A stretch of 64,000 nucleotides of DNA, taken from assembly GCF_003058465.1 (NCBI RefSeq), contig NZ_CP028901.1, forward strand, positions 3,348,001 through 3,412,000. The letters run 5' to 3'. How positions within the stretch are numbered: position 1 is the stretch's first letter; every line of letters begins with the position of its first letter. Positions 1 to 64,000 of this stretch are shown piece after piece. The position numbers and the translations under genes are program-made. This DNA is from Orrella marina. Lineage in GTDB: Bacteria; Pseudomonadota; Gammaproteobacteria; Burkholderiales; Burkholderiaceae_B. Under the pieces are notes generated by a model. That model was given only the letters and a program-made list of their open reading frames with translations. It had not been told where the DNA came from and made no database searches.

Positions 1-594
1 ATTGGTGTGACCATCTTTTCTGAATGGAAGTCGGTCACCGGTGGTCTGGGCGGCATGGTCGGCATTCCGCCGCCGGTGCTGTTTGGCTACACGTTCACCA
101 GTACCAGCCAGTTCGTGGGGCTGTCGCTGGCGATTTTGCTGGGGGTGCTGGGGGTGCTGGCGCTACTGGTCAGGGGCAGCTTTGGACGGAGCCTGATGGC
201 CATTCGCGATAGCGAATCGGCCGCCCAGGCCTACGGCAAGCACGTCAACGCGATCAAGACGCTGTCGGTTGCGGTGTCAGCGGCGCTTGCGGCGCTGGGT
301 GGCGGCTTGTACGCGTTTTACATGAGCTTTGTGAACGTCGAGGTGTTCACGCTGAACATGTCGATCCTGCTGATGGCGATGGTCATCATCGGAGGCACCG
401 GCACGTTGATGGGGCCACTCGTGGGGGCGGCCATCGTCATGGCACTGCCTGCGGCACTGACCTATCTGCCGTTCATTCCGCCGGGCGAGCTCGGCACGAT
501 CCAGCAGATCATCTATGGCGCAGCCATGGTCATTCTGATGATGTACCGGCCGGGTGGTCTGGTTGGTGGACGCAGCAAGGAAAAGTCAGCATGA
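1..594 (+). CDS. livM: Branched-chain amino acid ABC transporter permease LivM (5' partial)
   Basis: This is the C-terminal part of a LivM-type inner-membrane permease for import of leucine, isoleucine and valine or related compounds. The reading frame is open to the first base of the window, so the N-terminal part lies outside. The visible part has hydrophobic segments and the family's cytoplasmic EAA-like loop, which reads GRSLMAIRDSESAAQAYG. A glycine-rich stretch (IIGGTGTLMGPLVGA) precedes the last membrane segments, as in LivM. The stop overlaps the start of livG by 4 nt, and livF follows with another 4-nt overlap, so this is the end of a liv operon. The binding protein and LivH are not in the window. 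Confidence 0.9.
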   Translation: MGVTIFSEWKSVTGGLGGMVGIPPPVLFGYTFTSTSQFVGLSLAILLGVLGVLALLVRGSFGRSLMAIRDSESAAQAYGKHVNAIKTLSVAVSAALAALGGGLYAFYMSFVNVEVFTLNMSILLMAMVIIGGTGTLMGPLVGAAIVMALPAALTYLPFIPPGELGTIQQIIYGAAMVILMMYRPGGLVGGRSKEKSA

Positions 595-1337
595 GTCAAA
601 CGCGTTCCTCGAACGAGATCCTGCTCGAGATCCGGGGTCTGAACAAGAATTTTGGTGGTTTGCAGGCGATTTCCGAAGTGTCGCTGGATTTGCCTGCGGG
701 GATCATTACGACCCTGGTCGGACCCAACGGCGCGGGCAAGACGACGCTGTTCAACATGGTGACCGGGCACCTGGTGCCTACGAGCGGAACCATCCACTGG
801 CTTGGCGAGCCGCTGGTGAGCATGCCCCCCTGGAAAATCGCGCGAAAGGGGATCGGGCGCACCTTTCAGGATCTGCGGCTCTTTAATCACATGACCGTGC
901 AGGAGAACATCCAGAGCGTCATGGAGAACAGCAGCTGGCTGTGGCAGTTCGGTGCCTCTGATGCGGCGCGCATCGACGAGATTCTGGAGGAGACTGGCCT
1001 GGCGGCCAAGCGCAACGAGCGGGCCGTGGATCTGGCGTATGCCGAGCGCAAGTTTTTAAGCATGGCCCGGATCATGGCAGCCAAGTCCAAACTTTGGCTG
1101 CTCGATGAGCCAGCCTCGGGTCTGGATCCACGCTCATTCGATCGTTTCGTGGCGTTGCTCAAGGACTACGCGCGTCGAGGGGTGACGATCTGCATCATCG
1201 AGCACAACCTCGATATCGTGATCCAGCTCTCGGACACGGTGGCGTTTCTGGATCAGGGCAAGGTGCTGGCACAAGGATCGTCAGAGGAGATTCTGAAAGA
1301 TCCCCATCTGGCTGCAATTTACTTTGGAGATCGATGA
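591..1337 (+). CDS. livG: Branched-chain amino acid ABC transporter ATP-binding protein LivG
   Basis: A cytoplasmic ATPase of 248 aa that powers branched-chain amino acid import as a partner of LivF. The Walker A motif is GPNGAGKTT near residue 43 and Walker B is LWLLDEPASGLDP near residue 168. The ABC signature is the relaxed LivG form (LAYAERKFLSMAR) rather than LSGGQ. The H-loop His lies in CIIEHNLD. The start overlaps livM by 4 nt and the stop overlaps livF by 4 nt, so the three genes are probably translationally coupled. Length and order fit the family well. Confidence 0.93.
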   Translation: MSQTRSSNEILLEIRGLNKNFGGLQAISEVSLDLPAGIITTLVGPNGAGKTTLFNMVTGHLVPTSGTIHWLGEPLVSMPPWKIARKGIGRTFQDLRLFNHMTVQENIQSVMENSSWLWQFGASDAARIDEILEETGLAAKRNERAVDLAYAERKFLSMARIMAAKSKLWLLDEPASGLDPRSFDRFVALLKDYARRGVTICIIEHNLDIVIQLSDTVAFLDQGKVLAQGSSEEILKDPHLAAIYFGDR

Positions 1338-2059
1338 GCATGTCGACATCGTCTTGGTTTTTGGAAGGTCGCGGGCTCAAGGTCGGCTATGGCGGGCGCC
1401 CCGTGCTCGAGGGGTTTGATGTCAGACTCGGGTACGACGAGGTGCTGTGTCTGATCGGTCACAACGGGGCCGGCAAGTCCACGTTGCTCAAAGCCCTGTT
1501 CGGGCTGGTGGCCCCATCGTCCGGTGAGGTCTGGCTCGAGGGCAAGCCGATCCGGAGTCTGAATTCCCGGTTCATGAATGCCAATGGCGTGGCCATGGTG
1601 CCCGAAGGACGCGGGATATTTCCGGGGCTGAGTGTGGCCGAGATCATGCGGCTGGGGTTCTGGGCGGCCGGGATCAAGCCGGCTGATCAGCAGGCGCGCC
1701 TGGAGTGGGTGTTCGAGATTTTGCCGATGGTCAAGCGGTTCTATAACCAGCGTGCCGGCACGCTTTCGGGTGGGCAGCAGCAGATGGTGTCGCTGGGCCG
1801 TGCGTTGCTGAGTCAGCCGCGTTGTCTGTTGCTCGACGAGCCGTCGATCGGACTGGCACCGAAGCTGTTTCAGGACCTGATGGGCCCGATCAAGGCGTTG
1901 CAGCAAGAGCGAAAGATGTCGATCCTGATTGTGGAGCAGAACGTCAAGGAGGCGCTCAAGATTTCGGACCGGGTGATCGTGATGAAGTCCGGGGCACTGA
2001 TCAAGGAGGGTGCTCCCGCGGAGTTCAGCGACAACACGGCACTGATGGAGCTGTACTGA
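1334..2059 (+). CDS. livF: Branched-chain amino acid ABC transporter ATP-binding protein LivF
   Basis: The second ATPase of the liv importer, 241 aa. Walker A is GHNGAGKST, the ABC signature is LSGGQQQMVSLGRALL, Walker B is CLLLDEPSIGLAP and the H-loop is LIVEQNVKEAL with a Gln-Asn in the usual LivF arrangement. It overlaps livG by 4 nt and is the last gene of the operon. The 350 bp downstream holds no gene and then reaches the left end of the tRNA-Thr island, so this is the last core gene before the island. No clear plus-strand terminator is visible after the stop. Confidence 0.93.
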   Translation: MSMSTSSWFLEGRGLKVGYGGRPVLEGFDVRLGYDEVLCLIGHNGAGKSTLLKALFGLVAPSSGEVWLEGKPIRSLNSRFMNANGVAMVPEGRGIFPGLSVAEIMRLGFWAAGIKPADQQARLEWVFEILPMVKRFYNQRAGTLSGGQQQMVSLGRALLSQPRCLLLDEPSIGLAPKLFQDLMGPIKALQQERKMSILIVEQNVKEALKISDRVIVMKSGALIKEGAPAEFSDNTALMELY

Positions 2060-2417
2060 ACGAATTGTTCCGGTGGTGTTCAGGTTTGACAGGAGGTCTT
2101 TTGCTAACGTGTCGTGGTGAGTGATTTCAGTCGACTGGGGCTCCGAGCTATCCGGTACAGACTCTGAACATACCGTGGGTGCGTAAAGCCTATGGGGTGG
2201 CGATTTCGTCTATCCAAGAACGATCGTTAAAGATCAATTCCATTCTGGTTAACTAACACAAACGAAGGGTCGAGCCAGAAGTCACTGTAGGCGATTGTGC
2301 AAAACAATCGGAAAATAAAAAACGCCCCGCAGGACGTTCTTGCTTGATGCACTATGTACTAGGCTTTCCTGGTCGGAGTGTCGCGACTTGATCGGACTCT
2401 ACCAGACTACGGTTAAA
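2060..2417. other. Intergenic region between livF and island left end
   Basis: No open frame here has protein-like features. The only structure seen is a weak minus-strand terminator at 2312-2337. This stretch should be the chromosomal sequence that originally followed the tRNA-Thr 3' end before the island inserted. Confidence 0.5.
2312..2337 (-). terminator. Probable original terminator of tRNA-Thr
   Basis: Read on the minus strand, a short GC-rich hairpin (ACGTCC, loop, GGGGCGT, with one G-U pair) is followed by TTTTTTATTTTCC. It lies about 80 nt beyond the tRNA 3'-end copy at 2418-2441, where a tRNA terminator would have stood before island insertion. The stem is short, so this is moderate evidence only. 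Confidence 0.45.
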
Positions 2418-2441
2418 TGGTGCCGGTGAAAGGAATCGAAC
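2418..2441 (-). repeat. Left attachment site: partial copy of tRNA-Thr 3' end
   Basis: These 24 nt match the 3' end of the intact tRNA-Thr(TGT) at 22927-22950 at 23 of 24 positions; the only difference is A versus G at 2435. The match includes the encoded CCA and most of the T arm, and ends abruptly. A tRNA 3' end duplicated in direct orientation is the usual footprint of tyrosine-recombinase integration. Confidence 0.75.
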
Positions 2442-2562
2442 AAAAACGCCAAAGTCTTTATTTATGCGGCTTTTCAGAGAGATCCAGGATTCCGAAAAAT
2501 AAATTGGTAAACCCCTGGGTAAAGAGTTGAATCCGTTACCGAAACACAACGTTTAGAGACCG

Positions 2563-2604
2563 CAATCAACGTTGAGGGTTTGGCAAACGATGGGCGTCTA
2601 TGTG
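2563..2604 (+). mobile_element. Remnant of an IS1111-group right end
   Basis: This stretch resembles the right end of the IS110/IS1111 element at 8979-9018. Both read TCAACG(A)TTGAGGG, then TTGGCAAAC, then GGGCGTC and ATGT in the same order and spacing with scattered mismatches. No transposase lies to its left, so it is an isolated end fragment just upstream of the Abi promoter. Confidence 0.5.
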
Positions 2605-2631
2605 CGTTATGGCGCAAGGCCATACTTTGTG

Positions 2632-2637
2632 TATAAT
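2632..2637 (+). promoter_or_regulatory. -10 element for the Abi leader RNA and gene
   Basis: A perfect TATAAT sits 79 nt upstream of the Abi start and about 10 nt before the predicted leader hairpin. A convincing -35 is not visible; TTATGG at 2607-2612 is the nearest candidate, with a long spacer. Confidence 0.5.
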
Positions 2638-2643
2638 TCTATA

Positions 2644-2698
2644 TAACAACACCCCCACGCCTCTCAAAGATGCGCACCATGGGGGGTTACTTTTTTCC
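2644..2698 (+). ncRNA. Candidate abiF-type RNA: leader hairpin with U tract upstream of Abi gene
   Basis: Between a TATAAT box and the Abi start lies a hairpin that pairs CCCCC (2652-2656) with GGGGG (2681-2685), extended by A-U pairs and a further C-G pair across a bulged A. A nested CGC/GCG stem (2658-2660 with 2672-2674) sits inside, and the outer stem is followed by TTACTTTTTTCC. This is a terminator-like small RNA layout. A conserved structured RNA (the abiF RNA motif) is known upstream of AbiF genes in many bacteria, and the gene here is of that family. Assignment rests on position and shape; a plain terminator or attenuator is the alternative. Confidence 0.5.
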
Positions 2699-3040
2699 GA
2701 GGCCGGAAAAATGAAGTTCAACAAGCCCGCGTTCACCGACGACCAGCAACTCGACCAGTTGATCCAGCGCGGCGTGGTCTGCGGCGATCGTGCCGAAGCG
2801 CTGCACTATCTCGGGCACATCAACTACTATCGGCTGGCGGCTTACTGGCTACCTTTCGAGGCGGACCATGCTAGCCATTCCTTCAAGCCAGGCACCCGTT
2901 TCGTCGATGTCCTGAACCTCTACATCTTTGATCGTGAATTGCGCCTGCTGGTACTTGATGCCATTGAACGCGTCGAGGTTTCTGTACGCACGGGCTGGGC
3001 TTATACCTTGGCCCATCGGTATGGCCCCCATGCGCACCTG

Positions 3041-3046
3041 AACGCT
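3041..3046 (+). repeat. Target-site duplication of IS21 element, left copy
   Basis: AACGCT directly abuts the left TG terminus of the element and recurs at 5477-5482 directly after the right CA terminus. A 6-bp duplication is within the 4-8 bp usual for IS21. Confidence 0.85.
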
Positions 3047-3107
3047 TGTCAATGGCCATTAATTTTGACCCACCTTTGGCCAATAAAATTGACCCACCTT
3101 TCTAAGA

Positions 3108-3848
3108 TTAATTTGCGGTTTTCTGTTTCAAGCGATAACTCTCTCCTCCCAGCATAAAGATCTGTGAATGGTGAATGACCCGGTCAATGATCGGCACCGC
3201 CACGTTGTCGTCATGGAAGAACTCACCCCAACTGGTGAAGTCTTTATTGGTGGTCAGGATGATGGACCGGTATTCATACAGGCTGTTGATTAGCTGGAAC
3301 AGGTTGTAGCGGGCCTGTCGTGTCATTGGCAGGTAACCTAGCTCATCAATGATCAGAAGGTCGTATTTGGCCAGGGAACTGACCCGCCTTTTGAGCTCTC
3401 CTTTCATCTCGGCCAGTTCAAGCTCTTCGACCAAATCCAGGGCGTTGCGAAACAGTACCCTGTATCCAGCTTGCACAGCCTTGTGACCGATACCGATGGC
3501 CAGGTGGGTCTTGCCCACACCGGGTGGTCCGATGAACACGAGGTTGTTTCGTTCGTCGATGAACTGGAAGTCCAGCAAGGCATTGACCTGACGCTTGGTG
3601 ATGGTGGTCTGATGTCGGTAATCAAAGCCCTCCAGGCGCTTGTCTGACGGGAATGACGCCAGCTTCTGGTTGCGACGCACGCGGTTATCCTGGCGCTGAA
3701 TCAGTTCGTGTTTGGCAAGCCGATCGGCAAAGTTGAGATAGGACATTTCATTGGCCTCTGCCTCGGCCAATAAATTGGTGAGTTCATCGGCAGTCGCGCT
3801 CAGTCGCAGACTGCGGTAACGGGCCACGGTTCGTTCAAGCTGGCTCAT
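3108..3848 (-). CDS. istB: IS21 helper ATPase IstB
   Basis: A 246-aa AAA+ ATPase that assists IstA in target-DNA selection and transposition of IS21. The Walker A motif is GPPGVGKTHLA near residue 108, and Walker B is LLIIDELGYLP. The N-terminal helical region (LRLSATADELTNLLAEAE) is the usual IstB lead-in. Its start overlaps the istA stop by 14 nt, as in most IS21 elements where the two are coupled. Family length is about 245-265 aa, so it looks complete. Confidence 0.95.
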   Translation of the reverse strand: MSQLERTVARYRSLRLSATADELTNLLAEAEANEMSYLNFADRLAKHELIQRQDNRVRRNQKLASFPSDKRLEGFDYRHQTTITKRQVNALLDFQFIDERNNLVFIGPPGVGKTHLAIGIGHKAVQAGYRVLFRNALDLVEELELAEMKGELKRRVSSLAKYDLLIIDELGYLPMTRQARYNLFQLINSLYEYRSIILTTNKDFTSWGEFFHDDNVAVPIIDRVIHHSQIFMLGGESYRLKQKTAN

Positions 3849-5361
3849 GGGTCACCTCCTGGCCAGTGCAGTGGCCAAGTTGCTGATAAGCGCTCAGATC
3901 CAGTGCATGTCGCGATGGCCGTATCGGCTCTGGGTGTCGCTCCCGCAAGACCGCTGCCGTGGCTGCCTCCAGGTAGCCTTGCAGCCGGGTTGCCGTCATG
4001 CCAGGGCGCTGTGCCAACGTAGCGATTAACGCCAGATTCACGGTCTTGTGGCGCTTGAGCAACTCGCGTACCGCCACCAACTGATCCTTATAGATCTTAG
4101 GCTCGGATCGCTTGAGTTGCTGGCACAACTGACCGCCAGTCTGCGAGCCAATCAGGGCATCGATGTCAGCTTCGAGCTTGCTCACACGCTGGGCATGATC
4201 CCGGTAATGGTGGGTGTTTTTGATCACCTTGCCCTTGTCATGACATAGGGCGTGACTGGCAATGACCTCATCGGTACTCAAGTCGCTGATGTGCAGTTGA
4301 TCGTTGGACTCCAGAACCCCCACCCGGGCCTGTTGCCAACGCATCGGTACCGAGTACTTGTTGGCCTTCCAGGCAATCAGACCCGTCTTGTCGGCTCTTC
4401 GTGTTTGCCCGGCCACAGGCTGCACACAAGCCGGTGACAGGTAACCGTTCAGGTGTTCACGCTCATCGCGCTCGAACCTCTCACGGGGCGACTCGCCGGT
4501 GGTGCCGTGCACGCGGTCATTGGCGACATTGTCGAGCCACTGCTGCACATGCTCACGCACATGCTCCTGATCCCGGAAGACCTCTCCATACAAACAGTCT
4601 TGCTTGACGTACTTCACGCCCGCTTCGACCTTGCCTTTGCTCTCAGGGTCATATCCTTCACAGGCGTGTATCCGGAATCCGGCTGTCGTCGCATACGCAT
4701 GGAAGCGCTGGTTCAGCGTCAACTCCCGGTACTGTTCGTTGATCACCACCAACTTGGTCTGATCGTAAACACACTCCTGGGGCAGGCCACCAAAGTACCG
4801 CATCGCCTCATCATGGAGTTGGATAAAAAGCTGGGTGTCCAACGGGCGAAATACCACTCCAACGTACATCAACCGGGAGTAGGACAGCACGAACACCACG
4901 AAGTGCAGTGTGCGCTCCTGGTCACCCACCATCACTTTGCGCAACTCACCCGGATCGACCTGACATTGAACGCCAGGCAGATCATCAAGCATGGGCTCGT
5001 AGTAGCGCACCTGTGCCGTGGCAACTTGCGCCTTGAGCGTACGCACATAGCGACGGATGGAACGATCCGAGGCGGGTAACTCTCCGACCTTGGCCTGAAG
5101 CTTACGTGCGATCTTGACCGCACTCAACTTAGGGAAACTTTGGAGCAAATGCTCGAGATAACCCCGATGGTCATCGAGGCGTTTGCTGCGAGACGGATCA
5201 GCCAACTGATCCGAAATAGCCTCGACCGGCATGCGAAGGTACTTGCGAACCGTGTTGCGCGACAACCCCAGTTCCTGACTGATGGCGCGAATCGACAACC
5301 CTTTGCCGTTATCGTGCAGTGCCTTGATTTTGTGTATCAAAACCCACTCCTTCACTGACAT
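3835..5361 (-). CDS. istA: IS21 transposase IstA
   Basis: A 508-aa DDE transposase. An N-terminal helix-turn-helix (IRAISQELGLSRNTVRKYL) is followed by the catalytic core, with candidate acidic residues in CQVDPGELR, VYDQTKLVV and ESKGKVEAGVKYVK (the D, D and E positions). The C-terminal half has the beta-barrel-like segment usual for IstA. The start codon is just inside the right end of the element, and istB follows with a 14-nt overlap. Length matches the family, with no frameshift seen. Confidence 0.95.
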   Translation of the reverse strand: MSVKEWVLIHKIKALHDNGKGLSIRAISQELGLSRNTVRKYLRMPVEAISDQLADPSRSKRLDDHRGYLEHLLQSFPKLSAVKIARKLQAKVGELPASDRSIRRYVRTLKAQVATAQVRYYEPMLDDLPGVQCQVDPGELRKVMVGDQERTLHFVVFVLSYSRLMYVGVVFRPLDTQLFIQLHDEAMRYFGGLPQECVYDQTKLVVINEQYRELTLNQRFHAYATTAGFRIHACEGYDPESKGKVEAGVKYVKQDCLYGEVFRDQEHVREHVQQWLDNVANDRVHGTTGESPRERFERDEREHLNGYLSPACVQPVAGQTRRADKTGLIAWKANKYSVPMRWQQARVGVLESNDQLHISDLSTDEVIASHALCHDKGKVIKNTHHYRDHAQRVSKLEADIDALIGSQTGGQLCQQLKRSEPKIYKDQLVAVRELLKRHKTVNLALIATLAQRPGMTATRLQGYLEAATAAVLRERHPEPIRPSRHALDLSAYQQLGHCTGQEVTHEPA

Positions 5362-5476
5362 GCCTCCGGCGGTAGATAAACGCGGGAGACAGTAACTGTT
5401 TCTGTGGCCAGAAGGCCACCCGGAGGTGGGTCAAAATTAATGGCCAGTACTGGGTCAGTTTAGTTGGCCACTAACA

Positions 5477-5482
5477 AACGCT
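5477..5482 (+). repeat. Target-site duplication of IS21 element, right copy
   Basis: AACGCT, the second copy of the 6-bp duplication. The Abi reading frame resumes directly after it with codons for SLFKKLAPNW. Confidence 0.85.
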
Positions 5483-6132
5483 AGTCTGTTCAAGAAGCTC
5501 GCACCTAACTGGAACCACACCCAGCAACGCCAGAAGCTGGAAATCGAGGCGCGTAAGAGCCAGGAAACATTCTTGCGGCATCATTACCAGAAGTACGACG
5601 AGCCCCTGCCTCCGGTGTGGGCCCTCGTCGAGATCATGACGCTTGGCCAGTTGTCCAAGTGGTATGGCAATTTACGCCACGGTGCGGATCGCAATGCGGT
5701 GGCACACCGCTACAACATGGACGAGACTAATCTCACGTCCTTTCTGCATCATCTTAGCGTCATACGCAATCTCTGCGCGCACCACAGCCGCCTGTGGAAT
5801 CGCGAGTTCACCTTCACTTTTCGCGTCCCGGGCCACCGCCCTTCCGCGCTGGTGGCTAGTCTGAACCCTAAGGACTCCCGCCGTCTCTACAATACGCTGA
5901 CTGTGTTGGCGTGGCTGCTCGACAGCATCAGTCCTCAGCACCACTGGAAGCAACGCTTGAAAACTTCGCTGTTGCAGCACTCCATTGATCCGCTGCACAT
6001 GGGCTTTCCGACAGATTGGGAGCGAAGGGTACTTTGGCAGGAGAACACAACATGAGCCTGGGATTCTTTGCTTACGTGTCGTTGGCCTTGGCAGAAACGG
6101 ACTTCATTTTGTCCAGCGCATGATCTGCATGC

Positions 6133-6219
6133 CAGTGCGGCCTTCACATTCACGTCTTTGCCCTCGTAACCACGGATGTCTCGAAGCAAAACGCCCAGAC
6201 GCAGTGGGTCGACGATTGC
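6133..6219 (-). pseudogene. Fragment of P4-type tyrosine integrase
   Basis: On the minus strand a 29-codon stretch reads AIVDPLRLGVLLRDIRGYEG then KDVNVKAAL. This matches the start of the catalytic domain of P4-type integrases, which usually read like DPKEIGxLLRAIDxYxG and then a run ending in ALxLAPLVFVRPGEL. The match stops before the first catalytic Arg, and the frame degenerates afterwards. P4-type integrases commonly use tRNA 3' ends, so this is a plausible relic of the enzyme that placed the island. Confidence 0.5.
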
Positions 6220-6280
6220 CGGTCTGCTTTGCTTTTCCATTAATCCCAAATTACCAATCCGTTGATTTCGTAGCCTGAAG

Positions 6281-7573
6281 TTGGCACGTAAGGATAAGAA
6301 CGTGCAGTTCACGGCACTGCTACATCATGTGACCCCGCAATTGCTGCGAGAGAGCTTTTACGCTCTTCGCCGTGATGCGGCGGTGGGCGTGGATGGCGTG
6401 ACGTGGCGAGACTACGAGCAAGACCTGACCGAGCGGTTGAATCGGTTGCACCGGGCTGTACACACGGGTGCATATCGCTGCCGTCCATCACGGCGGGTTT
6501 ACATACCCAAAGCCGATGGAAGGCAACGTCCACTCGGGATTGCCTCTCTGGAGGACAAGATTGTGCAACAGGCGGTTTCGACCGTACTGAGCATGATCTA
6601 CGAAGAGGACTTTCTCGGATTCTCGTATGGGTTTCGACTGGGACGGGGTCAGCACGATGCGCTCGATGCTCTCACAGTCGGGATCAAGAGCCGACATGTG
6701 AATTGGATACTGGATGCAGACATACAGTCTTTCTTCGACGAGATCGATCACGACTGGATGCTCAAGTTTCTGAAACACCGAATTGCCGACAAACGGCTGT
6801 TACGTTTGATCTGCAAATGGCTCAAAGCGGGTGTGATTGAGGATGGGTGCAGGATGGCGGCACACAAGGGCACCCCTCAGGGGGCTGTCATATCACCGTT
6901 GCTTGCTAACATCTACTTGCATTACGTTCTCGATCTATGGACTCGGCAATGGCGGCAGCGGCATGCCCGTGGCGCGATGATTGTCGTACGCTACGCTGAT
7001 GACAGCGTGTTTGGATTCCAGAAAGAACAGGATGCTCAGCGCTTCCTCGAGGATATGCAGGCGAGAATGCACAAATTTGGACTGACCTTGAATACTTCTA
7101 AAACGAGGTTGATCGAGTTTGGGCGCTTTGCTGCTTCGAATCGGAGGCGGCGCGGGGCTGGTAAGCCTGAAACGTTTGACTTTCTGGGATTCACGCACTG
7201 TTGCGGCGTAGGTCGAGGCGGGCAATTTAATGTGATCCGCTTGACTGTCAAAAAGCGCATGCGAGCGACGCTTGAGGCCATTAGGCTGGAGCTGATGCGT
7301 CGCAGGCACCATCCAGTGCCTGTTGTCGGAAAGTGGCTTCGCACGGTTGTGCAAGGCTACTTTGCTTACTATGCGGTTCCCACAAACCTGTACCGTTTGG
7401 GTAGCTTCCGTTCCGAGGTCTGCCGCGCCTGGCGGCACGCCCTCAAACGAAGAAGCCAACGTCATCGGCTGCCGTGGGATCGGTTCCTCCGCCTGGTTGC
7501 TCGATACCTCCCTGGCCCGCGCAAATTGCACCCTTATCCTGAAGAGCGCTTCTATGCGTCATACCCGAGGTAG
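6281..7573 (+). CDS. ltrA: Group II intron reverse transcriptase/maturase, 5' truncated
   Basis: A 430-aa frame with a TTG start; the frame is open upstream only to 6266, so the true N-terminus is lost. It shows the reverse transcriptase blocks: RRVYIPKADGRQRPLGIAS, LDADIQSFFDEIDH, GTPQGAVISPLLANIYL and the catalytic YADD (VVRYADDSVFGF). The maturase region follows (DFLGFTHC, VVGKWLRTVVQGYFAYYAVP, and LHPYPEERFYASYPR at the end). It normally makes cDNA of the intron and helps splicing. Here it is unlikely to serve its own intron, because the 5' domains are missing and domain V is split. Confidence 0.9.
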   Translation: MARKDKNVQFTALLHHVTPQLLRESFYALRRDAAVGVDGVTWRDYEQDLTERLNRLHRAVHTGAYRCRPSRRVYIPKADGRQRPLGIASLEDKIVQQAVSTVLSMIYEEDFLGFSYGFRLGRGQHDALDALTVGIKSRHVNWILDADIQSFFDEIDHDWMLKFLKHRIADKRLLRLICKWLKAGVIEDGCRMAAHKGTPQGAVISPLLANIYLHYVLDLWTRQWRQRHARGAMIVVRYADDSVFGFQKEQDAQRFLEDMQARMHKFGLTLNTSKTRLIEFGRFAASNRRRRGAGKPETFDFLGFTHCCGVGRGGQFNVIRLTVKKRMRATLEAIRLELMRRRHHPVPVVGKWLRTVVQGYFAYYAVPTNLYRLGSFRSEVCRAWRHALKRRSQRHRLPWDRFLRLVARYLPGPRKLHPYPEERFYASYPR

Positions 7574-7675
7574 GAGCCGTATGCAATGGTATGGACGCCC
7601 CGATCTGAGGCTACGGCATCAGAGTGCCTTAAATTATGGGTGTCAAAACCATTACCTGACAGGAGGGCGTCCACC

Positions 7676-8707
7676 ATGAAGATTACGACAATTGGCATTG
7701 ATCTGGCAAAGAACGTTCTGCAGATTCACGGCGCTGATGAGCGCGGCAAGCCCGTGGTGCGCAAGCAACTCAAACGCGACAAGGTGATGGCGTTCTTCGC
7801 CAACATGGAGCCTTGCGTGATTGGCATGGAAGCCTGTGGCAGTGCACATCACTGGGCCCGTCAGTTGCAAAGCCTGGGGCATGAGGTCAAGCTGATCTCG
7901 CCACAGTTTGTCAAACCCTTTGTGAAGACCAACAAGCACGATGTGGCCGATGCTGAAGCCATCTGTGAGGCCGTCAGCCGACCCACCATGCGCTTTGTTC
8001 CGGTCAAGAATGTCGAGCAACAGGCGATGCTGTCACTGCACCGCGCACGTGAAGGATTCATCGTTGATCGAACCGCCACGGCCAACCGCATCCGGGGCTT
8101 GATGGCGGAGTACGGCCTGATCCTCCCGCAAGGTATCGGACATGTTCGCAGCAAGGTCCCTGAGCTGATTGAAGATGCGACCAACGAACTGCCAGGCATG
8201 TTCAGAAGGCTGATCGATCAGTTGCTCAACCATCTGCGCTGGCTCGACGAGCAGATCGAGATGATCGAAAAAGAAATCCATGCCTGGCATCGAAACAACG
8301 TTGACAGCCAGCGCCTTGAACAAGTTCCGGGCATTGGCGTGATCATTGCCACAGCCATGATTGCCATGATCGGGGATGCCCGCAACTTCAAGAATGGCCG
8401 AGAACTTGCTGCCTGGATCGGTCTGGTGCCACGACAGCACTCCACAGGCGGGAAACAGACTTTGCTGGGCATCAGTAAACGAGGCGATGCGTACCTGCGA
8501 AAACTACTGATTCATGGCGCTCGAGCACTGGCCTATCACGCGGGCAGGAAAGCCAATCCGGATCACTGGTTAAACAAATTGATCAATCGACGAAACATGA
8601 ATGTGGCCGTGGTGGCACAAGCCAACAAGACCACGCGGATTGTCTGGGCGATGCTGGCCCATGGACGAGATTTCCGACCCGATTACGCGTCAAAAGCACC
8701 CGCGTAA
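7676..8707 (+). CDS. IS110-family (IS1111 group) transposase
   Basis: A 343-aa DEDD recombinase. I chose the ATG at 7676, which opens MKITTIGIDLAKNVLQIHG, the family's usual beginning; an upstream in-frame start at 7586 would overlap the element end. The DEDD RuvC-like acids are visible in GIDLAK, GMEACG and KHDVADAEAICEA. The Tnp_20 domain follows (RLEQVPGIGVIIATAMIAMIGD, AAWIGLVPRQHSTGGK), with the candidate catalytic Ser in QHSTGGK. ACAGGAGGG about 8 nt upstream is a good ribosome site. The protein appears complete and the element may be active. Confidence 0.92.
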   Translation: MKITTIGIDLAKNVLQIHGADERGKPVVRKQLKRDKVMAFFANMEPCVIGMEACGSAHHWARQLQSLGHEVKLISPQFVKPFVKTNKHDVADAEAICEAVSRPTMRFVPVKNVEQQAMLSLHRAREGFIVDRTATANRIRGLMAEYGLILPQGIGHVRSKVPELIEDATNELPGMFRRLIDQLLNHLRWLDEQIEMIEKEIHAWHRNNVDSQRLEQVPGIGVIIATAMIAMIGDARNFKNGRELAAWIGLVPRQHSTGGKQTLLGISKRGDAYLRKLLIHGARALAYHAGRKANPDHWLNKLINRRNMNVAVVAQANKTTRIVWAMLAHGRDFRPDYASKAPA

Positions 8708-9018
8708 TCGAGCCGGCCCGTATGAAACCGAACAACCCAAGCTAGCAAACAGCAAGCGAACCCGTTACAGAGAGGTACACCCCACCGATTGCTCAGGCAA
8801 TCATGACATTGATGGCAAGACAGGTCAGACCGTGGTTGGCAAAGCCCGTAATTACCGCAGCATCAATTGAATGCGAGTATGCGATAGAGGCGCTAACCAG
8901 CAGATTCCATCAGGGACAGTGGGCGTTGCCCACATAGAAAGTCCGAATGTACGGCTGCAATCTCTTCCTTCTCATCATCAACGATTGAGGGCTTGGCAAA
9001 CCCGGGGCGTCCATGTAC
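8708..9018 (+). ncRNA. Non-coding right part of IS1111 element, likely guide RNA region
   Basis: No gene is present. In IS1111-group elements a structured guide RNA (bridge or seek RNA) that pairs with target and donor DNA is encoded in this non-coding part downstream of the transposase. I could not define its ends or loops from sequence alone. Confidence 0.4.
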
Positions 9019-9080
9019 GGTAGTTCCGCACGTACGGATCTGTGCGGGGGGCATCGGGAAACCGATGTCCCTACCGCAAC

Positions 9081-9415
9081 CAATCTTTGACGCAAGCGAC
9101 CGGGTAACAGTTCCTATAGGGCGCCTTCGCCCTGATGCGTCTTCACCAGGATAGCGCGTATTCACGCGTTCCGATCAACCCTCAAAGACAGGGCCCTCTA
9201 CCACCATAAATTGAGTTCTGGTGTCCTTTAAACGCACCACCCTCCAAGCCTGAAGGTCGCATGAGGATGGTTGTGGTGGTGGTTCTGACTAATTTCTGCA
9301 CGTGCCATGTGATCCGTACAAAGAGACCTTCTCACACGGTTGATCACCACCACTGATATCTATGGCTCTGACTTCCGTTTATCCGTATCCCCAGTCGTCA
9401 GATCTAAACCCATGC
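9081..9415. other. Intergenic region after group II intron
   Basis: No gene recognised. It holds a short hairpin (AGGGCG-CCTT-CGCCCT, 9118-9133) without a U tract, and then AT-richer sequence running to the amidase stop. No clear amidase terminator is visible. Confidence 0.5.
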
Positions 9416-10789
9416 TTAAGTCTCGCGCGTCAGATGTTCGAAGGACACACCAAGATCCAGAATTCTAATGTCTTCACCAGTGCGCCCGATCAGCTGGACT
9501 GAAGTTGGTAGACTTTTCTCATCTTCACCGTTCGGAAAAGCCAAACCACACAAATCAAAAAAGTTTACAAAACGCGTGTACAACGACGGCACCCGTTCAA
9601 AGCTGACATTCGCAACAGGTGGCGATGTGGTCATGGTTGTTGGCAGGATAATGGCGTCATATTGCGCCATGAAGGTTTCAAGCTCCGCGGCCATCCTGTC
9701 ACGTTTTCTGATGGCATCCAAATAGTCATCCGCCAAAACACCCTTGCCGTGTCCAAGAATCTTGCGCGTTGTTTCATTGATAAGAGAAGTGTCACCCTGA
9801 ATAAAGTCACGTGTCGCCGAATATCCTTCAGCTGCAAGCACAATGCCATGAACATTGGCCATCTCTTCGATAGAAATTGGCAATTTCATAGAGAAAATCT
9901 CTGCACCAAGATTCGCCATACTCGCCAGCGTTCGATCATAAGCACGCAACACATCGGCAGAAAATACATCGCGCACGTCCGGGATCACATCGCATATTCG
10001 TGCACCACGCCATGGGTTGAACTCACCTCTGGCTTGTTGTTGTGCCAGGTAGCTCACATCAAATTGCTTGCCTGCGTTGTCTTTACTCATGACGTCATAT
10101 AGCAGGGCAACATCACGCACTGAACGTGCCATAGGACCCACGGTGTCGCAGGATTGACTCAAATCAAAAATACCTTGGGTGCTGATCCGACCCATTGTTG
10201 GCTTGAAGCCTACGACACCACACCAGGCTGCCGGAATTCGGACTGAACCGCCAGTATCAGTTCCAATCGCCAATGGCGTCAGATTGCCGCCAAGAGCAAC
10301 CGCAGAGCCACTACTGGATCCCCCTGGTAGCCGTGCAACCGTCATATCAGATGGGTTGTGGGGCGTTCCCATCGATTCGTTGATGCCCCACGAATTAGCG
10401 CAAAACTCGGTCAGATGCGTCACCCCAAGAATAATAAAGCCAGCATTTAGCAGGTTCTGAATGACATCGGCGTGGTTTTGCGCCTGCGTAGCACTGCAAA
10501 TCAGGCTGCCGTTGGTTCGCGTCTTTCCCTTAATGTCAGCGATATCTTTAATAGCGATGGGGATGCCGTGAAAGCAACTCAACACTTGACCCGAGCGCCG
10601 TTGCAGGTCGGCCGCCTGTGCAGCAAGACGAGCCTCATCAGCATATACCTCAACAAACGCATGCAACTTGTCATTGCGCGCTGTAATTTCCTCGAGATAA
10701 TGCTCAACGAGTTCGAGCGACGTGAAGCGTCCTTCCTGTAGGCCCGTGGCCAGTTCTGGGACAGAAAGCTCAGATAATTGGTATGTCAT
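9416..10789 (-). CDS. Amidase signature family hydrolase
   Basis: A 457-aa amidase that hydrolyses an unidentified amide. The Ser-cisSer-Lys triad is visible: Lys in IAIKDIADIKGKTRTNGS, and the glycine-serine stretch LPGGSSSGSAVALGG followed by GTDTGGSVRIPAAWCG. I chose the ATG at 10789 (MTYQLSELSVPELATGLQEG) because the family begins about there and AGGA lies 8 nt upstream; the frame extends to 10906 without family-like sequence. It is the last gene downstream of dctQ-dctM-dctP on the same strand, so it probably acts on the compound imported by that TRAP transporter. The same fold includes GatA, but gatB and gatC are absent, so a catabolic amidase is preferred. Confidence 0.85.
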   Translation of the reverse strand: MTYQLSELSVPELATGLQEGRFTSLELVEHYLEEITARNDKLHAFVEVYADEARLAAQAADLQRRSGQVLSCFHGIPIAIKDIADIKGKTRTNGSLICSATQAQNHADVIQNLLNAGFIILGVTHLTEFCANSWGINESMGTPHNPSDMTVARLPGGSSSGSAVALGGNLTPLAIGTDTGGSVRIPAAWCGVVGFKPTMGRISTQGIFDLSQSCDTVGPMARSVRDVALLYDVMSKDNAGKQFDVSYLAQQQARGEFNPWRGARICDVIPDVRDVFSADVLRAYDRTLASMANLGAEIFSMKLPISIEEMANVHGIVLAAEGYSATRDFIQGDTSLINETTRKILGHGKGVLADDYLDAIRKRDRMAAELETFMAQYDAIILPTTMTTSPPVANVSFERVPSLYTRFVNFFDLCGLAFPNGEDEKSLPTSVQLIGRTGEDIRILDLGVSFEHLTRET

Positions 10790-10971
10790 GATTGCAATCC
10801 TGTTTGCTGCTAGCTTCACCAGACCTTTATTCAAATCGGCGTGTGAAGCCGAAAAATGGCCATCGCCTCCAGAGGGTGAACTCGCCCCGGAGGACGTTAG
10901 TCTCAATCTGGTTGCCGATGGCCATGAAAGTCACTGCTGTGCATGCGCGACAGAACAGTGACACTCAGGCA

Positions 10972-11985
10972 TTACTTCTGAAGTGCCTCAAGGTACAGCT
11001 CTAACGCCTTTTTACCTGGCTTACCAGCTTTTTCGACACTCGCAGCCCACTCCTCCTGAACACTACCCAGGATTTCATTCAATTTGGGTTGATCTGACTC
11101 GGCAAACTGAACCATCTCGACCCCAGCATCGACCATTTTTTGCTTGTCCTTGTTACTTAAGTCGATGATCATCTGGCAGCCCAGTGGAACGACTTTAGCA
11201 GCAGCATCGTTCATAATTTTCTTGTGTGCATCAGAGAAACTATTCCACTTGTCTCTATTGAAGTAGTAGCCCAATGCAACCGTACCCAAATCAAAGTTGT
11301 CAGTGGAGTACTTGGCCACCTCTTCAATGCCATAGGGTGGAACGCTGGAAAAACTCAGGGCACTACCATCAACAGTGCCTCGCGCCATTGCATCACGGAT
11401 TTCCGTGGCAGTCATGGAGACGGGCGTTGCCCCCAATTTGCTCAATGCCAGCTCCTTCATGTCACCCGCCGTGCGGATCTGCAAGCCATTGAAGGCCTTC
11501 AAACTATCGGCTGGACGCTTTGTCGTCTGAATCTGGTATGCAGCCAGACTCAAGGGCAACAGCATAGAGACTCCCTGCTTGGACAGTTCTTGCTCATCTA
11601 AAAACCCACCTTCCTTGGTCAACTCCCAATAGGCCATGGTGGCTTCGCATGGGGTTTTGTTGGTGCCGGGAATCTCACCCACCACGGACAATGGAAACTT
11701 CTCCGGAGTGTAGGAAGGCACAAAATAGGCGACATCCGCCCCGCCACTCCTCACCAACTCAAACATGTCCTTTTCTTTGGCAAGCTGTTCGGCGGGGAAA
11801 TACTGGAACACGATGTCACCATTGGACATCGTTTTCACTTCCTCCATCCAGGGCTTGATCAATGCCTCCGCGATGAAATGATTGACCGGCAGGCTGTCAG
11901 CAACACGGATCTTCTCTTTGGCCAGCACAGCACCAGATGCCGCGAGCATGCTTAATGCCAAGACTGTTAGTTTCATTTTTTTCAT
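10972..11985 (-). CDS. dctP: TRAP transporter substrate-binding protein DctP
   Basis: A 337-aa periplasmic binding protein of the DctP family that delivers an organic acid or related solute to the DctQM channel. An N-terminal signal peptide is visible (MKKMKLTVLALSMLAASGAVLA, cut near AKEK). The family's ligand-binding region includes the conserved Arg in LQIRTAGDMKE, and the later DAMARGTVDG segment. GGAGGAG lies just upstream of the start. It follows dctM by 84 nt, as commonly seen, and precedes the amidase. The substrate is unknown. Confidence 0.9.
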   Translation of the reverse strand: MKKMKLTVLALSMLAASGAVLAKEKIRVADSLPVNHFIAEALIKPWMEEVKTMSNGDIVFQYFPAEQLAKEKDMFELVRSGGADVAYFVPSYTPEKFPLSVVGEIPGTNKTPCEATMAYWELTKEGGFLDEQELSKQGVSMLLPLSLAAYQIQTTKRPADSLKAFNGLQIRTAGDMKELALSKLGATPVSMTATEIRDAMARGTVDGSALSFSSVPPYGIEEVAKYSTDNFDLGTVALGYYFNRDKWNSFSDAHKKIMNDAAAKVVPLGCQMIIDLSNKDKQKMVDAGVEMVQFAESDQPKLNEILGSVQEEWAASVEKAGKPGKKALELYLEALQK

Positions 11986-12069
11986 AATTTCTCCTCCAAC
12001 TTCGATTGGTAATCAGGTTAGTAACCTATGTTGACACGTACACCGGGTTTGCTTGATCACAACCATGCG

Positions 12070-13356
12070 CTAGCGCATCGAATTCGGCAACCAGAGTACG
12101 AGTGCGGGAAAAATGGTGAGCAGTGTGATCACCACAATATGCGCATAAATATGAGGTATGACGCCTTGAAAAATCTCGACCAGCGAGCGATCCGTATATT
12201 TTTTGACAATGAAAACGTTCATTCCCATGGGAGGCGTGACCATGCCCACCTCAGCCGTCACCACAACGATGACGCCAAACCAGACCGGATCAAACCCAAG
12301 GTTTATGATGACAGGCAATAGCACCGGTACGGTCAGAATCAGAATCGCCACCTGATCCAGGAAAAAACCAAGAATGATATAGCCCACCAGAATAATTGCC
12401 ATGATCGCTAAGGGCGGCAAAGGCAACGTATCGATCCAGTTCACCAGTTCCACCGTGGCCTGAGACAGTGTCAGGAAATAGCCAAACAACTGGGCCCCCA
12501 ACATGATGAAGAGAATCATGCAGGTGGTGTGCCCAGTGTTGATGAGTGCCTTCCAGGTTCCCTGAAATGAAAGCTGGCGCTTCCAGGCTGCAATCAGACA
12601 GGCCACAAAAGCACCAATTCCTGCCGATTCAGTCGGTGTCGCAATTCCCGTATAAATCAATCCGGTTACCGCAAACAACAGCAGTATCATCGGACCGGTA
12701 TTCCTCAGGGAGCGAATTTTCTCCATGATCGTATAGCGTCTTCCCGTAGGCGCTAACGAAGGATCTTTGGTGACGATCACAAGGATCGTCGTCATGATGG
12801 CCAGTGTCACTAAAATCCCGGGGATCACTCCGCCAATGAGCAACTTTCCAACAGGGACATCCGCAATAATGCCGTAGATAATGAGCGCAATGGAAGGAGG
12901 AATCAGCATTGCCAAGGTCCCGGAAATTGCCACCGTACCAGCGGCAACTTTCGGGTCATACCCAGCATCTATCATGGCTGGCAAAGATGTCGATGCCAGC
13001 GTGGCCGCCGCTGCCGTGCTGGAGCCAGATATGGCTGCAAACCCGGCGCCTGCCAGCGCCGTGGCCATAGCCAGACCACCACGTACCTTTCCGACCCATA
13101 CAGAAGCGGATGTAAACAGGTCTTTTGCAACACCGGAAATGATGATGAATTCTGCCATCAGAATGAACAGCGGTATCGTCACAATTTCGTAATTGTTGAC
13201 GCTGCTCATCGGCGAGGTACGCAAAATGCTCAATAGCGTCACATCGCCACCGATCAGCCAGATCCCTACCGCCCCGGCCAGTGCCATGGAAAGTGCAACT
13301 GGAAACCCAATAATTAAAAACAAAAACAGTATGACCAACCCGGTTGCCAGTTCCAT
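12070..13356 (-). CDS. dctM: TRAP transporter large permease DctM
   Basis: A 428-aa inner-membrane protein with about a dozen hydrophobic segments, the ion-coupled transport subunit of the TRAP system. Family features include the start MELATGLVILFLFLIIGFPVALSMALAG, the segment GAGFAAISGSSTAAAATLAS and the later TPPMGMNVFIVKKY. GAGGAAG upstream supports the ATG at 13356. It lies 73 nt after dctQ in the same direction. Length matches the family. Confidence 0.92.
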   Translation of the reverse strand: MELATGLVILFLFLIIGFPVALSMALAGAVGIWLIGGDVTLLSILRTSPMSSVNNYEIVTIPLFILMAEFIIISGVAKDLFTSASVWVGKVRGGLAMATALAGAGFAAISGSSTAAAATLASTSLPAMIDAGYDPKVAAGTVAISGTLAMLIPPSIALIIYGIIADVPVGKLLIGGVIPGILVTLAIMTTILVIVTKDPSLAPTGRRYTIMEKIRSLRNTGPMILLLFAVTGLIYTGIATPTESAGIGAFVACLIAAWKRQLSFQGTWKALINTGHTTCMILFIMLGAQLFGYFLTLSQATVELVNWIDTLPLPPLAIMAIILVGYIILGFFLDQVAILILTVPVLLPVIINLGFDPVWFGVIVVVTAEVGMVTPPMGMNVFIVKKYTDRSLVEIFQGVIPHIYAHIVVITLLTIFPALVLWLPNSMR

Positions 13357-13429
13357 ATTTGAATATCTTCCTCGTCTTTATATGCTTTTTTTGAAGTCAC
13401 CTAAGTTGCGACCACTCATTGTGCACAGA

Positions 13430-13948
13430 TCATTTGCTGCTGTCTTTGGCAAAAGCATCGCGCATTTCATCACGCGCTTTAACCAGGCAACGCAGTGCTA
13501 CAAAAATGGAGCCAACACAAACCATTCCGTACGTCACCCACAAGGGCAACGGAATAGCCATGCTGACGAGTTCATTGCCAACCCAACTGGTAACAAACCG
13601 GTCCCAATACAACCAGCAGATCACGGCCAGAAGAACCGAAGAGGCTAGATAACCGAAAGCACGTATGGGTGCAATGATCTGTTTTTTTAGATACGGCACC
13701 ATAACGTCGATAGCAATGTGCTCATTTTCCCGCAGCGTATGCGAAATTATGGGATAAAAGGCACCGACAAGGAAATACACGCTGATGAGTTTGTAGGGCC
13801 AGATAAGTGGCGCATTGAAGACATACCGCATGACCACTGACAGGGTCATCACACACATCATGGAAAAAATCGCGAGTGCGGAAAACCCGCACAAAACGTT
13901 TTCAGCTCTCGAAAAAAGGGAGATGCTCGAAGGAGTTGTCTCTTTCAA
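13430..13948 (-). CDS. dctQ: TRAP transporter small permease DctQ
   Basis: A 172-aa membrane protein with four hydrophobic segments, the small TRAP subunit that pairs with DctM. Typical DctQ sequence is visible: MTLSVVMRYVFNAPLIW in the first third and ENEHIAIDVMVPYL after. The chosen start is a TTG at 13948 with AAGAG a few bases upstream; no ATG fits before the first membrane segment. It heads the operon dctQ-dctM-dctP-amidase. Confidence 0.85.
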   Translation of the reverse strand: MKETTPSSISLFSRAENVLCGFSALAIFSMMCVMTLSVVMRYVFNAPLIWPYKLISVYFLVGAFYPIISHTLRENEHIAIDVMVPYLKKQIIAPIRAFGYLASSVLLAVICWLYWDRFVTSWVGNELVSMAIPLPLWVTYGMVCVGSIFVALRCLVKARDEMRDAFAKDSSK

Positions 13949-14745
13949 TTTTTGTCTCTTGTTTCCCCAGATTTTCCAGAACCCGGATCGTTATATCCCG
14001 GAAGTTCCGCCGTACGGCGCCGCTTCCCCCTGATAATCATTCAACAATCCCGCGCCGCGCCACACCATACGTGTTTACCCTCAAAAGGCCTCACAAAATG
14101 ACTGGAATACGATTACAGGCATTTGATAATCAACGTGATTAAACACGTCAGACAATTTACAAAGCTTTGCGTCATTCATATAAAAACTTCTTTGCAAACA
14201 AAGCTCAACTAGCCTTCAGGCACTTAACTACTGTCACCATCGCCGGCAGCCGTTCCTGGCCTATCTCAGCCGGTCCTTATCGCCACGCACAGAACGCCGC
14301 AACATGAAAAACCGAGCGCAAATCAGCATATTTATTCTCAGCCACGTAGATTGGCTCGCAACCTGGGCATCGAGATCATGCATTGCACATGGGGAGCTGA
14401 AACGTTTGAATTTTATGCCCGAGGTGCCAGTCGACACATTGCAGGAGCTTGCCGTACGTAGCATGGCTTTGAAGAAGGATAGCCCTGTGATGTCAATCAG
14501 AAGCCGCAACCCAGACAACCGAATCCTACTCATGCAGGAGCGCCCCTGTACAACAGGCCATACTTATGACCTGCTGTCATTTACAGTTTGCCAACTAACC
14601 TTCAACATCGACCATGGTTCAGCTCGTAGAGCATGAGCAGCCTTGCCCACTGAAGTTCGTAAATATTCGGTGAGCACGTTATTTGCCAAGATCCGGCAAG
14701 TAAAAAATGCTGAACACGTCTTTTTTCATCAGTATCGTGTCATCC
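13949..14745. other. Intergenic region between TRAP operon and IS66 transposase
   Basis: About 800 bp with no recognised gene. Short frames exist on both strands between 14261 and 14636, but none shows a signal peptide, known motif or ribosome site. The TRAP operon promoter should lie in the left part (13950-14150). The right end (about 14640-14745) probably contains the end of the IS66-type element. Confidence 0.4.
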
Positions 14746-15920
14746 ATGGACACGCCTTTCACACCCACCTCTGCAGACTCAAACGCCCAACCGGCGGCGG
14801 CAGAGATCGCGCCTTTCGATCTTGAACACGTCACGATCACGCGTCGCGAACACATCGAATTACGTACCCAAGCGCGCCAGTATCAATCGCTGCATGCCCG
14901 CGCCGTCGAACGCATGCAGGTCATGCAAGCAGACCATCTACGCATCGTTCAAGGCTTGAAGGCCGAACAGGCTGCGCTGAACACCGAGCTCGAGCAAACA
15001 AAGACAATCACGTCCCCATTTCAGGTTATGTCACCGAACCCGGTCCGACGCAAACGCGGTCAACAACCTGGTCAGCCAGGCCATGGGCGCGTGCTCGAAA
15101 CGCACTTGCCTTCGCGCATTGAATCGCTACGCCTGGATGATTGTGTTTGTCCAAGCTGCGGCAAAGACGTGAGCGAAATCCAGGGCACGCAGGACGCCCA
15201 GGTGCTGGAGATCGAAGTCAAGGCGTACCGCCGCGTCATCCGTCGTCATCGCTATCGACCCACCTGCGACTGCCGTGCGCTGCCCGGCATTGTCATGGCG
15301 CCACCACCGGCACAACTGACCCCACGAGGCAAGCTGGGGAACTCATTGCTCGTGCAGGCCTTGCTCTCGAAATACCGTCACGGCCAGCCCACGTATCGGC
15401 TGCTTAGCCAATGGCGTGATCAGGGCTTACGCGTGGCGCAGGGCACGTTGACCGAGAGCTTGTTGCGCCTTGTGCCCTTGTTCAAGCCCTTGTACGAGGC
15501 TGGTCTGGACCGCCTGCGCCAAGCCCGCCAGTGGCATGTCGATGAGACCCGCTGGGAGGTCTTCGAGCCGCAGGAGGACAAGCTCGGTCATCGTTGGTAT
15601 CTGTGGGTGTTCAAGGCCAAAGATGTTTTGCATTTCGTTATGGATCCGTCGCGCGCCTCGAGTGTACCGACGGCCGTCCTCGAGGGCGTGACAGACGGCG
15701 TGTTGTCGGTTGACCGGTACGCGGCGTATCGCAAGTATGTGCGTGGCACCCCCGGAGTCAAACTTGCACTGTGCTGGGCACATCAGCGCCGCGATTTCCT
15801 GCAACTGGCTAACCAGCACCCTGAGCACGCGTGCTGCGCAGTATGCAAAAGCATTGGCCTGATCTGATCACCTTTCTCGATCACCCTGAGATCGATCTGG
15901 ATAATAACCATCTTCATGCC
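14746..15920 (+). pseudogene. tnpC: IS66-type transposase TnpC, internally deleted and 3' truncated
   Basis: The frame from 14746 (MDTPFTPTSADSNAQ) contains the IS66 zinc-binding part (CVCPSCGKDV) and catalytic segments (QWHVDETRWEVFE, LSVDRYAAYRKYV, LALCWAHQRRDFL), then breaks after LQLANQHPEH. A second frame from about 15834 resumes with LRSMQKHWPDLITFLDHPEI and LDNN, which is the conserved end region. An internal deletion of roughly 100 codons is implied. After DNNHL, where the family has ENAIRP, the sequence runs into a palindrome and the opposite transposase. An upstream ATG at 14707 is in frame but lacks family sequence. Confidence 0.8.
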
Positions 15921-15934
15921 GCCGGCGGCATGAA
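15913..15934. repeat. 22-bp perfect palindrome at the junction of two IS66 transposase genes
   Basis: The core is CATGCCGCCGGCGGCATG with two further paired bases on each side. Both converging transposase frames run into it right after their conserved DNN motif, so each ends in HAAG-like codons encoded by the palindrome. It marks the exact joint between the two truncated genes. Confidence 0.85.
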
Positions 15935-17423
15935 CTTCGTTGTTGTCGATGGGCAGATCGCCACGGTCGATATATCGCACCATCCGGTCCCAGCAGTTGT
16001 CCAGATACGCCAGGGCTTTACCCAGCTGGCTCTTGGGTGTGACCAGCGGTCTCATCTGATCAAGCCAGGCTCGCAACTCATCGAGTGTTCGCTTGCTCAG
16101 TCGCTGGCGAACCTGGTAACGGAAACTGTCTGGTGCATTACGCACCCGTTTCTCGATACGGTACAGGCGGGCAAAGAATTTGATGGCCTTTTTGGCCGGT
16201 GTCTCCTTTCTGGAGGGGTTGGCGCGATCAGCCTTCACAAACTCGCGGCGGCAATGCGCCATGCATGCCATGCGGATGACACCGGGTTGATGGCCCACGC
16301 CGTTGTAGCCCGAATAGCAGTCGGTCATCAAATGGCCACGCCAGCCCTCAAGCAAAAGCGCCGGTGTTTTGCCCGAGCGATTCTGTTCGTAATCAAACAG
16401 GACAACGGTCTTGCCCGGTGGACCGCCTCGCCGCACCCACATGTAGGATTTGGTGGTGGCCTTTCGTTCTGGCTCCTTGAGCACCTGCACGTAAGTCTCA
16501 TCCATGTGGATGATGGAACCATCGAGCAAGGTGTCCTGGAGCAGGTTGTACAGTGGCTGCAACGCCTGGGCGGTCTTGATGCAGTTGCGGGCCAGCGTCT
16601 GCGGCGGCAGATGCACCCCGCTGCGCGCCAGGATCTTGGCGATGCGAAACAATGGCATACCATCGACAAACTTGACTGCGATCACCATCGCCATGGCGCC
16701 TGCGCTCAGGATGCTGCGTGGCAGCAGATTCGCAGGTGGCGCAGCGATCACGGGTTTGCCATCGCCTCGGGCCGGTGCGTACTTGGGGCGCACCGTGCGG
16801 ATCACCCGGATCTTCATCGGGATGATGTCGAGCTGTTCGCTCACTTCTTCGCCAATGCGCACCATGGGTTGACCACGGGCATCCGTGCGCTGGTCTTGCG
16901 GTACATCGATGAGCACCTCAACGCGGGGCAGCTCCGGTGGCAATGGACCGCGATGACCGCGTGCCTTGGACTTCTTCTTGCGCGAAGGCTTCGTCGATGT
17001 GTCATCGGCCGGCGCCTGCTCGTCGCACGACTCATCGTCCTCATCCGGGTTCTGATCGGTGAGGAGCTCGGCTTCGTTAAAGAGCGTGCCTTGATACGCT
17101 TCGCTGCTGGCGCCAAACTGACGATGCCGGGCCAGGCGGTTCTGCTCGATGATCTCGAGCACCTTCTGGACGACTTCGTGGGCCACGTGCTGATCGAACT
17201 GCGCATCCTGACGGGCTTTCTCTTCCTGGATGAATTTGTCGAGTTCTGACTGGATTTTGCGATCGATCTCAGCCTGGATGCGTTGCTCGACCTGCGCCTG
17301 AATCATGGCCTCGATTGCAAGCTCGATCTTGTTCGCAGCAGACGGATTCAGACCCTCTGCCACCAGTGAAGACAGCAAGGAATCGGTTCCGGATGAGGGG
17401 GTGTTTGCAGCACGATCAGACAT
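15924..17423 (-). pseudogene. tnpC: IS66-family transposase TnpC, C-terminus lost
   Basis: A nearly complete IS66 transposase on the minus strand. It begins MSDRAANTPSSGTD, has a coiled-coil-rich N-terminal region, a basic linker, and the DDE core (IIHMDETYVQVL, MTDCYSGYNGVG, ACMAHCRREFV). The last family motif is cut: after RGDLPIDNN the sequence should continue like ENAIRPFVVGRKNW but enters the palindrome at 15913-15934. The open frame continues by chance to 15783. The missing C-terminus includes the catalytic Glu region, so it should be inactive. Confidence 0.85.
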
Positions 17424-17446
17424 GCTGCGTTATACCTCGAAATGGC

Positions 17447-17803
17447 TTAAATATGTTTGTAATTCAACACCTTATGCGCATTTTTGTGCCACGGATCCAG
17501 ACCTTCCAGCAACCACTGGAACTCGCTGGCCGACACCGGGTGAGCCTGCTCAAATGACGCCCCTTTGGGCCAGGCAAAACGGTCGGTCTCAAGACGTTTT
17601 TGCCAGAGACAGAAACCGTTACGATGTCAATAGAGCACTTTCAGGCTGGTGCGCCCTCGGTTGGTGAACACAAACACGGCATCCATGAATGGATTGAGCT
17701 CGAGCTCACCTTGCACCAGGGTTGCCAGTCCGTTGATCTGCTTTCTGAAGTCAATGGGATCGCGATGCAGATAGACCGATCCGATGCTGTAGCCCGGATG
17801 CAT
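17447..17803 (-). pseudogene. tnpB: IS66 accessory protein TnpB with premature stop
   Basis: Read on the minus strand from the ATG at 17803, a 118-codon frame encodes a typical IS66 TnpB: MHPGYSIGSVYLHRDPIDFR, then VFVFTNRGRTSLKVLYW-like sequence and the end KNAHKVLNYKHI. Codon 59 is TGA (17629-17627) where the family has the Trp of LYWHRNGFCLW, so TGG has become TGA. The frame is otherwise intact. The start overlaps the tnpA stop (TGATG). Together with the truncated tnpC this makes the element defective. Confidence 0.8.
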
Positions 17804-18165
17804 CAGCGCTGCTCCCTACCCAGACCACCCAGTTCGTGCGCAAGGGCCGTGATCCAGCCAATGCCGGGCAGATCTGACATCTCCAGACGTACACCTGAGG
17901 GCAGAACCAGGCTGCAGCTCATCTCGGACGCACTCCCATCTTTCGATGAGTCGGGGCATGGCCTGAGTTCTACGAACTGACGCGAGACCCGGGGCGGGTT
18001 ATCAGCCGCCATCGGGGGACTGATGCGTCGCTTGAAATTGCGGCGGCTCTCATACAGCGCTTTGACATCAAGACCTTCACGTTGCGCGTAGGCCTTGGTC
18101 CCGATGCCTTCTTGTTCGAAACGTTGCAGGTGACCTTGCCACCAGGATGGATCTCTTCCATGCAT
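17803..18165 (-). CDS. tnpA: IS66 accessory protein TnpA
   Basis: A protein of about 120 aa, the small first ORF of IS66 elements, needed with TnpB and TnpC for transposition. I chose the start at 18165 (MHGRDPSWWQGHLQRFEQEG) rather than 18204, because the family begins there and the preceding codons run through an inverted repeat (18164-18174 with 18186-18196). The helix-turn-helix-like part reads GIGTKAYAQREGLDVKALYE. The gene is intact, but its partners tnpB and tnpC are broken. Confidence 0.75.
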   Translation of the reverse strand: MHGRDPSWWQGHLQRFEQEGIGTKAYAQREGLDVKALYESRRNFKRRISPPMAADNPPRVSRQFVELRPCPDSSKDGSASEMSCSLVLPSGVRLEMSDLPGIGWITALAHELGGLGREQR

Positions 18166-18196
18166 TTGTCTGACTCCGAAAATTGCGTCAGACAAA
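18164..18196. repeat. Inverted repeat at the start of IS66 tnpA
   Basis: ATTTGTCTGAC and GTCAGACAAAT form an 11-bp inverted repeat separated by about 11 bases at the tnpA start. It may be the element's promoter or operator region; it is not the usual IS66 terminal repeat. Confidence 0.5.
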
Positions 18197-18219
18197 TAAT
18201 CCACCAGGCACGGCCACTA

Positions 18220-18687
18220 AACAATTATGTGTTCAATGGACTGGATACTGAAAAGGCGCTCAAGCAAGCCGAGCTTGTGGACGGAAAATTGCTGCTCGTG
18301 ACCAACGCCACAGACCTGACGCCCCAAGACGTCGTCAAACGCTATAAGAGCCTGGCGGACATCGAACGTGGTTTTAAAGTCCTGAAATCCGAGATCGAGA
18401 TTGCGCCGGTATACCACCGCCTACCTCAGCGTATCCGTGCCCACGCAATGATCTGCTTCATGGCTCTGATCCTGTACCGTGTTATGCGCGAACGACTGAA
18501 GAATGCCAAATCCAGCCTGACGCCCGAAAAAGCCCTGGCACAACTGAAACGTATTCATCGCCATCAAATCAAGGTCAATGACCGACCGCTGACTGGCGTC
18601 TCAACCTTAACCAAAGACCAGACTGACCTGCTGGGAGCCTTGACACTGAAAAAGCCGACCAAGAAAGAGCAGCTCAGCCTCCTGTAG
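18220..18687 (+). pseudogene. IS1634-type transposase, C-terminal fragment
   Basis: The plus-strand frame encodes the C-terminal 150 or so residues of an IS4/IS1634-superfamily DDE transposase: DGKLLLVTNATDLTPQDVVK, then YKSLADIERGFKVLKSEIEI, where the Glu of the catalytic triad lies, then PVYHRLPQRIRAHAMICFMA. The N-terminal two thirds are missing; the frame upstream of about 18220 belongs to the IS66 end. It is probably a remnant cut by the IS66 insertion and later deletion. Confidence 0.75.
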
Positions 18688-18952
18688 TGGCAATTTGAAG
18701 GCCTCGGTCTATACAAATCAATTACTTAGCGCATTTGGTGTCGAACTTAGGGGCTCCGCTGATCCGAGTTTGAGCTTGTGCCCGACCGCCGTTGCAGCGG
18801 TGGTCAAAGCTGACGGATTACGCCATGTGCAACCAATCGCATGCGGGCGACAAACACTCTCAATCAGGCATTTCGTTTATGGGGCGCCCGGCTTGCCTCA
18901 CTGTGCTGCTGTTAGTTACTCTCGGCTGTTTACTTATTACCGGATGTGCCCA

Positions 18953-21403
18953 ATGAATCTGAAAGTATATTTGTGGATCCTCGCACTGTGCCTTCTCCTT
19001 CCCTCCGCGGTATTGGCACAAGACATCGTTTCTGTTGAGCATCCGGGTTACCGGGTAAAAATCAACGTCAAGACGGCGGCAATTGTCCATTACACGGCAA
19101 AATCAGATCCTGGTAATCAGGGCAGTAAAAATTTTGCTGTGCTGGATGGAAAGAAACCAGGACTGCTGTTTGGGCTGGAAATTGACGGTAAAACGGTGGG
19201 TGCTTTCGAACAGGCAGGTTGGTCACCGTATTCATCCAAACGACAGCACAGGGTGAAAGAAAAGCAGGTTTATGTGTTTTTCGAGATGCCTTTGCCAAAG
19301 GTCGGTGTGACTGTGGTCAGGGGATACAGTTTTGATCCGGCGAATAATGTGATTAGTATTTCACATTCCATCACTAACAAGCGTCAGGATGGCGAGTCTG
19401 TCACGGCAAAGGTCACTGCCCGGTTTTCACCACAGTTACCGGGTTCAGGCGAGCCACTGCTTCACGTAGTTCAAGATGCCAGAAAGAAGAACTATCAGGT
19501 ACTGCCTTTAGCCGATGTCGTGGAATCTCGATGGAGCACTACCACGCCCGGGAAATGGGACAGTTTTCATCCGCTGATTGGCCTTGAAAAGGGTGGGTTT
19601 GTCGGTATCAGGCCGCCTGCGGTGTACGGAAACTCTTCTCGCATGAGCGCTATCGGTGTTGACAACACAACAGGCACGCTGGTGGTGGCCGCAGGCCCGA
19701 CTTCAGTCAGTGCGAATAAAACTCTTGTGGGCTTCTCCGTCGAGATTGTGGCCCAGCCGTCGCCACAGCTGGCGTTTGAGCAGCTGGGTGCTTTCTTCAA
19801 CAAGCTGAAAGCACCCGACATCATGCGGCAAACTACTGCGCAGGCAGGTCAGGTTACGTCATCCAGACAGCCTCTGTCGGGGGGCTCTGAACCGTCAGGA
19901 GGAAAGCCCGTGATATCTGTTGCCAATGCGATGGCAACTGCAGCGCAAGCAGTTCCCGGAAGCGTGGAGCATAAACCACCAGCCTCCTTTGCCACGGGTG
20001 ATGACCTTATCCCCTGGTACTGGTCGTTCCAGGAGGCATTTTTGAGATCCTACGCAGGCAAACGCGCCGAAGATGCGATCATACAAAAAGTCATGGAAAA
20101 AATGCGGCGCGAAACAACTGTGCGTTCGTGCACACAAGACGGTGACCAATGGTTTTCCGATCTGGGGGTGTATTACGTGACCCTGGGTTGCGAGCTGGTC
20201 GTAAAATCTTCAAAAACAGATGGCCGCCCGAAAACCGTGCAAGACAATACCATTGAGCTGTACTTGATGCGAAAGGACGAAAAGTGGGTGATGGCGCCAG
20301 AAGGTGATGCGCTGGGCTGTGCGATAGCTCGTCAAGTCAACAGTGAAACGACGTGGGCAGCATATAACAAGCAATACCCCCAAGGGCAGTGCGCCGGTCA
20401 GGCGTCGCAAGAAACCGTCAAGCCTGTGCAAGCCGTTGCTCAAGTGGATTTGTTCCGTGCCTATGCGTTTAACCCTGACGGCTCACGCTTGTACACCTTT
20501 GGCAATGGCGAACTGCTGATTTATACCGTTGCAGATGGCAAGTTGGTCAAGCGCCTGCCCCTGAAGGCAAGTGTCTCGAGGGGTCAAAACGGCCTGCGCG
20601 TCTCCGGTGATGGGCGCCATGTGCTTCTGGGAACAACGAGCAAGGCCTATCTTGTTGATGTAGAAACCGCCAAAGTGTCGCCTTTGGCGTATCGGGATCC
20701 AAAAGACAACGGAATTAATGAATTCCAGATTGCGTTTGATGATGCGGCCGGCCATGTGGTTGTGTTGTATCAAGAGACGTTTGGCACGACGTACCTGGAT
20801 CGTTTCAGCATCAAGACCGGCAAACGAGTCAAACAGTTTGATGATGACCGCTATATTTCTGGCTTTGGCTTGAGCCGGGATGGTCGCAAGGCTGTGGTAA
20901 TGGCCAAGGAAAAGACGGGTAAAAACAAGCCAATGATGATTGTCATTCATGACACCCGCAATGGCAAAAAACTTATTGAATACCCCATCAATAATTTGAC
21001 GGCATTTTCAGGGCCGGTGTTCACCGGCAATGGCAAGTATGTGCTTTATGACCTGAAGGACGGGATGGTGGTGCGCGATACGTCAACAGGCCAGCGAGCG
21101 TTCAAAGCGCGTGAAAAATGGCTGTCGTCGCTGGGTGCTGATGAAACACGCATTAATGCCCAGGGTCGCCTTTTGCTGGATGCCTCGCGAATATCCGATA
21201 ATGTGTACTTGTCTGATATTGAAACGGGCAAGCGTCTTCTCGTCTTGAATCACACGCCCTCCACGCATAATCTCGTAAATTGGCCAACGGCTGCTTTTAG
21301 CCCGGATAATCAGCATTTTGTGGTGTATTTCGAGGGTAAGGGCACGCTGTACAAGCTGAACCCTGCAGGCATTGCACGCGTGTTGAAGTCAGGAAGGGGC
21401 TGA
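18953..21403 (+). CDS. Large exported protein with propeller-like C-terminus, function unknown
   Basis: An 816-aa protein I do not recognise as a named family. I chose the ATG at 18953 because it opens a clear signal peptide (MNLKVYLWILALCLLLPSAVLAQ); the frame extends upstream to 18695 without protein-like features. Residues about 25-330 look like an all-beta domain. A Pro/Gly/Ser-rich linker follows, then a helical region of about 130 aa with four Cys (VRSCTQDG, TLGCELV, ALGCAIA, GQCAGQ). The last 300 residues contain repeats such as FRAYAFNPDGSRLYTFGNGE and ISGFGLSRDGRKAVVMAKEK, like blades of a WD40/YVTN propeller. It is probably periplasmic or secreted. It is the longest island gene and is not interrupted. 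Confidence 0.7.
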   Translation: MNLKVYLWILALCLLLPSAVLAQDIVSVEHPGYRVKINVKTAAIVHYTAKSDPGNQGSKNFAVLDGKKPGLLFGLEIDGKTVGAFEQAGWSPYSSKRQHRVKEKQVYVFFEMPLPKVGVTVVRGYSFDPANNVISISHSITNKRQDGESVTAKVTARFSPQLPGSGEPLLHVVQDARKKNYQVLPLADVVESRWSTTTPGKWDSFHPLIGLEKGGFVGIRPPAVYGNSSRMSAIGVDNTTGTLVVAAGPTSVSANKTLVGFSVEIVAQPSPQLAFEQLGAFFNKLKAPDIMRQTTAQAGQVTSSRQPLSGGSEPSGGKPVISVANAMATAAQAVPGSVEHKPPASFATGDDLIPWYWSFQEAFLRSYAGKRAEDAIIQKVMEKMRRETTVRSCTQDGDQWFSDLGVYYVTLGCELVVKSSKTDGRPKTVQDNTIELYLMRKDEKWVMAPEGDALGCAIARQVNSETTWAAYNKQYPQGQCAGQASQETVKPVQAVAQVDLFRAYAFNPDGSRLYTFGNGELLIYTVADGKLVKRLPLKASVSRGQNGLRVSGDGRHVLLGTTSKAYLVDVETAKVSPLAYRDPKDNGINEFQIAFDDAAGHVVVLYQETFGTTYLDRFSIKTGKRVKQFDDDRYISGFGLSRDGRKAVVMAKEKTGKNKPMMIVIHDTRNGKKLIEYPINNLTAFSGPVFTGNGKYVLYDLKDGMVVRDTSTGQRAFKAREKWLSSLGADETRINAQGRLLLDASRISDNVYLSDIETGKRLLVLNHTPSTHNLVNWPTAAFSPDNQHFVVYFEGKGTLYKLNPAGIARVLKSGRG

Positions 21404-21410
21404 GCTAGGT

Positions 21411-21428
21411 CGGGCGTGAATCCGCCCG
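21411..21428. terminator. Hairpin after the large exported protein gene
   Basis: CGGGCG-TGAATC-CGCCCG forms a 6-bp stem 8 nt after the stop at 21403. There is no U tract, so rho-independent function is doubtful. Confidence 0.3.
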
Positions 21429-21465
21429 TGCACGGAACCGCCACCCCCGCGCAGTAACCAGCAGC

Positions 21466-21826
21466 TCAGCTGGCGGCCGCCTTCGCAGACTGCCGCAAGG
21501 CCTTCGCCGCCGCCACCATGTTTGCCAGCGCCGGCATCACCTCGTCCCACGTCCGGGTTTTCAGGCCGCAGTCCGGCCGGTTCGGCGAATGAATGTCGTA
21601 CACGCCAGGGCCGATCTGGTTCGGATAGGAAAACCGCTCGAAGGCATCCAGCAGCTCCATGTTCGAGCGCGATGTTTCGATGGTGATCACATCGGCATCC
21701 ATATCGGCAATGGCTTCGATGATATCGTTGAACTCGGAATAGCACATGTGGGTGTGGATCTGCGTGTCGTCACGCACACCATTGGCCGTCACACGAAATG
21801 CCCGAACGGCCCATTGCAGGTAGTCC
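21466..21826 (-). pseudogene. metE: metE remnant (cobalamin-independent methionine synthase, C-terminal fragment)
   Basis: The minus strand encodes the C-terminal barrel end of Met[31 protein letters not shown] with the zinc-ligand Cys, and [12 protein letters not shown]. The frame then jumps to [20 protein letters not shown], so about 25-30 codons that normally lie between HSPN and NPDCGLK are missing in frame. The whole N-terminal part (about 85 percent of the gene) is lost at about 21826, where an XRE gene begins on the other strand. This remnant cannot be functional. Confidence 0.85.
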
Positions 21827-22070
21827 ACTCGCCAAGAATCTCGGATCGGTTATTAAAGGCTTGCGTCAGGCGGCAGGCTTGAGTCAGGTCGTCTTTAGCG
21901 AGCGATGCGGCTTTTATCAAACCTATCTCAGCCGTATCGAGAACGGTCATGCAAATCCTACAATCAATGCGCTTGAGGTCATTGCTCACGCTCTTGGAAT
22001 CACGGTGTTTGAACTGTTCGACAGAGTGCGAGAGCAGAGTGAAGGACAAGGGCAGTCGCTATGGCGCTAA
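21798..22070 (+). pseudogene. XRE-family helix-turn-helix regulator, N-terminus replaced
   Basis: The frame reads [20 protein letters not shown], then YQTYLSRIENGHANPTINAL and GITVFELFDRVRE, a standard Cro/C1-type HTH domain of about 75 residues. The first codons lie on the antisense of metE, so the original start appears to have been removed by the deletion joining metE and this gene at about 21826. It could still be made from the ATG at 21798, because the HTH is complete. About 65 bp separate it from the next frame. Confidence 0.65.
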
Positions 22071-22161
22071 TTTGCAGGTTAATCCTGATTTCATTCACGC
22101 TTCGCAAACACTTGAAAAAAGTTAACAATCTCAATTGATTTCGTATTCAATGGAGTTGGCC

Positions 22162-22788
22162 ATGGCGCGAGGTGGATACAGGTTTGGAGCAGGTAGGCCG
22201 TCAACACGTTCGAAGGTCACTGCGCACAGGCGCCTTGATGTTCGGCTTTTGGACCGAGCTGGAGGATTGTCTGCGGGCTGTACCAGCGAACTGACTTGGC
22301 CGTCTGCTAACAGCAATCAAAGTTTCCAGTTGTGGGTCAGAGCGTTTGAACACCACATCGAGCTTTTGCCCTGTCTCGATCCATCGTATGTATCTGCTGG
22401 GATACGAATCTCTTTAGCAGAGACCTCGTGCGGATTTGGTGGAGTGCGCTGGTGGTTCGAATGCCCGAATTGCGAGCAACGCGCAGTGACACTCTTTCTT
22501 GCTGGAAGGGTTGCTTGTCGTAAGTGCCTGGATCTTCGTTATCCATCCCAATCGGAGTCGGAGATCGATCGAATATGGCGGCGTAAGCGCCGTTTGGCAG
22601 CTCGGCTTGGTAGTGACGGGTCGGATTGGCAATGGAAGTTCAAGCCTGCGGGAATGCATCAGACGACTTTTGATCGGATTCGTCGGGACTTGACTGTGCT
22701 CGAAGAGAGACTGGTAGAGATTCTTCGCCTTGGCCTAGTTCGCCTGACGAGTTCTTCATTATCTGATCGACTGCTTCGCCACCAGTAG
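22162..22788 (+). CDS. Hypothetical protein with GAGRP motif and Cys4 zinc-ribbon-like centre
   Basis: A protein of about 208 aa (start MARGGYRFGAGRPSTRS at 22162; an in-frame ATG at 22135 is also possible). No family is firmly recognised. Two Cys pairs, CPNC and CRKC, about 20 residues apart near residues 110-135, suggest a zinc ribbon. The sequence between them is hydrophobic, and the C-terminal third is rich in Arg and predicted helical. The opening GGYRFGAGRP is common in small DNA-interacting proteins of phages and islands. It lies next to an XRE regulator and just inside the tRNA-Thr attachment site, so an island-maintenance or DNA-binding role is likely but unproven. Confidence 0.6.
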   Translation: MARGGYRFGAGRPSTRSKVTAHRRLDVRLLDRAGGLSAGCTSELTWPSANSNQSFQLWVRAFEHHIELLPCLDPSYVSAGIRISLAETSCGFGGVRWWFECPNCEQRAVTLFLAGRVACRKCLDLRYPSQSESEIDRIWRRKRRLAARLGSDGSDWQWKFKPAGMHQTTFDRIRRDLTVLEERLVEILRLGLVRLTSSSLSDRLLRHQ

Positions 22789-22875
22789 CCTAGTCTATCC
22801 ATTTTTCTGTTGGCTGCAGCGTTGAGACCTGTCGATGTATTCCGAAAAAATGTTTACAAAGTGCTTACACAGCCT

Positions 22876-22910
22876 CAAAAAACAAAACGCCAACCCCGAA
22901 GGACTGGCGT
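22876..22910 (-). terminator. Terminator of tRNA-Thr
   Basis: On the minus strand ACGCCAGTCC-TTCG-GGGTTGGCGT forms a strong hairpin (22887-22910), followed by TTTGTTTTTT. It lies 16 nt beyond the tRNA 3' end and belongs to the island side of the attachment site. Confidence 0.85.
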
Positions 22911-22926
22911 AAGTGTTTGAATTCAT

Positions 22927-22950
22927 TGGTGCCGGTGAAAGGAGTCGAAC
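22927..22950 (-). repeat. Right attachment site within tRNA-Thr
   Basis: The 3' end of the intact tRNA, repeated with one mismatch at 2418-2441 in direct orientation. The island insertion rebuilt a full tRNA gene. Confidence 0.75.
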
Positions 22951-23002
22951 CCTCGACCTTCTCATTACAAGTGAGCTGCTCTACCAACTGAGCTACACCG
23001 GC
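22927..23002 (-). tRNA. tRNA-Thr (anticodon TGT)
   Basis: A complete 76-nt tRNA on the minus strand with CCA encoded. The acceptor stem is GCCGGTG/CACCGGC, the D arm is GCTCAGTTGGTAGAGC, the anticodon arm is CTCACTTGTAATGAG with anticodon TGT, and the T arm contains GGTTCGACTCC. Its last 24 nt are repeated at 2418-2441 and form the right boundary of the genomic island. Confidence 0.97.
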
Positions 23003-23076
23003 TTTTGGTGCTTGTTGTCCTGTCATTCCCGCATGAGAGCGAGGATTACCCGATAACGGGGATGAATTGTACCAGT

Positions 23077-24786
23077 TTATGCCGCCTCAGTCTGAACCAC
23101 AGGTTTTGATCGCAAGTATGCCGTAATCGACGTTCTGGTGCTGTGTGAGTCTGGCCCGCCGCTGTTGGCCTGTCGGGACGGTCTTTCATCCCATGACGGT
23201 CCGGGATTGGCTTCCACAGAAGTGGTGGAGTACCCAAGCAACTCTTTCAACGCAGCACTCCTGGGCTGTGTGAACATTTCTTCGGCAACGCCTGATTCGA
23301 CAATCGTCCCACGGTCCATGACGACAAGCCGGTCACAGAACTGGCTCATGAGATGCAAATCGTGACCAATGAAAACCAGTGCCATCCCATGTCGCTGCTG
23401 CAGGTCAACCAGCAGGTTCACGACCTGCTTCTGCAGATGAGCATCAAGAGCAGAGACCGGTTCATCACACACCAGCACTTTGGGTCGCATGGCCAAAGCT
23501 CTGGCGATCACAATTCTTTGTCGCTGCCCTCCCGAAAGCTGTAAGGGCAGCTTTGTCAGCATCTCCGAGTCAAGATCAACCTCAAGCAGTAGTTCGCCCG
23601 CCTTGTTCCGCAGTATCTGGCGGCTCTCATCATGTCCGGCCAGTTTCAACGAGTCGATCAGCGTTTTTTCGACCGTATGGGTCGGATTCAGGCTAGCCGT
23701 TGTGTCCTGAAACACATACTGGCAGTGTCTGGCAAACGCGAGATTGATGTTGTTTGACTGCCACCGAGACTGAGACGATATTCCGCACACGTCCACTTTC
23801 CCGCTGAATTCAGGCAGTGCGCCAACCAGAACCTTGGCCAGGGTGCTTTTTCCGGATCCGGACGCCCCGACAATGCCGAGGCACTCACCCGGCTTGACGC
23901 TGATGCAGATGTCTTTGAGGGCATCCTCTTTTGCTTCGGGATAGCGAAAGGATACGTTCTGCGCGTCGAGCACGAGGCCGCGGGCATTCATGACGTCGCA
24001 TTCAGATCGGGTACGCCTCACAGTTTCAAGCGACGCCCTGACCAAAGATTGGGTGTATGGGTGCTGCGGGCTGGACATCACTTGTCTTGCCGTGCCCTGC
24101 TCGACGCATCGCCCCTCATGAAACACGGCCATTCTGTCAGCCGTGGACCTCACGATCGAGAGATCGTGGGTGACCATCAGCACCGCCATGTTTCGGCGCA
24201 GTCTCAGTGTTTGCAAAAGCTCGATGACTTGGGCCTGCGTACTGGCATCGAGCGCCGTTGTCGGCTCGTCCGCAATCAAAAGTCTGGGGTTCGTGGCCAA
24301 TGCCATGGCGATCATGATGCGTTGCTGCTGTCCGCCGCTGAGCTCAAACGGGTAGGCATGCAGGATGCGGTTGTCCGGCTCGAGTCCCACTTCGCGCATC
24401 AGAGCCCCGATGGCGCAGAGCCTGGACGCATCGAGTCGAGTTGTCCCGTCCATCGCTTCGCTGATCTGCGTGCTGACCTTCATCAGTGGGTTAAGTGACG
24501 ACATGGGGTCCTGAAATATAGCGGCCATGCCGTTGCGCCGCAATGTTCGCCATTTGGCGCTGCCGAGATACAGAAGCTCCTGACCGTCAAACCGGACACT
24601 GCCCACGGCTGACAACTCCGGGGGCAACAGACCACAGCAGGCCATCGAGCTGACCGATTTGCCGCTGCCGGATTCGCCGACAATAGCAAGGAACTCGCCT
24701 GCATCCAGAGAGAAGCTGATACCGGATACGAGTTCCTTCCTGCCTGTCGTCACTCGCAGGTCGGTAACTGAAAGCAAAGTACTCAT
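23077..24786 (-). CDS. Double ATP-binding protein of peptide/opine-type ABC importer
   Basis: A 569-aa protein with two ABC ATPase domains in tandem, combining the roles of DppD and DppF. Domain 1 has Walker A GESGSGKSVS, signature LSGGQQQRI and Walker B LLIADEPTTALDA. Domain 2 has Walker A GASGSGKSTL, signature LSGGQRQRI and Walker B VLVCDEPVSALDA. It drives import by the two permeases encoded upstream (24783-25706 and 25703-26539). The start overlaps the permease stop by 4 nt. It ends the operon, about 75 bp before the tRNA-Thr gene. Confidence 0.92.
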   Translation of the reverse strand: MSTLLSVTDLRVTTGRKELVSGISFSLDAGEFLAIVGESGSGKSVSSMACCGLLPPELSAVGSVRFDGQELLYLGSAKWRTLRRNGMAAIFQDPMSSLNPLMKVSTQISEAMDGTTRLDASRLCAIGALMREVGLEPDNRILHAYPFELSGGQQQRIMIAMALATNPRLLIADEPTTALDASTQAQVIELLQTLRLRRNMAVLMVTHDLSIVRSTADRMAVFHEGRCVEQGTARQVMSSPQHPYTQSLVRASLETVRRTRSECDVMNARGLVLDAQNVSFRYPEAKEDALKDICISVKPGECLGIVGASGSGKSTLAKVLVGALPEFSGKVDVCGISSQSRWQSNNINLAFARHCQYVFQDTTASLNPTHTVEKTLIDSLKLAGHDESRQILRNKAGELLLEVDLDSEMLTKLPLQLSGGQRQRIVIARALAMRPKVLVCDEPVSALDAHLQKQVVNLLVDLQQRHGMALVFIGHDLHLMSQFCDRLVVMDRGTIVESGVAEEMFTQPRSAALKELLGYSTTSVEANPGPSWDERPSRQANSGGPDSHSTRTSITAYLRSKPVVQTEAA

Positions 24787-25706
24787 TCTGCACTCCTGAG
24801 TCTGGGATCAATGGCTACGCTCAGCACTTTTGCAAGAGCATTGACGAGAATCACTGCGGCTGCCATCCAGATCAGACCAGCCTGCACCAATGGATAGTCT
24901 CGACCTTGAATCGCTGTGAAAGTCAGTCCGCCCACGCCGTTGAGTCCGAAGATTACCTCCATGGTGAGGGCGCCGCCGATGAGGGTCCCGAAAATCACCC
25001 CTATCAGACTGATTACCACGGCAGAAGAATTGGGCAAGAGGTGGCGCCATGCGATCTGCCAACCGTTCAGACCTTTGGACTGTGCGGTGCGCACGAACCC
25101 GCGCCGGGTCACGTCCATCAGTTCCTCGTAAAGCGGTTTGACCACCTGGCCTGCCACGTCCAGACCAATGATCAGCACGGGAAGCAGCAGTTGCCCCCGG
25201 ATCGGTAGCCACTGCAGCCAGATCGAGAAAGTCAGGACACCGATGATGCCGATGCAGAAAGTTGGCATGGCAATCGACCAGATGTTCAGTGCTTCAACGA
25301 TGCGTTTGAACGGCCCCTGGGGGTACGCACAAGCAAGCAAGGCAATGGATCCACCAACAAAGAGCCCGATTAGCAGGGCGGCACTGGCCAGCATGACCGT
25401 ATCGGGCAGGGCATCTAGTAGCATGGTCGTCACAGGGGTCTGGAATCTCAGAGAGACGCCGAGGTCGCCACGAACGGCATGAGACAACCAGCCAGCGAAC
25501 TGTTCAATCACACTGGCATTGAGTCCAAGCTCCTCCCGCATCCTTGCCTGATCACTTGTCGTCAGGTCGCCCGTGGCTGCATGCAGATCTGTGATGTCGC
25601 CCGGTACAGCTCTGATCAGGTAAAAGACCGCAAAGGCAATCGCCAGTACGCTGAGCATCATCTTCGACCAGAGCCACAGGCTATTTGTCAGAACACGTCT
25701 TTTCAT
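24783..25706 (-). CDS. ABC transporter permease, DppB-like
   Basis: A 307-aa inner-membrane permease of the binding-protein-dependent peptide/nickel group, with about six membrane segments. The N-terminal segment ends in AVFYLIRAVPGDITD, the usual DppB-type periplasmic entry. The EAA loop reads YEELMDVTRRGFVRTAQSKG, which contacts the ATPase. It overlaps its neighbours by 4 nt on both sides. The substrate cannot be read from the sequence; the neighbouring hydrolases suggest a phosphorus-containing organic compound. Confidence 0.9.
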   Translation of the reverse strand: MKRRVLTNSLWLWSKMMLSVLAIAFAVFYLIRAVPGDITDLHAATGDLTTSDQARMREELGLNASVIEQFAGWLSHAVRGDLGVSLRFQTPVTTMLLDALPDTVMLASAALLIGLFVGGSIALLACAYPQGPFKRIVEALNIWSIAMPTFCIGIIGVLTFSIWLQWLPIRGQLLLPVLIIGLDVAGQVVKPLYEELMDVTRRGFVRTAQSKGLNGWQIAWRHLLPNSSAVVISLIGVIFGTLIGGALTMEVIFGLNGVGGLTFTAIQGRDYPLVQAGLIWMAAAVILVNALAKVLSVAIDPRLRSAE

Positions 25707-26539
25707 GTGAGCGATCCTTGGGTATCGCCATTACGCTGTGTGTCTCGCAAGCGATGACCGATGACGGAAAGGGTGAGTGTTGTGCCCGCGAGAATCAGAA
25801 CGGGTGTGGCGAGACTCCATGGGGCCTGTTCCGCGTAGTCGGATGCAGCGGCAATGATGCGACCCCACGTTGGGATGTCCGGTGCCACCCCGACCCCCAG
25901 AAAACTCAGGACTGACTCTGTTGTGATGGCACGTGGCAGCACAATGGCTATCTGGGTGATGAGTGCACCGGTCATGTTCGGCAGCATGTGACGCCAGGCC
26001 ACCCAGGTTGATGTCCCGCCCATCAGCCGGGCCGCGACGGCATAACCCGCCACCCGCTCGCGGTCGTAAGTGGCACTGGTGATGTAGGCAAACAGCGGCG
26101 CAAAGGTCAGACCGACCGCCAGGATCACTGTGAGCGTCCCAGCCCCCATCGCGGTCATGATCACCAGGCCTACCAGAATCGCAGGCAATGTTCTCAGAAG
26201 ATCAAATACGGTGAACACGGTCTGGCGAAACAGGCCTCCGGTCCGGCACGCGAATAGTGCGATGCCAGCACCAGCCGCCAGCGCGACTGCGGTGGCGCTG
26301 GCGGATACGCCTAGCGTGAGCCAGGCGCCTGCCATCAGGCGAGCAAGCAGGTCTCGCCCGAACTGGTCTGTGCCGAGCCAGTGATCGGCGCCAGGACCCT
26401 GATTGCGCGCCATAAAGTCCTGCGCATAGGGGTCCTGGGTGAGGCCAAAGGTGGATAACAGACCTGCAACCACCACGATTGTCAGGACTGTCCAAGGCCA
26501 GTACTTTGACATGGTCTTTGACACTATCTGGCGAGCCAT
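25703..26539 (-). CDS. ABC transporter permease, DppC-like
   Basis: A 278-aa partner permease. The DppC-type motif DHWLGTDQFGRDLLARLMAG appears near residue 50, and the EAA loop reads YAVAARLMGGTSTWVAWRHM. Length and topology match the family. The start overlaps the binding-protein gene by 16 nt, and the stop overlaps the DppB-like gene by 4 nt. Confidence 0.92.
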   Translation of the reverse strand: MARQIVSKTMSKYWPWTVLTIVVVAGLLSTFGLTQDPYAQDFMARNQGPGADHWLGTDQFGRDLLARLMAGAWLTLGVSASATAVALAAGAGIALFACRTGGLFRQTVFTVFDLLRTLPAILVGLVIMTAMGAGTLTVILAVGLTFAPLFAYITSATYDRERVAGYAVAARLMGGTSTWVAWRHMLPNMTGALITQIAIVLPRAITTESVLSFLGVGVAPDIPTWGRIIAAASDYAEQAPWSLATPVLILAGTTLTLSVIGHRLRDTQRNGDTQGSLT

Positions 26540-28059
26540 GTGCGGGCCACTCCGCCGTCAACCCGGTTTTGACTCCAGGTGTACCCTGTCTGATAGCCGC
26601 GTACCTCGGGCGAGACAGCAATAGCGTTGGCTGCATGGCCGATGCCAACGGTGTACTGCTTGTCAATCATGTGGCGCCAGGCATCAAGGTAGTTTGCACG
26701 TGCCTGATCGGAGTTCGGAGAACTGACTGCGCTGGCAATCCTGGCATCGAGCTCCTTGTCCTGAATCCCACCCCAGAGCATTGGACTGGGACCATCGCTC
26801 AGGAAGCGGGCGTAGCGCAGGTAAACATCGGCGCGTGGTCCGGAATTGAAGGGGGCCAGATCCCACTGGTACTGACCCAGCAGCTTTTGTGCGCCGATGT
26901 CGTCAAGCGCCTGGTGGTCAATCTTGAATCCCAGTGCGCGCACCATTTGTGAGGCGACTTGCGCATAGTCTCGCTGCCACGAAACAATCTTGAGCGTGTG
27001 GTCTGCCGGGTTGACGCCTGCCTGCTTGAGCAGTTCTCGAGCGCGGTCGAGATTGGGCTGGGCGAACTTGTCATCTGCCTCGATCGCTTCATCCCAGTAG
27101 TATGTCCCGGGGCGCATTGGCTGATTGCTCGGCATTCCGGCCGATCCGGCAACAAAGTTCATGTAGGCATTCTTGTCGATGGCACTTGCTATCGCTTCTC
27201 TGACCAGTGGGTTGGACATCAACTCAGATGGGTTGCGATTGTTGAATGACAGGAAATACCAGGCCGTATCCTTGAGGGTCTGAACATCAAACCCGGCTTT
27301 TTTAAGCGTATCAATCTTGTCGTTCCCGACAGATCCGATGTGCAGGTCACCTGCACGTAATCCAAGACTGTTGTCGCGGCTGTCTCGCAGGTCAAACACG
27401 ATCTCTTCCAGATAAGGAAGGCCCGTCTGCCAGTACTCATCAAACCTGGGCGCAGACAACTGCACATCTGGTTGCCATCTTCCAAACATGAAGGGACCGG
27501 TGCCGATTGGCTGGGTGATCTGATCATCCCAGCCCGGTGATTCTGGTGCCACGATCCATAGCTCTGAAATCAGATTTAGAAACGGAGCGTAAGGCTTGTC
27601 AAGCTTGATCACCACAGTCTTTGCATCGGGTGCCTCGACCGAGCGGATCAGTTTCATTGCCCCGCTCAGCCAGCCGCCGGTGACCTTCTGAGAGACACGT
27701 TCGAAGTTCGCCTTGACATCGCTGGCGTTCATTTCGCGACCGTTATGGAACTTGACGCCCTCGCGCAAATGAAACACGTACTGCTTGCCGTCCTCGGATA
27801 CGTCATAGCTTTCTGCAAGGAACGGTTGCACACGGCCATCATCGGCGATGCTGGTCAGTGTTTCGACGTAGACTTGTTGCACGGCGATCGAGCCTGCATG
27901 TCTGTGCGGGTCGGAGGTGTCGAGCCCGAGCACAGCGATCTGAAGTGTTCCGCCCCGTTGTGCCTGGGGGTCGACCGCGCTTGTGGCATGGGTCGCCAGC
28001 GGTGTCGCGGCGAGCATGGCACAGGCAAGAACGAATGGGGCAAACTTGAAGTGTTTCAT
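26524..28059 (-). CDS. ABC transporter substrate-binding protein, family 5
   Basis: A periplasmic binding protein of about 511 aa of the peptide/nickel/opine class. I chose the ATG at 28059 (MKHFKFAPFVLACAMLAATP), which opens a signal peptide cut near THATS; an ATG at 28071 is 4 codons further up. Family segments include QRGGTLQIAVLGLDTSDPHR, EDGKQYVFHLREGVKFHNGR and NPLVREAIASAIDKNAYM. It is first of the transporter genes and follows the phosphodiesterase gene with almost no gap. Confidence 0.92.
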   Translation of the reverse strand: MKHFKFAPFVLACAMLAATPLATHATSAVDPQAQRGGTLQIAVLGLDTSDPHRHAGSIAVQQVYVETLTSIADDGRVQPFLAESYDVSEDGKQYVFHLREGVKFHNGREMNASDVKANFERVSQKVTGGWLSGAMKLIRSVEAPDAKTVVIKLDKPYAPFLNLISELWIVAPESPGWDDQITQPIGTGPFMFGRWQPDVQLSAPRFDEYWQTGLPYLEEIVFDLRDSRDNSLGLRAGDLHIGSVGNDKIDTLKKAGFDVQTLKDTAWYFLSFNNRNPSELMSNPLVREAIASAIDKNAYMNFVAGSAGMPSNQPMRPGTYYWDEAIEADDKFAQPNLDRARELLKQAGVNPADHTLKIVSWQRDYAQVASQMVRALGFKIDHQALDDIGAQKLLGQYQWDLAPFNSGPRADVYLRYARFLSDGPSPMLWGGIQDKELDARIASAVSSPNSDQARANYLDAWRHMIDKQYTVGIGHAANAIAVSPEVRGYQTGYTWSQNRVDGGVARTWLAR

Positions 28060-28067
28060 GGGAGTCC

Positions 28068-29375
28068 TCATGATGCGATGAAATGAGAGTGGGGTTCGAT
28101 GTTGATCCGGGCGAGCGTTTGCAGGGGCTGGCCTTGCATTGCGCTCACCTCGATACTGAGGTGGTTGAGGATGGTGGGGGCGTAATCGACGAGCGAAGTG
28201 GGGGTGCTGATCTGCAGTCCTTCGGGAAACGCTTTGCCCTGTACCATCAGGAATGGGTGGCTCTCGTAACGGTGACGACCACCATGTTGTCCCTGCCCGA
28301 TCATGTCCTTGGGCGTGTCGGGATCAAATGCGTACCAGGATGTGCCGGGTATACCCAGGTGGTTGCAGGACTCATCACCCGCAAGCGAGATCGCGACTCG
28401 ACAGGCGGACTCATCCGGCAAGCCCCAGTCTGCTAATGACTCACCGTAGACGTACTCACCTACCCATGGCTGGCTGCCCAGCCATGGCAACAAGGCATCC
28501 CGGTGCGGATAGTCGTCATCAAATCCGAGAATGGCCGAGGTGCCATTGGGCGCGACAACGAGGTCCCTGCTTGTTACGCTGGCTTTAAAGCCAGCTTTGA
28601 CCAGTTCCTCTCCGATGTCGACCTGATGTGTGATGGTCTGCATCCCATGGTCAGAACCCACCATCAGCAAGATGTCCTCACCACGGGCGCGAAGGGTGCT
28701 AATCACAGACAGAACCTTGTCGACACAGTCCTGCGCGTGTTCAATTGCAGCCCTGTGGGCAAGGTTTCCCAGGCTCTGGGCATGGCCGCTTTTGTCGGGC
28801 TCGGACAGCCAGAGAACCGCAAGGCCAAGTGTGTCGTCCTGTAGCAGTCTCTGGCAGAACCGTCTCGTCATCTCCTGATCTCCGTCCGCACCAGGCTTGA
28901 TGTCGAGTGCGTCAGAGCCCGTTATCTGCGAGCCGCCGGGGGCGTAGGAACCAGCCGGGTGGTACACATAACCGAAGTTCTCCGGGTCGAAGAAGTAGGC
29001 GGCGCCGGGTGACACGTTTGAGTAGATCGCGGTCGTGTACATGGGTTGTAGCCGCTGCGCCAGGGTCGGGACACGAAGATAGTGACCTGTGGCTTCGAAC
29101 AACTCCTGCCGGAAGGCTGGCTTGCCGACAGAACGGGTAATCAGTCCCTCTGGCTCTGACAGGATCATGGTGTTGCCGAGAAGGCCGTGTTGCCGCGGGT
29201 GGCAGCCCGTGGCAATGCTTGCGGAGCTGACTCGGGTGGTGGAGGGGAACACGGCCTTCGTGTTGGTGAAGCGGGTTGCTGTTTGTTGCAGGTTATTCAG
29301 GACAGGGGTCTGTTGCCCCACGAAGTCATTACGAAGGCTGTCGCATATGACAACCACACCGCGCTTTTTCAACAT
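28068..29375 (-). CDS. Alkaline phosphatase superfamily phosphodiesterase/nucleotide pyrophosphatase
   Basis: A 435-aa enzyme of the type I phosphodiesterase group. The two-metal site is visible: Asp in VVICDSLRND, the nucleophile Thr in FPSTTRVSS, Asp and His in SEPDKSGHAQ, Asp-His in VGSDHGM and the last His in GGRHRYESHP. No signal peptide is present, so it probably acts in the cytoplasm on the imported compound. AAGGTGG just before the ATG at 29375 favours that start over the GTG at 29384. It sits between phnA-like and binding-protein genes on the same strand. Substrate unknown; a phosphodiester or phosphonate ester is likely. Confidence 0.8.
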   Translation of the reverse strand: MLKKRGVVVICDSLRNDFVGQQTPVLNNLQQTATRFTNTKAVFPSTTRVSSASIATGCHPRQHGLLGNTMILSEPEGLITRSVGKPAFRQELFEATGHYLRVPTLAQRLQPMYTTAIYSNVSPGAAYFFDPENFGYVYHPAGSYAPGGSQITGSDALDIKPGADGDQEMTRRFCQRLLQDDTLGLAVLWLSEPDKSGHAQSLGNLAHRAAIEHAQDCVDKVLSVISTLRARGEDILLMVGSDHGMQTITHQVDIGEELVKAGFKASVTSRDLVVAPNGTSAILGFDDDYPHRDALLPWLGSQPWVGEYVYGESLADWGLPDESACRVAISLAGDESCNHLGIPGTSWYAFDPDTPKDMIGQGQHGGRHRYESHPFLMVQGKAFPEGLQISTPTSLVDYAPTILNHLSIEVSAMQGQPLQTLARINIEPHSHFIAS

Positions 29376-29409
29376 GATGACCACCTTAATCGTGAAATGT
29401 GACAGTTCT

Positions 29410-30660
29410 TCAATCTTGGCCCACAGAGTCGGTGTGATTCAGGATCGCGCAGAAGATGTCGTAGTTGTGCAGGCGCGTCGACAGAGCCCAGGCCAGTCCC
29501 TCGCTGTCCAGTGGATGGGAAATCAGGAACGGAACGCGCTGTTCCGTGTACCCACCGTGCGAGCGCAGAGGTCTGTCCTGAACAGCAGAGAGGTCGTGAT
29601 CTTGTCTGGATGCACCCAGTACCCAGTCCTGCTGGGATATCACAACCAGATCCGCCTCAAGGTCATGGGGGAGCGAAAGCTCTCTTGCTGCCTCGTCTCG
29701 TGACAAGACGTCGTGAACGCCGGGTGACTGCCGCAGCAAGTCAGTTGCAGCTTGAGTGTTTCTCTGATCCGCAAGATAGACCCTCACAAACGAGCCGAGC
29801 GCGCCGTGATGACGCACAAACGGGTCCGTGATGGGGCAGATCACCTGGGCTGAATCCGGTCCAAGCGCGTCCGTCAGCAGGTCTTGCACAAACAGGATCT
29901 GGGCGTTCCCCAGAAAGTCAGTCTTGCGCGACATGCCATGGTCCGCTACGCATCCGACGATGGCACCGAGCTGGATGAACTGGCCGATACGATGGTCGAT
30001 GGCAAGCAGAAAGGCGTCGGACTCCGGTTCGCCAGGGGCGTACTTGTGCTGCACAAAGTCTGACAAGGACAGGTAGAGAACCTGGCTGATGTTCTGTCGC
30101 AGAAGCGCCAGACCGGCATCAAGCACATACAGTGACAGGTCCGGGGAATACATATCTGGTTCTGGTCGCCCGACCAACGCTTCAACGGACTCGACACCAA
30201 ATTCCGACAGTGTGGTCTGCCCGGCGCGTTCGCTAGAGAAGCAGGGACCATCCAGTCCATGCCCGATGATTCGGGTCAACTTGTCCTTTGCCGTCACGGC
30301 CGCCGTTCGAATCCCGGCCTGACTCAGGAGCGCCAGCAGGGTGGTACCCCGAAGCATCCGCGCATCATTGACCATCACGCGTTCACCTGTCTCGCGGTCC
30401 AGGTAGTAGTTGCCCGCGATTCCGTGTACAGAAGGCGGTGCACCCGTGACAATGGAGGCGTTGTTCGGGTTGGTGAAGGAGGGCATGACACAGTCTGCGA
30501 TGGCAGAGAACCCGGAAGACACCATGAGAGAGAGATTAGGACACAGTTTGCGTGACAAGGCATTTTCGATGTACTCGGGATCGCACCCGTCGATGCAGAT
30601 CACGACCACTGGTTTGCCGGGCAAGCGGTAACGTCGCCCATGTAGTTCAACTGATCCCAC
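29410..30660 (-). CDS. phnA: Probable phosphonoacetate hydrolase
   Basis: A 416-aa member of the alkaline phosphatase superfamily resembling PhnA, which cleaves the C-P bond of phosphonoacetate to acetate and phosphate. PhnA-like sequence is clear: VVICIDGCDPEYIE, SFTNPNNASIVTGAPPSVHG with the nucleophile Thr, and TAKDKLTRIIGHGLDG. Later metal ligands lie in SLSDFVQHKYAPGEPES, CVADHGMSRK and LRSHGGYTEQRVPF. AGGAG 6 nt upstream supports the GTG start at 30660. It is the promoter-proximal gene of the locus, divergent from a LysR regulator. The related nucleotide pyrophosphatases are the main alternative. Confidence 0.8.
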   Translation of the reverse strand: MGSVELHGRRYRLPGKPVVVICIDGCDPEYIENALSRKLCPNLSLMVSSGFSAIADCVMPSFTNPNNASIVTGAPPSVHGIAGNYYLDRETGERVMVNDARMLRGTTLLALLSQAGIRTAAVTAKDKLTRIIGHGLDGPCFSSERAGQTTLSEFGVESVEALVGRPEPDMYSPDLSLYVLDAGLALLRQNISQVLYLSLSDFVQHKYAPGEPESDAFLLAIDHRIGQFIQLGAIVGCVADHGMSRKTDFLGNAQILFVQDLLTDALGPDSAQVICPITDPFVRHHGALGSFVRVYLADQRNTQAATDLLRQSPGVHDVLSRDEAARELSLPHDLEADLVVISQQDWVLGASRQDHDLSAVQDRPLRSHGGYTEQRVPFLISHPLDSEGLAWALSTRLHNYDIFCAILNHTDSVGQD

Positions 30661-30701
30661 TAGAAGCTCCTGACTTTTTTCAGAGGCTCCATGCTATCGT
30701 A

Positions 30702-30753
30702 AGTAAAACTCTCAGAGATTCATAAATAGTCTTATCCTAGTGAGTAAAACTCA
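30702..30753. promoter_or_regulatory. Direct repeats in the phnA-LysR divergent promoter
   Basis: AGTAAAACTCT (30702-30712) and AGTAAAACTCA (30743-30753) lie 41 bp apart, about four helical turns, in the short gap between phnA and the LysR gene. They are plausible binding sites for the adjacent LysR protein. Confidence 0.5.
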
Positions 30754-30763
30754 CACTCTTGAC

Positions 30764-31660
30764 ATGAACTCGTCACCTCCACTGAACGCACTCCGAATTT
30801 TTCTGGTTGCTTGTCGCCATCGCAGCTTCACATCTGCTGCAGAAGAACTGTCGCTGACGCATGGAGCGGTCAGCCGTCAGATGCGGTTACTGGAAGAGTG
30901 GCTTGGGCAACCGCTGTTTGAGCGAGAAGGTTTGCGTCGGGCGCCGACACCGCATGCGCTGGCCTATGCGCAGGAAATTTCGCGCGCCTTCAGTCAGATA
31001 CAACAGGCGAGTCTGCACTACGGTCGAGGACTGGCCACCCGCCTGCTACGGGTCAGTGTGCCAGCCACCTTTGCAATGAAGTGGTTGATTCCCTTGTTGC
31101 CACAATTCCGAAAGAAATATCCGGATGCGCGAATTCAGATCCAGTCTGTCACGACACAGCAATTGTCTCTGGAGGGGGCGTTTGACCTGGCAATCAGGCG
31201 TGACCCACCGTCAAGTCAGGCATTTACCGGAATTGGCCTGTTCAAGGAGTGGCACACGCTGATTGCGACACCAGCGGTACTTGCACGCCATCCGCTGCAG
31301 TCCATTGATCAAGTGCTTGAGCACACGTGGCTCTACTCGGAAACACGGCCTCGTCACTGGGACGCGTGGCTGCAGGCTGCTAATCTGCCAAACCAACCCT
31401 GGAACATGTACCGGTTTGATCATTTTTATGTGACCTACAGTGCATTGCTGGATGGCCTGGGTGTCGGCATCGGCCCATTGCCAACCCTGGGCGCAGATCT
31501 CGAGGCAGGACGAATTGTTGCGCCGTTTCCAGATATTCGTACGCCTGAACGACAGTATTGGGCGATCACACCGACTGCCACCCAGAAAACCCTGCTTCAC
31601 CGTCAGTTTGAAGAGTGGCTGATCGAAATGTCAGGGTTGGCTGAAAAACAGATCTGTTGA
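30764..31660 (+). CDS. LysR-family regulator of the phosphonate locus
   Basis: A 298-aa LysR regulator with the N-terminal winged HTH (LRIFLVACRHRSFTSAAEEL, SLTHGAVSRQMRLLEEWLGQ), close to the GcvA group, and a C-terminal effector domain. I chose the ATG at 30764; a GTG at 30740 is in frame but would place one of the direct repeats inside the gene. It is divergent from phnA, the common arrangement for a LysR protein that controls its neighbour. Some phnA loci are known to be controlled by a LysR-type PhnR. Confidence 0.85.
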   Translation: MNSSPPLNALRIFLVACRHRSFTSAAEELSLTHGAVSRQMRLLEEWLGQPLFEREGLRRAPTPHALAYAQEISRAFSQIQQASLHYGRGLATRLLRVSVPATFAMKWLIPLLPQFRKKYPDARIQIQSVTTQQLSLEGAFDLAIRRDPPSSQAFTGIGLFKEWHTLIATPAVLARHPLQSIDQVLEHTWLYSETRPRHWDAWLQAANLPNQPWNMYRFDHFYVTYSALLDGLGVGIGPLPTLGADLEAGRIVAPFPDIRTPERQYWAITPTATQKTLLHRQFEEWLIEMSGLAEKQIC

Positions 31661-31991
31661 GGGTGCAGATATTCAATTGACGGACCAGAAAATCGCGTTG
31701 ACAGACGGCCAGAAGACAGCATTTCGTGCCGTCAACTCAGACGGCAGATTCCCACTCCCTTCTTCTCGAGATTCTGACAGTTATCTGGTTTTTGCCGGTT
31801 TGAGCAACTTGTCGAATCTGGTGATTTCGGACGCGATGAAATGATTCTCTCGTGAGTCGACAAGACATTCGCTTGTCATTTCCGGGAAGTCTAGTTGCAA
31901 GCAATGCGATGGTATGGGTCGCGGTTGAACAGCTGGAGCACGACTCTTTCGGCAACGAGCCGGATCGCGCTTCTGATCGCTGCTTTCTGGC
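31661..31991. other. Intergenic region between LysR gene and sspB
   Basis: No gene recognised. A 7-bp-stem hairpin (TGCCGTC-AACTCA-GACGGCA, 31727-31746) lies between the convergent genes and is followed by a pyrimidine-rich run, so it may help terminate the LysR transcript. Confidence 0.4.
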
Positions 31992-32417
31992 TTACTTGAC
32001 GACTTTGAGGTGAGAAGCTTTAGGCTTCTCGGCTTCTTGCGGTTTGGTGTCTTCCGTATCGCTTACGTTGTCGGTCATGTCGGTGTCTTCTTCCGAGCCC
32101 TCAAACGCTTCCACCTCAAACCCCATACCAGCGCCGGTTTCGCGCGCATAGATTGCGGTCACGCAGTTCACCGGTATGGAAATGCTCTCTGTCTTGCCAC
32201 CGAAACGTGCCTGGAACTCGATGAAATCATTACCGAGCTCGAGTTTGTTGGTCGCCATCAGACCAACGTTCAGTGTGATCTGACCATCCTGTACGTATCC
32301 ACGGGGCACACGTGCCCGAGAATCAACCTGCACAACGACGTGTGGGGTGTACCCACTGTCTGTGCACCATTCATGTAGTGCACGGATGAAGTATGGTTTG
32401 GTCGAAATCTCGGACAT
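31992..32417 (-). CDS. sspB: ClpXP protease specificity-enhancing factor SspB
   Basis: A 141-aa adaptor that delivers ssrA-tagged proteins to ClpXP. The N-terminal substrate-binding domain is clear (KPYFIRALHEWCTDSGYTPH, ARVPRGYVQDGQITLNVG), as is the FQARFGGKTESISIPVNCV core. A long acidic linker (EGSEEDTDMTDNVSDTEDTK) leads to the C-terminal ClpX-binding tail ASHLKVVK. It lies 14 nt downstream of sspA. Confidence 0.95.
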   Translation of the reverse strand: MSEISTKPYFIRALHEWCTDSGYTPHVVVQVDSRARVPRGYVQDGQITLNVGLMATNKLELGNDFIEFQARFGGKTESISIPVNCVTAIYARETGAGMGFEVEAFEGSEEDTDMTDNVSDTEDTKPQEAEKPKASHLKVVK

Positions 32418-32431
32418 GGCAAGTGCTCCTG

Positions 32432-33043
32432 TTAGCGTCTCATGACCTTCTCTGAAGGTGTCAGTGCCTCAATGTAGGCAGGGCGAGAGAAGATGCGCTC
32501 GCCGTACTTCTGGATTGGTGCTGCAGTCTTTGGAAGATCAACACCGTAGTGATCCAGACGCCAGAGCAACGGGGCCATAGCCACGTCTAGCATCGAGAAC
32601 TCATCACCGAGCATATATTTGTTCTTGATCAACAAAGGAGCAAGCTGGGACAGACGGTCACGAATCGCTGCGCGAGCCGCTGCGCAACGTTTCTCGTCGG
32701 CTCGTGCAACCTGGTCCTCAAGAACTGACACATGCACGAACAGTTCCTTTTCGAAGTTGTACAGGAACAGACGTGTACGGGCGCGCATCACCGGGTCAGC
32801 TGGCATCAGCTGGGGGTGCGGAAAACGCTCATCAATGTACTCGTTGATGATGTTGGACTCGTACAGAATCAAATCACGTTCGACCAGAATCGGCACTTGC
32901 CCGTACGGGTTCATGACGCTGATGTCTTCAGGTTTGTTGTACAGATCGATGTCACGGATTTCGAAATCCATGCCCTTCTCGAACAGCACGAATCGGCAAC
33001 GATGTGAAAAGGGGCAGGTGGTGCCGGAGTAGAGGACCATCAT
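32432..33043 (-). CDS. sspA: Stringent starvation protein A
   Basis: A 203-aa glutathione-S-transferase-fold protein that binds RNA polymerase. The thioredoxin-like half has the SspA form SGTTCPFSHRCRFVLFEKGM, then NPYGQVPILVERDLILYESN and IINEYIDERFPHPQL; the helical C-terminal half follows. Length matches the family. It is cotranscribed with sspB and follows petC after a terminator, the usual betaproteobacterial order petABC-sspA-sspB. Confidence 0.95.
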   Translation of the reverse strand: MMVLYSGTTCPFSHRCRFVLFEKGMDFEIRDIDLYNKPEDISVMNPYGQVPILVERDLILYESNIINEYIDERFPHPQLMPADPVMRARTRLFLYNFEKELFVHVSVLEDQVARADEKRCAAARAAIRDRLSQLAPLLIKNKYMLGDEFSMLDVAMAPLLWRLDHYGVDLPKTAAPIQKYGERIFSRPAYIEALTPSEKVMRR

Positions 33044-33060
33044 GATTTAGTACCGTCCCG

Positions 33061-33111
33061 AAATAAATTCAAAATACAAAAGCCAGCGCCGGGCTTGCGC
33101 ACGGCGCTGGC
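33061..33111 (-). terminator. Terminator after petC
   Basis: A 10-bp perfect stem (GCCAGCGCCG at 33082-33091 with CGGCGCTGGC at 33102-33111) is followed, on the minus strand, by TTTTGTATTTTG. It lies 17 nt after the petC stop and separates petABC from sspA-sspB. Confidence 0.85.
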
Positions 33112-33127
33112 CATCCAAGCTACAGAC

Positions 33128-33979
33128 CTACTTGACGTGTTTCCAGTAGGACGCGTTCAGTCGCCATGCAATGACCAGGAACAGACCCAGGAAAATCATC
33201 ACCCAGACGCCGATCTGCTTGCGCTTGAGCTGTACGGGTTCAGCCATCCAGGTCATGAAGTTCGAAATGTCTGCAACCTTGTCGTCGTATGCTGCAGCGC
33301 GCCTGGGGTCAAGCGCTTTGAAAGCAAAGGATTCTGTTGCTGATCCACGATAATTGTCGAGGACTTCTGCCTTGGCATCCCAGTAACCTTGTGGGCCAAA
33401 CTTGGTTTCGACTTTCTCCCAAACCTGCTTGCCGTCACGCTCGACCTGATGGATAGTGGTCGTGGTCAGTTCGCGCGGCCCCTGCAAATCCCAGAGCACG
33501 TGAGGCATACCCGCGTTGGGGAATGCCAGGTTGTTCCAGCCGGTTGGCTTGGTCGTGTCGCGATAGTAGGTGCGCAAGTAGGTATAGATGTAATCGCCAC
33601 CAGGAGGGCCGGCGTTGATTGACTTTGCACGGGCCATCACCGACAGGTCGGGTGCCGGGGCACCAAACCAGGCTGCTGCGTCTTTCCGATCCATTGAGAT
33701 TGTCATCAGATCACCGACTTTCTCGCCGGTGAACAGCAGGTTCTCACGAATCTGGATGTCTGTCAGTCCGATATCGCGTAGACGGTTGTAGCGCATAGAG
33801 GTCGCACTGTGACAATTCAGGCAGTAGTTGATGAACAGCTTGGCGCCGTTCTGCAGTGCTGCCTGGTCGTTCAGACGGTTTGGTGCCTTGTCGAGCGTGA
33901 TGGATTCACCCGCGGCCATCGCGGTGGCACATGTCAGGGAAAGGGCGATGGCGCCAAGGATCTTCTTAATCATGTTCAT
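33128..33979 (-). CDS. petC: Ubiquinol-cytochrome c reductase cytochrome c1
   Basis: The c1 subunit of respiratory complex III, about 283 aa. A signal peptide (MNMIKKILGAIALSLTCATAMA) precedes the haem motif CLNCH, and the C-terminal anchor reads IGVWVMIFLGLFLVIAWRL. The axial Met is probably in FPNAGMPHVLW. I chose the ATG at 33979, just before the signal peptide; an ATG at 34006 overlaps the petB stop as ATGA and is equally possible. It ends the petABC operon. Confidence 0.93.
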   Translation of the reverse strand: MNMIKKILGAIALSLTCATAMAAGESITLDKAPNRLNDQAALQNGAKLFINYCLNCHSATSMRYNRLRDIGLTDIQIRENLLFTGEKVGDLMTISMDRKDAAAWFGAPAPDLSVMARAKSINAGPPGGDYIYTYLRTYYRDTTKPTGWNNLAFPNAGMPHVLWDLQGPRELTTTTIHQVERDGKQVWEKVETKFGPQGYWDAKAEVLDNYRGSATESFAFKALDPRRAAAYDDKVADISNFMTWMAEPVQLKRKQIGVWVMIFLGLFLVIAWRLNASYWKHVK

Positions 33980-33995
33980 TCCGTATCGTGTTGGC

Positions 33996-35375
33996 TCAGT
34001 GGGCATGGAAGGTCACGCGGTCAGGGACCGGCTTGAACGTGCCCATACGACTCCAGACAGGCATCAGCAGGAAGAATGCCAGGTAGATGATCGTGCCAAT
34101 CTGAGACATCAGATTGAACACATCGGTCGGTGCCTGCGTGCCAAGATAGCCAAGAATCAGGAAGTTAACAAAGAAAATGCCGTACAGCCACTTGTGCCAG
34201 TTCGGGCGATACCGGATCGAGCGAACAGGCGAGTAGTCAAGCCAGGGCAGGAAGAACAGCAAAACCACTGCACCACCCATTGCAACCACACCCCAGAACT
34301 TGGCGTCGATCAGGCGAAACAGCACAGCCACAGCGATCAGGATCACCGGGACGATGACTTTCGCCAGACCCTTGCACTTCACGAACATGACCAGTGCAGC
34401 GATGAGGGATGAGCCTGCAAGAACCCAGGTGAAATCGTCAGTGGTCGCACGCAGCATCGAGTAGAACGGCGTGAAATACCAGACCGGGGCGATGTGCGGC
34501 GGTGTCTTGAGCGGGTCAGCCGGGATGAAGTTGTTGTACTCGAGGAAGTAACCACCCATCTCAGGCGCAAAGAAAACGATCGCCATGAACACGATAAAGA
34601 ATCCGGCAACGCCGAGAATATCGTGAACGGTGTAATAGGGATGGAAAGGAATCCCGTCAAGGGGGCGACCATACTTGTCTTTCTTGGACTTGATCTCGAT
34701 GCCGTCGGGGTTGTTTGAACCTACTTCGTGCAGCGCGATGATATGAGCAGCCACGAGACCAAGCAGAACCAGTGGAATCGCGATCACGTGGAAAGCGAAG
34801 AACCGGTTCAGCGTCGCGTCTGAAACAACGTAGTCACCACGAATCCAGATTGCAAGTTCAGGTCCGATAAAGGGGATCGCGGAGAACAGGTTCACGATCA
34901 CCTGGGCTCCCCAGTAAGACATCTGGCCCCATGGAAGGAGGTATCCGAAGAAGGCTTCCGCCATCAGACAGAGGAAGATGCCGACACCGAAGATCCACAC
35001 GAGCTCTCGTGGCTTGCGATAGGAGCCGTAGAGCAATGCACGAACCATGTGGAGGTAGACCACCACAAAGAACATGGATGCTCCGGTTGAGTGCATGTAG
35101 CGCATGAACCAGCCACCTGGAACCTCGCGCATGATGTGCTCGACCGACTGAAACGCCAGTTCCGCATCAGGTTTATAGTGCATCACCAGAAAAATGCCGG
35201 TTACGATCTGGAGAACCAGCACCAGCATTGCCAACGAACCGAAGAAGTACCAGAAGTTGAAGTTCTTCGGTGCGTAATATTCGGTGAGGTGACCTTTGAT
35301 GTTGGCCGTCAGGGGGAATCGTTTATCGACCCACCCCAGTACGCCAGTCGTTTCTACGCTTTTCTCGCCAGCCAT
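33996..35375 (-). CDS. petB: Ubiquinol-cytochrome c reductase cytochrome b
   Basis: A 459-aa membrane protein with about nine hydrophobic segments, the quinone-oxidising core of complex III. Haem-ligand His residues lie in YMHSTGASMFFVVVYLHMVR and FAFHVIAIPLVLLGLVAAHI. The Qo-site PEWY equivalent is PVWYFTPFYSMLR. The fused b6/subunit-IV form matches proteobacterial petB. It lies between petA and petC on the same strand. Confidence 0.96.
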   Translation of the reverse strand: MAGEKSVETTGVLGWVDKRFPLTANIKGHLTEYYAPKNFNFWYFFGSLAMLVLVLQIVTGIFLVMHYKPDAELAFQSVEHIMREVPGGWFMRYMHSTGASMFFVVVYLHMVRALLYGSYRKPRELVWIFGVGIFLCLMAEAFFGYLLPWGQMSYWGAQVIVNLFSAIPFIGPELAIWIRGDYVVSDATLNRFFAFHVIAIPLVLLGLVAAHIIALHEVGSNNPDGIEIKSKKDKYGRPLDGIPFHPYYTVHDILGVAGFFIVFMAIVFFAPEMGGYFLEYNNFIPADPLKTPPHIAPVWYFTPFYSMLRATTDDFTWVLAGSSLIAALVMFVKCKGLAKVIVPVILIAVAVLFRLIDAKFWGVVAMGGAVVLLFFLPWLDYSPVRSIRYRPNWHKWLYGIFFVNFLILGYLGTQAPTDVFNLMSQIGTIIYLAFFLLMPVWSRMGTFKPVPDRVTFHAH

Positions 35376-35437
35376 GAAACGGCTCCTTTCAATCTATCAA
35401 TGTCGGTTTTCAATTAAGGAAATCAGCAGTCGCCGCG

Positions 35438-36081
35438 TCAGGCGGGATTGTCTTCATCCACGCCAATCAGGATCCTGCTATCACTGACGTACTGGTAAGG
35501 CGGCACTTCAAGATTGTCAGGCGCCGGTTTGTTACGGTAAACGCGGCCAGCCATGTCAAACGTGGAGCCGTGGCAAGGACAGAGGCTGCCACCTTCCCAG
35601 TCAGCCGGCAGGCTGGGCTGGGCACCCGCAGCGAAGCGGGGTGTGGGTGAACAACCGAGGTGAGTGCAAATTGCGACGCCAACCCAGATTTCGGGCTTGC
35701 GTGAACGCCATTCGTTCTTTGCGTAGGGAGGGGTGTAGCCGGGACGTTCCGAGTTGGGGTCAGCCAGCTCGTCATTGACTTTGGAGAGGCCTGCCAGCAT
35801 TTCCGGCGTGCGGTGAATCACCCAGACGGGCTTGCCGCGCCATTCAACCGTGCGCATCTCACCCGGGGGATGGTGCTGACATCAATCTCGACTGGCGCAC
35901 CTGCGGCACGTGCTTTCTCTGAAGGCGCGAAGCTGCCAACGAAGGGCGCAGCCAACGCAGCTCCAGCAACACCTCCTACCGCACAGGTTGTTCCAATCCA
36001 GAACCGCCGATTCGGGTCGGCTGGCAAATTCAGTGGTGCTGCACCTTCATCATCATGGTGCAAAGTGGAATCCTGACTCAT
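35438..36081 (-). pseudogene. petA: Ubiquinol-cytochrome c reductase Rieske iron-sulfur subunit, frameshifted
   Basis: The N-terminal frame (35818-36081) has the twin-arginine-type anchor ([20 protein letters not shown]) and reads to VEIDVSTIP. The C-terminal frame (ending 35438) starts GEMRTVEWRGKPVWVIHRTP and contains both 2Fe-2S motifs, CTHLGC and CPCHGS. They join if one C is added to the run CCCCC at 35869-35865 (minus strand), restoring IPPGEMR. petA is the first gene of an otherwise intact complex III operon and is needed with petB and petC, so a sequence error is more likely than true loss. Rebuilt length is about 214 aa. Confidence 0.9.
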
Positions 36082-36149
36082 CGTTCAATCCTTGTGTTGC
36101 CGGTCGAGACGCAATCCGTCCCGAGGTTACAAACTCTCGATCGTCTATT

Positions 36150-36155
36150 ATTATA
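36150..36155 (-). promoter_or_regulatory. petA: -10 element of the petABC promoter
   Basis: On the minus strand TATAAT lies about 70 nt upstream of the petA start. Just upstream is a GC-rich dyad, CCCTGGGCGCCAGGG, that covers the spacer. No good -35 box is seen. Confidence 0.4.
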
Positions 36156-36200
36156 GCGCCCTGGGCGCCAGGGTGCTCTTTGAATGTCCAAAGGATAAAA

Positions 36201-36725
36201 ATGTCTACTAAAAAAGGAATTCTCAAGGAATTCAGGGATTTCGCTGTACGCGGGAATGTGATCGATCTTGCCGTCGGTGTGATCATCGGCGCAGCCTTCG
36301 GAAAAATCGTTGACTCGCTCGTTCGCCACATCGTGATGCCCATTGTGAATTTCATCATGGGCGGCTCTGTTGACTTCACCAACAAGTTTCTGGTTCTCTC
36401 CCGTCCAGATGGTTATGCCGGCCCTGAAACATACAGCGATCTGACTACGGCCGGAGCCATCGTTTTTGCCTGGGGCGAGTTTCTCACTATCCTGATCAAT
36501 TTTGTCATTCTGGCCTTCATCATCTTCTGGATGGTCAAGCTCGTGAACATGGCCAAAGATCGTGCCAAGGCCGAGGAGGCGGCGCAGCCTGCACCACCAC
36601 CCCCCGCACCGCCAGCCGATATCGTCTTGCTGACTGAAATCCGTGATCTGCTCAAGCAACAGGAAACGACCGCAGCCAGCCAGAAGCTTTCAGGATCTGA
36701 CGCAGGCTCGAGCTCCAGACCCTGA
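36201..36725 (+). CDS. mscL: Large-conductance mechanosensitive channel MscL
   Basis: A 174-aa inner-membrane channel that opens under osmotic downshock. The N-terminal amphipathic helix and TM1 read [20 protein letters not shown] and [15 protein letters not shown]2 reads [21 protein letters not shown] Pro-rich stretch ([12 protein letters not shown]) and the cytoplasmic helix [11 protein letters not shown] follow. The C-terminal tail ([18 protein letters not shown]) is about 25 residues longer than in E. coli MscL. AAGGA 6 nt upstream supports the ATG at 36201. It is divergent from petA. Confidence 0.95.
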
Positions 36726-36767
36726 GGCCTGTCCAGAGGAGGGCTGATGCGTGCTTGTTGAATCGCG

Positions 36768-36797
36768 CCGGGTGTCCCCGTTATCCGGGACACCCGG
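36768..36797. terminator. Hairpin after mscL
   Basis: CCGGGTGTCCC (36768-36778) pairs perfectly with GGGACACCCGG (36787-36797). It lies between the convergent mscL and Nif3-like genes but lacks a U tract on either side. Confidence 0.45.
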
Positions 36798-36950
36798 CAG
36801 CTGATCAACTGTGAGCGCAAGCCCCTGGATTTGGCCATGGGGTGGTTCGGCGACAGGTGTGGTCACCGGCCTGACTCCACCGGCCAGCGTCTTCTTTCTT
36901 CGTTCTTTTGTCTTCTTTCTTTTTTCTTTCCAGATCTCTCCTTCAGTTTG

Positions 36951-37724
36951 TCAGGCGGGATTGTCGAGGTCTACAAAAGTGACTTTGACATCAAGCTGCC
37001 TGGCAATCTCCTCTCCCAGTGCCCTCACACCGTAGCGCTCCGTCGCGTGATGTCCCGCGCTGATGAACGTCGTCCCGGTTTCCCGGGCAATATGCGCATT
37101 GGGCTCTGAAATCTCGCCCGTTACATAGGTTTGTGCACCAGCGGCGATTGCGGCCTCCTGCATGCTTTGAGCACCGCCCGTGCACCATGCGACCAGTCCT
37201 GCTTTTGCCTCGAAGTTGCCAACCACGACAGGATGTCGGGCGAGTTGTGTCTGGATCCGGCCCGCTAATTCACGAACGGATTGTTCAGTGACCTCGGGGT
37301 GTCCAAGCCAGACCAGGCTCCCCGGCCCGCAGGTTACTGGTGCTCCCTGTGCATCGCGCAGGGGATTGAGCCCAAGCTGCTTTGCGAGCTGGGCATTGTT
37401 TCCAAATATGGGATGTGCGTCGAGCGGCAGATGGTACGCGATCAGATTGATATCTGATTCAAGTAATGCTCGAATTCGCTTGAGACGCTGGCCCTGAAGG
37501 GTTGGATTTTCGTTGCGCCAGAAGTAGCCATGATGAACCAGGATGGCATCGGCGTTCAGTTCACGGGCTTTCTCGATCAGGGCGAGACTAGCCGTCACGC
37601 CCGTCACGATATGCGAGATCTGGTCCTTGCCTTGAATCTGCAAACCGTTTGGGCAGTAGTCCGTAAATTTTTCTGGTTCCAGTGTCTGGTCCAGCCATGC
37701 GACCAGTTTGCTGGTTTCAATCAT
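36951..37724 (-). CDS. Nif3-like dinuclear metal centre protein
   Basis: A 257-aa protein of the Nif3/YbgI family, which forms hexameric rings with a two-metal site. Metal-ligand motifs are visible in ILVHHGYFWRNENP and, near the C-terminus, AGHHATERYGVRALGEEI. Other family segments are NGLQIQGKDQISHIVTGVTA and VTGEISEPNAHIA. The biochemical role is not settled; a hydrolase role such as GTP cyclohydrolase has been proposed for relatives. It is monocistronic here. Confidence 0.9.
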   Translation of the reverse strand: MIETSKLVAWLDQTLEPEKFTDYCPNGLQIQGKDQISHIVTGVTASLALIEKARELNADAILVHHGYFWRNENPTLQGQRLKRIRALLESDINLIAYHLPLDAHPIFGNNAQLAKQLGLNPLRDAQGAPVTCGPGSLVWLGHPEVTEQSVRELAGRIQTQLARHPVVVGNFEAKAGLVAWCTGGAQSMQEAAIAAGAQTYVTGEISEPNAHIARETGTTFISAGHHATERYGVRALGEEIARQLDVKVTFVDLDNPA

Positions 37725-37831
37725 GAGGATTCACCTTCGAGTACGATAGGTGATCACTATAAGACCTCTGCTGTCTGGCGGGCAACCTTACACAGGCGCA
37801 CGCCAGACACGTGCAATCATTCAGGCTTCAA

Positions 37832-38152
37832 TCAAAGCGTGACGGTCTTGATTCTGCCTGCGGCCAATTCTTCTGCGCGTGCCAGCAGCGACTCTTTGGC
37901 ATCTGCATCCAGGTGGTAAAAAAGCTCCTGGAGTCTTGCCTGTTCGTCATCCTGCGTGTAAAACCAGCTGACAGGCATGTTGAGAATTTCCGCAACACGA
38001 CACATCAGCCGATAGTCGGGCGAGTGCTTGCCTCGCTCGTACTGGTTCATACGGGCACTCGCTGATGTGGGATCAATCCCGGCCAGTTTGCCAAGTTTTT
38101 CTTGAGATAGACCTGCGCGGAGACGCGCGGCTTTCAGGCGATCGCTGATCAT
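37832..38152 (-). CDS. XRE-family transcriptional regulator
   Basis: A 106-aa protein with an N-terminal Cro/C1-type HTH (MISDRLKAARLRAGLSQEKL, GIDPTSASARMNQYERGKHS) and a short helical tail ending in EELAAGRIKTVTL. I chose the ATG at 38152 because the HTH begins at once; the frame extends to 38269 without family-like sequence. Its target is unknown. The nearest gene is a LysR regulator 220 bp away in the opposite direction. Confidence 0.8.
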   Translation of the reverse strand: MISDRLKAARLRAGLSQEKLGKLAGIDPTSASARMNQYERGKHSPDYRLMCRVAEILNMPVSWFYTQDDEQARLQELFYHLDADAKESLLARAEELAAGRIKTVTL

Positions 38153-38372
38153 TTGTCCGTTCCCCAAAGTAGAGGCGTGTCCGGAGAGTCCGGACAGCTG
38201 CGTTGTACCCCTATGCAACTGAGCGTTGCACTGCTTTTGTTCGGACAATGCTAAAAATTTCACTGGCATTGTGTCTACTAATAAATATTTATGAGATCGA
38301 TCAATTAATATTATGCAAAGGCAAAGCGGATGAAATCATCGTTTCAGTAGCAACAAAAAAGGGCGATTGGTT

Positions 38373-39320
38373 GTGGATTTGCGACAGATTCAATATTTTT
38401 TATCGTTGTTTGAAGAGCAGTCGGTGACCCGTGCAGCTCGCAGACTGAACATTGTGCAGCCTGCTCTGAGTATGCAGATCGCCAAGCTTGAGCGAGATAT
38501 TGGCAAGCCGCTCTTCACTCGAACACCGCGACGAATGATCCCGACGCCAGCAGGCGAAGAGATGTATCGGCTCTTTCTGCCGATCATGACCGAGTTTGGG
38601 CGTGCCAGAGAGCGCCTGATGCATAGCGGTGATGCGCTCAGCGGGCACGTCCGTCTAGGCCTGGTACCCAGCATCGGTCAGCATGTTCTTCCTGATGTTC
38701 TCGAGAGATTCGTTGAGCGCCACCCTGAAGTCACACTGTCCATTTCTGAGGGGTTGACAGATCATCTGATTGAGCAGGTGGCCGGGGGACAACTCGATCT
38801 TTGCTATACCAACCGATCCGATCGTGTCCGGCCGGTTGCCACTGATGTGGTGCTGCGCGAGCGGATTGTCTTTGTGACAGGGATAAACGACATTCCGTAC
38901 CCGCCAAAGGTCAGCCTTGTCGAATTGACGGGTTGCCGCTTTGTTCTGCCTACCCGGGAAAACGGCATGCGCCACATCGTTGAACAGGCACTGGAGGCTG
39001 ATGACGGCCACCTTGCACCGGCCATCGAGGTTGACTCGATACTGACGAGCGCGCGCCTGATCGAAAAATCCCTTTATGTCAGCCTGATGCCAGAAAGCAT
39101 CGTACGTGGATTGCGTTCTCGCTACAACTTCGCGTTACGAACATACGAGCTTAAGAACAAGGGATTTGAGAGGCAGATTGTCTGTTCGCATAATCTTCGT
39201 CGCCCGATGACAAAGGCCGCTCAGGCGTTTCATGACGCACTGGCAAGCAGACTGGTGGCCGAGCATGGTCTTGATCATCGAAAACGTCAGGAAGAACGTC
39301 GCATAGCAGACCGTTCCTGA
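38373..39320 (+). CDS. LysR-family regulator, Nac/Cbl-like
   Basis: A 315-aa LysR protein. The winged HTH reads MDLRQIQYFLSLFEEQSVTR, then AARRLNIVQPALSMQIAKLE; the effector domain follows. The opening and the NIVQPALSMQI recognition helix resemble nitrogen- or aromatic-regulating LysR proteins, but the target cannot be inferred from position. I chose the GTG at 38373; a TTG at 38367 is also in frame. It converges with tatC. Confidence 0.82.
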   Translation: MDLRQIQYFLSLFEEQSVTRAARRLNIVQPALSMQIAKLERDIGKPLFTRTPRRMIPTPAGEEMYRLFLPIMTEFGRARERLMHSGDALSGHVRLGLVPSIGQHVLPDVLERFVERHPEVTLSISEGLTDHLIEQVAGGQLDLCYTNRSDRVRPVATDVVLRERIVFVTGINDIPYPPKVSLVELTGCRFVLPTRENGMRHIVEQALEADDGHLAPAIEVDSILTSARLIEKSLYVSLMPESIVRGLRSRYNFALRTYELKNKGFERQIVCSHNLRRPMTKAAQAFHDALASRLVAEHGLDHRKRQEERRIADRS

Positions 39321-39389
39321 TGCAAGCAACGTACACAATAAACAGCGTACGTGACTTTTCAAGCCTGAAAGATATGCGGGGATGCTTGA

Positions 39390-40163
39390 TCAGACGGGAT
39401 GGTCGCCGTCTTCCCGTTCAGCATCTCGATCAATCGGTTTGATCTTTGCAGCAAGAATCAGGCCTACCTCGTACAGGATCCACAATGGGACGGCAAGCAT
39501 GAACTGGCTGATAACATCCGGGGGCGTCACGATCGCAGCAATGATGAAAGCACCGACGACGACGTAGCCGCGAATTTCGCGCAGCTTCTCGATCGACATG
39601 ATGCCCATGCGAACGAGCAGAATCACCGCAATTGGCACTTCGAATGTGATGCCGAACGCAAGAAACATGGTCAGTACGAAGTTCAGATAGGCTTCAATAT
39701 CCGGGGCAGGGGTGATCGACTGCGGCGCAAACGACGCAATGAATTTGAAGACTGTCTGGAACACGACAAAGTAGCAGAACGCCATGCCGAGCAGGAACAG
39801 CAACGAGCTTGACACAATCAGTGGCAAGGCCAGGCGTTTCTCGTGCCGATACAGTCCCGGCGCAACAAATGCCCACATCTGATAAAGAACGTAAGGCAAG
39901 GCGACCACAAACGCGGCCAGCATGGTGACCTTGACGGGCACCATGAACGGCGTGATGACACCGGTGGCAATCATCCGGGTGCCTTGTGGAAGCGTGGCGA
40001 GCATTGGCTGCGCCAGGAAATCGTAGATAAGGGACGCGCCAGGGTAAATGAACAGGATCGTAAAAACCACGACCACAGCCAGAATGGCCCTGATCAAGCG
40101 GTCCCGCAACTCAACCAGATGCGACAGAAAGCCTTCCTGGCCTGACTCCGCGTTCTCAGTCAA
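39390..40163 (-). CDS. tatC: Sec-independent translocase subunit TatC
   Basis: A 257-aa six-helix membrane protein, the receptor of the Tat export complex. The start EGFLSHLVELRDRLIRAILA contains the conserved HLxELRxR motif, and later PYVLYQMWAFVAPGLYRHEK is the family signature. It overlaps tatB by 4 nt (ATGA). Substrates in this window would include the Rieske protein, which has a twin-Arg-like start. Confidence 0.96.
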   Translation of the reverse strand: MTENAESGQEGFLSHLVELRDRLIRAILAVVVVFTILFIYPGASLIYDFLAQPMLATLPQGTRMIATGVITPFMVPVKVTMLAAFVVALPYVLYQMWAFVAPGLYRHEKRLALPLIVSSSLLFLLGMAFCYFVVFQTVFKFIASFAPQSITPAPDIEAYLNFVLTMFLAFGITFEVPIAVILLVRMGIMSIEKLREIRGYVVVGAFIIAAIVTPPDVISQFMLAVPLWILYEVGLILAAKIKPIDRDAEREDGDHPV

Positions 40164-40714
40164 CTCTTTTGCTCCGATTCCTTGGGTCTTGATATATCAA
40201 CCGGGACCCCCTCCTGGGCTGTATTCGGGGCCGCTTTCGGGGCGGGTTTCTCGGGCTGCTTTTCCGCAGTTCGACTGGCTGACGAAGCAGTCAGTGAGGA
40301 GTCCTGGGCGGTCAGGCGAGCTGCGTCAGCAGAAGTACCCTCAGAGCCGGACTCGACCCTCTGGGTGTTGGACCGCTTATCGGCCCCCAGATCTGACAGA
40401 GAGGCTTTGGCCGAGTCAATTTCATCACGCATCTGGTTCAATGGCTCTTCTACCTGCTCGCGAATAGAGTCTGATGTGTCACGAAATGAGGAGTGAATGG
40501 ATTGAGCCGCGCTCTCCATTTCTTCTTTCATCTTGCGCAGGTCTTCGAGCTCGACTTCGCGCTGGATGTCGCTCTTGACGTCGCTGACATAGCGTTGCGC
40601 CCGCCCAAGCAGATGGCCAACCGTACGGGCGACCTTGGGCAGACGCTCGGGGCCGATGACCACAAGCGCTACCACACCGACAAGCAACAGCTCCGTAAAA
40701 CTGATATCAAACAA
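40160..40714 (-). CDS. tatB: Sec-independent translocase subunit TatB
   Basis: A 184-aa protein with one N-terminal membrane helix and the TatB signature (MFDISFTELLLVGVVALVVI, GPERLPKVARTVG). A long charged amphipathic helix follows, then a Ser/Ala/Pro-rich tail. It works with TatC in signal-peptide recognition. It lies 112 nt after tatA and overlaps tatC. Confidence 0.95.
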   Translation of the reverse strand: MFDISFTELLLVGVVALVVIGPERLPKVARTVGHLLGRAQRYVSDVKSDIQREVELEDLRKMKEEMESAAQSIHSSFRDTSDSIREQVEEPLNQMRDEIDSAKASLSDLGADKRSNTQRVESGSEGTSADAARLTAQDSSLTASSASRTAEKQPEKPAPKAAPNTAQEGVPVDISRPKESEQKS

Positions 40715-40826
40715 GATCGACTCTCAAATGTCTCCGGGTGACCAGGCAGCCGGGCTGCTCAGGTCGGACAGGTCAAACCGTGCAAACGTACAGAGCCACC
40801 TGCACTGGCTGATCTCTGCAAGGCAC

Positions 40827-41072
40827 TTACTGTGAAGACGAGCTGGACTTTTCTTTTGCCTGAACGTCGATCGTGTCGTCGGAGGAAACTCGCTGTGTCG
40901 TGTCTTTGTCCGCAGCACCAGCAGACGGGTCGTTGGCGTCTTTCATGCCTTCCTTGAAGCCTTTGACTGCACCGCCGAGGTCTGAACCGATATTGCGCAA
41001 CTTCTTGGTCCCAAAAACCAGCGCAACGATCAGCAGAACGATCAACCAATGCCAGATACTAAAAGCGCCCAT
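40827..41072 (-). CDS. tatA: Sec-independent translocase subunit TatA
   Basis: An 81-aa pore-forming subunit. It begins [20 protein letters not shown] with the hinge [20 protein letters not shown], the standard TatA motif. The tail is hydrophilic. It follows the HIT gene by 12 nt and heads tatABC. Confidence 0.95.
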
Positions 41073-41084
41073 ACAAACTCCTGC

Positions 41085-41453
41085 TTATGCTGTGAGAGAG
41101 GCCTTTGGCGTCCAGGGACGCGGACCACCCAGAATGTGAAGGTGCAGGTGGTGAACTTCCTGACCACCATGAGCCCCGGAATTTACAACGATTCTAAAGC
41201 CACCATCTGGCCCTGGCTCGCATCCGTTTTCGGATGCAATGCGGGGCACCAATGCCATCATTCTACCCAACCATTCGCTATCCGCGTCGCTGACGTCCTG
41301 CATGGATACGACATGATGTTTCGGGATAATGAGAATATGGACCGGCGCGAGCGGACTGATGTCATGAAACGCAATCAGCTGATCGTCCTCGTAGACCTTC
41401 TTTGAAGGAATTTCGCCTTTGACGATCTTGCAGAAAATGCATGAGTCACTCAT
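41085..41453 (-). CDS. HIT-family nucleotide-binding protein
   Basis: A 122-aa histidine-triad hydrolase of the HinT group, likely a purine nucleoside phosphoramidase. The N-terminal zinc-type motif [13 protein letters not shown] and the triad [11 protein letters not shown] are present. I chose the ATG at 41453 ([13 protein letters not shown]); the longer frame to 41555 overlaps hisE. It overlaps hisE by 8 nt and precedes tatA, the usual betaproteobacterial order. Confidence 0.94.
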
Positions 41454-41802
41454 TGCTGCTATCTCCCTGTGTGGATCTGGATGCCTTTTCCTGATGCCCC
41501 GAAATGCCTTCGCGTCGTGCCAGCTCTGCCAGAACGTCCTCAGGACGCAAGCCATGGTGCGCTAGCGCAATCATGCAGTGAAACCAGAGGTCAGCGGTCT
41601 CGGAAACAATTCTGTCGGGGATGCCATCCTTGGAGGCCATGACCAGCTCTGTTGCCTCCTCGCCGACTTTCTTCAGGATGGCATCCTGGCCTTTGACAAA
41701 CAGGCTGGCAACATATGACTGCTTCGGGTCTGCCCCGGCATCAGGTTTGCGACTTTCCAGAACGTTCGCGATACGTGCAAGAATAGCTTCTTCATATGTC
41801 AT
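41446..41802 (-). CDS. hisE: Phosphoribosyl-ATP pyrophosphatase
   Basis: A 118-aa enzyme for the second step of histidine synthesis. MazG-like helices with acidic residues are visible ([36 protein letters not shown]). The start overlaps hisI by 4 nt. It is encoded separately from hisI, as in other betaproteobacteria. Confidence 0.95.
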
Positions 41803-42191
41803 TTATAAATCAGCTCCGGATCCTTTAGTACAGGGTCGATACTGACCCAGGCAGGTTCGTCGCCTGATTGCTCAAGCTTGCGGTAAAAACAGCTTTCCCG
41901 CCCTGTATGACAGGCAATTCCGCCGATCTGTTCCACTTCCAGCAAAATCACGTCTGAATCGCAGTCCAGACGGATATTCTTGATCTTTTGTGTGTGGCCA
42001 GAGGACTCACCCTTGCGCCACAGGCTCTGGCGCGATCTCGACCAGTAGACAGCGATGCCGCTCGCGTGGGTTTCTTCCAGTGATTCACGGTTCATCCAGG
42101 CTACCATCAGGATGCGCCTGGATTGGGCATCCTGCGCGATCGCCGGGATCAGGCCTGCCGAGTCAAACTTCACTTGATCCAGCCAGTTCAT
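41799..42191 (-). CDS. hisI: Phosphoribosyl-AMP cyclohydrolase
   Basis: A 130-aa zinc enzyme for the third step of histidine synthesis. Conserved segments: [39 protein letters not shown], and the metal-binding [22 protein letters not shown] with the Cys ligands. It overlaps hisF by 4 nt upstream and hisE by 4 nt downstream. Confidence 0.96.
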
Positions 42192-43003
42192 CGCACGCTC
42201 CGGCGAACGGGGATACCACGCTGGGCCATGTGATCCTTGGCCTGTCCAATGGTGTATTCCCCAAAATGAAAAATACTGGCTGCCAGCACCGCGTTGGCGC
42301 CGCCTGCGCTCACGCCCTCAGCGAGGTGTTCGAGAGTGCCAACTCCGCCGGATGCAATCACGGGTACGCTGACTGCGTCGCTGACAGCACGCGTGAGCAC
42401 CAGATCAAATCCACTACGGGTGCCATCACGATCCATGCTGGTCAGGAGAATCTCGCCAGCGCCGTAGTGTGCCATACGGTCTGCCCATTCAAGTACATCA
42501 ATCCCGGTCGCACGTCGTCCTCCGTGGGTGTATACCTCCCAGCGGGGGGCATCGGCTGGCGAGTCAGGTACCTGACGTGCGTCAATGGCAACGACAATGC
42601 ATTGCGAACCGTGATAGTCGCTCGCCGCCTTGATAAGATCCGGGTTGGCCACGGCCGCACTGTTGATGCTGACCTTGTCCGCACCGGCGTTGAGCAGTCG
42701 CTGAATATCACTGACCTGACGAACACCGCCGCCAACCGTAAGCGGTATGAACACTTCAGACGCCACAGCGTCGATGATGGGGAGAATCAGGTCCCGATCA
42801 TCGCTCGTGGCTGTGATGTCGAGGAAAGTCAGTTCGTCTGCACCCTCGAGATTGTAGCGACGGGCAATCTCGACCGGATCACCCGCATCGACCAGTCCGA
42901 CAAAATTCACGCCTTTGACGACTCGGCCTGCAGTCACATCCAGGCAAGGGATGACCCGGCGAGTCAGTCCGTTACGGACTGACAGGGTGTCGATACCTGT
43001 CAT
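42188..43003 (-). CDS. hisF: Imidazole glycerol phosphate synthase cyclase subunit
   Basis: A 271-aa TIM-barrel subunit that works with HisH to make imidazole glycerol phosphate and AICAR. Conserved segments include [37 protein letters not shown] and [18 protein letters not shown] chose the ATG at 43003, which overlaps the hisA stop as ATGA; an ATG at 43009 is 2 codons upstream. Confidence 0.96.
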
Positions 43004-43740
43004 GGGCACAACTCGTCGGCGCGTTCGACGGCTTTCTTGAAGTCCAGCGTACCTTCATAGATACTGCGTCCAAGGATGGCGCCTTCAACGCCCTCTGCCT
43101 CGACTGCACACAGTTCGTCGATATCGCGCATGTCGGTGATGCCACCGGAAGCAATCACAGGAATGTTGACTGCCTGGGCGAGAGCGACCGTTGCCTGGAC
43201 GTTCACGCCCGTCAGCATACCGTCACGTCCGATGTCGGTGTAAATGATGGCCTCGCAGCCATAGTCTTCAAACTTGCGTGCCAGATCGGTGACCATGTGA
43301 CGGGTCAGTTTGCTCCAGCCGTCCGTTGCGACCTTTCCGTCACGGGCGTCCAGTCCGACGATGATCTTGCCCGGAAATGCACCGCAGGCATCGCGCAGAA
43401 AACCTGGACTCTTGACCGCAGCAGTTCCGATGATGACGTAAGAGATGCCAGCATCAAGATAGCGTTCAATCGTGTCAAGGTCACGAATGCCACCGCCGAT
43501 CTGGACGGGCACATCATCGCCCATCGCGTCGACGATTTCATGGATAACAGCCTCGTTGACGGGTTTGCCAGCAATGGCGCCGTTCAGGTCGACCAGATGG
43601 AGGCGACGCGCGCCTAGATCGGCCCAGTGTTCGGCCATTTCGACAGGGTCTTCCGAGAACACGGTGGCATCGTTCATGTCGCCTTGGCGCAGGCGTACAC
43701 ATTTACCGTCTTTAAGGTCAATGGCAGGGATCAGAAGCAT
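43000..43740 (-). CDS. hisA: ProFAR isomerase
   Basis: A 246-aa TIM-barrel isomerase for the fourth step of histidine synthesis. Conserved segments are [40 protein letters not shown] and [17 protein letters not shown]. It lies 30 nt downstream of hisH and overlaps hisF by 4 nt. Confidence 0.96.
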
Positions 43741-43770
43741 GGCAGTGGCTAAGTGAATAAGGGTTGGTTC

Positions 43771-44415
43771 TTATGGTTTCCAGTCTACAAAATTGCGGTA
43801 GAGACGCAAACCGGGGTCTGCACTTTTCTCTGGATGGAACTGGGCCGCAAAAATGTTGTCTCTTGCAACGGCGCATGTGAACGTCACGCCGTAATCCGTC
43901 TCTCCGACAGTCAGTGACGGATCCTCCGGATGTACATAATAGCTGTGCACAAAATAAAACGGGGTCAGATCTTCAATGCCGGCCCACATTGGGTGTTCGC
44001 GACACTGGCGAACGGCGTTCCAGCCCATATGAGGTACCTTGAGTCGGTCCACACCTGTGTGGGCGCTGTCAAACAGCTCGCCTCTGAAGCGCCTGACATC
44101 TCCCGGGAACAGTCCCAGGCATTGCGTCGGGCCTTCTTCGCTGCGTTCGAACAGCATTTGTTCACCGACACATATCCCGAGCAATGGTTTGTTGCGGCTG
44201 ACTTCAAGGACAACCTCAACGAGCCCGGCCTGTTCCAGGGTGCGCATGCAGTCGCCCATCGCGCCCTGTCCAGGCAGAACAACTCGCTCAGCCTTGAGGA
44301 TGATTTCCGGGTCGCCCGTCAGGGTGATATCTGCTTCCGGTGCGGCATGGCGCAGGGCGCGTTCAACGGAGTGGTAGTTGCCCATTCCGTATTCGACAAT
44401 GGCGATCGATGTCAT
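43771..44415 (-). CDS. hisH: Imidazole glycerol phosphate synthase glutaminase subunit
   Basis: A 214-aa class I glutamine amidotransferase that supplies ammonia to HisF. The catalytic Cys is in [14 protein letters not shown], and the His-x-Glu is in [13 protein letters not shown]. The start [20 protein letters not shown] is typical. It lies 23 nt after hisB. Confidence 0.96.
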
Positions 44416-44438
44416 GGTCTAAGTCCGGCGGGTGTGAG

Positions 44439-45026
44439 TCAGAGAGTGCCTTTGGTGGAAGGGATTACACCGGCCTGGCGCTCATCGACTTCAATCGCCA
44501 TGCGCAGGGCACGGCCAAACGCCTTGAAGACCGTCTCGCACTGGTGGTGTGCGTTGATACCGCGCAAGTTATCGATATGCAGCGTCATCTGGGCGTGGTT
44601 CACCAGTCCCTGAAAGAATTCTCGCGTCAGATCAACATCGAAATCGCCGATACGCGCACGCGTGAACGGTATGTCATACGTCAGCATTGGTCGGCCCGAT
44701 AGATCAATCACGACGCGCGAGAGCGCTTCGTCAAGTGGCACATAGGCGTGTCCGTAGCGGCGGATACCTGCTTTGCTGCCGATCGCCTTATGCAGGGCCT
44801 GACCAAATGAAATGCCAACGTCTTCCACCGTGTGGTGTGCGTCAATGTGCAGGTCCCCTTTTGCCTTGATGTCCAGATCGATCAGGCCATGGCGTGCAAT
44901 CTGGTCCAGCATGTGATCCAGAAAGGGCACACCCGTGTCGATTGACTGTTGTCCGGTGCCATCCAGATTGATGCTGATCTGAATCTGGGTTTCCTGTGTA
45001 TTGCGGGTAATGTCGGCGGTACGCAT
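44439..45026 (-). CDS. hisB: Imidazoleglycerol-phosphate dehydratase
   Basis: A 195-aa monofunctional HisB. The metal-binding motifs are [15 protein letters not shown] and the later [40 protein letters not shown] lies near the start. I chose the ATG at 45026 ([16 protein letters not shown]); the frame runs to 45077 through the upstream hairpin. It is the gene after hisD, with only 135 bp where hisC would be expected. Confidence 0.95.
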
Positions 45027-45059
45027 GAAAGAACTGTATCTCGTTAAGTCTCGGTAAGC

Positions 45060-45076
45060 CCGCCAGCAGGCGGGCA
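45060..45076. other. GC-rich hairpin in the hisD-hisB gap
   Basis: GCCCGCC-AGCA-GGCGGGC forms a perfect 7-bp stem in the 135-bp gap. There is no U tract, so it may be a processing or attenuation element rather than a terminator. Confidence 0.4.
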
Positions 45077-45161
45077 CACCTTCTATTGTACGGTTACGCG
45101 AAGCCCGTCATGAGAAAGGCAGGCATTTCGGATATTTTGAGTGGCGACGACCCGTCTCAGA

Positions 45162-46481
45162 TTACGAGGCTGGTCCACTCTCAGGCTCGTTACGGTATGC
45201 TGCACTGGCGGCATGGGCTGTCAATCCTTCCCCCATGGCAAGCGTCTGGGCGATCGCGCCTAGCTTTTGCGCACCTGCTTTTGAGACATGAATGATGCTG
45301 GATCGCTTCTGAAAGTCATAGACCCCAAGCGGCGAAGAGAACCTGGCGGTGCCTGACGTCGGGAGCACGTGGTTGGGTCCGGCACAGTAGTCTCCTAGCG
45401 ATTCGGACGTGTGCCTGCCTAGAAAGATCGCGCCCGCATGGCGTATGTGATCAACCCATCGCTCGGGTGATTCGGTCGAAATTTCAAGGTGCTCAGGTGC
45501 AATCTGGTTGGCGATTTCACAGGCCTGCTCCAGATCGCGAACCTCGATCAGTGCCCCACGATTGGACAAACTGGTGCTGATGATGTCCTTTCTGGGCATG
45601 GAAGGCAGAAGGCGTTCAATCGCGGCGTGAACCTCGTCGAGGTAACTCGCATCCGGACACAGCAAGATGGACTGGGCCAGTTCATCATGCTCGGCTTGCG
45701 AGAACAGGTCCATGGCGATCCAGTCCGCAGGAGTGCTGCCGTCACAGATCACCAGAATTTCACTCGGGCCTGCAATCATGTCAATACCGACTTTGCCAAA
45801 CACGCGTCGTTTGGCCGCTGCGACATATGCATTGCCTGGTCCGACAATCTTGTCTACGGCCGGGATGGTCGCTGTTCCGTAAGCCAGCGCACCTACCGCC
45901 TGGGCACCGCCAATGGCAAACACACGATCAATGCCGCTGATGGCAGCCGCAGCCAGCACAAGCGGATTGCGGGTTCCCTGGGGCGTCGGGGTCACCATGA
46001 TGACTTCCTCGACACCTGCCACCTTGGCAGGGATGGCGTTCATCAATACCGATGACGGGTAGGCAGCCTTGCCGCCCGGGACATACAACCCGACCCGGTC
46101 AAGCGGCGTTATTTTCTGTCCCAGACGCGTACCGTCTTCTTCCAGATAGTCCCAGCTCGACTGTTTCTGACGCTCGTGATACTCGCGCACGCGCCTCGCC
46201 GCAGATTGCAGGGCATCACGCTGGGCAGCGGGAAGGGACTCCAGTGCTGATTCCCACTCGCTGCGCGGGATCTCCAGTTCGACAACAGTAGAGGCCTGAA
46301 CACTGTCGAATCGCTTTGTGAGCTCCAGCAGAGCCTGATCACCTTCGGTGCGAATCCGTCTCAGGATGGATGCGACTGCCGAGTCGATCTCGTGATCCTG
46401 CTCTTCGTCCACGTGCAGTAGTCGCTGCAGTTGGCTGTCGAAGTCGGGGTCGGAGCTGCGAAGGCGCGAGATGGTAGCCAT
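45162..46481 (-). CDS. hisD: Histidinol dehydrogenase
   Basis: A 439-aa enzyme for the last two steps of histidine synthesis. Family segments are [39 protein letters not shown] and [20 protein letters not shown]; the metal and catalytic His/Glu residues are in [18 protein letters not shown] and [10 protein letters not shown] chose the ATG at 46481 ([20 protein letters not shown]), where the family begins. It lies about 150 bp after hisG. Confidence 0.96.
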
Positions 46482-46629
46482 GATTCCAGAGAAACAAACG
46501 TGAATAGACAATGAGGCGTTGACGGGCAAAGTTGCGACACGTAGCGACACGTAGCGAAACGTCCCGTAACTTCCCAAGACGCTATGAATGAGCCGTGAAT
46601 AAATCGCTAATTATTGTTAGACAGGGTAA

Positions 46630-47322
46630 TCATGCCATAGTTGCCAGACTTGCCCGCTCAAAAGCCTCCATGATGGGCTCGATGCCCTCTCGACGCAGTT
46701 TGAGTGCGGCGCGATTGACGATCAGACGCGATGAAATCGGCATGATATCTTCAACTGCGACCAGGTCGTTAGCCTTGAGTGTGTTGCCAGTCGAAACCAG
46801 ATCCACGATGGCATCAGCCAGCCCGATCAGGGGTGCAAGCTCCATGGAGCCGTAGAGCTTGATCAGATCTACGTACACGCCTTTGGACGCAAAATGCTCA
46901 CGCGCTGCACTGACGTACTTGGTTGCAACCCGCAGTCGGGCGCCCTGTTTGACGGCAGCCTCATAGTCAAAGTCCTTGCGAGTGGCCACGCATAGCTTGC
47001 AACGGGCAATGTTCAGATCAATCGGCTGGTACAGAGCACCCGGGTGGGCAGCGGCGTGCTCCACGAGTACGTCTTTGCCGGCAATCCCCATGTCGGCCGC
47101 ACCATATTCCACGTAGGTCGGGACATCAGATGCGCGCACGATGATGATCCGCACGTCAGGACGACTGGTCCCCAGAATCAGTTTGCGTGACTTTTCCGGA
47201 TCTTCATTCACTTCGATACCCGCACTTTTCAGTAGCGGCAGCGTTTCTTCAAAGATCCGGCCTTTGGAAAGGGCGAGTGTCAGCGGGGTGGGAGAGGTCG
47301 GAGTTGATGCTTGAGTGGTCAT
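46630..47322 (-). CDS. hisG: ATP phosphoribosyltransferase, short form
   Basis: A 230-aa HisG of the short type, which catalyses the first step of histidine synthesis. Conserved segments are [38 protein letters not shown] and [19 protein letters not shown]. The short form lacks the regulatory C-terminal domain and needs HisZ, which is not in this window. It overlaps murA by 4 nt. Confidence 0.96.
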
Positions 47323-48587
47323 GATGTTTCTTTGCTCGTAACGCGAACGATAGATGCGCCAAGCGACTGGAGCTTCTCTTCCATTTTTGCGTAGCCCCGG
47401 TCAAGGTGGTAGATCCGTTCTACGGTTGTTTCGCCTTCAGCGGCGAGTCCGGCGATAACAAGGCTCGCTGATGCTCGCAGGTCGGTTGCCATGACGGTCG
47501 CGCCTGACAGGCGACTGACCCCGCGTACCATCGCAGTATGTCCGTCAATTTCGATGTCGGCGCCAAGACGGATCAGTTCCTGCACGTGCATGAATCGATT
47601 CTCGAAGATGGTTTCCACGATCATTGCGGCCCCATCGGCAACGGTATTCATGGCCATGAACTGTGCCTGCATGTCGGTCGCAAAGCCCGGGTACTCATGG
47701 GTGCGGATGTCGACTGCACGCGGGCGTTGGTTCATCCAGGCGTGAATCCAGTTCTCACCCTGTTCGAGCGTGAGTCCGGCTTCAGCAAGCTTGCTCAGCG
47801 TCGCGCCCATGTACTGGGGTTCGACTGCGTTAAGACGGATATCGCCGCCGGTCGCAGCGACCGCACACAGGAAACTGCCAGCCTCGATTCGGTCAGAGAT
47901 GATGTGATGCCGGGCTCCGTGCAGGTGCTCTACCCCTTCAATGACGATCCGGTCTGTGCCATGTCCAGTGATGTGTGCGCCCATTTTGTTGAGCAGGTTG
48001 GCCAGATCGACCACTTCTGGCTCGCGTGCGGCGTTCTCCAGGACTGTCGTGCCCTGCGCCAGTGTCGCGGCCATCATCAGGTTCTCGGTGCCAGTAACCG
48101 TCACCATGTCGGTACGGATCACGGCCCCTTTCAGCCGGGATGCCCGCGCGACGACATAACCGTGTTCGATGGATATCTCTGCACCGAGCGCTTCGAGTCC
48201 ACGAATGTGCTGGTCGACCGGACGTTGCCCGATTGCGCAACCGCCAGGCAGACTGACCCGGGCTTCACCAAAGCGTGCGACCAGCGGTCCAAGCACCAGA
48301 ATTGATGCCCTCATGGTCTTGACCAGTTCGTAGGGTGCCTCGACTGAACTGATCGAAGCAGCACTCAGGGTGACGCCCTGATCGGACGTCCACTCAGATT
48401 TCACGCCAAGCTGCGAGAGCAAGCGTAAGGATGTGTGGATGTCCCGTAGTGCCGGTATGTTGGTCAGTTCCAGCGACTCGGCACTGAGCAGGCACGCGCA
48501 CAGGATTGGCAGCGCTGCGTTCTTCGCGCCGGAGATGGTGACTTCTCCATCCAGGCGCTTGCCACCCGTAATTCTGAGTCGATCCAT
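47319..48587 (-). CDS. murA: UDP-N-acetylglucosamine 1-carboxyvinyltransferase
   Basis: A 422-aa enzyme of the first committed step of peptidoglycan synthesis. It begins [20 protein letters not shown], then [14 protein letters not shown]. The catalytic Cys of the fosfomycin-binding loop is in [19 protein letters not shown]. Later [15 protein letters not shown] is typical. Its start touches the stop of the upstream BolA-like gene, and its stop overlaps hisG. Confidence 0.97.
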
Positions 48588-48829
48588 CAGTTCTGAGCCT
48601 TGTACTCTTCGGGTGTCAGGGTTCTCATGGAAAGGGCGTGAATCTCTTCGCGCATCCTGTCGCCGAGTGCTTTGTAGACGAGTTGATGCCTGGCAATCGG
48701 GCGCTTGCCTTCGAAGTGAGGGCTCACGATGATCGCTTCAAAGTGAGCGCCATCACCAGTGACTTCAATGTGTTCACATTCCAGGCCATTGGCAATGTAG
48801 CCGCGAATGTCTTCAGGAGTGGGCAGCAT
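48587..48829 (-). CDS. BolA/IbaG-family protein
   Basis: An 80-aa BolA-fold protein of the IbaG type, usually paired with murA. The family signature is [20 protein letters not shown] followed by [20 protein letters not shown]. It may act with glutaredoxins in iron-sulfur handling. It lies 12 nt after the ABC-2 permease gene. Confidence 0.93.
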
Positions 48830-48841
48830 ATCTGGTTTCCA

Positions 48842-49636
48842 TCAATGTCTAAGTTTGTAGCCTGTTTCCAGCAGTCGCATGGCAATCAGCGTTAACGTAA
48901 TGAAGACGAACAGCACAACCGACAGACTGAGCCAGGGTGATGAGTCGGCAACGCCAAAGAATCCGTACCGGAATCCGTCAATCGTGTAAAAAATCGGATT
49001 CCAGTGGGATACGGCCTGCCAGAACGGTGGCAAGGTGTGAATCGAATAAAACACGCCAGACAGAAATGTGGCTGGCATGATCAGGAAGTTCTGAAATGCG
49101 GCAAGCTGGTCAAACTTCTCGGACCACAAACCCGCAATCAGGCCCAGGATGCCCATGATGCTACAGGCTAGTACCGCAAATACCAGAATCCAGAGCGGGT
49201 ATGCCACCGGGAGTTGCAGAAACAGCATGGACACGCCCCAGACTGCTGCGCCGACTGCAAGACCGCGCATTACCGCGGCCAGTACATAGGCCCCAAAAAA
49301 CTCCAGATTCGAAATTGGCGTCACCAGGATGAAGACCAGGTTGCCGGTGATCCGGCTCTGAATCAGCGAGGAGGACGGGTTGGCGAACGCATTCTGCAAC
49401 ATGCTCATCATCATGAGCCCCGGGATCAGGAACTGGGTGTAGTCGATTGTGTCGTAGACCTTGACCCGGTCTTGCAGAACCTGGGCAAATATCACCAGAT
49501 AGAGAAGGGCAGTCATCACCGGTGCGGCGATGGTCTGGAACGCAACTCGCCAGAAGCGCAACATCTCCTTGTACAGGAGCGTCCTAAAGCCCGATCGTAA
49601 CTGTGGCTGCATGGAAGTGGGCTGGGAAGGAGTCAT
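48842..49636 (-). CDS. ABC-2 type exporter permease, YadH-like
   Basis: A 264-aa permease with six membrane segments, partner of the ATPase at 49633-50427. ABC-2 hallmarks: FRTLLYKEMLRFWRVAFQTI at the N-terminus, and PATFLSGVFYSIHTLPPFWQ before the last segments. Substrate unknown. The order mla operon, YadG, YadH, BolA-like, murA is conserved in betaproteobacteria. Confidence 0.92.
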   Translation of the reverse strand: MTPSQPTSMQPQLRSGFRTLLYKEMLRFWRVAFQTIAAPVMTALLYLVIFAQVLQDRVKVYDTIDYTQFLIPGLMMMSMLQNAFANPSSSLIQSRITGNLVFILVTPISNLEFFGAYVLAAVMRGLAVGAAVWGVSMLFLQLPVAYPLWILVFAVLACSIMGILGLIAGLWSEKFDQLAAFQNFLIMPATFLSGVFYSIHTLPPFWQAVSHWNPIFYTIDGFRYGFFGVADSSPWLSLSVVLFVFITLTLIAMRLLETGYKLRH

Positions 49637-50427
49637 GACGCCAGGGCCTCCGCTGCAGGTGCGTGCATGATCTGCACGAATGCCTCTTCAAGTCCTGCTC
49701 CACCAACACGTGCGAGCAGGGCTTCGGTCGTGTCAAGTGCAATGACCTTGCCCTGCTTGAGCATGGCAATCCGTCCGCAGAGTGCTTCGGCCTCTTCGAG
49801 ATAGTGGGTGGTCAGCAGAATGGTGTGTCCCTGCTTGTTGAGTCTTGAGATGAATTCCCACAGGCTGCGCCTGAGGTCTACGTCGACGCCGGCAGTGGGC
49901 TCATCCAGCACGATGACAGGCGGTCTGTGCACCAGTGCCTGCGCGACCAGTACCCGGCGCTTCATGCCACCAGACAGGGCGCGCATGTTGGTGCTGGCTT
50001 TGTCCGTCAAGCCCAGGTTGTGCAGGATCTCGTCGATCCAGTCGTCGTTGTGGCGAAGTCCGTAGTAACCGGACTGCAGTCGCAGCGTCTCGCGTACTGT
50101 GAAGAAGGGGTCGTAGACCAGTTCCTGCGGTACCACACCCAGACTGCGTCTGGCATGCTTGAACTCGCTGAATACATCGTAACCACAGACCGATGCTTTA
50201 CCTTCGGTGGCGCGTGCCAGACCGGCCAGAATCGAGATCAGCGAAGTCTTGCCCGCGCCGTTGGGTCCGAGCAACCCGAAGAATTCGCCATGCTCGACCT
50301 GCAGACTGACATCCTGCAAGGCCTTGAACCCGGTTTGAGGTGCTTGTCCGAATCGCTTCCAGAACTTCTGGCGCGCAGGGGCATAGGTTTTGTGGATTCG
50401 ATCGAACTCAATCGCAAAAGAAGACAT
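49633..50427 (-). CDS. ABC-2 type exporter ATPase, YadG-like
   Basis: A 264-aa ATPase with Walker A GPNGAGKTSL, signature LSGGMKRRVLVAQALVHRP and Walker B VIVLDEPTAGVDVDLR. The start touches the mlaC stop, so the exporter is likely co-expressed with the Mla operon. Substrate unknown. Confidence 0.92.
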   Translation of the reverse strand: MSSFAIEFDRIHKTYAPARQKFWKRFGQAPQTGFKALQDVSLQVEHGEFFGLLGPNGAGKTSLISILAGLARATEGKASVCGYDVFSEFKHARRSLGVVPQELVYDPFFTVRETLRLQSGYYGLRHNDDWIDEILHNLGLTDKASTNMRALSGGMKRRVLVAQALVHRPPVIVLDEPTAGVDVDLRRSLWEFISRLNKQGHTILLTTHYLEEAEALCGRIAMLKQGKVIALDTTEALLARVGGAGLEEAFVQIMHAPAAEALAS

Positions 50428-50428
50428 A

Positions 50429-51091
50429 TCAGTTGCTGCTGTTACGCTTGTTGAGTGCAGCGATCAGTCCGTCAATACCGTTGCGGCTGATTTCCTGGGA
50501 GAACTGGTTGCGGTAGTTCTGGATCAGCCAGATGTTTTCAACGTTGATGTCGTATATTTTCCAGCCCTGGGGCGTCTTTTCGAGGCGATAGTCGATCCGC
50601 ACGGGTGAGGAGTTGGAGGATTCCACGACCTGGGATTGCACCACGACATCATTGGCGCTGGCGTCTCCACGGAACGGCATGATGGTCATGCTTGTGCCAT
50701 CGTCCACGCGTGTCAGAGCGCCGCTATAGGTGCGGATCAGCGTGTTGCGAAACGCGTCGGCCAGTGCGGTCTGTTGCTCAGGTGTTGCCTGACGCCAGTA
50801 CTTGCCGGCCGCCAGACGGGTTGTCTTCTCGAAATTGACATAGGGGAGAACGTACTCACCCACAATCTGGTTGATTCGGGCCAGATCCAGCTTGCGTGCC
50901 GCTTCGTCCTTCTTGATGACATCAATCAACTGGTCGACCACCTGACCGACGAACTCTGGTGGAGGGGCTTCGGGATTGGGGTTGGCTTGCGCGGCGACCG
51001 GAGACGCGAGCGTCAAGGCAACGCCAGCGCAGGCGACGAAACTGAAAATCTTTTGAAGAAACCAGGGCTGCCTGGATGTCATTTTTCTCAT
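50429..51091 (-). CDS. mlaC: Periplasmic phospholipid carrier MlaC
   Basis: A 220-aa periplasmic protein that carries phospholipids between MlaA at the outer membrane and MlaFED at the inner membrane. A signal peptide is visible, cut near VAAQANPNPE. The body reads VDQLIDVIKKDEAARKLDLA, then YVNFEKTTRLAAGKYWRQAT, typical of the family. The start overlaps mlaA by 4 nt. The next gene is the YadG-like ATPase with no room for mlaB. Confidence 0.93.
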   Translation of the reverse strand: MRKMTSRQPWFLQKIFSFVACAGVALTLASPVAAQANPNPEAPPPEFVGQVVDQLIDVIKKDEAARKLDLARINQIVGEYVLPYVNFEKTTRLAAGKYWRQATPEQQTALADAFRNTLIRTYSGALTRVDDGTSMTIMPFRGDASANDVVVQSQVVESSNSSPVRIDYRLEKTPQGWKIYDINVENIWLIQNYRNQFSQEISRNGIDGLIAALNKRNSSN

Positions 51092-51876
51092 TGCGGTGTG
51101 TCCTCTTTCATGCCCAACGCTTTCTCGTCGGCCTCGATGGCCTCAAAGTCTTCATAGTCGGGTAGTTGTTCGGCATCTTGCAGGTTGCCGCGGATCATTG
51201 CCTCACGGCGCTGCAGGTAGGCATCGCGGATAAAGCTGTAAGGATCAAGCGCAGTACTGTCGACAGTCTTGGAGATGGGTAGCAGGGCGTCACGACGCGC
51301 CACAAATTCAAGTCCCCACAGAGAGTTGCGCAATGCTACATCGTTGATCAGGCCGATGGTGATGATCTGATTGCCGTAAAGATTGGGAATGTCGCTCAAT
51401 CCGTCCCGGACGGTACTCGGGCCGATGATGGGTAAGACCAGGTACGGACCACTCGGCACACCCCAGACGCCCAGTGTGATGCCGAAGTCGTTGGCAATGC
51501 GGGGCTGGCCTGTAGTGCTTGCGACATCGATACATCCACCAATCCCCGCTGTGGAATTGAGCAGGAACCGGCCCAATGTGTTGATGCCGTCATGTCCACG
51601 CTCTTGCAGAATGCTGTTCAGTCCGGACCATGGTTCGGTGATGTTCACGAACATGTTGAGGACGCAGGTACGCACTGGACGCGGGACCAGGAATGCATAA
51701 AGTTCCGTCACTGGACGCACAATCGCTTTGTCAACGGCATCGTTGATGGCGTACATGTTGCGGTTTGAGCCTTCCCAGGGGTCGGCCGGGTTAGGCTCGT
51801 TTCCCACAGCGGCACACCCTGCGAGAACCGAGCAAGCCAGACCGGCCAGCACATTTCGAAATTGAACTGTGGACAT
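51088..51876 (-). CDS. mlaA: Outer-membrane phospholipid lipoprotein MlaA (VacJ)
   Basis: A 262-aa lipoprotein with lipobox LAGC (MSTVQFRNVLAGLACSVLAG then C). MlaA-family segments are DPWEGSNRNMYAINDAVDKA, VNITEPWSGLNSILQERGHD and GVPSGPYLVLPIIGPSTVRD. I chose the ATG at 51876 for the signal peptide; the frame to 51912 adds 12 non-hydrophobic residues. It removes phospholipids from the outer leaflet of the outer membrane and hands them to MlaC. Confidence 0.94.
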   Translation of the reverse strand: MSTVQFRNVLAGLACSVLAGCAAVGNEPNPADPWEGSNRNMYAINDAVDKAIVRPVTELYAFLVPRPVRTCVLNMFVNITEPWSGLNSILQERGHDGINTLGRFLLNSTAGIGGCIDVASTTGQPRIANDFGITLGVWGVPSGPYLVLPIIGPSTVRDGLSDIPNLYGNQIITIGLINDVALRNSLWGLEFVARRDALLPISKTVDSTALDPYSFIRDAYLQRREAMIRGNLQDAEQLPDYEDFEAIEADEKALGMKEDTPQ

Positions 51877-51880
51877 TGTG

Positions 51881-52363
51881 TCAGTTTCCTGATGGATTGG
51901 AAGCGCCTTCATTTTCAGCGGTGCTGAAAAGGAACTGGCTGATCAGTTGTTCCAGAACTACTGCGCTTTGTGTCAGTGTAATGGAGTCGCCAGCAACCAG
52001 CATCCTGTCCTCACCACCCGCATCGAGCCCGACGTACTGTTCGCCAAGCAGTCCGGACGTCAGAATACTGGCCGAGGTGTCGGCCGGAAACTCGAACCTG
52101 CGTTCGATATCGAGGGTGACGACTGCGCGGTAGGTTGCGTCATCGAACTCGATAGACTTGATCCGCCCAACGACCACGCCGGCGCTCTTGACCGGGGCTC
52201 TGACCTTGAGTCCGCCAATGTTGTTGAAACTGGCCTTGACCGGGTATGTCTCACTGAAAGTGAAACTGCTCAGGTTTCCAGCCCGAAAAGCCAGGAACAC
52301 GAGCGCAATGATCCCTAGCAGTACGAACAGTCCTACCCAGACATCATATTTCTGATTACTCAT
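51881..52363 (-). CDS. mlaD: Mla transporter substrate-binding subunit MlaD
   Basis: A 160-aa protein with one N-terminal anchor (VWVGLFVLLGIIALVFLAFR) and an MCE domain (YPVKASFNNIGGLKVRAPVK, SAGVVVGRIKSIEF). It forms the hexameric periplasmic ring that receives phospholipids from MlaC. It lies 16 nt after mlaE and 4 nt before mlaA. Confidence 0.95.
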   Translation of the reverse strand: MSNQKYDVWVGLFVLLGIIALVFLAFRAGNLSSFTFSETYPVKASFNNIGGLKVRAPVKSAGVVVGRIKSIEFDDATYRAVVTLDIERRFEFPADTSASILTSGLLGEQYVGLDAGGEDRMLVAGDSITLTQSAVVLEQLISQFLFSTAENEGASNPSGN

Positions 52364-52379
52364 TGCAACTCCAAACTTT

Positions 52380-53165
52380 TTAACTGAACATCAGCGCAGT
52401 CAAAATGAAATCAAGCCCGAGTACGGCCAGGGAACCTGCCACCACCGTGCGAGTGGTGGCTCGGGATACGCCCTCGGGGGTGGGCCGGCACTGCCAGCCT
52501 TCATACAGCGCGATCAGTGTCACGACGACACCAAACACGAAACTTTTGATAACCCCGTTCAGGACATCTGCAAACACGTCTACGCCATCCTGCATCTGGG
52601 ACCAGAACGCACCGGTATCAACGCCGATGAGGATCACGCCGACGACCCAGCCACCAAGGATGCCGACCATCGAGAACACGGCAGCCAGGATCGGCATGGC
52701 AATCACCCCACCCAGGAATCGCGGCGCCAGTACGCGCCGGATCGGGTCAACTGCCATGACTTCCATGGCAGCAAGCTGCTCGCCCGCCTTCATCAGTCCG
52801 ATCTCAGCGGTCAGAGAGGTGCCTGCACGTCCGGCAAACAACAAGGCAGTCACTACCGGACCCAGCTCACGGGTGAGCGACAGCGCAACCAGGAGCCCAA
52901 GAGCCTCTTCAGAGCCATATCGGTTGAGCGTGTAATAGCCCTGCAGCCCCAGGACGAACCCGACAAACAGGCCTGACACGGCGATGATGAGCAACGAATG
53001 GTTGCCAATGAAATGTATCTGCGAGATGGTCAGTCGCGGTCTTTGCCACAAAATGCCGCAGCGCGACAACACCACCCCGAAAAAGCGTGTAAAAACCCCG
53101 AGCCCGGTCAGCGTGCCGCCAGTCCAGCTACCGAGTCTGATCAGGAGTTGCGTCAGAAAGTTCAT
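52380..53165 (-). CDS. mlaE: Mla transporter permease MlaE
   Basis: A permease of about 261 aa with five to six membrane segments. It begins [20 protein letters not shown]; the start overlaps the mlaF stop as ATGA. Family segments are [40 protein letters not shown] and [19 protein letters not shown]. It forms the inner-membrane core that MlaD and MlaF attach to. Confidence 0.95.
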
Positions 53166-53995
53166 CGGCCGACTCCCCGAGCCTTGGCCCACCGCTCGAA
53201 TGCGGGTGTCACCGGGTAGTCAAACGCCACCGGTCCATCAGGTAGTCCGTCCAGAAACTGCCGTACATAGGGATCCCTGGAGGCCATCAGGTCCTCGGGC
53301 GACCCGCTCGCCTTGAGCCCTCCCTGGCCAACAATGTAAATAGTGTCGGCAATCGAGAAGGTTTCGGACACATCATGTGTGATCAGTACACTAGCACATC
53401 CAAGCTGGTCGGACAGGCGGCGGATCAGTCTGGCGGCAATTCCCATCGAAATGGGGTCAAGTCCAGCAAACGGTTCGTCGTAAAAGACCAGATCCGGTGA
53501 GCGGATGACCGCCCTTGCCAGTGCAACGCGTCTGGCCATGCCACCGGAAATCTCGGACAGCTTCAAATGTGCGGCTGCACGCAGGCCAACCGCCTCAAGG
53601 GTATCAAGCACCTTGGCGGTGAGTTCTGCGTCGTCGAGCAAGGCGTGTTCGCGCAGCGGAAACGCCACATTCTCAAAGACGTCGAGATCCGTAAAGAGCG
53701 CGCCTTGCTGAAACAGTACACCCAGGCGCTGGCGCATAGTCTGCCAGGCAGACTGGTCAAACGTCTGGACATCCTGGTCAAACAGGACCATGCGACCGGC
53801 AAACGGGCGTAATTGTCCGGTTGCAGCCCGCAAAATCGTGGTCTTGCCAGAGCCGGACCCGCCCATGATGGCCACGACTTCACCGCGCCGTGCCTTCAGG
53901 GAGATATCGCGCAAAACGGTAAAATCACCGTACCCAAGCGTAACCTTGTCGAATAAAAGCGCCGGAGTCAAATCCGGCGTCTGAGTAGATTCCAT
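53162..53995 (-). CDS. mlaF: Mla transporter ATP-binding protein MlaF
   Basis: A 277-aa ATPase with Walker [11 protein letters not shown], signature [17 protein letters not shown] and Walker [16 protein letters not shown], the MlaF form. It powers phospholipid movement through MlaE. In E. coli it is stabilised by the STAS protein MlaB, which is not found in this operon. It is the first gene of mlaFEDAC. Confidence 0.95.
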
Positions 53996-54065
53996 GCCTA
54001 ATTTTACTTGTGAATCCGGGTAAGTCTCAGAACGCCGGTACAGTCATGGGTGTTTTATGGGTTGA

Positions 54066-55531
54066 TCAGCGTGGTAGCTCACTTGCACCCATCAGGAACT
54101 CGTCAACTGCCCGGGCGCATTGACGTCCCTCGCGAATGGCCCACACTACCAGCGACTGGCCTCTGCGCATGTCCCCCGCAGCAAAGACTTTGCTGACACT
54201 GGTCTGATAATCATCAGTATTGGCCAAGGCATTACCGCGACCATCGGTCTGCACGCCAAATGCATCCAGCACCTGCTTGAGCGGTGACACAAACCCCATG
54301 GCGAGCAGAACCAGGTCGGCCTTGATCTCGAATTCAGACTCAGGCACTTCCTGCATCTTCATCTGCCCGGTTGCCTCGTCGCGTTTCCATTCGACCCGGG
54401 CTGCCATGATCTTGGTGACCTTGCCCTTGCTGCCCACGATCGATTTGGTCGTGATGGCCCAGTCGCGATCTGCGCCTTCTTCGTGAGAAGACGATGTGCG
54501 CAGCTTGGCAGGCCAGTAGGGCCAGACCATTTCCTTGTTTTCCTCGACAGGAGGCTTGGGCATCAATTCAATCTGGGTGACAGACTTGGCGCCATGGCGG
54601 TTGCTCGTTCCAACGCAGTCTGAACCGGTATCTCCCCCGCCAATGACTACGACATGCTTGCCTTTGGCCAGGACCTGCTGCGTGGTCTTGTCACCTGCAA
54701 CAACCTTGTTCTGCGGCCGCAGGAAGTCCATTGCGTACATCACGCCATCGAGTTCACGGCCTTGAACAGGCAAGTCCCGGGGGTTTCACAGCCACCCGAC
54801 AGAACGATCGCGTCAAACTGCTCGTTGAGCTGTTCGGGCGTGATGACGGATACATTCTGAGCAGCTGCGTCATCGGGCTGACCAATGTATGTCGAAGGGC
54901 TGAATGTGACACCTTCTGCCTGCATCTGGACAACGCGCTGGTCGATCAGATGCTTTTCGAGCTTGAAGTCAGGAATGCCGTACCGGAGCAATCCACCGAT
55001 GCGATCCTGCTTTTCGTAGACCGTCACTTCGTGTCCTGCCCGGGCAAGCTGCTGGGCAGTGGCCAGTCCGGCCGGACCAGAGCCGACAACGGCCACAGTC
55101 TTGCCGGTGCGTTGCAGAGGAGGCTGCGGGGTCACCCAGCCTTGCTCCCATCCCTTGTCAATGATGGCGTGTTCGATCGACTTGATGCCAACAGCGTCGT
55201 TGTTGATGTTCAGCGTACAGGCTGCCTCGCACGGTGCAGGGCAGATGCGTCCGGTGAACTCCGGAAAGTTGTTGGTGGAGTGAAGCACTTCGAGCGCCTG
55301 TTTCCACTCCTGGCGGTAGACCAGGTCATTCCAGTCCGGAATGATGTTGTTGACCGGACAGCCGTTGCTGCAGAACGGGATGCCGCAATCCATGCAGCGT
55401 GCCCCCTGATCTGACGCCTGCTTGTCATCGAGTCGCAGTACGAACTCGCGCCAGTGCTTGACCCGGCTCTCAGGCGCTTCTGACGCTTCCTTGATGCGTT
55501 CAAGTTCCAAGAAACCTGTGACTTTTCCCAT
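54066..55531 (-). pseudogene. gltD: Glutamate synthase small subunit, frameshifted
   Basis: The N-terminal frame (54740-55531) begins [20 protein letters not shown] and holds the Fe-S Cys motifs [17 protein letters not shown] and CPAPCEAAC and the FAD motif [20 protein letters not shown]. It breaks after LSGGCETP. The C-terminal frame (54066-54773) continues [20 protein letters not shown], with the NADPH motif [13 protein letters not shown]. Adding one C to the run CCCCC at 54783-54779 (minus strand) restores [13 protein letters not shown]. GltB next to it is intact and needs GltD, so a sequence error is likely. Rebuilt length is about 488 aa. Confidence 0.9.
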
Positions 55532-55544
55532 GTTATTCCCCAGA

Positions 55545-58500
55545 TCAGGCTGCTTTCGCAGAGGTTTTGGCGGATTGCCAGAGCTCGGCCAGTGCGCGAC
55601 GATACTCAGTAGGCATGACCTTGACGAAGTGGCCGCGAGACGCCTGCCAGTTGCCCAGGATGTCGCGTGCGCGGAAGCTTCCGGTCAGGCGGAAGTGACT
55701 CTCGACCAGCCGCTTCAGGATGGCCTCATCCGTCTCGCGATCAGCGCCTCGAACTACGCTATGCCAGATATCTATGTCTTGTTCTTTTTTCTGGGCCGAT
55801 GTGCTTAGCACCGGCTCGATATCGACCATGGCAGTATTGCAGTTGTTGGCGAACTTCTGCTCGGGGTCGTAAACATATGCCACGCCACCCGACATGCCGG
55901 CGGCAAAGTTGCGCCCGGTCTGGCCCAGAACGACGACTGTGCCACCTGTCATGTATTCGCATCCATGATCACCGACACCTTCAACGACAGCGGCTGCGCC
56001 TGAGTTGCGAACCGCAAAACGCTCACCAGCGACACCACTGAAGTAAGCCTCTCCAATAGTGGCGCCATACAGAACCGTGTTGCCCACAATGATGTGCTCG
56101 GGGCCAAAGCCACGGAAATCGTTGGGGCTGCGGACGATGATCCGTCCACCTGCCAGTCCCTTGCCGACATAGTCGTTGCCTTCGCCAACGAGGTCAAACG
56201 TGACACCACGGGTCAGGAATGCGCCAAAGCTCTGGCCTGCGCTACCGTTGAACTGAATATGAATGGTGTCTTCCGGGAGACCTTTCTGGCCATAGATCTT
56301 GGCAATGTGGCCAGAAAGCATCGCTCCCACACTACGGTTGCGGTTGCGCACGCCGATGATGAAGGAAACCTTGTCGCCTTTCTCGATGGCCGGTTTGCTA
56401 CGCTCGATCAGTTGGTGATCGAGCGCTCCAGCAAGGCCGTGATCCTGGGTTTGCGTCTGATAGCGCGCACCTTCGACTGCAGGCTGATGGAAGACTCTCT
56501 CAAAATCAAGTCCGTGTGCTTTCCAGTGCTCAATGCCCGGACGGGTGTCAAGCAGATCGGTGCGTCCGACCATTTCGTCGAAAGTCCGCACACCGAGTTG
56601 TGCCATCAGTTCCCGAACTTCTTCGGCAACAAAGAAGAAGTAGTTCACGACGTATTCGGGCTTGCCCTGGAATTTCTTGCGAAGGACCGGATCCTGTGTG
56701 GCCACGCCTACCGGACAGGTGTTCAAGTGGCACTTGCGCATCATGATGCAGCCTTCAACGACCAGCGGAGCAGTCGCAAACCCGAACTCGTCGGCACCAA
56801 GCAAGGCGCCAATGACCACGTCCCGACCCGTTTTCATCTGGCCGTCAGCCTGAACACGGATCCGGCTACGTAACTGGTTCAGCACCAGTGTCTGCTGGGT
56901 CTCAGCCAGGCCGAGCTCCCACGGGGTGCCTGCATGCTTGATGGATGAGACCGGAGATGCGCCCGTACCGCCATCGTGACCCGAGATGGTGACATGGTCA
57001 GCCTTGGCTTTGGCAACCCCTGCCGCAATCGTGCCGACGCCCACTTCAGAGACGAGCTTGACCGAGACCGATGCGATCGGGTTGGTATTCTTCAAGTCGT
57101 GGATCAACTGGGCCAGATCCTCGATCGAGTAGATGTCGTGGTGGGGCGGAGGCGAAATCAGGCCCACACCCGGCACGGAGCAGCGCAGCTTGGCGATGTA
57201 TTCTGACACCTTGTGGCCGGGCAACTGTCCCCCTTCACCAGGCTTGGCGCCCTGGGCCATCTTGATCTGGATCTGGTCGGCACTGGCCAGATAGTCCGGG
57301 TTCACACCAAAACGTCCCGAAGCGACCTGCTTGATTCGCGAGCGCAGGGAGTCGCCAGCCTTCAGGGCAACGTCTGCCTCGATGCGTTCTGCACCCAGAA
57401 CCGATGCGAGGGTGTCACCGTCTTTGATGTCACTCTTGCCCGTCTGCATTTCACTCAGATAGCGCAGTTCGTCCTCACCACCTTCTCCCGTATTGGACTT
57501 TCCTCCGATGCGGTTCATGGCAACGGCCAGCACCGTGTGGGCTTCGGTCGAGATCGAGCCCAGCGACATGGCACCCGTCGCAAAACGCTTGACGATCTCT
57601 TTAGCGGGTTCGACTTCGTCCAGCGAGATGGCCTTGGCGGGGTCGAACTTGAACTCGAACAGACCGCGCAGAGTCATCAGGTGGCGGCTCTGATCATTAA
57701 TGAGTTGTGCGTACTCTTTATAGGTCGAGTAATTGTTTGACCGGCTTGCATGCTGCAGTTTGGCGATAGAGTCCGGGTTCCACATGTGGGCTTCACCCCG
57801 GATCCTGAAGGCGTAGTCACCCCCGGCATCCAGTGCATTGGCCAGTACAGGGTCCTTGCTGAAAGCAGCCTGATGAGAACGCAATGCCTCCTGGGCGACT
57901 TCGAAGATGTTGATGCCTTCGATGTTGCTCGCGGTTCCCGGGAAGTACTTGCGCACCAGGCTCGAGTGCAGGCCGACCGCCTCAAAAATCTGTGCGCCAC
58001 AGTAGGACATGAAGGTGGAAATGCCCATCTTGGACATCACCTTGTTCAAGCCCTTGCCGATGGCTTTGATGTAGTTCTTGACGGCCTTGTCACCATCTTC
58101 GGCGTACGCACGGATGGATTCCAGTGCCAGAAACGGGTGGACAGCCTCAGCTCCAAAGCCGCCTAGCAGCGCATAGTGGTGTACTTCGCGCGCCGAGCCG
58201 GTTTCGACGACCAGTCCGGTCTTGGTGCGGCTGCCCTGTTTGATCAGATGCTGATGGATGGCCGAGACAGCGAGCAGTGCCGGGATGGCAACACGATCGG
58301 CGTCGACCTTGCGATCGGACAGAATCAGAATGTTGAAGCCACTTTCGACTGCGTCGGCTGCGCTGGCGCACAGCGCGGCCAGGCGCGCTTCGATTCCCTC
58401 GGGGCCCCACTTGGCCGGATAGGTGATGTCGAGCTCGAAGCTGCGGAACTTGTTGCCCGTATACGCTTCCACGTCACGGATTTGCGCCATCGCATCTTCG

Positions 58501-60260
58501 TCCAGCACAGGCTGTGCAATCTCCAGACGCAGCGGCGGATTGACATTGTTGATGTCGAGCAGGTTCGGTTTGGGGCCAATGAACGAGACTAGCGACATGA
58601 CCAGCTGTTCACGGATCGGATCGATCGGCGGATTGGTCACCTGCGCAAACATCTGGCGGAAGTAGTTATAGAAAGGCTTGGATCGGTCTGATAGCACGGC
58701 CAGAGGGGCATCGTTACCCATTGAGCCGGTCGCTTCCTCGCCATTGCTGGCCATGGGCTCCAGGATGAACTTGTAGTCTTCCTGAGTCCAGCCGAATGCC
58801 TGTTGACGATCCAGCATTGGCACGTGAGAACGTACCTGGGCCTTTGCGGCTGACTCTGGCTGAGGCAGAGATTCGAGCTTGATGCGCAGACGGTCGATCC
58901 ATTGGCGGTATGGGCGGCTGTTCGACAACTGAGCCTTGATCTCCTCATCGTCGATGATGCGGCCCTGTTCCAGATCGATCAGGAACATCTTGCCGGGCTG
59001 CAAACGCCACTTTTTGACGATACGGCTTTCGGCGATCGGCAGTACTCCCGCTTCGGACGCCATGATGACAAGATCGTCATCCGTGATCAGATAGCGAGCC
59101 GGGCGCAGACCATTACGGTCCAGTGTGGCACCGATCTGTTTGCCATCAGTAAAGGCCACAGCAGCCGGGCCATCCCACGGCTCCATCATCGCGGCGTGAT
59201 ACTCATAGAAGGCCCTGCGGGCAGAATCCATATGTTCATGCTGTTCCCAGGCTTCCGGGATCATCATCATCATGGCGTGTGCGAGCGAGTAGCCGGACAT
59301 CGCCAGCAACTCGAGACAGTTGTCGAAGGTGGCGGTGTCGGACTGTCCTTCGTAAACGATCGGATACAGCTTGGAGAGGTCCTGGCCGAGAACGGCCGAT
59401 TCCATGGTGCCTTCACGGGCTCGCAGCCAGTTGAAGTTACCTTTGACCGTGTTGATTTCACCGTTGTGGGCAATCATCCGGTATGGGTGCGCCAGCGGCC
59501 AGGCCGGGAAAGTATTGGTCGAGAATCGCTGGTGTACGAGAGCCAGTGCAGAAACCGCACGAGGATCTGAAAGGTCTTTGTAGTAGGTCCCAACCTGGTC
59601 GGCCAGCAGCAAGCCCTTGTAGACGACTGTACGCACAGATATCGACGGTACGAAGTACTCCTTGCCGTGGGCAAGCTTCATGGCGTTGATGGCGTGGCTG
59701 GCGGTTTTACGGATCACGTAAAGCTTGCGCTCAAGTGCATCGGGCACCATCACGTCTTCACCTCGCCCGATAAAGAGCTGTCTGATCACTGGCTCGCGTG
59801 CCTTGACCGTGGGTGACATGGGCATGTCAGTGTCGACCGGCACGTCACGCCAGCCCAGTACAACCTGGCCTTCGGTGCGCACCGCGCGCTCGAGTGCCTG
59901 TTCACAGGCCAGACGGGATGCAATTTCCTTGGGGAGAAAGACCATGCACACGCCGTATTCGCCCGGTGCGGGCAGGGTGACACCCTGCCTGGCCATCTCG
60001 TCGCGATACAGCGCGTCAGGAATCTGGATCAGGATGCCGGCGCCATCGCCCATCAGCTTGTCAGCACCGACTGCGCCGCGGTGGTCCAGGTTCTCCAGGA
60101 TCTTGAGACCCTGAGAAATGATGGCGTGAGAGGGCTGTCCCTTGATGTGGGCGACAAACCCGACGCCACAGGCGTCGTGCTCGTTCTGCGGGGTGTACAG
60201 ACCCTGGGCGACGGGAGCGTCAGCCTGGCGGGGTTGAAACTTCAGAGGGTAGGTCGTCAT
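55545..60260 (-). CDS. gltB: Glutamate synthase large subunit
   Basis: A protein of about 1,571 aa that makes glutamate from glutamine and 2-oxoglutarate with GltD. The N-terminal amidotransferase begins at the catalytic Cys in [16 protein letters not shown] after a short propeptide. The synthase domain contains [15 protein letters not shown] [20 protein letters not shown] and [17 protein letters not shown]. The 3Fe-4S Cys cluster is in [20 protein letters not shown], and the C-terminal GXGXG repeats end the protein. I chose the ATG at 60260 because AAAGGAG lies 7 nt upstream; the frame runs to 60335. It is 13 nt upstream of gltD. Confidence 0.97.
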
Positions 60261-60347
60261 GGTGCGACTCCTTTCGAAACCTTGCGCTTGATGCGTGCGG
60301 TTCGAGACGATAACCCCCTCTTTTGTGCTTTGCAAGAGAAATAAAAA

Positions 60348-60358
60348 GGGTCTGACCC
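60348..60358. repeat. GGGTCTGACCC palindrome near gltB promoter
   Basis: An 11-bp odd palindrome (GGGTC-T-GACCC) lies about 90 bp upstream of gltB, just outside the transposase-like gene. Such boxes often flank REP-associated transposase genes and may be recognition sites. Confidence 0.35.
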
Positions 60359-60461
60359 TAATTAATTGACTATCAGTTCATTTGTTTTTCAAATAGGGAC
60401 GGATCAAATAACGGCGCAGGACGTGTGAGCGACCCCCCCCGGGATGGTTCTCTTGTTCGCT

Positions 60462-61199
60462 TCAGTTTTGCTCCTGCGCCTGTTGGTGCTTGTCGCTGGT
60501 TTGGGCGTGACTCTCTGTTTTGCGTGGGCGACCACGACGGGTTGGCACGGCGCGTCGACTGACCAACGTCCCGAGGCCCGCCACAAAGGCATCCGAACCA
60601 AGTGCCCATTGCCCACGAATCGCCTGATCTATTCGAGCTCGTTCCAGGGGCTCTAGTCCACGTGTCAGGGCAGCCCGGTGGCGGGCCTGCCGGTCAAACG
60701 GTGTGTTTCCACAGCTCCAGTAATCATGATGAAAGCCTAGCTGCGAGATCAGCCCGCGTTCAGATCCGGCGTGTGAACCAGCAGAGCTCCATCGCCAGGC
60801 CAGTGGTCCGGGAGCCCAGCCTTTGTCGGCAGGCGCACTCTCAACCCAGATGATCGCCGGTATCACCCAGCTCCCGGGTTCTAGCAGGGCACTGCGGTAG
60901 CGGCCCTGAAACACCGGGCCAGACCGCAGAGTAGATCCCAGCCTTCTGCCAAGGCCCTGAATGAGCCGGGAGAGTGATGCCTGATGCGCAGGAGTCGCCA
61001 CCAGTCGAATGGCACATGGAGTGATGGTCCAGGCGTGCAATCGGACGCCTTCTTTCTGAGACGCCTCGCCAAGCCAGTGCGCGAGTCGATCAAACTGTTC
61101 TGTGTCAGGGCCATTGCACCAGAGCGTGCGCAGGGAATCGGAAAAGTTTGCTACAACCAGTTGTGAAAGATCGGGAGCATACAGGCGTGGCAGGCGCAT
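60462..61199 (-). CDS. REP-associated tyrosine transposase homologue, degenerate
   Basis: A protein of about 245 aa resembling the TnpA_REP (RAYT) branch of Y1 transposases. Family segments are MRLPRLYAPDLSQLVVANFS, LIQGLGRRLGSTLRSGPVFQ then GRYRSALLE, and ENPVRA-like WVESAPADKGWAPGPLAWRW. The HUH metal-binding motif is lost: where relatives read like LMTNHVHLL, this protein reads ITPCAIRLV. I chose the ATG at 61199; the frame extends to 61223. It may be a domesticated, non-catalytic DNA-binding protein. It is divergent from rpoH and lies upstream of gltB. Confidence 0.7.
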   Translation of the reverse strand: MRLPRLYAPDLSQLVVANFSDSLRTLWCNGPDTEQFDRLAHWLGEASQKEGVRLHAWTITPCAIRLVATPAHQASLSRLIQGLGRRLGSTLRSGPVFQGRYRSALLEPGSWVIPAIIWVESAPADKGWAPGPLAWRWSSAGSHAGSERGLISQLGFHHDYWSCGNTPFDRQARHRAALTRGLEPLERARIDQAIRGQWALGSDAFVAGLGTLVSRRAVPTRRGRPRKTESHAQTSDKHQQAQEQN

Positions 61200-61448
61200 G
61201 AAAACTTGACTCGCAAATGACAACAGTGACTCTGGATGTTAGATCTCTTTCGCAGGCTCGTCTTACCTGGATCGCGCGTGACCATTCGTGCAGAAAGGTA
61301 TGCGAAAAGATCACTGAGCGGACTGAAGAACGGTGTCTGGAGCAGAGGCCTCTGATTATCCGCCAACCTTGGTCATTTGGCCAAAGATGACTGGACTATG
61401 CATGGAGAGCGATAAAATCCGGAACTATTTCTTTCAAAAACCATCTTA

Positions 61449-61475
61449 TTAGCACTCTCAATCGTAGAGTGCTAA
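61449..61475 (+). promoter_or_regulatory. CIRCE operator (HrcA-binding site) upstream of rpoH
   Basis: TTAGCACTC-N9-GAGTGCTAA is a perfect match to the CIRCE consensus bound by the heat-shock repressor HrcA. It ends 97 nt before the rpoH start. TAATAT at 61473-61478 overlaps its right arm and is a likely -10 box, so HrcA would block RNA polymerase. Confidence 0.93.
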
Positions 61476-61571
61476 TATCGAACAAGACGAGTTGGCGCAG
61501 TTGCAGTGGTTCAAGCCCGAGAGGCAGGGTAATGTTTCAAACGCCTTGAAAGGCTGCTCACCAGTCATCTC

Positions 61572-62540
61572 ATGATGTCGATCAATACCAACCTGAACAA
61601 AGCAAGAGAGAATTTGAACGCACAACCATTAAGCATGGAGCTCGGTCAACCAATGTCTGCTCAGAATGCCCTGATAGTCAGTCCGAATACGATGGCGATG
61701 GCGATTTCGAACCCGGGTGCCCTGGGTTCCATTGAAGCCTATATCGCGGCCGTCAATCGTATTCCTATGCTGAGCGCAGAAGAAGAGTCAACGCTTGCGA
61801 CCCGACTTCAGGAACATGAAGATCTGGAAGCTGCTCGCAAGCTGGTGCTCTCACACTTGCGCCTGGTCGTGTCGATTGCGAGACAGTACTTTGGCTATGG
61901 TCTGCCTCAGGCAGATTTGATCCAGGAAGGCAACATCGGACTCATGAAAGCGGTCAAGCGCTTTGATTCCCAGCGGGGCGTGCGACTGGTGTCGTTTGCC
62001 GTCCACTGGATCAAGGCCGAGATTCACGAGTTCATCATCCGAAACTGGCGTCTGGTCAAAGTTGCCACGACCAAGGCACAGCGCAAGTTGTTCTTCAACC
62101 TGCGAAGGATGCGACCAGATGGTGGGCAGCTTGACACCGAGCGTGTCAACGAGATCGCCCAGGAACTGAATGTCCGTACAGAAGATGTACGAGAGATGGA
62201 AGTTCGCATGAGTGGTCGCGAGGTGTCATTTGACATGTCCACTGGCGATGATGATGATGCGGATTTCGCGCCGGTCCAGTATCTGGCCGACGAAACGGGC
62301 GGACCAGAGCAGATGCTGGAGCAGCGACATCAGGATGCACTGTATAGCGAAGGGCTGGCAACAGCGCTTGAGAACCTGGACCCCCGCTCAAAGCGGATCG
62401 TTCAGGCTCGCTGGCTCAATAACGATGAATCGCTGACCTTGCACGATCTGGCCGCAGAATTCGGCGTGTCGGCTGAGAGGATCCGGCAGATTGAAACCGC
62501 CGCCTTCAAGAAACTGCGCGTGGCCCTGCAGGATGGCTGA
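61572..62540 (+). CDS. rpoH: Heat-shock sigma factor RpoH
   Basis: A 322-aa sigma-32. Region 2 contains LVLSHLRLVVSIARQYFGYG, then LPQADLIQEGNIGLMKAVKR and FDSQRGVRLVSFAVHWIKAE, with the RpoH box QRKLFFNLRRMRPDGGQLD after it. Region 4 ends LHDLAAEFGVSAERIRQIET. It directs heat-shock gene transcription. The start is uncertain, because no strong ribosome site precedes the ATG at 61572; ATGs at 61575, 61638 and 61653 are in frame. A CIRCE element upstream indicates HrcA control. Confidence 0.95.
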   Translation: MMSINTNLNKARENLNAQPLSMELGQPMSAQNALIVSPNTMAMAISNPGALGSIEAYIAAVNRIPMLSAEEESTLATRLQEHEDLEAARKLVLSHLRLVVSIARQYFGYGLPQADLIQEGNIGLMKAVKRFDSQRGVRLVSFAVHWIKAEIHEFIIRNWRLVKVATTKAQRKLFFNLRRMRPDGGQLDTERVNEIAQELNVRTEDVREMEVRMSGREVSFDMSTGDDDDADFAPVQYLADETGGPEQMLEQRHQDALYSEGLATALENLDPRSKRIVQARWLNNDESLTLHDLAAEFGVSAERIRQIETAAFKKLRVALQDG

Positions 62541-62565
62541 TCTGCTCACTTGATCTGGATTAAAC

Positions 62566-62601
62566 GGGGCAAGCATCTCAGGATTGCTTGCCCCATTTTT
62601 T
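62566..62601 (+). terminator. rpoH terminator
   Basis: GGGGCAAGCA (62566-62575) pairs perfectly with TGCTTGCCCC (62585-62594), followed by ATTTTTT. It lies 25 nt after the rpoH stop. Confidence 0.95.
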
Positions 62602-62628
62602 AACCACAATCCCGCTACTATTACGGCC

Positions 62629-64000
62629 ATGGAAACAAACATGATCGTTTTTGGGCTGGCCGGGTTGCTGGTGCTGGTGTGCTTTCTGACACCACTGGCG
62701 AGCGCGCTCAAGATTCCCTTCACACTTGCCCTCTCGGCCGCAGGCGCCCTGCTGGGCTATATGGTGCACGTCCACGGCTGGGCACCCACATGGGTGGGTG
62801 ACTATCTCGACACCCTGCAAGCCTTTGAAGTGCCTTCGGATACGATCCTGGTTGTGTTCCTGCCAGTGCTTCTGTTTGAAGCCGCCATGGCGATGAACGT
62901 GCGACGTTTGATCAACGACATTGCGCCAATCATGCTGCTTGCAGTCGTGGCGGTGTTTATCTGCACGCTGTTTGTTGGCTGGGGCGTTAGTCTGATTTCG
63001 ACTCAGAATCTGGCGACCTGTCTTCTGATGGGGGCGATTGTGGCGACCACTGACCCGGCTGCCGTGGTGGGGATCTTCAAGGAGGTGGGGGCGCCAAAAC
63101 GCCTGACGACCATCGTGGAAGGGGAAAGCCTGCTCAACGATGCCGCTGCCATTGCACTGTACTCGGTTCTGCTCGTGATTGTTTCGCGCGATGGTCTGAT
63201 CCACTGGAATCTTGGGCATCTCCTGACCAACTTCCTGACCCTTCTGCTTGGCGGGGCTGCAGCAGGGTATGTCATCGGAAGGATCGCGTGTTCCGCCTTC
63301 TCGCTGCTGCGGGGGTGGCCCACGGCAGAAATCTCGCTGTCAGTCGCCACAGCCTACATTGCCTATATCGTGCCTGAGCATTATCTCGGCGTGTCCGGTG
63401 TGGTCTCGACCGTTGTGGCGGGTCTGGTGATCTCCACGGTTGGCCGGACCCGGATGACCAGCAGCACGTTCTATGCGATGTCCGAGTCCTGGCATCAGCT
63501 GGGGTTCTGGGCGAGCTCCTTGATCTTCCTGTTTGCTGCCATGATGATTCCGAGGCTGCTTGCAGATGTGACCTGGGACAATGTGTTTGTGGTCCTGACG
63601 ATGATGTTAGCAGCGCTGCTGGCACGGATTGTGACCGTGTTCGGCCTGATGCCAGCTGTCACGGCAGCCGTAGGTACCAAAGTCAGCAAAGCGTACAAGA
63701 TCGTGATCTGCTGGGGCGGGTTACGAGGCGCACTGTCACTGGCGCTTGCATTGTCGGTCACAGAGCATCAGCTGTTGTCGGATGAAATCAGCGAGTTTGT
63801 CGCGATCGGTGCCACAGGGTTTGTACTCGGGACGCTGCTCGTCAACGGACTGACCTTGCGGCCCCTGATCAAGTTGTTAGGCCTGGACAAGCTGAGCGAA
63901 GGCGAGCAGGCACTACGGGATCAGGCCGTGGTTGTGGCAACAGCGATCCTGCAACAGGAAACCGAGAAGATGGCGGTTGACGAGCAGATCAGTCGTCAGG
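62629..64000 (+). CDS. CPA1-family Na+/H+ antiporter (3' partial)
   Basis: At least 457 aa, running off the window end. It has about twelve hydrophobic segments and the CPA1 features: FLPVLLFEAAMAMNVRRL, the ion-site stretch GAIVATTDPAAVVGIFKEVG, VEGESLLNDAAAIALYSVLL with the conserved NDA, and the late CWGGLRGALSLALAL. It exchanges Na+ (or K+) for protons across the inner membrane. A cytoplasmic tail begins at about residue 430 (SEGEQALRDQAVVVATAIL) and is cut by the window edge. The ATG at 62629 is chosen; the ATG at 62641 is also possible. Confidence 0.9.
   Translation, partial: METNMIVFGLAGLLVLVCFLTPLASALKIPFTLALSAAGALLGYMVHVHGWAPTWVGDYLDTLQAFEVPSDTILVVFLPVLLFEAAMAMNVRRLINDIAPIMLLAVVAVFICTLFVGWGVSLISTQNLATCLLMGAIVATTDPAAVVGIFKEVGAPKRLTTIVEGESLLNDAAAIALYSVLLVIVSRDGLIHWNLGHLLTNFLTLLLGGAAAGYVIGRIACSAFSLLRGWPTAEISLSVATAYIAYIVPEHYLGVSGVVSTVVAGLVISTVGRTRMTSSTFYAMSESWHQLGFWASSLIFLFAAMMIPRLLADVTWDNVFVVLTMMLAALLARIVTVFGLMPAVTAAVGTKVSKAYKIVICWGGLRGALSLALALSVTEHQLLSDEISEFVAIGATGFVLGTLLVNGLTLRPLIKLLGLDKLSEGEQALRDQAVVVATAILQQETEKMAVDEQISRQ

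Follow-up and report, generated by a model that had tools for sequence, protein, structure and literature searches.

What becomes of an RNA antitoxin when the gene for its toxin is broken is the question raised by a locus of Orrella marina, analysed here within a 64,000-nucleotide stretch of the genome (the window): a compact hairpin RNA precedes a gene of the AbiF (Abi_2, HEPN) family, and an insertion sequence divides that gene. We consider it very probable that this is a type III-like AbiF toxin/RNA-antitoxin (abortive infection) module in which the toxin is dead and the RNA looks intact. The locus adds to the AbiF/abiF RNA modules, a kind of system that is itself already known, and is a clear example of an RNA antitoxin that remains after its toxin has been lost; the point deserving attention is the solitary form of this RNA in phages.

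A preliminary description of the locus had named a TATAAT box and a CCCCC/GGGGG hairpin with a nested CGC/GCG stem, and all of these are present in the sequence between positions 2632 and 2696. The TATAAT (2632 to 2637, plus strand) is the likely -10 box of the RNA, with no good -35 box; in the hairpin, five C residues (2652 to 2656) pair with a run of G (2681 to 2686), the CGC/GCG stem being nested inside. On the 3' side follow TTAC and then six T residues (2691 to 2696), the U-rich tail directly 3' of the stem being TACTTTTTT (2688 to 2696, plus strand). The proposed identity as an abiF RNA was borne out by covariance search, in which cmscan assigned positions 2652 to 2687 (plus strand) to Rfam family RF03085 at 39.1 bits, only 2 bits above the curated gathering score of 37. 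Over the whole 64-kb window this match had an E value of 0.0014, and a tRNA was the only other match at gathering level; across the 4.23-Mb genome it was the sole match reported (E = 2.2e-5), and abiF RNA matches were found in 0 of 14 control genomes. With one Rfam match only, in the window as in the genome, tandem repeats of the RNA antitoxin are absent from the locus. The predicted fold of positions 2644 to 2697 has an energy of -16.9 kcal/mol; comparison with dinucleotide shuffles gives z = -3.0, and 2 of the 200 are equal or better. The hairpin with its U-run looks like its own terminator, as the preliminary description had it; that structure is seen, but a terminator scan of positions 2400 to 3100 did not flag the hairpin, its two flagged sites lying elsewhere. 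A consensus scan of the same interval for two-hexamer promoters found none, with 0.9 expected. Just 5' of the -10 box lies an inverted repeat, TATGGC/GCCATA (2608 to 2624), which is partly kept at a related locus (L003) and is a possible operator.

The RNA ends 23 nt before the ATG (2711) of the Abi_2 gene, with GAGG at 2699 to 2702 (plus strand) as a candidate ribosome-binding site of abiF. Both halves of this gene belong to the family to which it had been assigned. The N-terminal part (2711 to 3046, plus strand) matches Pfam Abi_2 (PF07751) over profile positions 1 to 76 of 184 (E = 1.6e-24), and the C-terminal part (5477 to 6055, plus strand), which is without promoter or start, matches positions 93 to 184 of 184 over 5477 to 6052 (E = 6.2e-28); the scores are 87.7 and 98.8 bits, against a cut-off of 25.6. 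Both parts also match PDB entry 8vz6 (E = 3.4e-16 and 3.9e-28, respectively), and neither has a match in NCBIfam. No Abi_2 stretches besides these two were found in the genome, and the abiF RNA directly precedes them. PADLOC labels both pieces AbiD; AbiD and AbiF are treated as one group in a recent report (PMC12373285).

Between the two parts lies an IS21-family insertion sequence of 2430 or 2431 bp (3047 to 5476 or 5477), recognised by its transposase and helper families and its inverted ends, so that in place of one uninterrupted AbiF gene the window holds a gene split by this element. Its open frames are istB, for the helper ATPase (3108 to 3848, minus strand; IstB_IS21, E = 1.8e-76; NF038214), and istA, for the transposase (3835 to 5361, minus strand; NF033546, IS21 transposase, E = 1.1e-76). 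Position 3046, at which the preliminary description ended, is the last base before the insertion, and the N-terminal frame continues into the element as far as a stop at 3155 to 3157, after 148 codons. The target duplication AACGCT stands at 3041 to 3046 and again at 5477 to 5482. Elsewhere in the genome stands a second copy of the element, with 11 differences over 2431 aligned bases; for that copy to be flanked by CTGCGTC at either end, the element must be taken as one base longer, and the duplication at the window locus is therefore given as 5 or 6 bp. Because the element cuts the promoter, the start codon and the N-terminal part from the catalytic half, where the HEPN RNase motif RNLCAH (5765 to 5782, plus strand) aligns with RNSCCH of 8vz6, the AbiF toxin of this locus is dead by anatomy. 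The gene is thus broken as described, and the RNA looks intact, again as described, as do its -10 box and its terminator. A gene for a group II intron-type reverse transcriptase lies just 3' of the abiF remnant (6281 to 7573, plus strand; TIGR04416, 347 bits), with no intron RNA found in the window at Rfam gathering level, and an IS110-family transposase gene adjoins it (7586 to 8707, plus strand). The supposed island, with the IS21, group II-type reverse transcriptase and IS110 elements side by side, is plausible and no more; its betaproteobacterial setting is supported by a same-family genome with a contig of a Burkholderiaceae MAG, the Burkholderiaceae being Betaproteobacteria.

The abiF RNA motif was reportedly first described by Weinberg et al. 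in 2017, and the structure 8vz6, of PbAbiF with its RNA, is said to come from Zilberzwige-Tal et al. in 2025. The window RNA resembles the motif (RF03085) in its covariance match, its place before an AbiF gene and its orientation, and differs in its low score and the interrupted gene. Both window halves align with PbAbiF, as does the HEPN motif, and the 8vz6 work reports one RNA bound per monomer (PMC12737573, PMC12373285); PbAbiF is an intact protein, in contrast to the split window gene, with which it is linked here by protein comparison alone. In Clostridioides difficile, an RNA with two abiF motifs (RCd22) is reported to share a promoter with abiF and to end mostly before the gene, to interact with AbiF and to neutralise it both in cis and in trans, and toxicity there depends on the R and H of the HEPN motif (PMC12373285). 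The window locus is alike in having an abiF motif before an Abi_2 HEPN gene, a promoter before the RNA and the layout of an attenuator, whereas the two motifs of RCd22 are followed by a terminator of their own (PMC12373285), the window RNA has one motif with the U-run directly after it, and the window toxin, unlike AbiFCd, is broken. The earlier suggestion of a small RNA-controlled toxin-like system fits this published attenuation and neutralisation.

On that model, a promoter just 5' of the hairpin would yield a short abiF transcript, about 53 nt long when counted from its predicted start; most transcripts would stop at the U-run in which the hairpin ends, only read-through would reach abiF, and the RNA would in addition bind the AbiF HEPN RNase and keep it silent. 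At the window locus the IS21-family element has inserted into abiF, parting the elements upstream from the catalytic half. The RNA family, the gene family, their order, the insertion and the motif in the severed half come from our computations, and RNA-AbiF binding, toxicity and attenuation would carry over from the published relatives.

Related genomes place the locus among others of its kind. An abiF RNA match at E <=0.001 was present in 4 of 61 genomes comprising O. marina and its kin (above the cut-off in 3) and in 19 of 274 from a class-wide draw (above the cut-off in 11), the O. marina genome being counted in both sets. Searching with the C-terminal part found AbiF in 45 of 268 family genomes, O. 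marina included. At the 29 nearest AbiF loci, that of O. marina left out, abiF RNA matches up to E = 5 were found in 20, above the cut-off in 5, and the other 9 had no Rfam abiF RNA match up to that value. Thirteen of the 15 matches below the cut-off belong to one AbiF group with a 44-nt lengthened RNA variant scoring 29.2 to 29.6 bits, and Rfam probably undercounts the family. The loci with this variant are L028, L030 to L035 and L037 to L042; by eye, similar hairpins were also seen at L043, L044, L047, L050, L053 and L054. In an alignment of 27 RNAs, changes on both sides are seen in 4 of the 8 predicted pairs, and the nearest loci (L003, L019, L020, L022 and L036) all have AACAACA 5' of the stem and TTACTTTTTT 3' of it. 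The relatives repeat the order of TATAAT-like box, hairpin and U-run, and in intact ones, such as L022 and L003, a single frame covers both AbiF halves.

A scan of cellular contigs, in which counts are given among the matches listed, covered at least 115 stretches with 116 sites: AbiF lay downstream of 80 and elsewhere in the stretch at 3, was absent from 27 with at least 1200 nt downstream, and 6 had shorter flanks. Counting as testable a site with at least 1200 nt downstream, or with AbiF in the stretch, AbiF was directly downstream at 80 of 110 testable sites listed. The pair formed by the first and fifth loop bases was Watson-Crick at all 116 listed sites. A U-tract follows the hairpin at 79 of the 80 AbiF-linked sites listed, and a -10-like hexamer stood 5' of 29 of 56 AbiF-linked sites, against 71 of 1583 control placements (first 80 of at least 115 stretches); these two signals suggest that, in the AbiF-linked loci seen, the antitoxin may itself act as the terminator, the coupling of the two being putative.

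RNAs without their gene also occur in cells. Among the 26 cellular RNA loci from the O. marina genome, the kin set and the class-wide draw, 16 have a clear AbiF frame, the window locus has its split gene, two have no more of AbiF than short, weak matches (L005, E = 1.2e-4; L024, E = 9.7e-4), and in seven (L008, L009, L011, L014, L015, L018 and L023) AbiF is absent from the stretch; two of these seven are from one genome, and L015 and L018 fall below the Rfam cut-off. Their neighbours include AbiEii (L009, L018), the N terminus of HsdR (L011) and a helix-turn-helix protein (L008), and a Fic gene adjoins the RNA at L014 and L024; by eye, L023 has an AbiE-type neighbour like those that Pfam identifies as AbiEii. 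Twenty neighbour proteins from the first 18 solitary loci of the contig scan include some of type I restriction (L197, L235, L229, L216), a terminase (L196), Panacea-domain, RhuM and HNH proteins, and several without a match. Type I restriction genes (HsdR, HsdS, N6 methylase) thus stand beside solitary RNAs in unrelated bacteria (L011, L197, L216, L229, L235). Apparent Cas13-like neighbours at L197 and L235 were rejected, these proteins of about 1100 amino acids being of HsdR type. Since AbiF-type genes are reported embedded in restriction-modification operons (PMC3710099), solitary RNAs beside such genes may be remnants of AbiF loci.

These loci bear on whether the window RNA is itself a silent fossil, neither part being used any longer and the intact look being owed to a recent insertion, a reading to which we give an even chance. 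The clean target duplication and the second copy of the element, with its 11 differences, would agree with it, as would L005 and L024, which keep the RNA beside short AbiF remnants only. Nothing direct speaks against it: the RNA is intact, as are its -10 box and U-run, though decay is still compatible with this, and 27 of 110 testable cellular sites listed have the RNA with no AbiF in the stretch, so that abiF RNA can persist alone. In the main reading of the locus, we would infer that the RNA is still made at the window locus and that the hairpin itself terminates transcription.

Solitary abiF RNAs are found in viruses as well. The viral scan used a core pattern with five free loop bases, its inner core fixed and the five outer pairs and loop ends free; the pattern occurs in at least 120 viral contigs (IMG/VR, L061 to L180), the reversed pattern gave no matches in viral contigs, and a variant core gave 91 viral stretches (L310 to L400). 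Our own AbiF profile found nothing in the 120 listed stretches or in the 91 variant ones, and Pfam Abi_2 found nothing over the whole records of the 120 listed (0 of 40, 0 of 50 and 0 of 30), an absence from fragments, since a completeness rating of 90% or more is given to none of the IMG/VR records. AbiF is directly downstream at 80 of 110 cellular and 0 of 102 viral testable sites listed (Fisher p = 3e-33, a value inflated by related contigs). When the listed viral matches are clustered by flank, 61 of 64 clusters have at least one member with 1200 nt or more downstream.

The fold has been kept in these viral RNAs. All five outer pairs form in 60 of 64 cluster representatives among the matches listed, against 81 of 1767 control placements, and the 60 fully paired representatives contain 23 different stem pairs; every one of the 64 listed clusters has a Watson-Crick loop pair (CG 40, TA 22, GC 1, AT 1). 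For the variant core, 29 of 30 clusters have such a pair and 24 of 30 a full outer stem. Doubtful sites are retained in these counts, namely the 4 of 64 representatives and 6 of 30 variant representatives without a full outer stem, some of which read like chance. Our own model gave 111 matches from 100 of the 120 listed viral loci, in which 99.4% of cells pair and 87 cells show both-side changes, against 20.8 in shuffles, an excess that sliding the partner destroys; the 111 matches amount to 79 distinct rows, a few of them weak or antisense, in an alignment fitted to the model. The viral abiF RNAs keep their fold by covariation, and the structure is kept by selection. A U-tract follows the RNA in 47 of 64 listed viral clusters (160 of 1768 control placements), and a -10-like hexamer precedes it in 11 of 63 (94 of 1718 control placements), a weaker promoter signal than in cells; a frame of at least 100 codons runs across the RNA site in 16 of 64 listed clusters.

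Viral neighbour proteins include terminase, portal, head, primase and lysis families. Among 48 downstream and 54 upstream viral proteins, which matched 50 and 69 PHROG families, respectively, no PHROG family was common to more than one neighbour, the top-ranked families having one member each; the viral RNA is therefore without a fixed partner gene. Thirteen GenBank phage records (L297 to L309) were hand-picked from 57 and 14 records matched by blastn, about half of the 57 being one group of Mycobacterium phages; 11 of the 13 bear the title complete genome, and the other two are MT836731, an UNVERIFIED clone, and HQ634153, whose title reads genomic sequence. All 13 regions match our own model (E <=0.02), and 8 are above the Rfam cut-off: S-SZBM1 (55.7 bits), S-CREM1 (52.2), PZL-Ah8 (50.1), CGphi29 (50.1), vB_AhaP_PT2 (44.4), ctMEh928 (40.0), Mycobacterium phage Beem (39.7) and RHEph21 (38.0). 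The five below it are Pasto, MT836731, Stm18, Pan2 and RW. Pfam Abi_2 matched 0 of the 13 records, so that in the listed viral records and in these 13 alike, some of which may be fragments, the RNA of a defence system is present without its effector. In MT836731, a DUF3800-VIII RNA (L305, 3350 to 3413; 76.7 bits) lies near the abiF-like RNA and is perhaps a second solitary RNA.

In the T7-like Aeromonas phages PZL-Ah8 and PT2, the RNA has the connector gene on one side and the capsid assembly gene on the other, and a 17-mer, AACCCTGACTATAGGGA, ends 16 nt (PZL-Ah8) and 13 nt (PT2) 5' of the Rfam match. Each 8-kb region has three copies of it, with 0.01 expected. When one mismatch is allowed, the PZL-Ah8 genome has 10 copies of the 13-base core of the 17-mer, always on the coding strand, with 0.06 expected. 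From its likeness to the T7 promoter, we take the 17-mer to be a promoter of the phage RNA polymerase; the PZL-Ah8 annotation includes a DNA-directed RNA polymerase and an RNA polymerase inhibitor.

On balance, we favour the view that the solitary phage RNAs act as natural decoy antitoxins in trans, an RNA counter-defence against AbiF. A phage that shuts off host transcription would deprive the host of its abiF RNA, and abiF RNA supplied by the phage from its own promoter would keep the host AbiF RNase silent; in the T7-like Aeromonas phages, the RNA would head a transcript from the repeated promoter-like motif, and broken loci such as that of the window could be one way in which free antitoxin RNA arises. 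Shutoff of host transcription is reported to deplete ToxI and free ToxN, and the phage PhiTE to escape with a ToxI-like RNA (PMC10853763); if the same holds for AbiF, phage abiF RNA would keep AbiF silent. In a literature search of limited coverage, this reading of phage abiF RNA was not found in print. Among the works cited in PMC12737573 is one on a stretch of lactococcal phage sk1 DNA by which a phage is protected from AbiF; the sk1 genome gave no abiF match with Rfam at gathering level or with our own model up to E = 1, and the lactococcal RNA may differ too much to be recognised in this way.

We think it unlikely that the solitary phage RNAs are instead plain terminators or cis-acting leaders of phage genes. 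Such a role would suit the U-tract of most listed viral clusters and the position of the RNA directly 5' of the capsid assembly gene in the two Aeromonas phages, but 17 of 64 listed clusters have no U-tract, the downstream and upstream neighbours have no PHROG family in common, and the core not needed by a terminator is kept, with covariation in the loop in all 64 listed clusters. Somewhat less likely again is that the solitary RNAs of phages and cells serve a partner other than AbiF, for example another defence protein. Some cellular copies do adjoin AbiEii, Fic or type I restriction genes, but the neighbours differ among themselves, AbiF is the regular downstream gene at the testable cellular sites listed, it is the only partner of abiF RNA found in the available parts of the published accounts, and copies on the restriction-modification side may be remnants, given the reported AbiF genes in such operons (PMC3710099). 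Highly improbable is the reading of the window hairpin as an ordinary attenuator or terminator of abiF with no antitoxin function, which its U-run, its position between promoter and gene and the U-tract at nearly all listed AbiF-linked cellular sites would allow, but against which stand its score as an abiF RNA, the keeping of bases unneeded for termination (the loop pair at every listed cellular site), the listed viral clusters lacking a U-tract and the neutralisation of AbiF in trans by the bound C. difficile RNA (PMC12373285).

If the phage RNAs are decoys, phages would be under strong and widespread pressure from AbiF, about 40 nt of RNA would be enough to lift it, and the presence of this RNA would go some way towards explaining which phages grow on hosts with AbiF. 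ToxN, unlike AbiF, is not a HEPN protein. Otherwise the type III ToxIN system is like the AbiF locus in that an RNase toxin is preceded by its RNA antitoxin, and PhiTE, which escapes by means of its ToxI-like RNA, offers a parallel to phage abiF RNA as a phage-borne mimic of an antitoxin (PMC10853763). As an RNA anti-AbiF, the phage RNA would be parallel to the RNA anti-CRISPRs (Racrs), which are likewise solitary viral RNA units mimicking the RNA of a defence system; Racrs mimic CRISPR repeats and their inhibition is demonstrated (PMC10651486), whereas phage abiF RNAs match an AbiF antitoxin and are putative inhibitors. The earliest printed phage case that we found is the abiF sRNA of cyanophage S-CREM1, where it is also stated that Rfam listed the RNA in three bacteriophage genomes; the available part of that report draws no link to neutralisation of AbiF, which the decoy reading adds (PMC9964418). 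A review calls the role of the S-CREM1 RNA unconfirmed and discusses protein antitoxins as phage counter-defence (PMC12197685). AbiF is also discussed as an ancestor of Cas13 (PMC12373285, PMC12737573), and the RNA logic of AbiF therefore bears on the origin of RNA-guided defence. PhiTE amplifies or acquires its RNA under selection (PMC10853763), whereas phage abiF RNAs are natural single or double copies in many phage lineages. Two close model matches were seen at five viral loci (L087, L112, L117, L144 and L158), recalling the two motifs of C. difficile RCd22.
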